From Malania oleifera (taxonomy: Eukaryota > Streptophyta > Magnoliopsida > Santalales > Ximeniaceae), in the NCBI RefSeq assembly GCF_029873635.1, contig NC_080421.1, positions 868,001-932,000 on the forward strand: a stretch of DNA of 64,000 nt. The letters are read 5' to 3'. Shown here in pieces: positions 1 to 64,000 of this stretch; positions within the stretch are counted from its first letter, which is position 1, and each line of letters opens with the position of its first letter. The notes below the pieces were generated by a model. That model did not search any database and had not been told where the DNA came from. It saw only the letters and a program-made list of their open reading frames with translations. The translations under genes and the position numbers were made by a program.

Positions 1-294
1 TAATCTTTTCAGGTCTTCTAGGTGATCGAGCTTTGATAGATCTAGGGCGGGGTTAGTTTTTGTGAGTGGATACTAGAACAGGTTTATGTCATGTTTTGTG
101 TCAAATTATCCTGGTTATGTAATATAGAGGATTCAGTTGAACTTTTTTTTTTATGGATTTGTGTATGTATATGTATAGCACTCTGGCATTTTTTTTGAGG
201 TCATTTAATTAATTCTACTACGTAAATGGTATCAGAGACACATGATTTGTCTCATAACACTTCGAGCCTCACGTGGCGGGTCTGGGACGTTACA
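1..294 (+). repeat. LTR 3' end (gypsy type), cut by window edge
   Basis: The stretch ends in GGGACGTTACA and resembles the last 300 bases of the LTRs ending at 10737 and 16405, including a short block with a CACGTGGC core just before the end. The left part lies outside the window, so whether this is a solo LTR or part of an element cannot be told. No coding sequence is expected in it. Confidence 0.6.
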
Positions 295-299
295 AGATT

Positions 300-862
300 A
301 GTATACTTTTCGCATAAAAAAGCACCAGAGGAAGTCTATCAAAAGGAAGAAACCACAAATGCAAGCCTTCAATTGCCCACAATTCATACCACCGAGGCTC
401 ACATACACAATGAATCACACTGTGCTGTAAGAACATATATCAAAATCAATTGCATGCTCCCTGGGCTTGCCATTCGTAACTCGTGCCCCTTCTGCCTCCA
501 TGAATCGCCCTCTAATAACCGAAGCTCGCCAAAGACAGCACCTGCAACTCCATGCCCGAAGATCTCCCAGAGCCCCTCCAAATCCGACCTCCTTGTCAAT
601 CGTCTTCGAGGATGACAGTGACGACCCCGACGACGACGACGACCCTAATGACAGCAACTCAATGAATCCCACAATAGTCTAAGGGTTTAACCTGCTCCGA
701 TACCATGTTAGAATCAAAGGAGAATAAAAGATTAGGAAAAGAGTCTTTCATTGAATCATTAGGGTTCTACAAGAGATTAAGATGACTTATATAGCCTACA
801 AGAATAAGAAGGGAAAAGACTACTCTACCCTAATATAATGCAAATAATTATTATCACTAACA
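300..862 (-). mobile_element. Short-LTR Copia-like or TRIM fragment
   Basis: A 157-bp LTR at 706-862 has the ends TGTTAG and CTAACA. On the minus strand it is followed directly by a Met-tRNA primer site, TGGTATCGGAGCAGG, at about 690-704. The 400 bases beyond hold only low-complexity Ser/Asp coding potential and no recognisable gag or pol. The primer site and short LTR fit a small Copia or TRIM element. A second LTR was not found, so it is a broken fragment. Confidence 0.5.
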
Positions 863-1282
863 GGTAGAATAGAGCTCATATTTACAAAGCTGCATAAGTA
901 CCTTTGCTTTGAAAATGTGGGTGGATCCATGGTGGTGGCCAACCGTTTCTTAGCCTCTGGATTAGAAACTTCTACAATGAATGGGTTCTTTATCTAAGGT
1001 TGCGATCAAAGTTAAGCTAGGAACTGGGAGGACACTGAAGTCCTCTGAAGGTTATCTCTATCTCAACATTTTAAGCAAAACTTAGTCCTTTTATCTAAGT
1101 CAGAGCTTGTATTAAATGTTCATTAGTATTTCTTAAGGTTACCTCCTCTCACCTTAACAATAGTAAATAGCTACTCTCGAGTCTATTTCCCAAATTTACC
1201 ACCTTAAGTCTTTTAATTGAGGTATCCTTTGCTTTCATACATATTTCTTAGGGTTATCTCCTCTTACCTTAATGGTAATAAA
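863..1282. other. Intergenic, no feature seen
   Basis: The sequence is moderately AT-rich with two loosely similar pieces sharing the phrase CTTACCTTAA (near 1141-1160 and 1252-1272). No coding, RNA or transposon signature was recognised. Confidence 0.4.
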
Positions 1283-1791
1283 TGTAGTAATCCTAAAAAA
1301 AATAATAATAATAATTAAAAAAATTAAAATTATTATTATAAAAAATTAAATTAAATTAAATTAAATTAAAATTATAAAAATAAATAAATTATTATTAATT
1401 AAATAATATAATAATAATAATTATAATAATATAATATTATAATAATAGATATTATGTAAAAGGGATAAGAATCAAACTTGAGATTTTAATCTCAGGTTTG
1501 ATTTTACAGAGAAGCGCCCAACGTCTACGTCTCTCAGTCTCTCTCACTTCTCCGTTCATTTCCTCATCTCCTCTCTCCCACTGTCCTCCATCTCATCTCC
1601 GATATTCGGTCGATTGGAGATCCGAAAATACCATTGGGCTCTGCTCGCCGCCACCGACACTTCTACTAGAGCAGATCTGATGTGGGAGTAGCGTAGGCAT
1701 ATCTCCTGGGGTAAGGCCAAATCTCAAACTTACCTCAATTTCTCTTAAATTATAAGCCCCATTAACGAACGGAAATTTCCAAGAGACTCAT
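1283..1791 (+). repeat. LTR 5' fragment, AT-rich
   Basis: It begins TGTAGTAATCC, followed by about 150 bases of A/T-only sequence and a CT-rich leader-like stretch. This order matches the start of the LTR-like insert at 24351 (TGTAACGACCCC, AT-rich block, CT-rich leader). It stops where another LTR begins at 1792. Inference: a partial LTR later interrupted or truncated. Confidence 0.45.
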
Positions 1792-2354
1792 TGTAACGAC
1801 CTGCTTAACTCATCACATAATAAACATATATAATAAAAATATCAACCCGAACCCGTTGGTAGCGGGGATAGCCTGACATAAGCAGCGGAAACCTAAGCAG
1901 CAGTAAAAATAATTTACATCCATCAAACCATTAATTACATAATACCAGAGTCTACTACATTCCCAAAATACAGTATTTGAATACAATCTCAAAAACATAA
2001 AAATAGATCTAGAATCTTACAACTAAAATCTCCTGATCCTAGATCAAAGCTTACCCTTCTAGCAGGGAAGCTTAACTCACTTAACGGCGGCCACAACCCG
2101 TCGGTCTCTCATCCTGAAAAATTAATTAAGTTCAGAGGTGAGACACATCTCAGTAAGGGAAAATAAACTAAATACAGTTGTGTGGCAACATGAATATATA
2201 ATGCAGTTATACATATACAATACATTTCATATATCTGTAAACATTCGTCATAACATACTGAATCATCATATACTTTCATATTTTCCTAGTAACTCATATT
2301 ATTCACAAATTGTCTATTATATCTGATAATACTGAAAACATACCTAGGATGAAT
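1792..2354 (-). repeat. LTR 3' end fragment
   Basis: Read on the minus strand it ends GGTCGTTACA, and its last 360 bases follow the order seen at the end of the solo LTR 17737-19800: a GTCTCACC box, then a stretch with the GCTTAGG and ACGGGTTC phrases. It abuts the complete LTR at 2355. It is an isolated LTR end with no coding content. Confidence 0.5.
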
Positions 2355-4311
2355 TGTTACATCCTCAAAATTCTTATCGTTTTTTTTTATTTATATATAC
2401 ATGTATATCTACATCCATACCTAAACAGCGGAAACACAATCATATAACCATTTATATATATATGTACTATACAATACTAGAATCCAGTATATACAAGCCA
2501 CAACCATACAAAATAAACCCCTCCATCATCATCTATCTCAAAAATACAAAATCCTGTCATAACTCACCCTACAACCGGGGTAATCACGTAAACTTCCTAT
2601 CCGTGAGCCTAATCTGCTCGCCTAACTGTCTCACCTGAAAAATGGTAAAGTAATGGGGTGAGTCGACGCTCAGTAAGTGGAAATATGTTATTACTAGTGT
2701 GTGGTGGCCGATTCATAAAATTATAATAATAGTATTTAAAAACTGCATAATCTGGAAATTTTGTACAACACATGTATAATAACTTAAAACAATTGTATCA
2801 TCTGAACTTTCTATCATTCATAGTGCTGCATCATACTATATACAATAAAAGCTGTAAAATTGTATACATATACATAACTGTGTTCTTTCCCTGGGACTCT
2901 GTATGTCATGATTTGAACCCTCATGACAGGGTTGTGCGGCTCGTAGGTGGGACTTAACCTGGTCGGCCCTCTAGGTAAGTCACTATATTCTACACTACCT
3001 TAGCCCGGTCAAACTGCATACTCTCCTAAGCGTGGGACTAGCTGCTACCTCGTCAAACCGACCCCCTTTACCCAGCGAACTGGGAAGCTGCATACTCTCC
3101 GAGCACAGTCGACGGTACCCACACACTATCTGAGATATGTGGTTGCACTTTATCTATATCTAACAACAGTACCGTGCTCTGTAAACTGTATCTGTTTGTA
3201 ATCTTTTCATAGGGATCTGATACTATATAAATATATACTATACTCTTTATACTGTTTTCATCAGGTTTCCAAAATAACCATAACACTATTAATATGTACT
3301 ATAAATACTATAATATCTATAGCATCTTGATGCTATAACTGTGTAATCTGTCTGTACTTTCTTTCTATATAATCTTAGTGTTATGACATTTAGGAAAACA
3401 TAACTTTCTCTATACACTGAATATACTATTCTGAATAAATATCTGTATACTGATATATATCTGTCTGTGTAATCATCTGAATAAAACTGTATATGTGTCC
3501 ATATTCTGTCTATATAAAATCTGCAATTACCTATCTATAGCTGTATAACTTGAAATACTGAAAAACTGCATATCAATATCATGTACTCAGGCCACACATA
3601 CTTTGAAAATTCACATTATGTATAATATCTGGTATTCATGCATATCTATATAATTTCTGATAACATAAATAAATCTACTAGCATAGCATATTTCCCTTAC
3701 CTTAACTCTAAAAAGCCCCTATAAAATTCTAGCTCTATACCCGTAGGGTTCTCCACTCAACACCCTGAAAATCAAATCCCCCAGAACAAAACATCAATAT
3801 TTCTTCGTGTATTGTATTTCTTATAACTGAAGGAAAGACAAATACTGAATAAAATGCATTACCCTGAGATTGGAACGAAATCCAAGCCAACTCCACCAAC
3901 GATCAGTTCCAACAAACTTGCAGAGAACTTCGCCAGGAGCATTGTGGCGGCTTCAGATTGTTGATCTAGTATAAAACGGGCCCGAAATCGAAGAGAGAAG
4001 GGGTGGAAGACGTTTTAGAGAGAGAGAAGAAATTTCTTGTGCTGATTTTTCATCAAAAATTTGAGTTTTCACTATTTATAGAGTCGGATTCGTCGATGAG
4101 ACACGCCACCTTGTCGACAAGTCCTTTAATAATTTCGTTGACGAACTTCCTTCCTCATCAACGAATTTCAGACTATCCCAAAAACCCTTCTCAGTACTTT
4201 TTTGTTGACGAGGTGTAGCTTCGTCGACGAAACCTGCTGCCTCCTTCCGTTTCTATTTCCATTTCCCTCTCTCTTTATTATTTAAATATCATTATTTTTT
4301 GGGTCGTTACA
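2355..4311 (-). repeat. 3' LTR of element A
   Basis: The ends are TGTAACGACCC (at 4311 on the minus strand) and GGATGTAACA (at 2355), about 1.96 kb, similar in length to the 2.06-kb solo LTR at 17737. It has a TATA box (TATAAATAG on the minus strand near 4072-4080) with an array of CGTCGACG-like palindromes upstream. The purine-rich tract AAGGAGGGGAGAA lies directly before it. The 1792-2354 fragment outside it is a separate LTR piece. Confidence 0.6.
4090..4229 (-). promoter_or_regulatory. Palindrome array in U3 of element A LTR
   Basis: About six copies related to the 10-bp palindrome TCGTCGACGA occur at roughly 4090, 4112, 4135, 4155, 4203 and 4220. They lie immediately upstream, in LTR orientation, of the TATA box at 4072-4080. 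Similar arrays sit in the same place in other LTRs of this window. The position suggests a promoter or enhancer role, but that is inference. Confidence 0.45.
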
Positions 4312-7300
4312 TTCTCCCCTCCTTATAAAATTTTGTCCTCTAAATTTACTATCTATATCTCCATCTATACACTCTATCATTCTATAAAGGAAAATGGTCT
4401 ACTTATTTTATTTCCTACCCTCACTTGTGGTGGAGGAATATCGTGACATTTATGTTCTCGAAGATTACATATATAAAACTAAAAACTATCTACTAACTAA
4501 AATCAATACATGTACCTGTAAAAGAAACTTATCTAACTATTATACTTTACCTGAGCACCTCTATTCCTCTTGGAATAATTGCGAGTATTTCTGTCTGATT
4601 TGTTCCTCGAGCTCCCAAGAAGTTTCCTCTATGGCGTGATTCCTCCATAAAACTTTAACTAACTGTATTTCTTTACTGCGTAAATTCTGAACCTTTCTGT
4701 CCAAAATTTGTACTAGTACTTCTTCATATGCCAATGAATCCTTAAATACTATCTCTGCATAGCTAATGATGTGGGATGGGTTTGGGACGTATTTCCTTAA
4801 CATGGCAACATGAAATACGTCATGAATTCGAGCCAAAGCTGGCGGCAAAACTAGCCTATAGGCAACTGACTCTATTCTCTCAAGTATCTTAAAAGGGCCA
4901 ATATACCTAGGGCTCAACTTGCCCTTCTTTCCAAACCTCATAACTCCTTTCAAAGGGGTTATCTTCAAAAATACTCGATCTCCGACATCAAATTCCAACT
5001 CTCGGTGGTGAGTGTCTGCGTAGCTCTTCTGCTGACTCTGTTCTGTAATAATTCTTTCTCTAATTAATCGGACTTTGTCAGACGCCTGTTGTATCATCTC
5101 AGGACCCACAACTCGCCTTTCACCTACTTCATCCCAGAAAAGAGGAGAACGACATCTCCTGCCATATAATGCCTCGTAAGGTGTCTTGTCGATGCTAGCC
5201 TGATAGCTATTATTATAGGCAAATTCAAGTAATGGTAGAAACTGAGTCCAGCTACCCCCAAAATCTAGCACGCACGCACGAAGCATATCTTCTAAGGTCT
5301 GAATTTTCCTCTTAGTCTGACCATCTGTCTGGGGATGGAAAGCAGTGATAAAAGCTAACTGCGTACCCATAGCCTCCTAAAAACTTTTTCAGAATCATGA
5401 AGTAAACTAAGGATCTCGATCCGAGACAATGGATACTTGTACTCCATGAACACGAACTATCTCCTAAACATATATCTCTGCCAGTCTGTCCATGGAATAA
5501 CCAATTTTAATAGGAATGAAATGAGCGATTTTCATCAGACGATCAACAACCACCCAAATTGCATTCAGTCTCTGTCACACTGGCGATAACCCTGTAACGA
5601 AGTCCATCGAAACGTGGTCCCATTTCCATTCTGGAATGAACAGTGGCTGTAATTGTCCTGCCGATCTCTGGTGCTCGGCTTTAACTTACTGACATGTCAA
5701 GCATTGCTAAACAAACTCGGCTATCTCCCTCTTCATTCCACTCCACCAGAAATACTCTCGCAGGTCCCTGTACATTTTAGTACTACCGAGATGGACCGTG
5801 TAGAGGGATCTGTGAGCCTCCTCCAATATAGTTCTCTAATCTCAATATCTACAGGAATATACAGACTAGTACGGAATCGCAGAGTTCCGTTATCTGATAT
5901 GCTAAACTTCTTTCCCCAACCATCCCGCACTCTAGCCATCACCTCTGCCAACTCTACTTCATCGCCCTGAGCTGCTTCAATTCTCTCATACAGTGTAGGC
6001 TGAACCACTAGACTGGCAATAACTGCCTGAGGACTTTTCTCTACCGATTTTATACTGAGCCTCTCCAAATCCATCATAATTGAGTGTTGAATCTCCATAG
6101 CTGCCAGTACGGGTCTCCTTGATTTCCTGCTAAGAGCATCTGCCACTACATTTGCTTTTCCTATGTGGTAACTAATCGTGCAATCATAGTCTTTAATAAG
6201 CTCTAGCCACCTTTTTTGCCTCATATTCAACTCTTTCTGGGTAAAGAAATATTTCAGGCTCTTGTGATCCTTGAAAATCTCGTACTTTCCACCATATAGG
6301 TAATGCCTCCAAATCTTAAGAGCATACATCACTGCAGCAAGCTCTAAGTCATGGATAGGATAATTTTTCTCATATTCTTTAAGCTGCCTAGACGCATATG
6401 CAATAACCCTGTTGTGCTACATCAACACACATCCAAAACCCTTCAAAGAGGCATCACTGTATATTACGAACCCATCCTCCCCTAAAGGAATAGCCAGTAC
6501 TGGAGCTGAAACTAACCGTTACTTTAACTCTTGAAAACTCTGCTCACAGTCATCAGTCCATTCAAATTTTACATTTTTCCTCGTAAGTCGTGTTAATAAA
6601 CTTGATAGCTTGAATAAATCATCCACAAAACACCGGTAATAACCTGCTAATCCTAGAAAACTCTTGACTTCATGAACATTTCCCGGCTTTTCCCAACTCA
6701 CCACTGCCTCTATTTTACTTGGATCAACTGATACACCTGCTTCTGAGATCACATGGCCGAGAAAAGTAACCTGCTTTAACTAGAAATCACATTTCTTGAA
6801 TTTTGCATATAATTCCCTTTCCCTTAATACCTGCAACACCAATCTCAAATGATGCTCGTGCTCCTCAAAACTTCTTGAATAGACTAGTATATCATCGATG
6901 AACACAACTACAAACTGATCTAAGTATTGATGGAATACCTGATTCATCAAATCCATGAACACCGCTGGTGCATTAGTCAATTCAAATGACATCACTAAAA
7001 ACTCGTAATGCTCATATCTGGTACGGAAAACGGTCTTCGAAATGTCCTCTACTCTAACTTTCACCTGATGGTAACCCGACCGCAGGTCAATTTTTGAGTA
7101 AACCTGGGTCCCCTGGAGCTGATCAAATAAATCATCGATCCTAGGTAGAGGATATTTATTCTTGACTGTCAATTTATTTATCTCCCTATAATCGATGCAC
7201 AACCTCATGGTTTCATCTTTTTTTTTTCACGAATAGAACTGGCGCTCCCCAGGGTGACACACTAAGCCTGATAAAATCCTTATATAATAATTCCTATAAC

Positions 7301-7345
7301 TGATCTTTTAGTTCTTTAACTTGACTGTAGCCCTATGGTACGGTA

Positions 7346-7747
7346 CGATACAACGAACATCCTTCCTCATCGACAAATTTCAGACTGTCCCAAAAACCCT
7401 TCTCGATACTTTCTTGTCAACGAGGCGTAGCTTCGTCGATGAGGTCCCCTTATGCGCTCGTCGATGAACTCCCTGTGTTCGTCAACGAGGCACTGTGTAT
7501 TACTTACGGGTTATTTGGAAGGAATAACCGAGGAAAATTATCAGGGCCTCGTCGACAAAAATAGGGGATTCGTCGACAAGAAGATACCGAGAGAAGGTTT
7601 TGGGGAAATCTGAAATTCGTTGACAAAGGTGCAAGTTCGTCAACGAACTTTCTACAGGACTTGTCGGTGAGGTGACGTGTCTCTTCAACGAATCCAGTCC
7701 TATAAATATAAAAAACCCAGATTTAAACTTCAAAATTAAGAAATCTC

Positions 7748-7798
<51 letters not shown>

Positions 7799-8892
7799 TC
7801 GGCACCCTCCTCTTCTCCCTTCGATTTTGGGCCGAATTTTCGCCGGTTCGAGGATCTGAAGCCACCACGAAGCTCGTGGGGAAGTTCTCTCCAAATCTGT
7901 CGGAGTAGATCGTCGGTGGAACTCCGTTGAAAATCATCCTTGAGTTGAGGTAAGGCTTTTTATGCCAAATTTGGTCCTACTTTAATTATAGGAAATGATA
8001 TTCGCATGAAAATACTGAAGTTTAGTATTGGGAGTTTTCATTTTCAAGGTACTGATCAGGCCTACGGGTGTGAGTCTAGAATTTATAAGGGCTTTTCTCA
8101 GTAGTCAGGTAAGAGAATAAATTAAAGCAGTTATTTTACATGCAAATTATTATTATGTATGAGTAAATTTATTTTTAGGAAAGCATGTATTGTATCTGTA
8201 TATTACAAAGGAAATGCACATTTGGGAAAATACTACTATTATGTTGAAATGTATATAAAGGTATGAGATGGCAGAAATCATGATTTTTAGAATACAATGT
8301 ATGACTTTATACAGCAAATGTGTGGCATGAATATTACTTTACGTGAAATGTATTACGATATGACTTTGTTACAAATGAAGCATGTTTTCAGGAATATGAA
8401 ATGTTACAGTACAAATGATGTTGAAAATACATGATAATTGATCTATTTTTAGAATGATATTTATGAAATGATTTCGGCGCGAGGCCGTATACATATATAT
8501 GAAATGATTTCGAAGCGAGACCGTATTTATGAAATGTTCGGCGCGAGGCCGTATTTATGAAAAGATGAAAAATGCTATAATATTATATATTATATGTTAT
8601 CAAAACCCGGATATTAGTTTAGTTCAGTTCAGAAGCACGGTACCGTAACTTATAGATCATATATCTATGATCAGATTAGTGCTAACCACCCCATGAGGTG
8701 GGAGATGGATAGTCGATGTGGCTTTCAGTAGAGTGTGGACGTCCACCTGACAGTCTGGACCAGGGTGTGGTGGGCCCATCGTACTTACAGACATTTTTGA
8801 CTCTGCAATGGTCGACCAACCATTATCGGGTCCCCCCTTCGGGCTGCACAACCCGTCAGGGGGGGTAATACATGACATCAGCTAGCTATTCA
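7346..8892. repeat. LTR-derived sequence in both orientations
   Basis: The first 150 bases match the U3 of element A in minus orientation. From about 7500 the sequence matches LTR 17737-19800 in plus orientation: the CGTCGACA-type motifs, TATAAATA near 7712, a CT-rich leader, a small tandem array with GGCCGTA cores (8466-8560), an ACGGTACCG box near 8638, and the TTCGGGCTGCACAACCC box near 8840. It is a rearranged pile of LTR pieces with no reliable gene. Apparent reading frames here come from the CT repeat and the palindromes. Confidence 0.55.
7750..7796. repeat. (CT)n microsatellite
   Basis: Over 20 uninterrupted CT units lie in the leader of an LTR, just downstream of TATAAATA. The same kind of tract occurs at 21303-21356 in another LTR leader. 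It creates false Arg-Glu and Ser-Leu reading frames. Confidence 0.95.
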
Positions 8893-9039
8893 TGTAACAA
8901 CCCGAAAAATAATGATATTTAAATAATAAAGAGAGAGGGAAATGGAAATGGAAACGGAAGTCGACTTCCTCCTTCTGTTACTGTTTTCATTTCCCTTCCT
9001 ATTGATTATCTAAATCCCATTATTATTCGGGTTGTCACA
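8893..9039. repeat. 147-bp palindrome made of two LTR 5' ends
   Basis: The left arm starts TGTAACAACCCG and the right arm ends CGGGTTGTCACA. Each arm is about 72 bp and matches the first bases of the element A LTR (AATAATGATATTTAAATAAT), in opposite orientations. The centre is the perfect palindrome GGAAGTCGACTTCC. It looks like a MITE or foldback unit, but the arms are LTR termini. No clear target duplication was seen. Confidence 0.65.
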
Positions 9040-10737
9040 CTAGTGGGGAGATTCTCTACAATCTAGTCGGAGGGAGTTTTAGAATTGGAGTTTCGGGGTA
9101 CCAAACCTAAATCGAGGATAAGTTTAATAATTTAGACTTTTATTGGGCTATTTAGGGTATTTAGAATTTAGGAAAATTTTAGGGAAAGTTATTCTAGGAA
9201 TTGTGACCAATAATATAGTGAAATTTGAATTTTAGGGCTGCGGGGTTTTTGAACACCTGGGGCGTAAGCCGGGGTGTTATCGGACTTTTTCAGGAATCAG
9301 GTAAGGGAGATTAAGTTAAGTCAGTATTTTTATTTAATTTAAACTGATTTAATTAATATATTTATTTATTTATTTAAGAATTTGAAGGTTATTTTGAAAA
9401 CCAGCCGTTCGAAATGGATTTTACAAACCTAGGATATATGGTATTTTTGAATAAAATGAGCGGTGGAAAGTTTGTTCAATTATATGAATATGTTAAAATG
9501 AGGAAAATTGTGTGGCAGATGATTTAATTTGTACGGATTATTGTATATCTGGATTTGAGATTTTGAAATACTAAATTGTTTGAGAAATACTAGGATTGTT
9601 GTGAAAAATACTGGAACTGTCTGTGAAAAGCAGGTGTTTGAACTAACGGCCATTGGCCGGGTATTGTTTGATTGGCCAAGGGTCAGGATTATTATTTGAC
9701 GGTCGAGGGCCGAGTTTTAATTGATAGCTATATGCCGGATTGTGTTTGGTGGTCGAGGGCCAGGTTTTTGGAATAGCAAGAAATATATGTGAATTGATAT
9801 ATTAAATGATGATTTCTATTATCTAAATTGCATGATATGTTTTAGGAACCCTAGGACCAGTGTATTATGAGCACGGTACCGTTGCTAGTTAGACCATGTG
9901 CACCCACACTGTCTGGTTAGAAGTGTAGGGAGTCGACTACCTGCATGAGGTTGAAGTAAGGGCGTCAAACCTGCAACTTTATTGTTGATGTCTGCAGATG
10001 TGTTTGTAGAGGATGTTGTATTTGACTTTTTTTGGGCTGATCACCTAGGCTTAGTCCAGCCTTCGGGCTGCACAACCCGTGCCATGGGGAAGGTAAATGA
10101 CGTGTTTGTCACAAAAAGTGTCTTATATGCATATTTGTTAATTTATGTTAATACGGTTAATTAATAAAATAACTTAGAGGGCTTACTGAGAAAGGTGAGT
10201 GTCCTGGTAGCAGTAATGGTACTAGAACAGAGGGAAGCTACTTGTATGGACGGGTAATCTTCTCTATCCTCGACTAATTGTGTGCTTGAGTGTAAAATAA
10301 GAATGTTTTCATAATTGTGTTTATGTGCTAGTGAACTAGTAATTTTTTTGTACACTAAATGCATGTTGACCACACACTGATATTAACTTAGTTTTTCCCT
10401 TACTGAGCTGTGCCTCACCCCTACTTTATAAACTATCTTTTCAGGAAATCCTAGAGATCAGGTCTAGCAGGCTAGAGGAGCCGGCTAGTGGTGTAAATTT
10501 TATCTAGGTAGTGTGTAGATAGAGATTTTATTTTTGTTTAGTTTTATAAGATGTAGTTATGTGGAAATGGATATATTCATGTATAAAGATAGTTAGAACT
10601 CTGGTAATGTAATTTGAGGATTTTATATTTTATTTTCGCTGCGTATGTGTGTTTTCTATTTGATGAATAAGGTATCAAGTACACTAACGTCACTAAAGTA
10701 GCACTCCGGGCCCACGTGGCAGGTCGGTGGTATTACA
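9040..10737 (+). repeat. 5' LTR of element F
   Basis: It ends GGTATTACA just before the primer site. From about 9190 it follows the 3' LTR closely to the end, including a GGCC-rich tandem array at 9640-9770, an ACGGTACCG box (near 9875) and a TTCGGGCTGCACAACCC box near 10061. The 9040-9190 part continues as LTR-like sequence absent from the 3' copy, so its left boundary is uncertain. Confidence 0.6.
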
Positions 10738-10739
10738 GG

Positions 10740-10753
10740 TGGTATCAGAGCCC
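10740..10753 (+). other. Primer-binding site (Met-tRNA type), element F
   Basis: TGGTATCAGAGCCC lies two bases after the LTR end. It is the usual complement of the 3' end of plant initiator Met tRNA used by LTR retroelements. Confidence 0.85.
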
Positions 10754-11189
10754 AGGTTTGTTAAGTTCTGCAGACTTTAAGGATTGATAATTACCAGAGT
10801 ATAGGTTGAGATAAGATAGGGATAGGAGGTTGGTTAAGATGGGTTTTAGTCTGGAAGCTTAGAGGCAGAAATCTATTGACGGACTTCTGTGATTTTCTGA
10901 ATCAGTCGTGAGTTTCTAGAAAACCATGGTAAATCCATCGATGGTTTCATTTCTAGGTAGAAGGACTTGAACTCTAGAAATTTAGGTTGGAATGTTAGTA
11001 TGAGTGGGTATGTGGGAGAAGTTAATGTTAGGATGGAGATTTTTACCTTAATGGTTTTGTGATAGAATTGGAATATGAATTATTAAATTAGAACCCATAT
11101 ATTATATCTATCCCATTATTCCATATTGACAATAATTATGTTAAGGGGGAAATTTCTAAGTCGAGTTATATCCTAATTACATACTATTA

Positions 11190-14100
11190 GATAGTGCCAT
11201 TGTATTATTTGATTTAGGTGCAACCCACTCGTTTGTGTCTCGAGGATTTGTTAAACTATGTGGGTTAGAGGCTTAATTGTTACAGACTGAGTTAGTAGTG
11301 GGCACACCGACAGGGTTAGTGTTAATATATAGCAAGGTGATTAGGGATTATCTAGTTGAGATTCAGGGGAGAGTGTTGCCTGCTAGTTTGATAGTCCTTG
11401 ATATGCATGGTTTTGACATTATTTCGGGCATGGACTGGCTAGCATCCAGCTACACGAGCATTGACTGTCACAGGAAGGAGGTGGTATTCAGACCTCCTAG
11501 GGAGCAGGAGTTTGTATGTTGGGTCGTGTGTGCATTCAGCACCATGGATCCTTCCGATTATCTAGGCAAAGAGGTTACTTTTGGGGGGATGTTAGGGTTA
11601 CCTTGCAATGGTGAAGGAAGCGCCAAAGGAGGCACTTAAGTTGGAAGATATCCCAGTGATAAAGGAGTTCTCTAATGTTTTTCCAAAGGATTTACCTAGG
11701 TTTCCTCCTGATCGTGAGGTGGAATTTGCAATTGATCTGATCCCAGGGACAGCACTAATCTCCAAAGCCCTATATAGAATGGCTCCAATTGAATTAAAGG
11801 AGTTAAAGGAGCAACTACAGGAGCTTCTAGATAAGGGGTTTATCAGACCAAGTGTGTCACCCTGGGGTGCACCGATGTTGTTTGTGAAGAAGAAGGATGG
11901 GTCGATGAGAATGTGCATCAACTACCGAGAGATTCATAAGATAACGGTGAAGAACAAGTATCCATTATCCCGAATCGACGACCTGTTTGATCAGCTTCAG
12001 GGTACACAGATTTTCTCTAAAATTGATCTGCGATCCGGATATCATCAAGTGAAGATTAGATCAGATGATGTATCGAAGAATGCTTTTCCGAATCGATATG
12101 GCCACTACGAGTTCTTGGTTATGCCATTTAGGTTGACGAATGCTCTAGCGGTATTTATGGATCTGATGAACAGGGTATTCCACGAGTACTTAGACCAATT
12201 TTTTATTGTCTTCATAGATGATATTTTGGTCTATTTGAGGAGCCCTGAAGAGCATGAAACTCATATGAGACTAGTTTTCAGGTGCTCAGGGAAAAGAAGT
12301 TATTTGCTAAATTTAAGAAATGTGAATTTTGGCTAGAGCAGGTTACATTTTGGGTCACGTGGTATCTAAGGAAGGGATTTCAGTGGATCTGAGCAAAGTA
12401 GAGGCTGTAGTTAACTGGGCAAGGCCGAAGAACATGCAGGAAGTTAGAAGTTTTCTAGGTTTTGCTGGATACTACAGACGATTTGTCGAGGGGTTCTTAA
12501 GGTCTTTGACACAACTCACGAGGAAGAATGTGAAGTTTGACTGGACCGGCGAATGTGAGCAGAGCTTTCAGAAGTTGAAGCAGCGTCTAGTCACTGCCCT
12601 AGTGTTGACCCTTCCATCTGGTGAGGGTGGATTTGTAATTTACAATGACGCATCACAGAAGGGACTTGGTTGTGTTCTAATGTAGTAGGGGAAATTCATT
12701 GCATTTGCATCTCGCCAGTTGAAAAAGTACAAAAAGAACTATCCTACGCATGACTTGGAGCTGGCAGCAGTTGTGTTTGCATTGAAGATCTAGCGACATT
12801 ACCTTTATGGTGTAAGGTGCGAGATCTTTACTGACCATAAGAGTCTCAAGTATTTCTTCACCCAGAAGGAGTTGAATATGAGTAGCGTAGATGGCTCGAG
12901 TTGATAAAGGATTATGACTGCACCATTAGCTATCACTCAGGAAAGGCGAACGTGGTAGCCAATGCATTGAATCGGAAATTAGGGGGTACGTCAACCCAGC
13001 AATTATGGCTTCTCACCATATCGTGATGGACCTGGAGAGGTTGGGTGTGGAATTGGTAGAAGGGAATCATCAGGCGTTCATTTCTAGTTTGGTGGTTCAA
13101 CCGACTTTACAGGAGAGAATCAAAATAGCTCAGTTGAAAGATGCAGAGTTGATGGAGATAGTAAAGAAGATACATAAATGAGCAACACACAGACTTTAAT
13201 GTTGCTAAGGATGGAGTTCTCATATTTCACACTCGATTATGTGTGCCAGATGACGTAGAGATAAAGAGGACAATTCTAGAGGAAGCTCACCGCTTTCTCT
13301 ATAGTGTTCACCCAGGTAGCACGAATATGTATAGAGACTTGCGAGAATCGTTTTGGTGGAGTAACATGAAGAGCGAAATTGTTAAATTTTTGGGCCAGTG
13401 CTTTACATATCAATAGGTGAAAGTAGAATATTAGAGGCCAGCGGGACCACTTCAACCACTAGACATCCCTACGTGGAAGTGGGAGCATATCTCGATGGAC
13501 TTTGTATTGGGATTGCCTCCAGCATTGCATGGGCAGAATTTCATATGGGTAGTGGTTGACAGATTGATGAAGACTGCCCATTTCATTCCAGTTAGAACCA
13601 CCTATTCCATGGATAAGCAGGAAGAACTCTATGTTTAGGAGATAGTCAGAATACATGGTGTGCCCGTGTCCATCGTTTCAGATCGGGATCCGCGGTTAAC
13701 TTCCCTTTTTTGGAAGAGTTTGCAAGGAGCGTTGGGTTCTCAACTCACTTTTAGTACTACATTTCAACCTCAGACAGATGGACAGTTCGAACGAACCATT
13801 CAGATTCTCAAAGATATGCTACGGGCATGTGTGTTAGATTTTTGGGGCAGTTGGATCCGATATCTGCCGTTGGTTGAGTTTGCATACAATAACAGTCACC
13901 AGACCAGCATTGGAATGACACCATATAAGGCTTTGTATGGTCGCCGGTGCAGATGTCCGTCGTACTGGGATGAAGTTGGCGAGCGGCAGATTTTGGGACC
14001 ATAACTTGTTCAGCAAGCCTCTACAAAGGTCGAACTTATCAGGGAAAGGATCAAGGCAGCCCAGAGTCGGCAGAAGAGTTATGCGGATACTCGCCGACTG

Positions 14101-14540
14101 GAGCTAGAATTCAAATTAGGTGATATGATATTCTTGAGGATTGCTTCGATGAAGGAGGTGATGAGGTATGGAAAGAAGGGCAAGCTAAGCCCTAAATACA
14201 TTGGGTCGTTCGAGATTCTGGAGAGGATTGGTTCGGCGGTGTACAGAATAGCACTACCCCTAGCGATGTCTAGGATACACGACGTGTTTCACATGTCCAT
14301 GTTGAGGAGATATGTTCCAGACCCCTCGCATGTGATCATTTATGAATAGTTGAAGATCGGGGATACTCTGACATACGAGGAGGTACCAGTTCAAATTTTG
14401 GATCAGAAAATATAGGAACTGCGTACTACAGATATACCATCAGTGAAGGTGCTCTGGAGAAATCATGCAGTTGAGGAGGCTTCTTGGGAGTTAGAAACGG
14501 AAATACACCAGAAGTACTCGCAGCTGTTCAGCAAGGGCTA
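11190..14540 (+). pseudogene. Protease-pol remains of element F
   Basis: The order is: aspartic protease with DLGATHSFVS (about 11190-11520), reverse transcriptase with [14 protein letters not shown] and VFIDDILVY (11608-12336), RNase H (about 12330-12990), integrase with the TDGQFERTIQ and [13 protein letters not shown] signatures (about 13200-14010), and a C-terminal chromodomain-like segment (about 14020-14540). This is a fossil. Several separate frames each hold a piece and none gives a whole polyprotein. Confidence 0.8.
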
Positions 14541-14842
14541 GTGTCAGACGGGTAAGGGTATGGTTGTATCTAGAGGAATTAGAGTAGGTTGTGTTGTTAG
14601 TTATGTATAGTTTCAATTTTGGATAGTCTTTGGGAAAATTTTTTATGAATATTGTAATTTCCAAAATACAGTATTGTAACCACAATATTCTTTCGTCATA
14701 AGTGAGGGTAGTTAATAAACTTAGGATGGAACCGCTATGTGGGTGGCTACCGACTCTTCTGTAGATAGGGATCGTGAATTAATGAGATAATTGGTAATAG
14801 TTAACAAATTTCGAGGACGAAATTTTTGTAAGGAGGGAAGAA

Positions 14843-16405
14843 TGTAGTAAGCCTAGGAATTGTGACGAATAATATAGTGAAATTTGAATTTTAGGGCTTA
14901 GGGGTTTTTGAACACTTGGGGCGTAGGCCGGGGTGTTATCGGACTTTTTCAAGAATCAGGTAAGGGAGATTAAGTTAAGTCACTAATTTTATTTAATTTA
15001 AACTGATTTAATTAATATATTTATTTAATTGAAGGTTATTTTGAAAACCAGTGGTTCGAAATGAATTTTACAAACCTAGGATATATGGTATGGTATTTTT
15101 GAATAAAATGAACGGTGGAAAGTTTGTTCAATTATATGAATATGTTAAAATGAGGAAAATTGTGTGGCAGACGATTTAATTTGTACGGATTATTGTATAT
15201 TTGGATTTGGGATTTTGAAATACTGAATTGTTTGAGAAATACTGGGATTATTGTGAAGAATACTGGAAATGCTTGTGAAAATACTGGAACTGTTTGTGAA
15301 ATGCAGGTGTTTGAACTAACGGCCAGTGGTCGGGTATTGTTTGATTGGCCAAGGGTCAGGATTATTATTTGATGGCCGAGGGCCGAGTTTTAATTGATAG
15401 TTATATGCCAGATTGTGTTTGGTGGTCGAAGGCCAGGTTTTTGGAATAATAAGAAATATATGTGAATTGATATATTAAATGATGATTTCTATTATCTAAA
15501 TTGCATGATATGCTTTAGGAACCCTAGGGACCAGTGTATTGTGAGCACGATACCGTTGTTAGTTAGACCATGTGCACCCACACTATCTAGATAGAAGTGT
15601 AGGGGGTCCAACCTACTGCCTGCGTGAGGTTGAAGTAAGGGCTTCGGACCTGCAACTTTACTGTGGATGCCTGCAGATGTGTTTGCAGAGGATGTTGTAT
15701 TTAACTTTGTTTGGGCTGATCACCTAGGCTTAGTCCAGCCTTCGAGCCGCACAACCCGTGCCATGGGGAAGGTAAATGGCGTGTTTGTCACAGGGAGTGT
15801 CTTATATGCATATTTGTTAATTTGTGTGAATACGGTTAATTAATAAAATAACTTCGAGGGCTTACTGAGAAAGGTGAGTGCCCTAGTAGCAGTAATGGTA
15901 CTAGAGTAGAGGGAAGCTACTTGTATGGGCTGATAATCTTCCTTATCCTTGGCTAATTGTGTGCGTGAGTGTAAAATAAGAATGTTTTCATAAATGTATT
16001 TATCTGCTGGTGAACTAGTAATTTTTTTGTACACTAAATGCATGTTGACCACACATTGATATTAATTTAGTCTTTCCCTTTCACCCCTACTTTACAAGCT
16101 ATCTTTTCAGGGAATCCTAAAGATCGGGTCTAGCAGGCTAGAGGAGTCGGGCTAGTGGTGTAAATTTTATTAATAGGTAGTGTGTAGATAGAGATTTTAT
16201 TTTTGTTTAGTTTTATGAGATGTAGTTATGTGGAAATGGTTTATTTGTGTATAAAGATAGTTAGAACTCTGGTAATGTAATTTAAAGATTTTATATTTTA
16301 TTTTCGCTACGTATGTGTGTTTTATATTTGATGAATAAGGTATCAAGTACACTGACGTCACTAAAGTAGCACTCCGGGCCCACATGGCGAGTCAGGGGCT
16401 TTACA
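14843..16405 (+). repeat. 3' LTR of element F
   Basis: It starts TGTAGTAAGCC after the purine tract AAGGAGGGAAGAA and ends GGGGCTTTACA, 1563 bp. It carries the same internal boxes as the 5' copy. Confidence 0.75.
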
Positions 16406-17801
16406 ATAAAGGCCTGCTCATCAAGTCATTTGGCGAAGATTACCACTTCAAGTTCTATGATTGAAGCAACCTTCCCTTTTATGGGTGTTTCTTGAGAGTT
16501 ACCACCCAAAAGATGACGTACTCTCCAAGGCTATTTTACAAGATTATTTTTGGCTTTTAGTGTAATAACCAAAATAAAATAAAACTAAAAATAATAAATA
16601 ATAAATAAATAATATTATAATAATATAATATAATATAATATTATATATATTGAAAAGGGAAGGTGTACTCCCCAAATGAGAGTGAATTGGGATTTAAAAA
16701 TTTGTTTGCAAACTTTAAGTTCCTTTAGTTAAGTATTAACCCCTTGTTAAGATTGAGTTGATTACAATCACTCTCTCAAACCAATCAACACAATTCTTTT
16801 TAACCACTTTAATTAAAGTAACCAACAAAATATGATATTGCTAATCTCAACTTTCAGAATTTTAATAGATGAATATTCAAATCATATTTTCTTTTCATTA
16901 TACTTCAAAGACAATATTGATATCTGAAAGTTATCTTGAGTATCTTCTATTTTTGTTTCAATAGAATAATTTATTTCACAAGATTCATATCAGCTTTCAA
17001 GACTTTCTCTGAAAATTCAATCCAATCAATCTTTTATGTTAAAGACCAGCTTGAGCAAAAACTCATATTTTCTTTAATTAATGAATGAAGATGCTATCAA
17101 ACTAAGTTTCAAAATATCAAATAAATAAGTCTCAGCTTTAAACATTCAGCACTTCAATATATCAATTTCAAGTTCAAACCTTGATCTGAATATACAACCA
17201 ATATCATATTTTAGCTTTGCTTTTGAATATGTCAATCCAACAAACAATATAGTGTGCTGATAAAGAATCAACACTAGTAATTCAGCAGCCTTTCAAAATT
17301 CAAACTCTGATATCAAATAATTATCTTGACTTTAAGTATGAAACAAATTAGTAAGTTAATGAGCTTTGATACTTATTTATCAACACACTTCCTTTAATCA
17401 AGGTTTCCACGAAAGATTAATCAACGCACTCCCTTTGAGGTTTCCGCAAAAGATCAATCAACGTACTCTTATTACAATTCTCAATCATAAGTTAATTTTC
17501 ACAAATTAAACATTCATCCATGCAATTTATATGTGTGTAGGAAATTAAAGAGATTTAGGGAAAGAGAGAGCAACACCAATATTTTATGAGGTTCGGCTAT
17601 CTCCCGCCTATGTCCTCGCCTTAGGTAACACACCTGAGGATTCTACTATACCACTCCTTTACGGGTAGGAGCAACCTTACACACTCCTTTGTGGACAGGA
17701 GCATCCTTTTACAATCCCTCCTTCAACTAGGGTGGATGTAGTGACCTAGAGAAATTATAATATATAAATATTAAAAGAAAGGAAAAAAGGAAAACAAGGC
17801 C

Positions 17802-17988
17802 TCGTCGACGAATTCAGGAGGTTCGTTGACGAGAGAGCATGAGGGGCTCGTCGACGAGGGAGTGTTTCATCGACGAGAAAGTACCGAGGGGATGTTTTAG
17901 GGCACTTCTGAATTTCTTCGACGAGTGAAGGGTTCGTCGACAAATTGCCTATTGACCTCGTTGACGAGGTGACGTGGCTCGTCGACGA
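17802..17988 (+). promoter_or_regulatory. Palindrome array upstream of LTR TATA box
   Basis: Eight copies related to TCGTCGACGA lie at about 17802, 17823, 17848, 17868, 17914, 17934, 17958 and 17979. The array ends about 10 bases before TATAAATAG at 17998. Variants mostly differ by C-to-T or G-to-A at a CpG. The array may bind a factor in the LTR promoter (inference). Confidence 0.5.
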
Positions 17989-18614
17989 AAGCCAATGTAT
18001 AAATAGGCCAAAACTTCATTTTTGGCGAAATCTTCTGCGCAGAACCTTCCTTCTCTCTCCTCTTCGGTTCTCCTTCCTTCACTCTCAATTTTTGGGTCTG
18101 TCTGCCACTGGATTGACTATCCGAAGCCACCACAACACTCCTGGAGAAGTTCTCTGCATATCTGCTGGAGTGAATTGTCGGTGGGTTGAGTTCGAAAATT
18201 ATCCCTGATTCGGGGTAAGGCTTTCTACTCAGTATTTGACTTTTCGACAATTGTAGAAAGCGTAGTGCGTGTAGAAATACTGAAATTTAGTTTTGGGGAA
18301 TATCATTTTCAGAGTATTGAACGAGGAACCCTGCGGGTGCAGGACTGGTTGTCTTAGGGGCTTTTCAAGAATCAAGTAAGAGGATAAACTAAACTAGATG
18401 TTTTATGAAAAATAAGTATGATTTTATAGCATTTGATTTCAAGGAAATATATGTGTATATATAATTTTATATTATGTTGAAAAATACTGTTGAAAATGAT
18501 GATATTTTCTAGACATATATAATACCCATTTTGTGTAGCATGAGTAGAAATGATGATAAATTACTGTTTTCTAGAAACATGATAATATTATGGATTTTTA
18601 TAATGAAAAATCAG

Positions 18615-18801
18615 TGTACAGGCCGAGAATTTTATATGATTTTCCGGCATACGAGCCGAGCTATGGATATGATTTGCTGACCTATGGGCCAAACTATGGA
18701 TATGATTTTCCAGCATACGGGCCGAGCTATGGATATGATGTGCCGGCGTACGGGCCGAACTATGGTAAAATATGAAATGCCGGCATACGGGCCGATGATT
18801 T
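18615..18801 (+). repeat. 36-bp tandem array inside the solo LTR
   Basis: About five units each carry a phrase like TACGGGCCGAGCTATGGATA followed by TGATTTTCCGGCA. Other LTRs here have unrelated small arrays with GGCC cores at the same relative place. Confidence 0.75.
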
Positions 18802-21298
18802 TCATGATGTATATAAATATGCAAATTGATGTGATGATATTGATTTGACAATTAATAGTATGAAATATCCATGTATCACAGTTTGATTATATGCTATATG
18901 TTATCAAAACCTGGTTGGCTTAGTTTAGGCTAGCACTTGCACGGTACCACTGCTATGTGTTTGTGATCACCACGATATTGTGTTAATGTTGCTGTACGGA
19001 GTAGCATGAGGACAGATAGTCAATGTGGTTTTAAGAAGTGTGAGTGCCCCTGGTGTATGGACCAGGTCTGGCAGACCCATCGGACTTACAGACTGTACTT
19101 TTGACTTGGCAGTGGTCGGCCAACCATTGTTAGGTCCCGCCTTCAGGCCACACAACCCAGTCATGTGGGGGTAATACATGACAACAACCAGCTAACCTAC
19201 CAGGGATGTTTTCGTATTATTATCATATGAGCTGAATTATGTTCTATGAAAATGCAGTATGTTTTGTCATGCTATGATGATATATGTTTTCCTAGATATG
19301 ATATAACAGTTTACTAAATATGTGTATTTATGATTTATGTGTAACACAGAAAACTCATGTTGTCACACACTAGTATTAGTTTATTTCTCTTACTGAAAGG
19401 TGTCTCACCCCAAAATTTCATAAACATTTTAGGTGCCCCAGATAGGAGAGCGGATAAAGCTCTGCTGAGATAGTTACGGCTAATCTGCCCCCTCTGAAGG
19501 GTATGTATTTTGTGATAGGGTCAGATGGATTTTTGTGGGAAGTGACCCGAGGACTCTTTGGGTGGTTTACATATGTAAATACGGTGGATATAGTAATTCT
19601 GGTATTGTGATGGATGATATTGTATATGGTATTATGATTTATTTACAATTTTATGTTTCCTACTGCTTAGGCTTCTGTGTTATTTTCTGTTGTATCCCTG
19701 GTACCCACGGGTTCAGGTTGATTATGATCTGCTGGATTTACTATATTGGTTTTATTATAAAAGGGAAAAAAATGTGTGAAAATTTAAGCAGGTCATCACA
19801 GTGGAGCCCCCTCTCTAAGCGATACCCTACGCTCAGTACAACGATTCAACAATCCTGAACCATCAAGAAAAACAAGAAACAAATTTGGTGTACAAAGACA
19901 CTCTCAACAAGAGCTGATTAGTACAACAATTAAGCACTAAAATATACTTCAATTCAAAATAACAATTGAAAGAATTTGAAACCTTAGAAGTATATCACCG
20001 CGAGCTTTCTTTATAGATTGAAAGAATTCAAAGTAGGCTCAGAATTGTGACAGAGTTTCACAGCAAAACTCAGTAAAGAACTTTAGAGATTGATTGCACA
20101 AGAGATCTTTGAGAGTATTGAGAGCAAGAGATCTTGAATGCTGTATTTGCGTGGTGTGTTTGAATCCTTAGCCTTGGGGGGTATTTATAGATGTTTAATC
20201 AATATTATTTCATGTTTCCCAAGTGACTTGGAGTGTTTCCCAAGTTTTCATAACGTTTAGAATTCAAAAAATCAAATTTGGAAAGTTCTCGTTATGCTTA
20301 AAATTTGAAATCTCGAAGAGTCAGTCGACTAGAAACAATGAGTCAGTTGCTTGGATCCATTTAAAACATAGAGATTTTCAAAGGCAGAACGAGTCAGTCG
20401 ACTGGGAAAACATGAGTCAGTCGACTGGGTCCTCTCGGGTTGTTTCAAAATCAGTTCAATTATTTGTCAGTCGCCTGAACAAACCAAAAAATGATTTTTC
20501 AATTTATTTCCAAATTATTTTTGCTCTTTTGCTTTCCCCAAAATAATTTAAGACTTTTGAAAAGTATTTTCCGGGGTTTGTCAAAACATGGTATCTAAGT
20601 CAATGAGTTTCCTAATGAGCTTCAAATTCAATCAAATCATCATTTGAATGAAGTACTTACATAAAGACTCTCTTAAGACTTTAAATCTATCCTGAGCTTG
20701 GAGTCTTCATGCTTGTCATTTGCTGAGTCATTCTTGTCTTTGAACTTCAAATCTCTAAACTTTCATTAAGTCCTCTTTGGTATTCATGCTCTCATTTTCT
20801 TTGAGCTTTCATATTCCTTTTAATGTAGTCTTGTAATAAGCTTTGAGTTCATTTGAACTTGAGCTTAAAAACCTTATTCTTGAAGTTTCTTCACTTTGCA
20901 ACAAAACATGTTAAATGACCTTTGATTTGTTATCATCAAAACAAGATTAGTAAGTCATGTTAGGCCAATATATATATATGGTTATGTATGATGGATGTAG
21001 CAGCATTGAATTCAAATTTCAATTCAATCCAAAATCCGACAATTCAATTCCAATTTTGCTTCTTCCTTGCCCACTTGTCATTTGCATGCAACATGCATGC
21101 ATCCATATATTCCCTCCTAGGCTTGCTACATGTAATGCATGTACACCCCTCCCCTACAAAATTACAACTTTATCCCTCCCCAATTGTCTATAAATAGGAG
21201 AGTTCTCAATTCATTTTTTCATAAACAATTTCCAAGAGAAAGTGAATGAAAAGTGAGAGAAAGATTTAGTGGTGGAAGAAAAATTTTTATACACTTAA

Positions 21299-21302
<4 letters not shown>

Positions 21303-21356
<54 letters not shown>
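21303..21356. repeat. (TC)n microsatellite in LTR leader of C
   Basis: About 27 uninterrupted TC units lie 110 bases downstream of TATAAATAGG. The matching place in the other LTR of C (near 36505) has only a short degenerate tract. Confidence 0.95.
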
Positions 21357-21357
<1 letters not shown>

Positions 21358-22252
21358 AACTCATTTTAAAAATTCATCTTTAAACGTGTTAGAGGAATAG
21401 ATCAGGGTAAATGGGTTGGATAATATCAGTATTTTATTTAATATGCCTTATTTAAATAAAATTACGAGGATTGGATTATATCAATTTTTATTAAGTATAC
21501 ATGATTTAAATTAAAATACGAGAATTGGATTATATCAGCTTTTATTAATAAATATACTTGAGTTAAATTAAGGTACGTAGAATTAATTATACTGATTCTT
21601 TTATTAAATATAACTGAGTTTATTGTTTTAAATGAAGTATTTTAATCCACTCGGGTAATTTACAACATTATAATATTCTATTAAATAAATAAATATTAGC
21701 ATGTCAATCGTGTGGCATGAGCTTATTTTTATAAATGAATAATGATGAGATTTTTATGATGTTATATTTATAACACGTTTTATAATGATGTGATTTTTAT
21801 AATGTTATTTTACTACACAAAAAATGATGGTATTTTTATGATACTATTTTATTGCATAAATTATAATGGTATGTTTTAAGAACCCTAATGGCTTAGAGAT
21901 TACGAATGCTCGGTACTATAACTTATGGGTTATAGTTTATAGAGTGCACCTACATTGTTTATAAATTGGTTTTACAGAGCAGTTGATTTCTCCTGAGTGC
22001 ACACCTCGTTCGGACCATGACTTAATAAGGAAAATCTTACTTATAGATGATGTTACAGTTTGATTTAGTTTGGTCGACCAGCCAATTAAGTCCATTTTTC
22101 GAACCGTACAATACAATTATGAGGGTAAACATGACTTACAGTTAACAAGCTAAAAAGAGTTTTTTTTTTAATATATATTTATATATTTATGTGAATAAGG
22201 CCACATTTAGTAGGCCTAAATGATAATTTAAAGGAAAAATCATAAAAGAGAG

Positions 22253-22254
<2 letters not shown>

Positions 22255-22304
<50 letters not shown>
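22255..22304. repeat. (TA)n microsatellite in LTR of C
   Basis: About 25 TA units. The sister LTR has the same repeat at 37389-37425, so the repeat predates the insertion and has changed length since. Confidence 0.95.
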
Positions 22305-22308
<4 letters not shown>

Positions 22309-22781
22309 TATTTGGATGAAAATAATTTATAAATGTGTTATAGTTGTTCAAATGCAGTTTTTAACAGTTACAATGTTAAATATTTATTAAATGAATTTTG
22401 ATACTGTAAAGTTCATCTTAAGCTAGACATTGATAATAATCTTTTCTACTTACTGAACGTCGTCTCACCCCAATTATTATTCCACCTTACAAATAGCTAT
22501 GCAGGATGTACTATGAATCAGGTATAAAAAGCACTCGGGCAGGATTTGAGAATGCAGTTTAGAATAGATATTTGGCTAGTACTAGTTGAATATGTTTTTA
22601 TATTTCATAGAATATAAATATTGTTATTGGAGATACCCCTGTAATATACATGTTTAGTACTATGGTATAAAATATTCGAGGTTTCAATTACTTCCATTAC
22701 TTTATATGTATTGCATCATTTATAGAATATTTATGGAAAATCGCACCTGAGATCCTAACGGGATTGGGGCACAACAAATTA

Positions 22782-22793
22782 TGGTATCAGAGC
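22782..22793 (+). other. Primer-binding site (Met-tRNA type), element C
   Basis: TGGTATCAGAGC lies six bases after the 5' LTR end, followed by CCATG. Same primer type as elements E and F. Confidence 0.8.
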
Positions 22794-22929
22794 CCATGTT
22801 ATAGGTTTTGTAGACTTTAGCGAATAAACTTTTACCAGGATATATGTATAAATCATTATGAGGGTAGGTTAGGATATTTTTAGCATATTATTTTATTAGG
22901 CCATAACAATAGAATTATGATTTAAAAAT

Positions 22930-24350
22930 AACTTTGGTCATTTTCTTCAGAATGGACCCCATAGATAACAACGTGGATACTAAAGGAAATGATAATAATA
23001 TAGGGACTTTCCACGAAGAAGGCGTCAATACTACTGTGGTGCTACGAGAAGTAGCACAGCAAGTCATGGCAAAAAATTATGCAGAGCTCTATGGGACGGA
23101 ATTGTCCACCCATTGACGAGAGTTGTACAATTGAGCAGTTCAACAACATGAAGCCCCCAACCTTTGAAGAAAATGCTAATCCAATCACTACAAAAAATTG
23201 GATCCAAGAAATGGAGGATTTGCTACAAGTCCTTCGCTGCACGAATGAGCATAAAGTGTTATACTCTGCCTTCAAAATAACTGGTAAAGCCAAGCGCTGG
23301 TGGAATTCAATGAAACTTCTATTGGAACAAAAGTCAAGACCAACAACCCTTATGTGGGAACGCTTCAAGGAAATATTCTTTGAGCGATATTTCCCCACCT
23401 CTACTAGAGATTCCAATGCCAAGAAATTCACAAATTTAATCTAAGGAAACTTGACGTTCAACAATATGCAGCCAAGTTTATCGAATTATCCCGGTTTGCC
23501 TTGTACTTAACTCCTTATGAATTAAAGAAAGCCTAGAAGTTCGAGGAAGGCTTAAGCCCAAAAATATATGAACGGGTGGTGGTATTCCAAGTCAAAGACT
23601 TCTTTGAATTAGTAGACAAAGCAACCGCTGTTGAGAAAAGTCTACAAAGGATGACAGAAATATTTGACTTGAGAAAGAGGCCCATGCCTCAAAGATTTCA
23701 CTCTGGTAGAAATTAAGGCCCTTGGAAGAAGAGAAATAATAATTTGGGCTAGAGGCAAACAATGGGGATTTGGACTTATCAAAAAAATCCACAAGGCACC
23801 CCTTGTCCTAAATGCAACAAAATGCAATGGGGTGAATGCCATTTTGGATTAAATGTTTGTTATCGATGCGGTAAAGCCGACCACTATGCACAAGACTGTC
23901 ATACGTCGCATAATAATCCCTCCCATCCTAATCAATACAAGGGAAACAACCAGGCACCCTGAGGCAACTATCAAAAGAACACCGCTCAGGCGCGTGTCTA
24001 TACTCTCACCCCTGGAGATGCAAAAAATGCTAGTAATGTGGTGACAGGTAATATCCCCATATTATCTATGAAAAAAAAAATAGCAATAGTGTTATTTGAT
24101 TATGGAGCCACACATTCCTTTATATCTATGACTTATGTTAAAATATGTGGAATTGGGACCCAACTATTAAATGCTGAGTTATTTGTAGAAATATACTTAA
24201 GGGTTATCCAATATCAATTATGGAGAGAATGTTACCTACTAATTTAGTAATATTCAATATGCATGGGTTTGATGTAATTCTGATGATGGACTGGCTAGCT
24301 TCCAGCTACGCTAGTATAGATTGTTACAATAAAGATGTAGTGTTCAGAAT
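22930..24350 (+). pseudogene. Gag and protease remains of element C
   Basis: Gag begins near 22952. It contains the PPTFEENANP and ERYFPTSTRDSNAKKF phrases of the plant gypsy retrotransposon gag domain (about 23080-23440) and a zinc knuckle, CYRCGKADHYAQDC, near 23852. The protease region (about 24040-24350) has DYGATHSFIS and MDWLASSYASID. This is a fossil in several frames. Confidence 0.8.
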
Positions 24351-25572
24351 TGTAACGACCCCAAAAATAATATGTGTGTAAGTGCAATCCTAAAAAGAAA
24401 TTAAAATAAATAAATAATTAATAATAATTAATTTAATAATATAATATAATGATATTATACACACACACACACACACACACATACATAAGTAACCAGCTTT
24501 AGGAAAGGAAATGTTAATTTCCAGAGAATCAAATGAAACCCCCCGTGCTCTTACCAAACTCTCTCTCTCTCCTCACCGTCTCTCTTTCTCTCTCTTTAAT
24601 TTCTCTTCATACCTTGGCTGAATTGAAGAAAGAACACCATATCCGAGTCCTATCTTTGCTCCTGAGCATTTTAACCGGGGTGATTTTGTCATTTGGACGT
24701 CGTAGGCACCACTCCAGGGTCAAGGTAAGGGGAATAAATTATGTTAGACATTTTGAAAATTAATTGATTAATTTCAAGCATGAGAATATGAAAATATTGT
24801 ATATGATTTTCTAACTTATCAGACATATGAAAATAGTGGTTTTGGATTATCATATATTTTTCTGGGCATTTATTATATTATGAAATATTACTTAAAATTT
24901 GTGTGGCAGAAATGGTTTTGTTACTGTACAATAAACATGTGGGAATATTTTATGATGAAATGTGATTTATACTGGTTTATGGGAAATTTTGAAAATATGG
25001 CAGATATTGTGAAATGATGAAATATGAATTTATATTAGAATATGTGATGACGATTTTATACCAAAATACAAACATGATATTTTTGATACTAAGATATGTG
25101 ATGACGGTATTATACCGAGAAATGAAATGACAGAAATGACAGTTTTTATACTGAAATGTGGAAATGAGAACTCTAATGGACCAGTGATGTACATGAGAGC
25201 ACGGTACCATTGCTAGTGAATGAGTTAGTGCAACCACACTACTCGGGGAGAGTGTTGGTATTAGAAGTCGATTGGGCCTATGGAAAGATGTTGACCACCT
25301 CTAAGTCCAGACCAAGCCGCGGTAAGCCAATCGTACCACAGGCGCGTATAGTTTGACTTAGCCCGGTAGGCCAGCTATGGTTTAGTCCCACCTTCGGGTC
25401 GCACAACCCAGTCAAGTGGGATTATTACATGACGGTGATATAAGAATGTCCACTTAGGTTGGTTCCTCATTACAGACACGATGATTCTACATTAACGAAC
25501 ATGTTGTGTTTCATACACAGAGAAACTTATTGAACACGAGCATTTTTTTTTTATAAAAATATATGATTGAAA

Positions 25573-25606
<34 letters not shown>

Positions 25607-26021
25607 ATATATGGTATTGAGTATAGTTTTCATGATTTCTCAGTTAAATTAATTATCAAATGAATGTGTTATGATACATTAAAACTCATGTTGCAACACA
25701 CTGACAATAATATATTCCTTTTTACTGAGAGATGTCTCGCCCCATGATTATCCAATATTTTTCAAATGTCTTATGGAGTATAACAGTGATCAGAGTAGCG
25801 GAGTGAAGCGTGGGTGGGATAGAAGGTTATATTTAGAATAGATCTTTATTAAATTATACTTTTGATGTATTTAGAATTTTAAGGGTGTTAATTGTGATAT
25901 TGGAAGTGATATTGTTATATTAGGTAAATTAGTACTCTAGTAATTCGCATTTGAGGTCTTCCGCTGTATGAAAATATTATTACAGGTGGTATCAGAGTAG
26001 TGGAATTTTCGGGTCATCACA
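24351..26021 (+). repeat. LTR-like insert between protease and RT of element C
   Basis: It starts TGTAACGACCCC and ends GGGTCATCACA, 1671 bp, and interrupts element C between its protease and reverse transcriptase. It has an AT-rich start, a CT-rich leader, a block with repeated TGATGACG...TATACC phrases (25040-25120), an ACGGTACCA box near 25202 and a CACCTTCGGGTCGCACAACC box near 25389. Just before its right end it carries GGTGGTATCAGAG, which looks like a primer site, so it may be slightly more than a pure solo LTR. Flanking duplication is not clear. Confidence 0.6.
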
Positions 26022-28620
26022 AGACCTCCTAGAGAGCAAGTGTACAAATTTGTTGGATCTCTTGTGCGCTTTTCACCGCTAATATTATTAGCCATTCAGG
26101 TAAAGAGGCTACTTTTGGATAGATGTCAGGGGTGCCTAGCATGTGTGATGGAAGCACCAAAGGAAGAACCAAAGCTTGAGGATATCCCAATAGTAAGGGA
26201 ATTCTTGGATGTCTTTCCTGAGGACTTACCTAGGTGCCTCTCGATCGCGAAATCTAGCTCTCTATCGACCTACTTCCAGGAACGACACTAATTTCTAAAG
26301 CTCCATATAGAGTGGCCCCGACAGAATTGAAAGAACTAAAGGAGCAGTTACAGGAGTTGGTGGACAAAGGGTTCATTAGACCCAATGTGTCACCATGGGG
26401 AGCACCAATTTTATTTGTTAAAAAGAAGGACGGGTCGATGAGGATGTGTATTGATTATCGGGAGATAAACAAGGTGACAAATAAGAACAAGTACCCACTA
26501 CCTCGCATAGACGACTTGTTTGTTCAACTCCAAGGAACACACGTCTTTTCTAAGATTGATCTTCAATCAGGGTGCCATCAATTGAAAATCAAGTCAAAGG
26601 ATGTTCCAAAGACCGCATTTAGAACTAGATATGGTCATTATGAATTCTTAGTCATGTCATTTGGATTTACTAATGCCCCTGAGGACTTACCTGGGTGCAC
26701 TCAGGGGGTTTGTAATTTACAATGATGCATCTCGAAAAGGGCTCGAGCACATATTAATGTAATAGGGAAAGATCATTGCATATGTTTCTCAACAACTCAA
26801 GGAGTATGAGAAGTATTATCCTACGCACGATTTGGAACTAGCAGTTGTAGTGTTTACACCGAAGATCTGGAAACACTATCTATATGGTGAAAGGTGGGAG
26901 ATTTTCATAGACCATAAAAGTCTCAAGTACTTCTTCACGCAAAAGGAATTGAACATGAGATAAAGAAAATGGTTAGAATTGATCAAGGACTAAAAATTGC
27001 ACTATCAACTACCACCCAGGAAAATTTAACGTGGTACAAATACTTTAAGTCAGAAGTCATTGAATGCATCAGTCTCAACAATGGTAACTCAACATCAAAT
27101 CATAATGGATCTTAAAAGGTTTGGTATTGAAATAGTGGAGGGAAATCATCAGGCTTTTATTGCTAGTCAAGTAATCCAACCAACCTTACCAGAAAAGATT
27201 ACAGCTACATAGATCAAAGATACAGAGTTGGTAAAGATTATGGATAAGGTACATAGTGGACTGAAGGCGGATTTCAACACCTCAGATGATGGGGTTTTGA
27301 GATTCCAAACTAGATTGAGTGTATCCAATGATGGAGATATTAAAAGAACAATTTTGAAAGAAGCTCATCGATCTTTCTATACGATGCATCCGGGAAGCAC
27401 AAAGATGTATCGAGACTTAAGAGAATTTTTTTGGTGGAATAACATGAAAAGAGAGATTGCACAATTCATAGAACAGTGCCTTACTTGTCAGCAAGTGAAA
27501 ACTGAGCATTAGAGACCAGTAGGGCCACTACAACCACTCCACATTCCTGAGTGGAAATAGGAGCACATTTTTATGGATTTTGTGACAGGGTTGCCACCAA
27601 CACTCCATGGGAAAAATGTCATTTGGGTAGTTATTGATCGTTTAACAAAAACTACCCATTTTATTCCAATCAAAGTTAACTACTCTATGAATAAACTTGC
27701 AGAGTTATATAATCAGAAGATAGTTAGACTACATGACGTACCAATGTCCATCGTATCGGATCAAGATCCACAATTCACGTATTAGTTCTGGAAAATTTTG
27801 CAAAAAGCCTTGGGATCTCAACTTACTTTTAGCATAATATTTAATCCCCAAACTGATGGACAATCAGAAAGGAAAATTCAAATATTGGAGGATATGCTGC
27901 GAGCATGTGTGCTGGATTTCAAAGGAATTTGGATTCAATATATGCCTTTGGTTGAGTTCGCCTACAACAACAACTATCAGTCAAGCATAAAGATGACACC
28001 TTATGAAGCATTATATGGTCGGAGGTTCCGTTCTTCATTACATTAGGATGAGGTTTGTGAACGACGACTTTTGGGGCTAGAGATTATACAGAGACCTCCA
28101 AGAAAATTAAACTCATTCAGGATAGAATAAAAACAGTTTAGAGTCGACAAAAGAATTATGCCGATACCCATCGACGAGAGTTAGAGTTTGAAGTGGGGGA
28201 TAATATATTTCTAAAGGTTGCTCTAATGAAAGAGATTATGAGGTTTGGAAAGAAAAGAAAGTAAAGCCCCAGGTATATTGGGTCATTTGAGATACGAAAG
28301 AGAATTGGTCCAGTTGCTTACAAAATAGTACTACCGCCAGCATTATCCAAAATTCATGATGCATTCCACATTTCAATACTGAAGAAGTACGTTCCAGACC
28401 CTTTTCATGTGATAAGTTATGAGTCGTTGAAAGTCAACGATACACTATCGTATGAAGAAGTACCACTCCAGATTCTAGACACAAAGGATCAAGAATTACG
28501 TACCAAGAAGATCCCATTGGTAAAAGTGCTCTGACGCGACCATGCTATTAAGGAAGCATCATGAGAACTAGAAGCAAAATACACTAGAAATACCCACACC
28601 TTTTTGAAGATAGGAGGATA
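26022..28620 (+). pseudogene. Pol remains of element C
   Basis: Reverse transcriptase (about 26150-26690, with [14 protein letters not shown] and FSKIDLQSG), RNase H (about 26700-27060), the H2C2 zinc region and integrase (about 27230-28050, with VIWVVIDRLTKTTHF and [13 protein letters not shown]) and a chromodomain-like tail (to about 28610) occur in gypsy order. This is a fossil with many breaks. Confidence 0.75.
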
Positions 28621-28724
28621 AATTTAAAGCGCAACATATTATAAGGTACTTATTTTAATTAAGAATTTTATTTAGTAAATTTCAAGGATGAAATTGTTAT
28701 AAGGGGGAGATGATGTAATAACCA

Positions 28725-28725
<1 letters not shown>

Positions 28726-28762
<37 letters not shown>
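28726..28762. repeat. (AAT)n microsatellite
   Basis: About twelve AAT units near the start of the 3' LTR of element C. The 5' LTR has a looser AAT-rich stretch at the same place (16590-16610). Confidence 0.9.
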
Positions 28763-28766
<4 letters not shown>

Positions 28767-28797
28767 GTAATATTATAATATATATTGATGGATATGT

Positions 28798-29980
28798 TGT
28801 CATGCCCCGAACCCAAAAATGGGACCCAAAGGTAAAAATGTAAACCAACCAATCCCTGTACTATTCAAAACATCCAAAGATACAGGACAATGGATGAGGG
28901 TCCGACCCCGTGGGGTTCCCAGGCACCTTATACACATCCAAACATAGCATAACATACGCAGCGGAATAAGGTCTTACTGTATACATACAGTACCATACCA
29001 GAGTTTATACAAGAGCATAAACAGACTCTATCATACAACGTACAACTGGGTGCCCAACACATTCCAAAATGGCAACTCATCAAAACATAGTCCTAGCACT
29101 TACCCAAGTGCTAACCTCAGTACACCGGCCACTACGCTCTCGACACCAGGACACTAGTTCCGGTTACTTGAAGGACCTGTAAAAATGTACGTACAGTATG
29201 GGTGAGATGCCTATCAATAAGGAAGAACACAGGTTATATTGGTGTATGGCATTTGAGTATTATCATGATGCAGCATACACACAGTTAAATGCAGTCCAAT
29301 ACTAATTTCACAACAGTGCATACAAGCACACACACACATGATTAGCAATCCCAAACTCCAAGGCCCCTAAACAGCGAACCGAGTTCCAAAACCTACAATC
29401 AATAGTACAGAATATACTCACAAGACTGTTCCCTACAAAACTACCAGATTAGAATTAAAAACCGAGCCTTACCTCGATTTTATGCCAAAACCCAAAAAAT
29501 CTCCGAAACGGGATTCCGATCCGTAAAACTTGTAGAGAATCCTTCCACAATCTTTGTGGTAACTTCATATTTACGATTCTTGCGACAAACGGCAAAGAAA
29601 TCTAGAGAGATAGAGAGTAGGGAGAGTTCTAGAGAGAGAGAGAGAGAGAGAAGATATTTGAGTTTCTTAGCTTAGAAGTAATGAAAACTTCTATTTATAG
29701 CCCTTTGACCCGACCACTTCTCGTCGACGAATTGCATCCTCGTCGACGAGGCTCTATAGTCTTCTCGTCAACGAGACCAAAACCTTGTCAACGAGTCTAG
29801 GATCTCCTGTTTTTCGAAACCCCTCGGCTTCTCCTCATCGACGAGCCTCTAAACTTTGTTAACGAGAGATACAATGCCTTCGTCGATGAACTCTAGCTTC
29901 GTCAATGAAGCTTGTTCAAATTATAATTTTATCTCTCTCTTAATTATTTAAACCCATATATCACGGTTCGGGTTCTTACA
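28798..29980 (-). repeat. 3' LTR of element E
   Basis: On the plus strand it reads TGTCATGCCCCG at the start and TTCGGGTTCTTACA at the end. It has a TATA box (TATAAATAG on the minus strand, about 29691-29699) with a palindrome array upstream. A purine tract, GTGAGGAGGGGAGGT, lies at 29981-29995 on the minus strand just before the LTR. Confidence 0.85.
29721..29908 (-). promoter_or_regulatory. Palindrome array, 3' LTR of element E
   Basis: Eight copies related to TCGTCGACGA occur at about 29721, 29740, 29765, 29785, 29835, 29857, 29880 and 29899, directly upstream of the minus-strand TATA box. The sister LTR keeps eight copies at matching places. This copy is the more decayed one, with TpG and CpA replacing CpG. 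Confidence 0.5.
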
Positions 29981-30245
29981 ACCTCCCCTCCTCACAAAAA
30001 TTTCGTCCTCGAAATTTGCCATCTCTCGTTCGCAAACTCATTCATACAGTCGAACACATATACACAACTCGAAAAAGAAATTGGCGACTACTACAGCGCA
30101 GCCCCATCATACACATACATACCCTCACTTATGGCGGAGGAATACCGTGGTTCATATACAACCGTCTCAAGAGTTCACAATACACATACACACTCCTGAC
30201 GACTAACCACCTATCCCAACCCAAAGTAGGCTAACATACAAGTGC

Positions 30246-33200
30246 TTAAAATAACTGCGGATACTTCTGGCGTATTTCCGTTTCCAGTTCCCAAGAAGCT
30301 TCCTCAACCTCGTGGTTCCGCCACAATACCTTCACTAACGGTATGTCTTTAATACGAAGCTTCTGAACTTTACGGTCCAAAACCTGAACAAGTATCTCCT
30401 CATACACTAAAGTATCCCCCATTTCCAACTTATCATAGTTGATAACATATGAAGGATCCAACACATACCTCCTCAACATGGATACGTGAAACGCATCGTG
30501 GACCCTCGAGAGTGCTGGGGGTAGTACAATCCTATAGGCTACCGAACCCACTCGCTCTAGAACCTCGAATGGTCCGATATACCTTGGGCTCAGCTTGCCC
30601 TTCCTTCCAAATCTCATCACCCCTTTCATCAGAGCGATACGAAGAAATACCTTACCCCCCACCTCGAACTCTAACTCACGGTGGCAAACATTTGCGTAAC
30701 TCTTCTGCCGACTCTGAGCCGATCTAATCCTCTCCCAGATCAAACCCACCTTCTCAGACGCCTACTGCACAAGTTTAGGTCCTAATACCTGACGTTCACC
30801 AACCTCATCCCAACATAAAGGAGATCGACACCTCTGACTATACAAAGCCTCGAACGGTGCCATCCCGATACTAGCATAGAAGCTATTATTATAAGCGAAC
30901 TCCACTAGTGGCATAAACTGTATCCAGCTACCACCAAAGTCCAACACACAAGCTCGCAACATATCTTCCAAGATCTGTATCATCCTCTTCGACTGTCCAT
31001 CGGTCTAAGGATGAAACGCTGTACTGAAAGTAAGCTCCGTCCCCAGTGCCTCCTACAAACTCATCCAGAATCGAGAAGTAAATCTCGGGTCTCAATCTGA
31101 CACAATGGATACCGGTACTTTGTGCATTCTCACAACCTCATGCATGTACATATCAGCTAGCCTACTCAAAGGATAGCCAACCTTCATCAGTATAAAATGA
31201 GCAGATTTCGTCAATCTATCCATGATCGCCCAAATAGCATTCTGCCCGTGAAGTGCTGGCAGCAATCCGGTCACAAAATCCATGGAAATAAACTCCTATT
31301 TCCACACCGAAATAGGCAAAGGCTACAACGGCCCTACCGATCTCTTATGTTTAACTTTCACCTGCTGACACGTCAGACACTGCTCTACGAATTGAGCAAT
31401 CTGTCTCTTCATACCAGACCACCAGAAGGTCTCACGCAAGGCCCGATACATCTTTGTACTACCAAGATGTACCGTATACAAAGAATGATGTGCTTCCTTC
31501 AGAATCGTCCTTCTGATCTCATCATCGTTTAGAACACACAGCCTGGTCCCAAACTCAACACACCTCCTTTAGAGATGTTAAATTTTGTAGCTAGTCCCTA
31601 TTGTACCTTTTCCACAATCTCAGCTAACTCTGCATCACTAGCCTGCGCAGCTTTTATATGCTCAAACAAAGTTGGCTGGATTACCAAGCTAGCAATGAAA
31701 ACCTGATGATCACCATACACCAACTCTATTCCTGAACTCTCCAGATCTTGTCAGATGTGATGCTGAGCTACAACTACAGATATAGTCGCAGATCCTGACT
31801 TCCGACTCAACGCATCGGCTACCACATTAGCCTTCCCCGAGTGATAACTAATCGTGCAATCATAGTCCTTAATCAACTCTAGCCATCACCTCTGCCTCAT
31901 GTTCAACTCCTTCTGCGTGAAGAAATACCTAAGGCTTTTGTGGTCAGTGAAGATCTCACATTACACACCATACAAGTAGTGTCGCCAAATCTTCAGTGCA
32001 TATACAACAGCAGCCAACTTTAGATCATGCAAAAGGTAATTCTTATCATATTCTTTTAGTTGCCGAGAAGCATACGCTATTACCTTACCCTACTACATAA
32101 GCACACATCATGGACCTTTCAGAGACACGTCGCTATAAATCATAAACCCACCATCTCCCGAAGGAATGGTCAACACTGGAGCAGTAACCAGCCGGTGCTT
32201 CAACTCTTGAAAGCACTGCTCGTAATCACTTATTCACTCAAACTGCACTCCCTTCCTGGTCAATCGAGTCAAAGGCCCAGACAGTTTAGAAAACCCCTTT
32301 ACGAACCGACTATAATAACCCACCAGTCCTAGAAAACTCCGAACCTCCTGCACATTCTTCGGCCTCACCCAGTTGACCACAACTTCAATATTGCTAGGAT
32401 CAACTGAGATACCATCAACAGTCACCACATGGCCTAAGAACGCAATCTAACTTAACCAGAATTCAAACTTCTTCAGTTTAGCATACAGCTTCTTCTCCCG
32501 CAACATCTTTAATTCTAACCTCAAATGGTCCTCATGCTTTTCCAAACTCCTCAAGTATACCTAAATGTCATCAATGAATACCACTACAAACCGATCCAAG
32601 TACTCATGGAAAACCCTGTTCATCAAATCCATGAACACCGTCGGAGCATTTGTCAACCCAAAAGGCATGACCAAAAACTCGTAGTGGCCATATCTAGTTC
32701 GGAAAACTGTCTTCACTACATCCTTAGCTCTAACCCTCACCTGATGATACCCTGATTGCAAGTCGATCTTCAAAAAGACTCGCGTCCCCTACAACTGGTC
32801 AAAGATATCATCTATATGAGGTAAAGGATAGCGATTCTTCACAGTCACCTTGTTAATCTCATGGTAATCAATGCACATCCGCATCGACCCATCCTTTTTC
32901 TTCACAAACAATACTGGAGTTCCCTAGGGAAAAACACTAGGTTGAATGAAACCCCTGTCCTGTAATTCTTGTAACTGCTCCTTCAACTCTCGAAGTTCTA
33001 CTGGAGCCATCCGGTACGGAGCTTTAGAGATCAGCACCTTGCCAGGCAGCAATTCTATCGCAAACTCCACCTCACGATCTGAAGGTAAACTAGGTAAATC
33101 ATCTAGAAACACATCCAGGAACTCGCTGACTACCCGAATGTCCTCAAGCCTCAACTCATCCCACGAAGGTTCCTGCACACAAGCTAGGTACCCCTGACAC

Positions 33201-34620
33201 CCGTCCAGGAGTAGCCTCCTCGCCTACAATGCTGATAGAATCTGTGGCACCGGACACACACATGATCCCACAAATTCATACTCTTGCTCCCCAGGAAGTC
33301 TGAACACTACTACCTTCTTACGACAGTCGATCACAGCATAACCGGAGAACAACCAATCCATCCCCAGAATGATATCGAACCCCAACATGTCATATACTAC
33401 AAGATTCCCCGGTAGCAGTTTCCCCTGGATTACCACTGGGCAGTCTTCCAACATCCTTCTACAGAATGATACACTCCCAAATGGCATAGTAACAGATAAC
33501 ACCTCGTTCATGTCTTGGGTCTCAACCCCCCACCGTCCAACAAAATTCCCAGATACAAAAGAATGGGTTGCACTCGAATAAAACAAAATAGAAGCTTCAT
33601 TTGAAAGTAAAAATAAGGTACCTGTCACCACGTTCCCTGCATGCTCAGCATCTGCTAGAGTAAAAGAGTATACTCTAGCCGGAGCTGTATTCATCTGAAC
33701 AGTTCCCTGAGGTATTGCTTGCTCCCTCGGTTCATACTGGATATAGGCACATCACACTTCGGTGCACGACAATCACAAAACATGTGACCTGATTGGCCAC
33801 AGTTGTAACAGTTACCCCCAAATGACCGGCACTCACCCTCGTGCCATTTGTGGCATCTAGTACAACGTCCACTTGTCTGGCTTATCTGAGAATCCTGGCA
33901 CTCGGTATTTTTGCGATAACCCGAGCCCTTGTTCCTCTTCTTCCACGATCCCTGACAAGATCCTATTTGAGAACTAGAAGGTACTGTCCTGTTCCTCGAT
34001 TTCTGATCCACCTCGCCCTCTCGGATATCGGTCTCAATCACTGTGGCTTTATCTACCAACATCGAGAACTTGCGGATCTGAAGCATACCCACTAGTCTAC
34101 GGATATCCTTCCTCATGCCCTTCTCGAACCTACGAGTCTTCTCATACTCGCTCGAGATCAAACACGGCACAAATCAGGAGAGCTCTATGTACCGAGTCAC
34201 ATATCCCTGCACCGTCAAACTCCCCTGAGTCAGAGTTGAAAACTCATCCACCTTCGCATCACGTATAGAAGTCGGGAAGTATCTGTAGAAGAATACCTCC
34301 TTGAAACGGCTCCATGTCATCTCCTCAGGACTGGCTCTCTGCTTCTCCAACAGACACACCGCAGTCCACCATTAACCCGCCTCCCCAGATAGTTGGAAGG
34401 TAGCATAAAGGACTCACTACCTATTCGTGCAGTGCAGGACCTCCAAGATCCTCTCAGTCTTCTCCACCCAGTTCTCTACTATTGTTGGGTCAGGTCCTCC
34501 AGAGAACGTCGGAGGATGAATGCGTGTGAACCTTTCAATGGTGCACCCTGCAACAATAGGAGAGCGCTCGCATCTCCTCACACTCCGCTCGATCTCCCGT
34601 AACACCTGCCTCGTCAAACC
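30246..34620 (-). pseudogene. Gag-pol remains of element E
   Basis: Gag lies at about 33700-34617, with HPPTFSGGPDPTIVENWVE and a YRYFPTSIRDAKVDEF phrase. A zinc knuckle, CYNCGQSGHMFCDC, lies near 33780. Protease is at about 33224-33690 (GFDIILGMDWL). RT is at about 32230-33180 ([31 protein letters not shown]), RNase H at about 31790-32230, integrase at about 30770-31560 and a chromodomain-like tail at 30246-30420 (VLWRNHEVEEASWELETE). This is a fossil spread over many frames. Confidence 0.85.
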
Positions 34621-35000
34621 TCAAGGCACAGAAGGAGACTCATTACTCACAGTCTCCTTGGAACCACTTCTTAGGCCATTATCCTTGGGTTCCATTCTGC
34701 AGCACAATAGGAATCTATCAATATCCCTACAACACATACAGTTAACACAATGATCTATACTAATCGTGTTAACGATTCCCTGCTAGGTCCAGGTCTGTCC
34801 TATCACACCGACACGAAAGTCATAAATGATCTACCCTGCTTTTACTGGAATCGTCATCTCAGGAAAAATGCGGAATACCGTCGATAAATCCTAGTCTAGC
34901 AACGGAACAACCCTCAACCAACTCTACCCATATCCAACATCATATACTCTGGTATGTACTCACAGCTAAGCGTAACCAAGTCTACAAGACCTAACAACCT

Positions 35001-35017
35001 GGTTGGCTCTGATACCA
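35001..35017 (-). other. Primer-binding site (Met-tRNA type), element E
   Basis: On the minus strand TGGTATCAGAGCCAACC follows the 5' LTR end after a few bases. Confidence 0.85.
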
Positions 35018-35020
35018 AGC

Positions 35021-36197
35021 TGTCACGTCCCGAACTCGGAAATGGGACCCATGGGTGAAAATGTAAACCAACCAGTCCCTGTACTATACAAAACATCCAA
35101 AGATACAGGACAATGGATGAGGGTCCGACCCCGTGGGGTTTCCAGGCACCCTATACACATCCAAACATAACATAACATACATAGCAGAATAAGGTCTTAC
35201 TATATACATACAGTACCATACCAGAGTCTATACAAGAGTAGAAACAGACTCTATCTTACAATGTACAACTGGGTGCCCAACACATCCCAGAATGACAACC
35301 CATCAAAACACAGTCCTAACACTTACCTAAGCGCTAACCGCAGTACACTGGCCACTATGCTCCCGACACCAGGATGCTAGTTCCGATTACTCGAAGGACC
35401 TGTAAAAATGTATGTACAATAGGGGTGAGACACCTCTCAGTAAGGAAGAACACAGGTTATATTAGTGTGTGGCATTTGAGTGTTATCATAATGCAACATA
35501 CAAGCAGTTATATGCAGTCTAGTACTAATTTCACAACAGTGCATACAAGCACACACACACACATGATCAGCAATCCCGAACTCCAAGGCCCCTAAAAAGT
35601 GAACCAAGTTCCAAAACCTACAATCAAAAGTACATAATATACTCACAATACTGTTCCCTACAAAACTACCGGATCAGAATTAAAAATCAATCCTTACCTC
35701 GATTTTACGCCAAAACCCAAAAAATCTTCGAAACAGGATTTCGATCTATAGAACTTGTAGAGAATCCTTCCACGATCTTCGTGGTAACTTTAGATTTACG
35801 ATTCTCGTGATGAACGACGAAGAAATCTAGAGAGACAGAGAGTAGGGAGATTCTAGAGAGAGAGAGAGAAGATATTTGAGTTTCTTAGCTTGGAAGTAAT
35901 GAAAACTTCTATTTATAACCCTTTGACCCGGCCACTTCTCGTCAACGAATTGCATCCTCGTCGACGAGGCTCGATAGTCTTCTCGTCGACGAGACTAAGA
36001 CCTCATCGACGAGTCTGGGATCTCCGATTTTTCGAAACTCCTCGACTTCTCCTCGTCGACGAGCCTCTGAACTTCGTCGACGAGAGATACAAGGCCTTCG
36101 TCGACGAACTCTAGCTTCATCGATGAAGCTGTTCAAATTCTAATTCAATCCCTCTCTTAATTATTTAAACCTATATATCACGGTTCGGGTTCTTACA
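35021..36197 (-). repeat. 5' LTR of element E
   Basis: On the plus strand it starts TGTCACGTCCCG and ends TTCGGGTTCTTACA, 1177 bp. The TATA box on the minus strand is near 35911-35918. Confidence 0.85.
35939..36127 (-). promoter_or_regulatory. Palindrome array, 5' LTR of element E
   Basis: Eight copies related to TCGTCGACGA occur at about 35939, 35958, 35982, 36003, 36052, 36073, 36098 and 36118, five of them exact. They end about 20 bases before the TATA box. False reading frames rich in Arg-Arg and Val-Asp-Glu come from this array. Confidence 0.55.
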
Positions 36198-37387
36198 TAT
36201 GTATGGTGGATGTCAACAGCATTGAATTGAAATTTAAATTCAATCCAAAATCTAATAGCCAATTTTGCTTCTTCCCCGCCACTTGTCATTTACATACATG
36301 CATCCACATGTCCCCTCCATGGCTTGTTGCATGTAATGCATGTACACCTCTCCCCTGCAAAATTACAGCTTTATCCCTCTCTAATTGTCTATAAATAGGA
36401 GAGTTCTCAATTCATTTTTTCATAAACAATTTACAAGAGGAAGTGAATGAAAAGTGAGAAAAATATTTAGTGGTGGAAGGAAAATTTTTATATACTTAAA
36501 AATTCTCACTCTCTCACTCTTTCCAAACTCATTTTAAAAATTCATCTTTAAACGTGTGAGAGGAATAGATCAGGGTAGTGGGTTGGATTATGTCAGTCTT
36601 TTATTTAATATACCCAATTTAAATTAAAGTACGAGGATTAGATTATATCAATTTTTACTAAGTATACCTAATTTAAATTAAAATACGGGGGTTAATTATA
36701 TCAGCTTTTATTAAATATACCTATTTTAAATTAAAGTACGTGGATTTAATTATATTGGTTTTTTTATTAAATATAACAGAGTTTATTATTTTAAATAAGT
36801 ATTTTAATCCACTCAGACAATTTACAACATTATAAAATTCTATTAAATAAATAAATATTAGCATGCAAACCGTGTGCATGAACTTATTTTTATAAATAAA
36901 TAATGATGAAATTTTTATGATATTATATTTATTACATGTTTTATAATGATGATATTTTTATAATACTATTTTATTACACGAAAAATTATGATATTTTTAT
37001 GATACTATTTTATTGCATAAATTATAATGGTATGTTTTAAGAATCTTGATGGCTCAGAGATTACGAATGCTTGGTACCATAGCTTATAGGTTACAATTTA
37101 TAGAGTGGTTTTACAGAGCAGTAGATTTCTTCTGAGTGCACACATGGTTCGATTAGGACTTAATAAGAAAAATCTCACTTACAGATGATGTTACAGTTTG
37201 ATTTAGTTTGGTCTACCAACTAGTTAAGTCCAGTCTTCGGACTGCACAATCCAATCACAGGGGTAAACATGATTTACAGTTAACAGGCCAAAAGGAATTT
37301 TTTTATACATATTTATGTATTTATGTGAATAGAACCACATTTAGTAGGCCTAAATGATAATTTGAAGGAAAAACATAAAGGAAAGTA

Positions 37388-37429
<42 letters not shown>

Positions 37430-37906
37430 CGGTTATTTGGATGAAATAATTTATAAATGTATAGCAGTTGTTCAAATGCAGTTTTTAACAGTTATAATAT
37501 TAAATATTAATTATTAAATGAATTTTGAAACAATAAACCACATCTTAAGCTATACACTGATAATAATTTTTCCTACTTACTGAGCGTTGTCTCACCCCAA
37601 TTATTATTCCACCTTACAAATAGTTGTGCCAGATGTACTGGGAATCAGGCATAGAAAACACCTGGGCGGGATTTAAAAATGCAGTTTAGAATAGATATTT
37701 GGATAGTACTAATTGAATATGTTTTTATATTTCACATAATGTAAATATCGTTATTAGAGATACCCCTGTAATATAGTTATTTAATACTCTAGTATAAAAT
37801 ATTTGAAGTTTCAATTACTTTCACTGCTTTATATTTATTGCATCATTTATAGAATATTTATGAAAAATCAACACCTTAGATCCTATCGGGTTTGGGGCGT
37901 GACACA

Positions 37907-38340
37907 TTTAGTACTTGGATGTTTTGGCAAATAGGTCTATGGCTTTTAGTACTTGGATGTTTTGCCAAATAGGTCTACTCGAGCATTAATCCTAGACTAT
38001 TTTGCCAAGTTGACCTATTTAACCTTTTGGTCCTGGTCATTTTTTTTAAAGATTTTTTTCCAAGTTGGCCAATTTAACCTTTTATACTTGTCCACTTTGC
38101 CAAATCAAATAAGCATTTTATTCTTAACTATTCTACCAAGTGGGCTCATTTAATAGTTTGTTCCTAGCTAATCTAACATAGAATGTTTAAATTTCCCAAA
38201 AAATGCTAATAGAATGAAATATCTCTGAGTGATCCTATTTAACCTTTTATTTCTAACCAAAAGGTAGAATGTTTATAGAATGTAACTAAAATTTTAAGAT
38301 TAATTTCAAAGTGAACCTATTAAACATTTTGTTCCCATCC
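37907..38340. repeat. Degenerate ~45-bp tandem repeat
   Basis: The first two units share TTTAGTACTTGGATGTTTTG followed by CAAATAGGTCTA. Later units keep variants of TTTTGCCAAGTTGACC, TATTTAACCTTTTG and TCCTAG with spacing of roughly 40-55 bases. It begins exactly at the right flank of element C, whose left flank (TTTTTGGCTTTTAG) also fits a unit. The old insertion therefore probably entered this minisatellite. Confidence 0.5.
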
Positions 38341-39473
38341 TATTAACATGATAAAATATCCTATATTGGCAACTGCAGTGTTTTCAAATCTCAATTTTAC
38401 TAATAAAAGGTCTACTTCTATGTTAAAATGTTTGACTATTAAATGCATCCATAGTTTTATCTTTTCATCAAGTTGAAAATAAAATAAAATATGATATTTC
38501 TATGAGTTTGATGATCGAAAAATATAATACAACCTTGCCTTCATAATTGGAAAGGATGTCTGCATAAATAAAAAGGTTACCCTGGTTTGAATATAATACC
38601 ATTAGAAAATTAAGTCTCATTTAATGGTTAAAAAATATCTAATCAACTTTGAATCATTTAAAAGGTAAAAATTATTAATATGTGCGATCTTGTACACATA
38701 TTTGTTTGAATGAAGTACCAAATGTTGTTTTAAATTTGTATTTTAAAAAGAAAACTTTAGTTGTTAAGAAAAAGATGCTAGGATGTGACCATATTTTTCA
38801 CTAATTTAGTTTTTTTTTTTAAGGAAATTGGGCCATTCAAATTCAAAATTCATTTGTTAACATGAGCATAGTAAGGTGAATGTATTTAAAAAAAATAATT
38901 TTGTCTAATACTTTTAAGACTTGCGCCCAATAAATATATTTCAAAATAACGTCATTTTCCACGAATCTGTAAGCTAAATGTTATATGTGACAAGAAAACA
39001 ATGAACGAAACACTGGGAAATACTGAAATTGTGATTCTCAATATTTTTCTACCCATCATGCATCAATGTCATTTATTTTAAGAGCCCTAAAAAAGATTGA
39101 TGGAACCCAACAAGTTTCATAGAGTGATACATTTAAGTCGAATTGAGTCCAATTTAACTTGATTTGAAAATTTTGAACTCGAAACGTGGGCTGAAGTCAA
39201 TTGTTTTCATAAGTATTAAACTCAAATTCGATTTGATTATAAATTCATAAAATTTGACCTATAAATTTATATTAAATACATATATAAATGTAAAATATAT
39301 TTATAAATTATATATTATCAAATTAAAAAATTTGACTTAAAATTTGATTTGATTACTATTATTGAATTCAAAATTAACTTATTGACTTTGAGCAACTTGG
39401 GAGAAACTTGACATAGGTTCCTAACCCCACACCAGACCCGACCATTAAACCTCCACGCAAGCCAGTCCCTTTA
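38341..39473. other. Intergenic, upstream of the PP2C gene
   Basis: AT-rich, with no coding exon or clear transposon. The distal promoter of the PP2C gene would lie at the right end of this stretch. No definite TATA box was picked out. Confidence 0.4.
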
Positions 39474-39732
39474 TTGAATTTACGGCGTCATCATCCGGTA
39501 AGAAATTGGATGCTCCACTCACGAGTTGACGCGTGCCGGTACGACACCTATGCACAGCTTCCAAGGCCACTGCCAGACCTGGGATCACCGGTCAACGGCA
39601 AGTTCTCGTCGTCTTCGTTGGGCTGCAGCGTGTACGCATACACAAGTCCACGCGGCTCTGCCCATCACAGCTCAATTCCCATATTTTTCATTTCTTCTAC
39701 TGTTTTAGCTTCAGAGTTTATTCAATTTCAAG
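39474..39732 (+). other. Probable 5' untranslated exon of the PP2C gene
   Basis: This stretch is more GC-rich than its surroundings and ends in a good splice donor, CAAG|GTATGTGC, at 39732. Possible acceptors upstream of the start codon are ATCTTTGCAG at 40420 and GTCCATCCAG at 40319. The open frames in it look accidental. The transcription start was not located. The assignment is inference from position and splice signal. Confidence 0.4.
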
Positions 39733-40540
39733 GTATGTGCGTGTCCCTCTCCCTTTACTTTCATTTCTGAGAGATCTTTCTTTCTAGGGTTACCTTCCAA
39801 CACCTTACCAGCAAAGTACGGCAAGTATAATATCAATATTCAATACCCACCACCGACCCTTTTGAATTTATCTTCTCTACGTTTATGTTTTTACTTTTCG
39901 TATTCTAATTTCTGGCAGTTCGAAGCTAATTTGGGTTTTTGACCTACCCCTGGTTGGATAGTGTTTGAGGGGTTTCTTTAGTTGAAGGTCCATAACCTGA
40001 ATTTGTGAATCTAATTGTTCTATTTTTTAAATATATATTCCGTTTGATGAAGTCTTACGATTATTGACCTCCGGTTTTTTGGAATTGATTGTTTCGATGG
40101 TTGTTGTGTAGTCTGTGTTTAGAAATACTTGATTTTTACTGGCGGTTTTATTTTGTTGGGTGCGATTGTATTGAAGGATATGCACTTAGTTGTTGGTGAT
40201 AGTTGTAAAGTTTTTTGGGTGGTTTGACATTTCTTAGCTTGGATTTCATTTTGGAGATTTTGGAATTTTTGGATAATTAAATATTGAGTTATGGGTTTCA
40301 TGCTAGTTTGTCCATCCAGGTATTTTATTCCAAATATCTGAAGGATGTCCCAACCCAAACCTTCTTGGAAAAGGATCATGCACGGATTTGGATTTTCGTG
40401 ACACCAGAGGATCTTTGCAGCAAAAAAAAAAAAAAAAAGCTTTGGTGTGCTTTGATCAGCCTGAATCAGAATACTGGTGCTTTAGGAAATTTTAATTGGA
40501 GTGTCAGATTTGTATTAGGGAGCGTGTTCATGTTCTAAAA

Positions 40541-43032
40541 ATGAAAACGGCTGGAGAGACCAATTATACTCCTCTATTTAATGTTTTAGAAGGCAACTAC
40601 AGGAAGAAAAATGAAACGGTCTCAAACAACAAGAATTCCGAGACTTTGGAAAGTTTAAAACATGTAAAAATTAGCAAACCTCCAAGGCATCGCTCTGGGA
40701 TACAGCATTGCGTGAGCTCCACTCGGTTGGCCTCTGCTGCTGAATTGGTGAGAAAATCTATATATATACCTTAAAAACAATTGCAAATGTGTTTGTCATT
40801 GGATATCTTGGCTCCAATTCCTGATATGACAATGCCCAATATCCGTTGTTAAATCTAAATGTGTTCCGCCCCTTTTTAGTTCCCTTATTATTGAATGTCG
40901 ATTCCCCTTATGTTGGAGTTTAAACGCATCTAATTTTGCATGTTGACTTTTTTCTGAGCAGGAATTGGATATTGGATTTCTTAGCATAAAGACACCAACC
41001 ATTGAAAATTCGGTATTTGAGCCTGTTTTTCGTTCAGGAAGCTGCTCTGAGATTGGACCAAAACCTTATATGGAGGACGAACATATCTGTGTAGATGATC
41101 TTCTTGAACATCTAGGTGTAACTGCAAACTTCTCTTCTCCTGGAGCTTTCTATGGGGTCCGTTACTTATTTGCTGTGACTATTGATAAGTGCAAATACAG
41201 ATAGGGTGTAGTTCAATTATATTATTGTAGATAGGTGGTGCTTCAAACAATTGAATGTAATGTTGGTAAATGATCTTCTATTGCAGGTTTTTGATGGCCA
41301 TGGTGGTACTGATGCTGCTTTATTCATCAGAGAGAACATTCTTAGGTTTATAGTTGAGGACTCTCATTTCCCGATGTGTGTAAAGATGGCTACTAAGAGT
41401 GCTTTTCTGAAAGCTGACCATGCCTTTGCTAATTCTGTTTGTCTTGATAGTTCCTCTGGCACCACAGTGCTAACTGCCCTTATGTTTGGAAGGTATACTT
41501 AAGCAAATGCAGCCTTTTATATATATATAGAAAATCTCTTTCCCCCCCTCTGTTTTAGTTTGGACATTGGAAATTCATTATTCTGACTTAATTTAGATTT
41601 GTCCACATCACTTAAGTGGGAGTGTATTGGACCAAAGAAGAGAGGGTTGGGGTGGGTATAGGGATTGATTGAGTATGAAATGAATTGGATATCCTGACAT
41701 TAAATTGTTGAGATAGTTCTCCTTGCACTCTTGGTGGTCTCAGAGCTCACCACTGATCCTTCCGAATTGAAATCCTTTCTCAATCACCTCAAAGAATTCC
41801 TTTCGTTTGGACTGAAGACATGTGGAAGCATTTCCCCCCACATGTCCTTTAGAATCAATGCACTAGCATGGTCTTATCGCTTAGTGTTGCCACGCTCACC
41901 CACCACATTGGCTTTACATGCGAAACTTGCCACTTGGAAATATTATTCTTTCTTTTAACATAAGATTTCTACTGGATGAAATGCTCAATTGTTAGATTGA
42001 TGATTATTTTCATCTTTCCTATATTTTTTTTCTTAATTGATATTTGTGTCTTTCTCTGTGTTATATGTCTCTTTGTGGTTAAGGTCACTTACCTTGAAAG
42101 AGAGTCTCTCTTTCAGTAAGGGTCAAGAACTCATTGATTGAAAGGTTGTATTTGGGATCGAGTATCCTACGTGCATCGTGTGCTTATAAGGCATGTGTAA
42201 TTGGATTGTCAGTAGTGGAAAGCCCAAGAGAATTCTTGGAGAGTGAACATAGGTGAAGGTATGATTGAACCGCTATAAATACACTAGTCACTCGTTTTCT
42301 TGCTCTATTTGGTTTTTGTGTTGAATTCTATGTGATTGTGCGTCACATAGTTTAATATAATTAGTTGCATATATAGCATTTGAAAATTTAAACACTCACT
42401 TCATCTCCCCCCTCTCACCCCCCCCCCCCCTATGGGCGCATTGGGGCCAACAACACATCTCCTCCTCTTTCAGGACAATGATTATTGCCAATGCTGGGGA
42501 TTGTAGAGCTGTGTTGGGAAAACGAGGTAGAGCAATTGAGCTGTCTAAAGACCACAAGCCGAATTGCCCCTCTGAAAGATTGCGAATCGAGAGACTGGGG
42601 GGAGTTGTGTACGATGGCTACCTTAATGGCCAACTGTCAGTGGCACGTGCCCTTGGAGACTGGCACATGAAGGGCCCAAAAGCCTCCTCCTGCCCCTTAA
42701 GTGCAGAGCCAGAGCTGCTGGAAATGGTCCTGACTGAGGAAGATGAGTTCCTGATAATGGGCTGCGATGGCCTTTGGGATGTGATGAGCAGCCAGTGTGC
42801 AGTTACAATTGTAAGGAAAGAGTTGATGCTGCACAATGATCCCGAGAGATGCTCGCGAGAACTAGTCAGTGAGGCTCTTAAGCGCAACACCTGTGATAAT
42901 CTGACCGTTGTGGTTGTCTGCTTTTCCCCAGACCCACCCCCTCGCATGGAGATCCCAAAATTTAAACTTAAAAGGAGCATATCTGCAGAAGGTCTGAACC
43001 TCCTTCAGGAGGTCTTGGAAAGCAATGTGTGA
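40541..43032 (+). CDS. Protein phosphatase 2C, clade G-like (four coding exons)
   Basis: This is a Mn/Mg-dependent Ser/Thr phosphatase, which removes phosphate from signalling proteins in the cytosol or nucleus. Exons are 40541-40747, 40962-41156, 41287-41492 and 42474-43032. They join in frame (phases 0, 0, 2) with GT-AG introns to give 388 residues, a normal length. The metal and phosphate motifs are complete: MEDEH with Asp108, VFDGHGG with Asp137, [21 protein letters not shown] (Asp212), ALGDW (Asp265), MGCDGLWD with Asp301, and DNLTVVVV with Asp344. The order and the [21 protein letters not shown] and DDPE-like phrases match Arabidopsis PP2C27/PP2CG1 (At2g33700) and PP2C49 (At3g62260), from my memory of those proteins. 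The N-terminal 85 residues are poorly conserved, and no membrane segment is seen. The ATG at 40541 is the first in frame. Intron 3 (981 bp) contains a likely retroelement scrap. The gene looks intact. Confidence 0.9.
42000..42440 (+). repeat. Possible Copia LTR scrap in PP2C intron 3
   Basis: The phrase order (CGCTATAAATACACTAG near 42271, a T-rich leader, then a C-rich spacer of about 14 C followed by GGGGCCAACAAC) recalls the LTR end and leader spacer of plant Copia elements. No primer site or coding sequence remains. The C tract ends about 40 bases before the exon 4 acceptor at 42474. Confidence 0.35.
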
Positions 43033-43705
43033 TAAATTGGGATTGGATGGTCGATGGCTTGTGTAGGAGAATTCTAGCATGTTTAGTATTTTCAAAGAGT
43101 TGATGGTACTAGTGATGAGTTTGTAAAGTGTGGCTGTATATTCCAAGATCAAATTATTTGGGTGTATCATTTTCTGTTGTCCTGAACCCAAAGCCCTGTA
43201 ACATATTTATTTATTTATTTATTTATTTTTGTGCGAGGTCCTTGCCTAGCTCTAGCTGGTTTGTATTGAAATCAAAGGCGTATTACTGTCCAGTCAATAC
43301 AGGCGCTGAACAGCCTGGTGAAAAATTATATTGAGGAACCTACCCTTGCTTGGGGTAATTTATAGCTTCACAGTTTTATGTAAATATGGCTGTCCCCAAG
43401 CACACTGCAAGGGTTACAAACTTACAAGAAGAGATGCCCTGCTTAGTGTTTCAATACGGTGATGCCAAAGCATCTGCTTGATCGATAATTGTTTGCCAAA
43501 AACTGGACAGAAATACGAAATTCTAAATCCAAGAAAAAATTCATGTCAAATGATCTGTTGAGGAGAAACATAGGATGGAGACGTTCTTTGATTCCAAGGT
43601 GATGATCCTCAATTTAACATATTATCTCCACCAATAAAATAAATCAAGCAATTCACACAGCCACCCTTGTGTGTCTATGTTCAAAGAAGAAATTGAGTAC
43701 CATTT
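43033..43705 (+). other. PP2C 3' untranslated region and spacer
   Basis: Sequence after the TGA stop. It contains a short TTTA repeat (43203-43228). The poly(A) site was not fixed. No other feature was seen. Confidence 0.4.
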
Positions 43706-44261
43706 ATTTTTGGTGTTCACCAATGTGTATCAAACCTACTTATGGGCTCCTTTGATCCTAACAAATGGTATCAGAGCCAACGGTTCGTAACTCTGAGTGT
43801 GCGACATCGTGAAAAGTTCACACGTGAAGCTAATTCTCCTGACGTGCTAACAGTTGAAGGACCAAATATGTGACCAAGGTCAATAAAGATCATCTAAGCT
43901 GGTGATGGATTTGAATAGGGTCAAAACGTGAGAGGTAGGATTGATTCGGAGGCATGTGTAATGCAATCTAACGCGCGTAAGGCACCAGTGGTAAGGTCCA
44001 CTTGAACAACTGTTGGAGAATTGGACTTACTCTCATAAGGGAGACGATTTACGTTCAAAGGGGAGCAGTTAAAACTCATAAGTGAGGAAAAGATTATTGA
44101 GAATTCCACTTGTGAATTTGTCCCACATTGAAAAAATTGAGTGGATGATGGGTGCTTATATACATGGTTGGGTTCAAGACCCAATAGACTTATGTTTTTG
44201 GGTCAAGTTGGTGTTCATCCATGTGTATCAAACCCACCCATAAGCTCCTCCGATCCTAACA
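43706..44261 (+). mobile_element. TRIM-like non-autonomous LTR element
   Basis: Two similar ends, ATGTGTATCAAACC...TGATCCTAACA (to 43759) and ATGTGTATCAAACC...CGATCCTAACA (to 44261), flank a short interior. A Met-tRNA primer site, TGGTATCAGAGCCA, lies at 43764 just after the first. The right LTR starts TGTTGGAGAATTGG at 44012 and is about 250 bp. The left LTR is only partly recognisable. No protein is encoded, as is usual for TRIMs. It is a broken fossil. Confidence 0.65.
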
Positions 44262-46439
44262 TTTTCCGTGATTGATTTTTTCCCCTTCTATTTGTTTGGA
44301 GAGAAAGGGAGTGGGAGCTTAGCTTAGAACCAAAACAAGCAGGTGGGAGTTACTCTCTAGAATGCAAGTGGGAACTCACCTTTACGCTAATCTGTTCAAA
44401 TTATATCGAACGTAGTTCAAAATGATTTAGTAAGGAAATCAGAATAATCCCATCCCTCATCTTTTTTAACCTTTAAAAAAATTACACCATAAATCTTTTA
44501 GGCATCCCTAAATTGCACCAAACTCTTTGAACTTTTAACCGTGGCATTTAGTTCTTTAAAATTTTAATTTTAATTTTGTGAAATTACTAAATAAAGGCTT
44601 GTACAAACCTCTATTGTGAAATCATGCCCTAAGATTATGCGCGCACAATAAAATAAATAGAGATATCAAAAGAAAACTTGATTACAACAATTCACGTGAT
44701 TTGGCAATATGCTTATGTCAATGATATCACTACACAATTTCCACTATCTTATCAAAAACGGTTTTAAGATTTCAACCCTCAATTATAAATATGCATGTCG
44801 CCATTAAATGAAAAAAAAAAAAAAATTTGTTCTCACATATAATATACACTATGTTCTGATTCAAACATACTGTATCATAGTAACCCCCCAACCCCCAAAA
44901 AAAAAAAAAAAAAACATCTTCACTAAGCTTGGTTTAAATAGACATTCAAGCCTCTAAGCCTTGCATGTGTGAAACCTCATACTTTGAATTAGCTTCAAGT
45001 AGATAAACCCTTCTAAATATGAGTTATTACTTAACAAACCTCAAATATTAACTATTTAAAAATTTAATTGTCACAACTAAAACATTAAAAAATTAAGTGC
45101 AACTTAATCAAACATCAGAGAATAGTTCAAAGAATCCAACAAGGCTATTAACGTGCTCCATCATAGTTTATATAACAATAAATCCACAAACTAAATCTAA
45201 TAAATTTCAAATTGTGACAAAAAGAAAACATGCTTTAGTAAATAACTTTTATTATTTTTATAATAATTTTAAAAATTTTGTAAATAATATTTTGTTTTAA
45301 TTATATTTAAATTCATATGGACACTTTATTTAAATTTTAGCTAAAATTTATGTTTAGAATGAATGATTTAATCCACAAAACTAATTCTAAATATTAAAAT
45401 ATTTAATCAAGAGATTGTGAAAACAACTAAAAATCATAAATTTGGTTTTCAATTTGTTCAAAAAGAGCTAAAACCTTCATTAGCAAATGTATTTTCATGT
45501 TTCCTCACTATGAAAAAGAAAAAAATGATATCAAATAAGCTCTTAGACCCACATATATTATACATATAAAAATGTATAAAGATAACTAAAGGAATTGCAT
45601 GAGTCATCATGTGGAGCATGTCTTGGGCGGACTGATGCTCCATGATTGGTGTCACCCAAGGGGACCAAAGGGCTCATTTACATTCAAATTCACTCCTATC
45701 CTCTTGCACTTGAATATTATTTCCCTTCTAATGTTTTCCACTAAACCAATTGGAGCACTGTTAACATTTATAATCTTCATCTCTTTACCTAAGATTATCT
45801 TAATATTTTAAAATCTTGTGCTCTAGCTCTTTCAATATTCGCATCGATGTCTATATGATACTTATTTCGGCCTTCTTTTCAAAATTTCAATTTTTTCAAT
45901 CATTACTTTATTAAAGGTAAATTATGTTTTTTTTTTTTTTCCCCCGAATCATTGCATCATCTACTTTCATTCTCTTTTGAATGATGATCTTCATATTCTA
46001 AGTTACTAATCTATCTCTAGACTCATCTACTAATTTTTTTTATTTCTCAATATTCAAAATGATGTGATAATCTTCACGTATTCAAAGTCATACCTAGATA
46101 CTAATACGACTTTTCACTTTAACCTTATTTTTTCACAAAACTTAGCTGATAAAAGTTCATTGCACCATTCATTTGAGATGCCTCTGACAAATGATAGATA
46201 AAAATTCATACCATTTAAATTAACAAATTATATGTCATCTATCAACTGCCCAGTACAATTAGTCTTCTTTACTTGAGTTTAGGACAATCTTTGTGAAAAG
46301 AATTAAGATAGATCTTAATTATAAGATCAAAAATAATTTTACTTGCAAAACACATGCAAGCTACTAGTTTTCAACACGCGCAAGATACTAGTTGTGTTGA
46401 TTAGAATTTAAGGGAAGCTAAACTTAATTATCAAGAAAT
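44262..46439. other. Intergenic, no feature seen
   Basis: AT-rich spacer between the PP2C gene and the 3' side of the GnT I gene. It has two A runs (near 44812 and 44899) and a T/C run near 45929. No coding exon, RNA gene or clear transposon was recognised. Confidence 0.4.
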
Positions 46440-47031
46440 CAACAATGCTAGTAAATTTTAATATCTTGAAACCATTATGTGAGGAAAGAGAAATTGAAGA
46501 ATATAAAATACATAGAGTTGAAGCAAGTTCGATAAAATGGAGTGCTTTGGGTGTGCTATGTCATTATAGAAGACCATTAAAATTAAAAGGTCTTTAGGGT
46601 GGCTTTATGACTAACTATATATACGGATCAAAATTCTGGACAACTGAAAAACAACATATTTAAAAAGTAAAAGTGCCAAAATATGGACGTTAAGATGGAT
46701 TATTATGAAGTAAAAGGATGAGTTAAAGAATGAATATATTCAAAATCAGTTGGGACAACTTAAATAATTTGAGTATTTAAAACACAAACCACGTAAAGAA
46801 CCAATGAGGAAGTGCAAGCTAATTATCGTTAATGATACAAGAAAAGTGGGAACAGGCCTAAAATAACTTGAAATAAGGTATTGAGGATCTAGCCGCTCTT
46901 ATTTTAATTGAAGAAAATATCCTTGACCGAGTCCTTGACCCAGTGAATTGACAGAAAATGATTCATATACACAGCCCACTTAATGGGACTTATGGCTTCT
47001 TAATATTGTTGCTATTATTGTTGTTGAGTAT
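46440..47031 (+). mobile_element. RTE-type LINE remnant, 3' end
   Basis: Decayed pieces resemble the C-terminus of plant RTE reverse transcriptases: IEEYKIHRVEA with SSIKWSALGVLC, RRPLKLKG, YGSKFWTTEKQH, and a final IHIHSPLNGTYGF stretch. The end is a TTG-rich tail (ATTGTTGCTATTATTGTTG), typical for RTE rather than a poly(A). Many stops and frame changes mark it as old. Only about 600 bases of the 3' end remain. Confidence 0.6.
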
Positions 47032-47628
47032 AATGATTATTTTCAAATCATTGTTTAATCGGTTGACGAAATTTTCAAAGCTTAAAAAGAAATAAGGTCT
47101 CTATCCTAGACAATAATATTGGTTTAATTCCTTTTCCAATACGGATGCCATGGGGAAAATTATCCATTATTAACAAAAACTGCCATCTGAGAGAATTCAG
47201 TTCTGGAATAATTGTTTTTTTTTTTTTAAATCCTAGAAAAATTACAGCTCAATCTTCCACTGATACACAAATATAGAAAATCTTTAAATTTGACCTGAAG
47301 ATAATAAGGGAATTTAGCTCCTGTTGAGAAATTTGAGTACAAGATGCTAGCTACTCTATTTTGTCTGGAATCACTGGCAATTCTTTTGTCTTTCAACTGG
47401 CCCTTATCCTTCAAGGAAATTCTGTCGTCATTAACAAAACAGACTAACGCAGACAAATACTTTTTCCGCAATTCATAGAATTCTTCACCTTATTCAAAAG
47501 TCCAATGCAAATTTACTCATGAAGCCTCAAATCTCTTCTTTTGCATGTGTTATGGTTCAAGAGGCAACTGAAGGAGGTGACACCAAGTTGCAAAATTAGT
47601 ATGGCAAGTCACTAACCTCAATTAATTG
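47032..47628. other. Downstream region of the GnT I gene
   Basis: This holds the presumed 3' untranslated region of the minus-strand GnT I gene next to 47629, with TGAATAAGG near 47488 as a weak poly(A) signal candidate. Nothing else was recognised. Confidence 0.4.
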
Positions 47629-50600
47629 TTATGCGTTCTCAATCCCAAGCTGGTTGAGAGAATCAGGGCCAACAAGGAAAATACGTCGTGGAGTTTGGAA
47701 TCGGAAAACCACTACTCCTTTATAGGCTGTTCTTGGTATACCATCCTAGAAAACAGAGGCACAGGACAAAAAAATTATTCATTTAAGATGACAAAACCAA
47801 AAAACTTGTACAACACAAATAAATCAGGGATCCTGACTACCCAAAAACATCAAGAATGCAACTTGTGTCTATAGGCATTTATTGTGGCACATACGGTTTT
47901 TTCTTCCTTTTTTTTTTCAGGAATGATTTAAAAGATGCAAATGAAGCCTGCTTCAAGATGAGGCGTGCGTAAAATGCCCTGAGACATAATCTAAAATACC
48001 AAGTTCCCAAAAGGCAAACGCATAATATAATAAAGCTTACACTTTTGCACAAGAAATGCAGATATTATTGTTTCTTGATAGAGGCTTATGCATTTTGAGT
48101 TCGTGAGTCAAACTTGGTCTTCAACTAGGGATGTATATGAGAGAAGACAAAGAAATGCTCTAATCCAAGTGAATCACTAAAACTCTTTAACCTAAACCTA
48201 TTTGAAGAATTGAACATTGCATCTTGGGTCATGAATACAATTTGAAATTGGAATTATGATCACTTATTAGCACGGCTTATTTAAATGATTTTACGCTTAT
48301 GTCTTTAGAATGATCAAATAGTAGTTTATGAATCATATTTGAATATATCTTTTTTAAAAATTTATCTGTATTTTTCCTAATTTTATTTATTGATTATTTG
48401 TTTATTTATTTATAAAATAAAATAAAATTTGCAATGGCTTAAGCCTTAACATGTTGAGGCTTAAGACGCTAACACCTCGCATTGTGCCTTGCATTGCATT
48501 GCTTTTGATAAAACTAGAAACTCATGCATAAAGAGATTTCATTTCAAATTTCCGAATAACAAGAAAGACAGAAGGAACATAATTCTCCAACAAGGGCTTT
48601 TGGACTATAATTGGAACGCAATTAGGTGCCCTTCTACAAAAAGAGTAATGTGCAACATCAAAATATAATGAACCTTAGACCATTAGTGAAAAGTAAGGTT
48701 GCCACATTTAAGGAAGAATGAAGGAAGAGGCTTACTAGTGATAATAAACAATACAATATTTAATCAAGCAGTTTATTTTGATGTAATTTAGTATCAAATA
48801 AAATGAAACATGTACTAAAGCAAGAGCTGAAATACCTTCCATTCTTTAAAAATTCCAAATTGATGTGCAACATGTTCAAAGTCTTCCTGGTCTCTATACT
48901 GAATGCGCACATCACCATCAACATTATATGCCTTCAGAACAGCATCAGTTCCATGGACAGGTCTTGCACTTCTAACAAGACCAGCAAAGTGCCTTCTATA
49001 CTTGTCCTATGATGTAGAACAAATTTACTGACCTCAAATGTACAAAATGCTTAACTTGTTTCCAGATATCAGAACAGACTATATCTCATACCTCCCTTAG
49101 GTAGCTCAAATCCATCAACTTCCAGTCAACCTTGTGAAGAAACAGCAAAAAGCAACAATTACAACAATAAGGTGTGATACAGGTAGAGTTTAAATCAGTT
49201 TATTGATCTAAAAGATAAATTGGTACACACCTGGACATCATTCAGCTTAATAGGCTCAAGATATTGTTTGAAAAACTGCCCCATACTAGAACCCTGTCAA
49301 AGAACAAAAGGACCGATGCAGCAACAACTTTAGAACCCAATAGAATGTGATGAATAAATATTACTGTTGAATCTTAAAGTTATTTCAGGTTCCCTATCAG
49401 GGAATTCGATAATGTTCAAGCTAGTCTGCACTTTGTTAACAATGCAGTACATAATGGAGGCAGTGAAATTTTAACAGGGTATTTGCAATACAGTTAACTG
49501 GCCATATGCATGAGATTAATGATCATTTCTGAAAAAGAGAAACAGCGAGTTGGAGAAATTTCAGTTTGATATACATAATTAAGTTTGTCATATCAATGAA
49601 TAGAAGTTTCAAAGAAGATGAAACTGAGTAATTGATTCATATTCACACAGAGACTGCAGAATGATGCAAATACAAGTGAATCTTGTGAAATGGTTCACAA
49701 TAAAAATAGAACAATTTATACTCGCATGATAAAGCTAGCAAGAGGAAGGTATGGTGTTGAACCAGAAGCATTTTGAGCACTGAGATAGATATACATACAT
49801 GTTCGCCAAAATTATATGTTCTGCAAACTTCTGGACGAATAAATTGCCGACCTTTGTGGTTCTCTTTCAATCTCAACCAGTCATCCCAGTAAGTGAAGTT
49901 TTGTCAAGGAAAATTCTTAAATGATACATTATGACACACACATAAGTCTGATCTACAAACTAAACTATACGAGACCAAAAGGATATGCCTTCGGCCACTT
50001 TGGTGATAACTCATCCCATATAGATCTAGACAGCATCCACCCAAGTCCAGGGAAAAAATCTGAGCGGTATAGTATATCTGCAGATTGCATTAATAATTTC
50101 TGATTAACGAGTAGATAAAACTAGTAAAATAAATTTTGATAAATGAGCCTATTGCTACATTCGCTAATGTTGGGAGGGCACTAACAATTGGAGAGAAATG
50201 ATTAATTAAAGCAAACAAGCTAAGGCCAAGAAAACAGAATTTGAGGGGCTAGAGGAAGAGCTAAAATGGAACCAGGGGACACAATTGAAACCAGGTAGGT
50301 CAAGATAAATGGCCATAAAAAAGTAGATAGGGATGGCAAACATGAGTGATGTAGCTAATACTGAAAACAATTCAAGGGTGCAGGAAAGCCAAATAGGCCA
50401 CGAATTGAAGTAAAGATCGACGATTGATAATAAAGCAAATAATATTGATCCAAATATGTCCACCATGTCTCACACAATTCGAACTTTTCCTGTGTTTTAA
50501 AATTAAATTCCATATTTTTGAAATATTGAGAGTATTTCTTCCAACTGAAAGCCATTATGCACGTTTATGATTAGCCGTATTTTTTTAATGAAGAAAGATA

Positions 50601-51111
50601 ATTACTAATTAAACAGATCATAAAAATACTTACATGGGTCATGCACAAAGTGCTTTTGTCCATTGTCATTCCAGGAGGAAACAGCCATAATTGACCTATC
50701 ATAATTTCAACCAAAATCCATCATAAATGCTTCAACCAAAAAGTTTATGAAGAATTAAATTTAGCTAATGTAAGCTTGACTACAATACATACTCATCAGT
50801 ATCTAGAAGAGCTGCTGCAGCTTCAAAATAGTCAAAAAAATCAGGGGCAATTTCCATATCATCTGTTCCCAGGAACAGATTTATTGTTAGTAATGAATTG
50901 TTCCACAAACAACGGAGAAATCCAAAAACATATTCCAAAGAACATTGGCATTCCATGAATGATTAAGGAGAAGCAAAAACATATTCCAAGGGAAAAAACA
51001 TTGGCACCTTCAAGTATGATTGCCCGGCTGAAATTATGCTTGTAGAATAACTCATCCAATGCCCATTTGTAATGACCTACAAAAGTGTAAGCAGTGTGTA
51101 AGGGGTGAAGT

Positions 51112-51162
<51 letters not shown>

Positions 51163-54100
51163 TCCCCACGTGCAATCTTGTAGTATGCGATCAACTCCCC
51201 TGGCCTTTCAGTATGCACAGGACCCAAATCCAAATGCTGTGATTAAACAAAGTTAGCGTTCAAGGAGCTACAACTGCTATGATCCATGATAAGTCAATTT
51301 TTAGAGAATTGAAAACAAATGACATGAAGCACCTCTGGGAAGAAAATAATCTGGCCAAATCAACTCTTTTTAAAACATGGATAAATAATTATAAGTCTGT
51401 AGTAAAGTAAACAGTTCCCAAAAATATGGAAATGAAAAAAAAAAAACTGTGATCTTTTTGGCAGTTCTCAATCATTGTCAATACATACACCAGTTAACAA
51501 AACAACTATATTTCCATTAGGCAAATATCAATACTTGGGCCGCTTTACTATTATACAAGAACTGCTAAATGCAACATCTATGGACAATCCATTTTATCTA
51601 CTTCAATAACAAACAGAAGAACATGTGTACAATGCATGCTGTATGCTTTTGAAATATAGGTGATAATTATGAGGTTATGCCTAGGCTGCCAAATACATGC
51701 AAACGAGGAAATAAAATATGGCCCCTTCAGTTGTGGAAAACATTTTTGATTTTCCAACTTTTAGTTTTCCAAAGAATTATAAAACTTTTAGTTTAATTTT
51801 TAATTTTTCGAACTCTGTATTAAAAAGAGAGAAAATAAAGAGTTTGCTTAAATGTGCAAAACAATTTTTCATTTTTTTTTTTTAGATTTCAAAATAATCA
51901 TAAAAAGACAACTTATTTTCTAATTTTCCAAAATTTACATAAGATAATACTTAGAATTATGGGTTTTGGGCTTGAATTTGGATTTGAGTGGATTTAGAAG
52001 AAATTCTATACATAATCTATACAAATTAAAGTCCAATATCTGAATTCTATGCTCCTTGTATAGAAAGTAAGGTTAGAAGTCGAAAGGTTATGTGTGCTCA
52101 TGCATATTGCAGGGCTACACAGGACCTATTATAATATAAATGTTTTGCTTGCTTCAATATTTTATACAATTCATCTATGACGTATTAATGCTCATGACTA
52201 AGCTGATTTCTATTTTATAGCTTTTATATTGCAACTCCCTCACTCCCTCCCTCCATAGCAGGGTTCTAAGAGTAGATTTTGGGACTTAAAACATGTCAAA
52301 CACAGAAAACACGTTGACCATGAAACTTGTGTTTACAACCATAAAATAGAAAATTACATGACTAATTCATGGGAAAAAAACTGCTGCTGCTATTTCAATT
52401 CCATAAAAAATAGAAAACAAAGGTTGTGTGCATGAAAAACATGTATATCTGACTGAGTTTATAGAAACAGCAGCTTTACAATCAGCTCCTACTACAAGAA
52501 TATCACTTCCACTGCAGCAGCCAGTAGCAGCTTCTGGAAGCCCATCTGGAAAACAGAAGCCCCCACAAAGGTAGCCTTCTTTGTGTGGGAGGCAACTGTT
52601 GGTAAGATTCCTAATGTAGAAAACCTGCGGAAAAGGGGAATGCCTCTTGTCAACAGGAGAGGGCGCCAGAACATGGTGGGAGAATTATGGGCATTTGCTT
52701 AAGCAAGGAAAGAAGGAAAGCTTTGACACTCGTTTCATTTTTTTGGTTTGTGTGGAGGGAAAGAAATAGAAGAGCTTTCAAAGGATCAGCTACGCTGTTA
52801 CTTGTTATCAAAGATCAGTGGATGACTAAAGGCATAGTGCCTTGTTTTTTAAAGACAAATTCTTTATTTTTTTGACACCCGACTGTGTAGGTGATTTTTT
52901 TTTACTGCTTGTACATCGGTGACAGCCTCATTGGTGCCCTTTAATGAATTTTTACTTTGCTGATAAAAAAAAAAAATTGTTCAATAAAAAACATACCATT
53001 TTATTATTAAGAAGAGATATTTGAGGACAGAACAATTCCTTCAAGAGTTTAGATATATAGTTATTCAGCCAGAAAATCATTTCTTAAAAAAATATAAACA
53101 AATGCAGCCAAATGCGCCAAGAATAGCAATGATGCTGAGATAACAGTGCCAAACTCTTTTTCTTTTTTAAATTTGAAAGTGAAGTGGGAACATACTTAAC
53201 CTGCCAGCCGAGAGTGAGAGAGAGAGCACATTTACCTAGAAATAATATAAAGTCACCCACAATGTTATAGACATGAAAAAGACTCTTCTTACTAAACCAC
53301 AGTTGAACATAATAAAAAATTCAAAGGAGGCTCCTTTGGGAGAACTTGGAGGCAGAATTCAAATTCCACTTGGTCAAATGGGGCTTGGTGAAACAGTCAA
53401 TCAGCTCAGAAGGCTTGGGTTTAAAGTCCCTCGACATCTTCGACAAAGCCCTTCTTGAAAAATGGTCGTGGAGATTCATGATTCAGAAAGATCGCATTTG
53501 GTGAAAAATCATTGCCATGAAATATGGGCTTGAGCACAATAAGTAGATCTCTCAGGCCGGCAGAGGACCACACGGCAGAATGGTGTGGAAATACACAAGG
53601 AAAGGTTGGAATGACTTTTTCTCCCTTCTAGATTTCAAGTGGGAAATGGAGATAGCATTTATTTTTGGCATGATGTGTGGAGTTATCCAAAGGCTCTCAG
53701 TGTGTCATGTCCATCTATTTACAACATGGCTTGTCATAAAGATGCCTGCGTATGTCAGCTCCTCCAAACATCAATTCAGGGGTTTTTCTGCAATATCCCC
53801 TTTCATAGAAATGTGGAAGATTGGGAACTCCGCCAGCTCACCAATCTCTAGTCCTCTTTTCAAGATTCAGTTTCAAAACACTCATGACCTTCCTGTTTGG
53901 TCCTTTGACAAGAAAGGGGTCTTCACTATCAGATCCTTTTACAGGGAACTTTTTCTCTGGGAGTCAAACAATATTCACTCCCCTTGGTCTCAATTATGGA
54001 GACGGCTGCCCCTATTAAGTTTGCCTTTTCTACGTAGGAAGCAGCTCATGGTAAGATCTTGACCCTGGACAACTTGCAAGAAGGGGGTTCTCCATTGCCA

Positions 54101-55609
54101 GCAGATGGCCCTTTGTATGGTTGAGGCAGAATCAGTAGACCATATCCTTCTCCATTGCCCCTGGACTAGAAATCTTTGGAATGAAGCTCTGACTCTTATC
54201 AGACAATGGTTGGTTACCACTAGATCTGTTTGAGGGGAGCTCTGGGCCTAGAGAGGGATTCGGGCAACAAAGGAAAAGAGGAAGGCTTTGTCTCTCATTC
54301 CTCTCGCAATTTTCTACTGTGTTTTCAAAGAGAGGAACAGAAAGTTTTCAAAAATTCAATCCCAATGTTTCAGTTCAGCAAAGAGCAGTGGTTTACTGCT
54401 GCAATTACTAGTCAGCATAGTGGACTTGTAGCAAATGAACTCAATGTAATTTTGATTTTTGTGTCACTCTTTAGGGTGGTTGATTTCCTGTACTTCAGGC
54501 TGGCATCCTCTTGGTGCCATTTAATATATAATATCTTCACTGATAAAAAAAATAGTACTAAAAATCCATCCCATTTATTATGTCATGAAATGGTCTAGAC
54601 CCAAAAATGGAAAGATATGCAAATCACTCTGTGTGCTAATGCTAGGTGCTAGCCAGGTTTTCCAACCTAGAAGCTGGGAGATCTACTGTCAGAGTTCCAA
54701 TATTATATTCAATAGTTTGACATATGCTTGTGTTCATAGATAATTGCGATGTTGCATGAAACAAATCGAAGTTTTCAAGCATCAATATCAAAAGAGTTCC
54801 ATTAAATTCATTATATGCCGCATCTGAGCACAATGCCTTCATAACAAAAATATTATCGAGAAATGACATATATTTGGCTCAAAATCAACTTCATGCTCCA
54901 TACTTAAGATCAAGACAAAATTCAAAAGCAACAAGTATTTAAGATGAACCAACACCTGACTAAGACTCAAAGTTGGCACAAATTGATCAAGCCCAGCATA
55001 CAGCATCGAAGACCCAATAAGGGAAAAAAGGTTGGGGGTGGGGGGGGTGGAGAGGAGGGGGACAATACCTGCATATAGGTTAGCTGATCGTAACTTAGAG
55101 CTTTACTTCTAACATTTGGATCTGATCCATCCTGAAAAATATAAAAAAAATATTGCTGTATAATCTCGTCAAAAGAGTTGTAAGTGTCTCAACCATAGTC
55201 ACTAAACCTAAATTTTAATTGTGACAAAAAAAATTTATAATTACCTGTGATATAAAAAGAGGATATTTTGAAGCAACAGAGCTTTGATATCTGGGAAAAT
55301 AGAGATTGTGCCCCAGGAGGTCAGCTGGAAATATGTACAATTTAGTCAATGTACTAGACCATAGAATTCAAATATTTGTATACATAACATACTTTAAAAT
55401 CGAGTTGATTGTCCTTTCCAGATAATCAGCACGATTGCACGCCATAACAACAACAGCAGCCACGGGCACCTGAGAAATTCAACAGATAGAATGTCCACGG
55501 ATTAAATAACTGAAAAAGAAGGCCTTCTAGAAAGACAACCAGAGAGCAAGCTGTTAAAGCTCCACTATCCAAACCTGTACTTTGTCCATCAGTTTTTGTA
55601 GGCCTTTCC
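47629..55609 (-). CDS. GNT1: GnT I, N-glycan GlcNAc-transferase I (5' exons not found)
   Basis: The enzyme adds GlcNAc from UDP-GlcNAc to the alpha-1,3 mannose of Man5GlcNAc2 in the Golgi, the step that opens complex N-glycan synthesis (CAZy GT13; Arabidopsis CGL1). Fourteen exons, read on the minus strand, join in frame: 55609-55575, 55469-55393, 55290-55245, 55131-55069, 51236-51170, 51076-51008, 50862-50793, 50695-50634, 50077-49987, 49892-49799, 49293-49231, 49130-49092, 49006-48836, 47745-47629. They give 353 residues plus stop. Visible signatures are PVAAVVVMACNRADYLERT (nucleotide-binding start), SKYPLFISQDGS, TERPGELIAYYKIARHYKWA, LEDDMEIAPDFF with the metal-binding EDD, SSWNDNGQ, FFPGLGWML, AYWDDW (catalytic Asp) and RPEVCRTYNFGEH. 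The family is about 445 residues, so roughly the first 90 (cytosolic tail, membrane anchor, stem) are missing. Those exons lie beyond the LINE or outside the window, or are lost. One intron is AT-AC type. No break was seen in the visible exons. Confidence 0.9.
49893..49986 (-). other. U12-type AT-AC intron in GNT1
   Basis: On the minus strand the 94-bp intron starts ATATCCTTTT, matching the U12 donor, and ends CTTCAC. The branch site TTCCTTGAC matches the U12 consensus, with the branch A 11 bases before the 3' end. No GT or GC donor fits here: only this AT-AC junction joins exons 49987-50077 and 49799-49892 in frame, giving Lys-Ala-Tyr-Trp-Asp-Asp-Trp as in other GnT I proteins. It would need the minor spliceosome. 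Confidence 0.88.
51112..51160. repeat. (GT)n(GA)n microsatellite in a GNT1 intron
   Basis: Nine or so GT units run directly into about sixteen GA units, between exons 51008-51076 and 51170-51236. It ends 10 bases from the splice donor region of the latter exon on the minus strand, so length changes could affect splicing (inference). Confidence 0.9.
52480..52976 (+). mobile_element. L1-type LINE 3' fragment in a GNT1 intron
   Basis: The fragment encodes the zinc-binding C-terminal region common to plant L1 ORF2: KPIWKTEAPTKVAFFVWEA, then KIPNVENLRKRGMPL, then a frame with SFFWFVWRERNRRAFKG. It ends in a 12-A tail at 52965-52976. It is 5'-truncated and lies opposite to the host gene. The frame changes mean it is not active. 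Confidence 0.7.
53300..54552 (+). mobile_element. Second L1-type LINE fragment in the same GNT1 intron
   Basis: It encodes the ORF2 segment after the reverse transcriptase: HLVKWGLVKQSISSEG-like and LGFKV/GLKSLDIFDKAL-like phrases, VGNGDSIYFWHDVWSYPKALS, APIKFAFST, and AAHGKILTLDNLQ. It ends ...CTGATAAAAAAAA at 54545-54552. Stops and frame shifts are scattered through it. It overlaps in content with the fragment ending at 52976, so it is a separate insertion, again opposite to the host gene. Confidence 0.7.
54553..55068 (-). other. GNT1 intron sequence
   Basis: The remainder of the 3.8-kb intron between exons 55069-55131 and 51170-51236. It has a G-rich patch near 55029-55058 and no other feature. 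Confidence 0.5.
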
Positions 55610-55849
55610 CTGAAGATGAACACACATTAATCACAAAATTATGAACATTTTTCAATAAGAAGTTGAGTGCACATAAATATAGAAAATGAACAAAGAGGGA
55701 GGTTCTTAGAAATTTCAATAAAGAAATAATCCTCCACTTCAATTTATAAGCAAGAAACTCAGAACAGCGTTGTGACAAACATTAAAAAACCAGAGTAGAG
55801 GAAGCACTAAGTAGATAAATAGATATAAAATTATAAACTAATTGACAAA

Positions 55850-55860
55850 CTGCAACATAA
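55850..55860. repeat. Target-site duplication, left copy
   Basis: CTGCAACATAA lies directly outside the T tract that is the reversed poly(A) tail of the LINE at 55863-59540. The same 11 bases occur at 59541-59551 on the other side. Confidence 0.75.
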
Positions 55861-55945
55861 AATTTTTTTTTTTTTATGAGTAATAAGTTTATTGATATCA
55901 AAAAAGAACACCACATACACAAGGAGTGTACATGGGGTAAACAAA

Positions 55946-57640
55946 TCAAAAACAGAAATTACAAGAATCTAGTAAATCAAAAACAAAAGAAAATGATTGG
56001 TTTCGCAAAGCTGCCAACCGATCCATCAAAGTTGTAAAGAAAAATAGCTTCAGGTCCGAAATGGATCTTTCCTCATCTTCAAAACACCTACTATTTCTCT
56101 CCCTCCAAAGACACCACAATAAACAATGAGGAACTATCAACCCAATAAACCCATTTCGATAACGACCAAATCTGCCTTGCCAACATGCTAGAAGTCCAAA
56201 CAAACCCAACACCATAACCCACAAATCCATTGCAACCAGACAATTAATAAAAAGGTGATCAACCGTCTCATTATTACACTTGCACATGTAGCACCAATCC
56301 AATATCCAAACCTTTCTTTTTTGTAAATTGTCAATTGTTAAGCATTTCCCTAAAGCTGCAGTCCAAACGAAAAAAGCTACTCTAGATGGAATTTTCTGTT
56401 TCCAAATACTTTTCCAAGGAAAGCCACAATCTTTGGAGCCCATTAAAATACCATAATAACCTTTAACCAAGAAGCCCTTCTCTCTATCAGATTTCCAGCA
56501 CATCTTATCCTCACCGAACCAATTCACCGATGCACCATATATGGTATCCATAAAATCAGTCAAGGCCTCTAATTCCCGAAGATGCATACCCCTAAAGAAA
56601 CTTACATCCCAAAACAAGACTCCATTATCAAACTTCATAAGCTCAGCCACGCTAGCTTCTTTATCTCGGCAAAATCTATACAAATCAGGATAGCTGACTG
56701 CAAGAGACATCTCACCACACCAATGGTCTTGCCAAAATTTCACCTTAGACCCATTTCCAATATCATAAAGAATGTGGCCAGAAAAAGAAGGCCATCCCCG
56801 ACTAATATTTTTCCACAAGCCAACACCATGTGGACCATTAACAGGCCTAGTACACCAACCACCCCATTCACAGCCGTATTTCACCTCTATCACTTGCCTC
56901 CAAAAAGCAGCCTTCTCCATCCCAGATCTCCATAACCACTTCCCAAGCAAAGCTTCATTAAACTGTCTTACCTTCTTTATCCCCAAACCACCCGAAGAAA
57001 TGGGAGAGCAAACAGTATCCCATTTAACCAAATGAAATTTTGGTTCATCACCAATGCCACCCCATAAAAAATTCCTTTGAAGTTTCTCAATAGGGTTAGC
57101 CACGGCAGCAGGAATAGGAAATAAAGATAGAAAGTAAGTGGGTAAATTAGATAGAGTGCTTTTAATTAATGTGACTCTACCTCCCTTAGATAGGCACAAA
57201 CATTTCCACCCTGCTAACCTTTGTTCTATCTTCTCCAAAATTGGGTTCCATATTGTCTTATCTTTGAATTTGGCTCTCAAAGGAAGACCCAAATATTTCA
57301 TAGGAAGATTACCTTGTTTACAGCCAAGGACGTGCAAGAATAAGTCAAAATTAAACACCGTACCAGCAGGAACCAACTCTGACTTGCCCAAATTTATCTT
57401 TAAACCAAGGACCGCGTCAAACCACATAAGTATCACACGGAGAAACAAAATCTGATCCAGATCAGTGTCACAAAAAATTTGAGTATCGTCCGCAAAGAGA
57501 ACATGAGACACCACCAAAGCTCTTCCCTCTATACGCCCCACACCAAAGCCTGACATGTGACCATCATGGACAGGCTTTATCCAACATTCTCCCCAGGGCT
57601 TCCATAACCAAGACAAACAACAAAGGAGACAATGGGTCAC
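55946..57640 (-). CDS. LINE ORF2 C-terminal half, open over 564 codons
   Basis: This is a reverse transcriptase C-terminal part with [14 protein letters not shown] (the FADD active-site block), [29 protein letters not shown] and [11 protein letters not shown] near the end, plus the Cys/His-rich segment [18 protein letters not shown] (zf-RVT). The upstream reverse transcriptase blocks ([32 protein letters not shown]) lie in another frame at 57564-57950, so it is not a whole protein. It is in the same orientation as GNT1. The long open frame points to a fairly recent insertion. Confidence 0.75.
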
Positions 57641-58084
57641 CTTGTCTCAACCCCCTAGAGCTCTCAAAAAACCCACAAGGAGTGCCATTTATCAGAATGG
57701 AGAAACAAACTGTAGATATACAAAAGAAAATCCACCGCCTCCATTTGGCAGAGAACCCACCCCATTCTAGTAACTGCATAAGAAAACCCCAATTTACATG
57801 ATCAAGCTTCTCAACATCTAATTTGCAAAGTAGCCCTGGCAACCCAGTTTTCAATCTACTATCAAGGCATTCATTAGCACTAAGTACAGGGTCAAGAATC
57901 TGCCTGTTCCTCACAAAAGCATTCTGTGAAGTTGAAATTATATCTTCCATAACCGTGCAAAGTCTGGTGGCTAAGACCTTAGCAATGATCTTATAAACCC
58001 CATCCCAACAAGACCAATAGGGCGAAAATCCTTTACTTCAATTGCTTCATTTTTTTTAGGAATGAGTGCCTCGGCACCGGTGAG

Positions 58085-59540
58085 TCAATAAACACATCCG
58101 ATGGTGAGGAAAACTTGCAGCAAGACATCCAATTGATTTTCAAGAACATTCCGGCAATATTTTCAAGAAGTGGGGAAATTCTGAGCAGTGGGTCCTTGAG
58201 CTACGAGATGGAATAAGAGTTGCAGTTCCAATTCAGATTTCTTTGCCACCTGGTGAAGTCATAGAGGGTTTGGAAGAGCAAAATCAATTGTCCTTGGTCT
58301 CGTTGAAGCCTGCAGATATTTTTGAGGATTGGGCCTCAGACAAACAATACAGAGGTTGCTGAGCTACCTAACGAGAGGGGTTTGTCACCTTTAGCAGTTG
58401 AACCACTAGCCTATTCTTTACCCTTGACTATGGAAAGACAGGAAGTTGTGGATGTGGAGAGTCCAGTGAGGGAAGTACCTTATTCCGAGTGGTTCCAAAG
58501 AAGATTTAAAGGGTTTGACAATTTCTGGGCATGTCCTTACAAGGTTTGGAAAATCAAGTAACCACTTTTTGGCTAGGTGTTGAGGCTGAATTACACCGTA
58601 GGGCTACTTTGGAAAAAAATGCACGTGACTTGAAGAGAACTGGTGCGAAAGGTTTAAGAGAACTGAAAGGTTTATTCAGTTCAATTAATTATGGTTCTTC
58701 TAGAATAGATCGGTTTCTTTTCTCTCCGTTCTTGGCGGATCACTTCACTTAATTTTCACAGAGAAGGCTGTCCAAAATACTTTCCGATCACTACCCAATT
58801 CTGTTGGAGGGGGGGAGTCATCAGAGAGGTAGAACTCCTTTTCGCTTTGAAATTATGTGGTTGAGGGTGGAGAACTTTGTTGATAATGTGAGGAGTGGTG
58901 GGCATCCTATTCGTTCCAAGGAAATCCTAGTTTCATACTAGCTAAGAAATTGGCAGCATTGAAGTTGGATTTAAAAAAGTGGAACAAAGCAGAATTTGGG
59001 AATGTCACTGCTAAGATACAGCAACTTTGGAACAAATTGAATGACTAGGATGTTAGAGAGGAAACTCATCCTTTAACAGCTGAGGAAAAGTTAGAACAAG
59101 CTACGCACCAATATTGAAAAGCTCACTCTTTTAGAAGAGATTAGTTGGAGGCAGAAGTCTGGGGTGCTACATTTGAAGGAGGGGGATGCAAATACCAAAT
59201 TTTTCCATAGAATGGCTAATTCTAATAGAAGAAATAATAGTATTGAGAGCCCTGTGGTTGATGGTGCCTTGTCTTCCGATCAAGGTATAATTTCTGATCA
59301 CATCACTCAATTTTTCATGAATTTATACTCTGAGCAACAAGTTAGTCGATCATTCCCAGAAGTCTCAATATTTCCAAGAATATCAGGTGATAATGCAGAT
59401 TGGCTAGATAAGACCATTTGAGGAGGCGGAAATTTTTGATGTTGTACAAAATTTTAATGGTGATAAATCGCCTGGACCAGATGGATTTACAATGGCTTTC
59501 TTCCAAGCTTGCTGGGGGACTCTCAAACCTGATCTTATGG
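58085..59540 (+). pseudogene. Inverted 5' part of the LINE
   Basis: Pieces: an acidic pre-endonuclease region (58322-58561), ARDLKRTGAKGLRELKGLF followed by the endonuclease C-terminal end (58531-58752), ILSDHYPILLEGG (near 58780), a linker region with several stops, HLKEGDANTKFFHRMAN (59172-59220) and [10 protein letters not shown] (about 59462-59490). The central endonuclease is absent. Confidence 0.7.
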
Positions 59541-59551
59541 CTGCAACATAA
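59541..59551. repeat. Target-site duplication, right copy
   Basis: CTGCAACATAA, identical to 55850-55860. The next two bases differ by one. Confidence 0.7.
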
Positions 59552-60888
59552 TAAACTAGACAAAAAGGAAAGCTAAAATTCTGTACAAAGGCTACAACCA
59601 AATCATAGTAAGACCATAAAAAAGGCGCTCCACCAGAAGAAACAACCAATGTTTTCTGAAGTAAATATAAAAAAATAAACAAATAACAAGAACTATCACC
59701 ACCCCCATCACCAAGCATTAAATTCCACTAGGTGGGATCGGATATATAAATCCTTCTCTGCTATTCTATACAATTAGATGAGAAATCAGGGCACTGCCCT
59801 TGAGATCAAAAATTCCTTGTTTCTCTTGAGAACCTAAATAGCATACATCTTAAGAACATATTCTCTCTTATACTTTGTCTTGTCAAATCCCCTCACTCAA
59901 GCTCTGAAATTTTCCAGAAATTCAATTTCCAACTATGCCAGCTCCTGCACCATGGTAACAAGGAAGCAATTCTCTATCCCTATATGCGCACGCTCAAAAG
60001 CAAGCATACATTCATGTCTAATGCACTATTTGGGTGGACAAACTATATTTACACAAAGTGGGAACAGATGTGTGGAGATGTAGATTAAAAGCATTTGGGA
60101 ACTGTCAATGCAAAATATAGCAAAAATACGTATAAAATTATAAAATATGAAACAATACATAATATTATTAAGAAGAAATAAGTTTAACTCCGACATATAA
60201 ACTAACATAATTACATAAATAGAATATTTTCACATGACAACGCCTAAGAAATTACAAAATGACACGATAACTTCATCTTTATTTAATCCAAAATAATGAA
60301 CTCCAAGGCATATGGCATAACTACAGTCATTACAGACTAATTATGGTGGGAGAAAGATTCTGCGGCAAAAAAGGCTGAGATTGAATCATGCCGGCGCAAA
60401 ATTCTAGGTTGTAAGAAGCAATGACTCCAGAACAAAGGGAGAAACAAGACGAGGGTGATGAAGAAGAAAAGAAGAACAAGGAGGAGGAGGAGGAGGATGA
60501 GAGGAAGAAAAGCCATACAAAAGAAGTGGGGGAGAACACAAGAAGGAAGTTCTGATTGAATTCAAATTTCCAATTGTTCCAAAGCACATGCACAAACAGA
60601 AGTATTTAAACACGCCGTAAAACACATAATCACATAACTCTTAAAACAAGTGTATTGAATGGGCAGCCTAAGTGAAGGTGGCATTTTGAGGCAAAAACAT
60701 CTTGAACAAAAGCTCCAATGTTCTGAATAGTAAGAAATAGTTTTAAAAAGTCAATCAAATTTATTGAATCTCCTAATCAAGATCCTGTTTGGTAACAGGG
60801 AGAAAGTGCAGTGGAAGTTGGTTTTAAAAGGGGCAGTGAGAACATAACCAGTTTAACCATCTCTGAAACAAAGGTCATGCAATGAGTG
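59552..60888. other. Spacer upstream of the GNT1 exons, possible SINE scrap
   Basis: No GNT1 N-terminal exon was recognised on the minus strand here. TTCCACTAGGTGGGATCGG near 59722 resembles a phrase common in plant SINEs, too little to assign. A GGA-rich run (60478-60500) gives a false Ser/Pro frame on the minus strand. The CT-rich minus-strand sequence at 60380-60560 could be a leader, but nothing supports that. Confidence 0.35.
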
Positions 60889-61622
60889 TAGGGGTTGGTT
60901 TTATACAGTTCGGTTATGGCCTGAATTGATTACCAAACCCAAATACTCAGTTCTTAAAAATTACAAACCAAAACCAGACCAGGAACTGTCAGTTTAAAAA
61001 AATTCCAAAACCGTCGGTTTAATGGGTTGGTTTGGTTAGTTTTGGTTTCTGCTGGGCCAAGGAGACTAGCTACACAAAATAGCCTTAGCCATGGTCCATT
61101 ATCAGAGCCAGCCCATTATCAGGAGACCTGAGAGAAGTAGAGCCCTGCATGGATACTTAAAGGAAAGGGAAGAAATTCTCTTCTTTTGCTCAAGCAATAT
61201 GGGACAAGACTGAGAGAATGTAAGGAGAGGCAGTGTGCTGCAGGCTACAGAAGCACAGCAGAGACTCCTCAGCCCTCCCACATAGAAATATTGAAGAATA
61301 GTAAAGGGTCTCCACATCTATAAAACCCCATCCGGCCATCTCTTTGCCTCCTGTCTTGAAACATAAGCTACACAAAAAATATATGAATATATCGTGTGTA
61401 TTATGTATAAAATTAATATAAAAAAGGGTGTCCCTGGGCCACAAGGCTCCCTGCTTTGTGAGGGTAAGGGGAGGGTCATCATAGTGTATGCAGCCTTACC
61501 CTTGCTTTTTTATTAATTAAAGAACTGAAATCCAAACCGAAGACCGAAAAACCAAACCAAAATTTATTTCAGTCTGGTTTAGGTATGGTTTTTGGTTTTT
61601 CCGTATTTTTTGTACACCTCTA
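60889..61622. mobile_element. hAT-like MITE remnant with an internal insert
   Basis: The ends are TAGGGGTTGG (60889) and, reversed, TAGAGGTGTACA (61622). The terminal parts share the GGTTTGGTTTTGGTT-type sequence in opposite senses (61017-61050 against 61525-61610). The outer 8 bases are AATGAGTG and AATGAACA, a possible decayed target duplication. The middle, about 61080-61510, is unrelated and includes a SINE piece. No transposase is present. Confidence 0.45.
61425..61512 (+). repeat. SINE fragment
   Basis: GGGCCACAAGGCTCCCTGC, then GGGTAAGGGGAGGGTCATCA, then TATGCAGCCTTACCCTTGC and a T run match the middle and 3' part of a widespread plant SINE (Au-like, from memory). The 5' Pol III part was not recognised. 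Confidence 0.55.
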
Positions 61623-61680
61623 AATGAACATAGAAGAAGTAATCTAAACATGGTCAGTTCTGTGTGTGTGTGCGCATGTG

Positions 61681-62206
61681 TGTCATGAGTCAAGTTTGTT
61701 CAAGGCATTATGCTTGCTTGTGACCGCTTGTCTCATGTGTGTGGGATGGGTTACCATCATGTAAATATTAGAATAGGTTTATTGCCTTAAGGGTATTTCT
61801 GTCCTAATATAAAAATAGGAGTATGACTCCTTAGGCAATTTGATGTTTCCTAATGTCAGAGTTAAATTAGCATAGAAAACTCTTTAGGGGAGGGTGAGTG
61901 TTACCCATCTCTAAAACTCACTAGTCATTGTAATCGTGTTTAGCCTACTTTTCTCCCTTGCTAGACACACATGGTTAATGGGGGTGTTGCTTTAATGAAT
62001 TGTGTTGCTTCGATGCTTACCACTTGCTTGGCATTACTTTCATGAATAGCTTATTGCTTCCGCTTACGTATCATTCAACTGCTATGAATCTGTTATGTTG
62101 GTAAACCATGGTAAACTTTTGGGCCTTGGCTAACTAGTTAAGCAAGAGTGCTTTAGCTAGTGCCGCACGACACTTCACAAAGGCGTGAAATACTCGGCCC
62201 ATGACA
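61681..62206 (+). repeat. 5' LTR of element G
   Basis: The inverted ends TGTCATG/CATGACA and the primer site two bases downstream define it. It lacks the long-LTR boxes and palindrome arrays of the other families. Confidence 0.65.
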
Positions 62207-62463
62207 GTTGGTATCAGAGCTTGATTGATTGCTAAATGAATTCAGTTACCTTCGTTGTAGGATTGTGAAGCTTTGGTAAGAGACTATGCTGCCAATACAG
62301 AAAAAATTGAGGTGCTAGAAGCACAGGTTAAGACAGCCAACAATGTGGCAATAGAGATGGTCTGACATGTTGAATATGTTGATACATTGGAGAGATCACA
62401 AAAGCATCAACAAGAGTTCCATGGTAGAAATGTTAAGAGGACCTTCACCATACGGTAGAGACC

Positions 62464-64000
62464 TTGCAAGCTCAGATGGCTAATTTGGCTGCGAAGGTGA
62501 ACTTAATGATTCTTGCTATGGGAAATTCAAACAATCCAGACTTTAGTAGAACCAAGGTGCCAGAACCCAAACATTTGGGGTTGCCCATGATGCTAAGGAG
62601 TTTGAGAACTTTTTGTTTGCGCAATAAAAACAAGCACAAAAAAGGTAAAAGTGAATACTGCAACAATGTCCTTGGTTGGTGATACTAAATTGTGGTGGCA
62701 TACCAAGTACACTAAGATTGAGAATGGAAAGTCGTGTCATTGATTATTGGGCAGACTTGAAGAGAGAACTCAACGCCCAATTCTTTCTTGAGAATGTTGA
62801 GTATAATGCCAAACGAAAGCTGAGAAAACTCAAGAACAATGAATCAATTACGGAATATGTGAAATAGTTTCTGCTTTGATGTTGGAGAAGGAAAAAATTT
62901 TCTATTTTCTAGAGGGGTTGAACAGTGGGCAAGGGGCGAACTTCATCGACAGACAGTTCAAGACTTTTCTACCACACAAGTTGCCACAGAACGCTTGACT
63001 GACTACTCTGGAAAGAATTCCGCAACATCCAAAGAGAGTGGCGTGGGTGGAAAACCCAAAAGTGGGGGAGTCAACAATAAGGCGTCAACTTCAGAGGAAG
63101 CTTCTCGATCATTCAACACACCCAATGGTAAGGGTAAAATGACATGCATCTTATGTCGAGACCCTCACAGAGTTGTTAAGTGGCCTCACAAGTTATCACT
63201 CAATGGCTTACAAGTTTCCATCGTGAAAGGGGCACTGGAGGATGATGAGGATGAGGAGGATACCCCAAGCATGGACGCAAAATGGTTAGTGAACGTATTT
63301 GGAGAGACAGACGAAAGAAATAAAAGTTACACAGGCAAAAGGGTTGATATTTGTTGACTTGAGGATCAATGGACAGGACACGCAAATTTCATAACTATAT
63401 CGTTGGATGACTTCCAAGTCATTCTTGGAATGGAATTTCTAAGGGAGACTAAGGTGGTGCCGATGCCGTTTGTTGGTTCCCTTTGTTTGATCGAAGACCA
63501 ACCTAGCATGGTGCAAGTTGTTGCAAAGAAAAGCCAGGATGAGAATTTCATTTCTACCATGCAACTCAAGAAAGGATTGAGGCAGGGTGAATAGACATAT
63601 CTACCCACACTGGTGGTAGATGAAGAAGTGGGCCAAGAACTAGTGCCTACAACCATCCAAGTTATGTTAGATGAGTACAAAGTTGTGATGCTAGAGAAGC
63701 TACCTCACAAATTGCCTCCATGATGGGGTGTGGAGCATGAGATCGAGTTGTTCCTTGGAGTGAAACCACCTACTAAGGGATCAAATTGGATAGTGCCTTT
63801 AGAGCAAGCAAAGTTAAGAAAACAACTTGATAAATTGTTGGAAGCGGGATGTATACATCCTTTCAAAGTACCGTTCAAAGTACTGGTGTTGTTTTAAAGG
63901 AAACATAATGGAAGCATGCGGGTGTGTGTGGACTATCACGCACTCAACAAGGTGACAGTGTGCAACAAGTACCTTATTCCATTAATTTCCAATTTGTTTG
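62464..64000 (+). pseudogene. Gag, protease and RT start of element G
   Basis: Gag: VIDYWADLKRELNAQFF and a NNESITEYVK phrase (62676-62867), then a Ser/Gly-rich linker and a zinc-knuckle-like CILCRDPHRVVKW (about 62995-63357). Protease tail: FQVILGMEFLRETKVVPMPF (63403-63594). RT start: WIVPLEQAKLRKQLDKLLE and SMRVCVDYHALNKVTV near the right edge. This is a fossil in several frames, cut by the window end. Confidence 0.7.

Follow-up and report, generated by a model that had tools for sequence, protein, structure and literature searches.

A putative AT-AC minor-class (U12-type) intron ahead of the catalytic WDD motif in the GnT I gene of Malania oleifera

Introduction

Among described plant introns, the U12-type AT-AC intron of CBP20 is close to the one treated here: the two share AT-AC termini, a TTCCTTRAY-type branch site, short length (in several species for CBP20) and the position of sole minor intron among U2 introns (PMC5932401). 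The CBP20 intron is conserved from liverwort to seed plants, as reported from a ten-species comparison (PMC5932401), whereas the GnT I intron is known here from one genome. In one count, U12 introns made up 0.17% of Arabidopsis introns (246), and another count gave 2069 U12 introns with an AT-AC share of 4.8% (both as quoted in PMC5932401). According to a database paper, the AT-AC share of U12 introns is 23% in soybean, 26% in Arabidopsis, 13% in maize and 22% in rice (PMC7367187). The original prediction of the GnT I intron had described AT-AC introns as rarer still than U12 introns in general, which is true, but the subtype is less exotic than this implied, because it accounts for 13-26% of U12 introns in those four plants. 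One more plant gene with such an intron is therefore no surprise. Minor introns are reported to be biased to the 5' part in 112 of 290 streptophytes (PMC10639083).

A close described gene is GnT I of tobacco, which has in common with the present gene the enzyme, many small exons and a transposon-enlarged intron, the latter being the 5.4-kb intron 11 of NtGnTI.B (PMC7873608). NtGnTI.A is described as having 19 exons in 12.5 kb, compared with 18 coding exons in about 55 kb here (PMC7873608), and because of this difference the exon numbering may differ by one. The intron passages of that paper do not give the intron class, and no word with 'splic-' was found in its text (PMC7873608). Among the literature matches listed, none tied a U12 intron to GnT I, CGL1 or At4g38240, a statement about those matches that makes no claim of absence from print.

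Materials and Methods

The window is the whole 64-kb stretch of M. oleifera DNA that was analysed. The gene model was built by splice-aware alignment guided by the protein of CGL1, the GnT I gene of Arabidopsis, and the aligner permitted only GT-AG and ATATCC/RTATCCT-type introns. Alternative junctions were enumerated from 50077 to 49799, with GT/GC donors joined to AG, or AT donors to AC, AG or AA, and introns of at least 40 nt. The genome (1,494,336,490 bases) was searched with the pattern ATATCCTT-N50..80-TTCCTTRAY-N6..16-CAC, and the reversed pattern served as control. All snRNA gene matches reported are above the Rfam cut-off, and their counts are lower bounds.

Results and Discussion

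Structure and identity of the GnT I gene

The modelled gene comprises 18 coding exons in about 55 kb, with 17 introns and 444 amino acids open from Met to stop; its main features are given in Table 1. The Pfam GNT-I profile (PF03071, GT13) matched the 353 joined amino acids of the 14 exons within the window with 563.4 bits (profile positions 83-434 of 434), and rabbit GnT I matched the joined catalytic-domain exons with an E value of 8.2e-88, in agreement with the original assignment of the gene to GnT I. The EDD and WDD motifs of GnT I have catalytic roles, and both are in place in the model when aligned with the rabbit enzyme. One N-terminal exon showed 72% identity over 29 residues with CGL1. 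The five initial exons proposed by the splice alignment (62857 to 56536) had no GnT I likeness and lay in part in transposon sequence; they were rejected, and the 5' exons lie beyond the window. When positions 49907-50089 were taken as one piece, the protein was in an off frame and gave 0 matches.

Table 1. Features of the M. oleifera GnT I gene, in window positions.
Feature	Position	Strand	Basis or detail
AT-AC U12-like intron in GnT I gene	49893..49986	-	94 nt, phase 2
5' splice site ATATCCTTTT	49977..49986	-	sequence and motif match
Branch site TTCCTTGAC	49903..49911	-	branch A 49904; 11 nt to final base of intron
3' splice site CTTCAC	49893..49898	-	sequence
GnT I exon 13 (coding), upstream of AT-AC intron	49987..50077	-	ends ...KWPKA, Ala codon split GC/T
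GnT I exon 14 (coding), downstream of AT-AC intron	49799..49892	-	rest of Ala, then YWDDW
GnT I coding exons 5 to 18 (catalytic domain), 14 exons, 13 introns, to stop codon	47629..55609	-	splice alignment
Four further GnT I exons upstream of window	102534-102466, 87230-87180, 86696-86609, 75145-75083		window-scale positions

A search of the genome with the GNT-I profile gave five matches, every one an exon at the GnT I locus, and a DNA search placed a 451-base GnT I region at a single site. No second GnT I gene or processed copy with the spliced junction was seen in the genome by the DNA search and the profile, the latter detecting 5 of the 14 known exons; the gene at this locus is the sole GNT-I gene to have been detected. 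In a bacterial genome collection, the only match was a short one to a Faecalicatena contig (80% identity over query residues 47-61); viral contigs gave no match, and neither result is informative. An Rfam scan of the window found nothing.

Sixteen of the 17 modelled introns are GT-AG and number 13 alone is AT-AC and U12-like. The class of the 16 is in part a product of the model, because the types permitted to the aligner were limited, though each of them kept the reading frame. The donors of the 12 other modelled introns inside the window have at least 3 mismatches to RTATCCTTT, and the four upstream introns have GT donors and AG acceptors.

Mobile sequence was also observed in the gene. A LINE-like element with a 566-aa open frame (57646-55949, minus strand, the same as GnT I) sits inside the fourth coding intron, of about 19.5 kb, and contains a zf-RVT domain (72.7 bits) and a partial RVT_1 (21.2 bits, below its cut-off). 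Within the 3.8-kb intron 55068-51237, the segment 53600-54250 (plus strand) resembles by eye the end of a non-LTR retroelement. A short reading at 54895-54875 (minus strand), HEVDFEP, is similar to HLDLGPV, with which the modelled exon at 51236 starts; the likeness may be chance.

Anatomy of intron 13

The coordinates, AT and AC termini, donor, branch site, 11-nt spacing and 94-nt length of the original prediction were exact on the minus strand, and its U12-type AT-AC class was upheld by a donor and a branch site without mismatch at that spacing. On this strand the junctions read ...CCGAAGGC/ATATCCTTTTGG...GAATTTTCCTTGACAAAACTTCAC/TTACTGGGATGAC..., the intron begins with the donor ATATCCTT, which has 0 mismatches to RTATCCTTT, and TTCCTTGAC has 0 mismatches to TTCCTTRAY. 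The distance from branch A to the intron end falls within the 11-13 nt given as optimum in a review (PMC3584512). The A+U content is 0.69 in the intron vs 0.55 and 0.61 in its flanking exons, and the intron lies at 64% of the GnT I coding length. Joining across 49986/49893 restores KWPKAYWDDW, where the split codon is that of Ala284, and the junction aligns without gaps to KAFWDDW of rabbit GnT I.

In all probability (about 95%), intron 13 is constitutive, belongs to the minor class (U12-type, AT-AC) and is recognised by U11 and U12. In such a mechanism, U11 would pair with the donor AUAUCCUUUU and U12 with UUCCUUGAC, upon which branch A would attack the donor; the AC 11 nt downstream of branch A would serve as acceptor, and removal of the intron would restore Ala284, followed by YWDDW.

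Minor-spliceosome snRNAs in the same genome

The genome search covered three of the four minor-spliceosome snRNAs (U11, U12 and U6atac, the fourth being U4atac) and gave at least two matches to U11 (75.1 and 43.1 bits), at least one to U12 (92.7 bits) and at least 13 to U6atac (best 96.8 bits). Five of the U6atac matches were observed clustered within 1.3 kb (G000 C9:7901033-7902261; L007-L009, L011 and one without a locus label). Stretches of CCCACATCG and TATAAATA, known as plant snRNA promoter elements, occur upstream of the best U11 and of the U12 copy, and none was present in the 100 bases upstream of the second U11.

The plant's own best U11 pairs with the intron donor at -8.4 kcal/mol, a value equalled or bettered by 14 of 300 shuffled donors, and the second U11 does so at -7.8 kcal/mol (32 of 300). 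The plant's U12 pairs with the branch site at -8.7 kcal/mol (11 of 300 shuffles as good). The crossed pairs were ordinary, with 143 of 300 shuffles as good for U11 with the branch site and 198 of 300 for U12 with the donor. Pairing of U6atac with the donor (-7.1 kcal/mol) was no better than that of shuffles for the two copies used (72 and 71 of 300).

Possible consequences for GnT I expression

If no other junction is used, it would follow that GnT I mRNA depends on the minor spliceosome. Translation into a retained intron would end after KAYPFGLV, ahead of WDD, and because of this stop an unspliced mRNA cannot give active enzyme. The intron could, compatibly with its being a constitutive minor-class intron, also act as a regulated brake, in which slow minor splicing would set the level of GnT I and hence the output of complex N-glycans. 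Besides the stop on retention, this idea is favoured by the shortness of the intron, since longer U12 introns were spliced better in CBP20 minigenes, with one exception (PMC5932401), and by the purine before branch A, which is G here, whereas A at this place is reported to be helpful (PMC5932401). However, the CBP20 results come from other introns than that of GnT I, and a database paper states that both splicing types seem fast enough for co-transcriptional removal of most introns (PMC7367187), and we regard a regulatory role as unlikely. Similarly doubtful is the wider proposal of a minor intron that occurs plant-wide just ahead of the catalytic residues and through which the synthesis of complex N-glycans responds directly to the activity of the minor spliceosome; if true, U12 splicing, in development and stress, would be linked to the Golgi glycome. 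The prediction is that weak U11/U12 function would leave the intron retained and may give more oligomannose N-glycans. Since minor introns show stasis in plants, we expect the U12 intron to be present in the GnT I genes of other plants. Its position is also expected to be present in U12 catalogues.

Alternative junctions

The enumeration yielded 136 open frame-keeping junction combinations, which were scored against rabbit GnT I. The top score (229) was that of 49986/49893. The runner-up (220) uses the same donor and ends at 49899 as a non-canonical AT-AA intron, removing 88 nt and giving KAFTYWDD, with Phe-Thr inserted before YWDD. AT-AA is described as the most frequent non-canonical end of plant minor introns (PMC10639083), but at 49899 it would leave branch A (49904) just 5 nt from the intron end, vs the optimum of 11-13 (PMC3584512), and would put two additional residues into a conserved stretch, so that its use is very improbable. 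Use of a neighbouring GT-AG (U2) intron, such as the 112-nt 49975/49864, is scarcely credible either, since this top-scoring GT/GC-AG pair, though it keeps an open frame, swaps WDDWLRLK for Pro-Phe and lowers the score from 229 to 170, and WDDW is also present in rabbit GnT I. It had been claimed that the frame is lost with GT-AG alternatives; this was too broad, as the pair 49975/49864 shows, but the conclusion drawn from it stands. All eight of the top GT/GC-AG pairs listed lose WDD.

The AT-AC intron of GnT I thus appears, from its sequence and junctions, to be real, well formed and of a known kind. The junction is also useful for annotation, because gene finders restricted to GT-AG would break or shorten GnT I at the active site.

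Frequency of the motifs in the window and the genome

Exact matches to RTATCCTTT and TTCCTTRAY on both strands of the window numbered two donors and three branch sites, which form one properly ordered and spaced pair, that of the GnT I AT-AC intron. Simulation of 200 sequences of 64 kb with a first-order Markov model produced, over both strands, a total of 3 donor-branch pairs within 200 nt. The genome-wide pattern gave 18 matches, about 0.0008 per 64 kb, vs 11 for the reversed control. Because of this ratio the motif by itself carries little weight at the genome scale, and the genome-wide count was rejected as proof of the intron. What does the work in the intron call is the exact placement of the motifs at a junction that restores a conserved protein.

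The 18 matches correspond to 17 places (L025 and L026 overlap), and 6 of the 18 share the same initial sequence and look like repeat copies. Six of the 18 loci (L017, L020, L021, L022, L023 and L030) could be joined, at one or another AC end, into an open frame of 40 residues; L021 is the GnT I intron itself. A Pfam scan of the joined frames of L017, L020, L023 and L030 gave no match. L030 (G000 C12:42917996-42918079) is a candidate AT-AC intron of 84 nt, with the joined frame DIVHLSDLSDDSGDDLDFLGPLLPQ..., which lacks a Pfam match. A further candidate AT-AC intron, L022 (G000 C5:100828049-100828163), lies in a UDP-glucuronic acid decarboxylase gene; its joined frame had one Pfam match just below the curated cut-off (26.3 vs 27 bits) and was identified by a PDB sequence of this enzyme (E 3.3e-16). 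Like the GnT I intron, L022 has a matching donor (ATATCCTTT) and branch site (TTCCTTAAT), a CAC end and a restored frame, but it is 115 nt long and its branch A lies 19 nt from the end.
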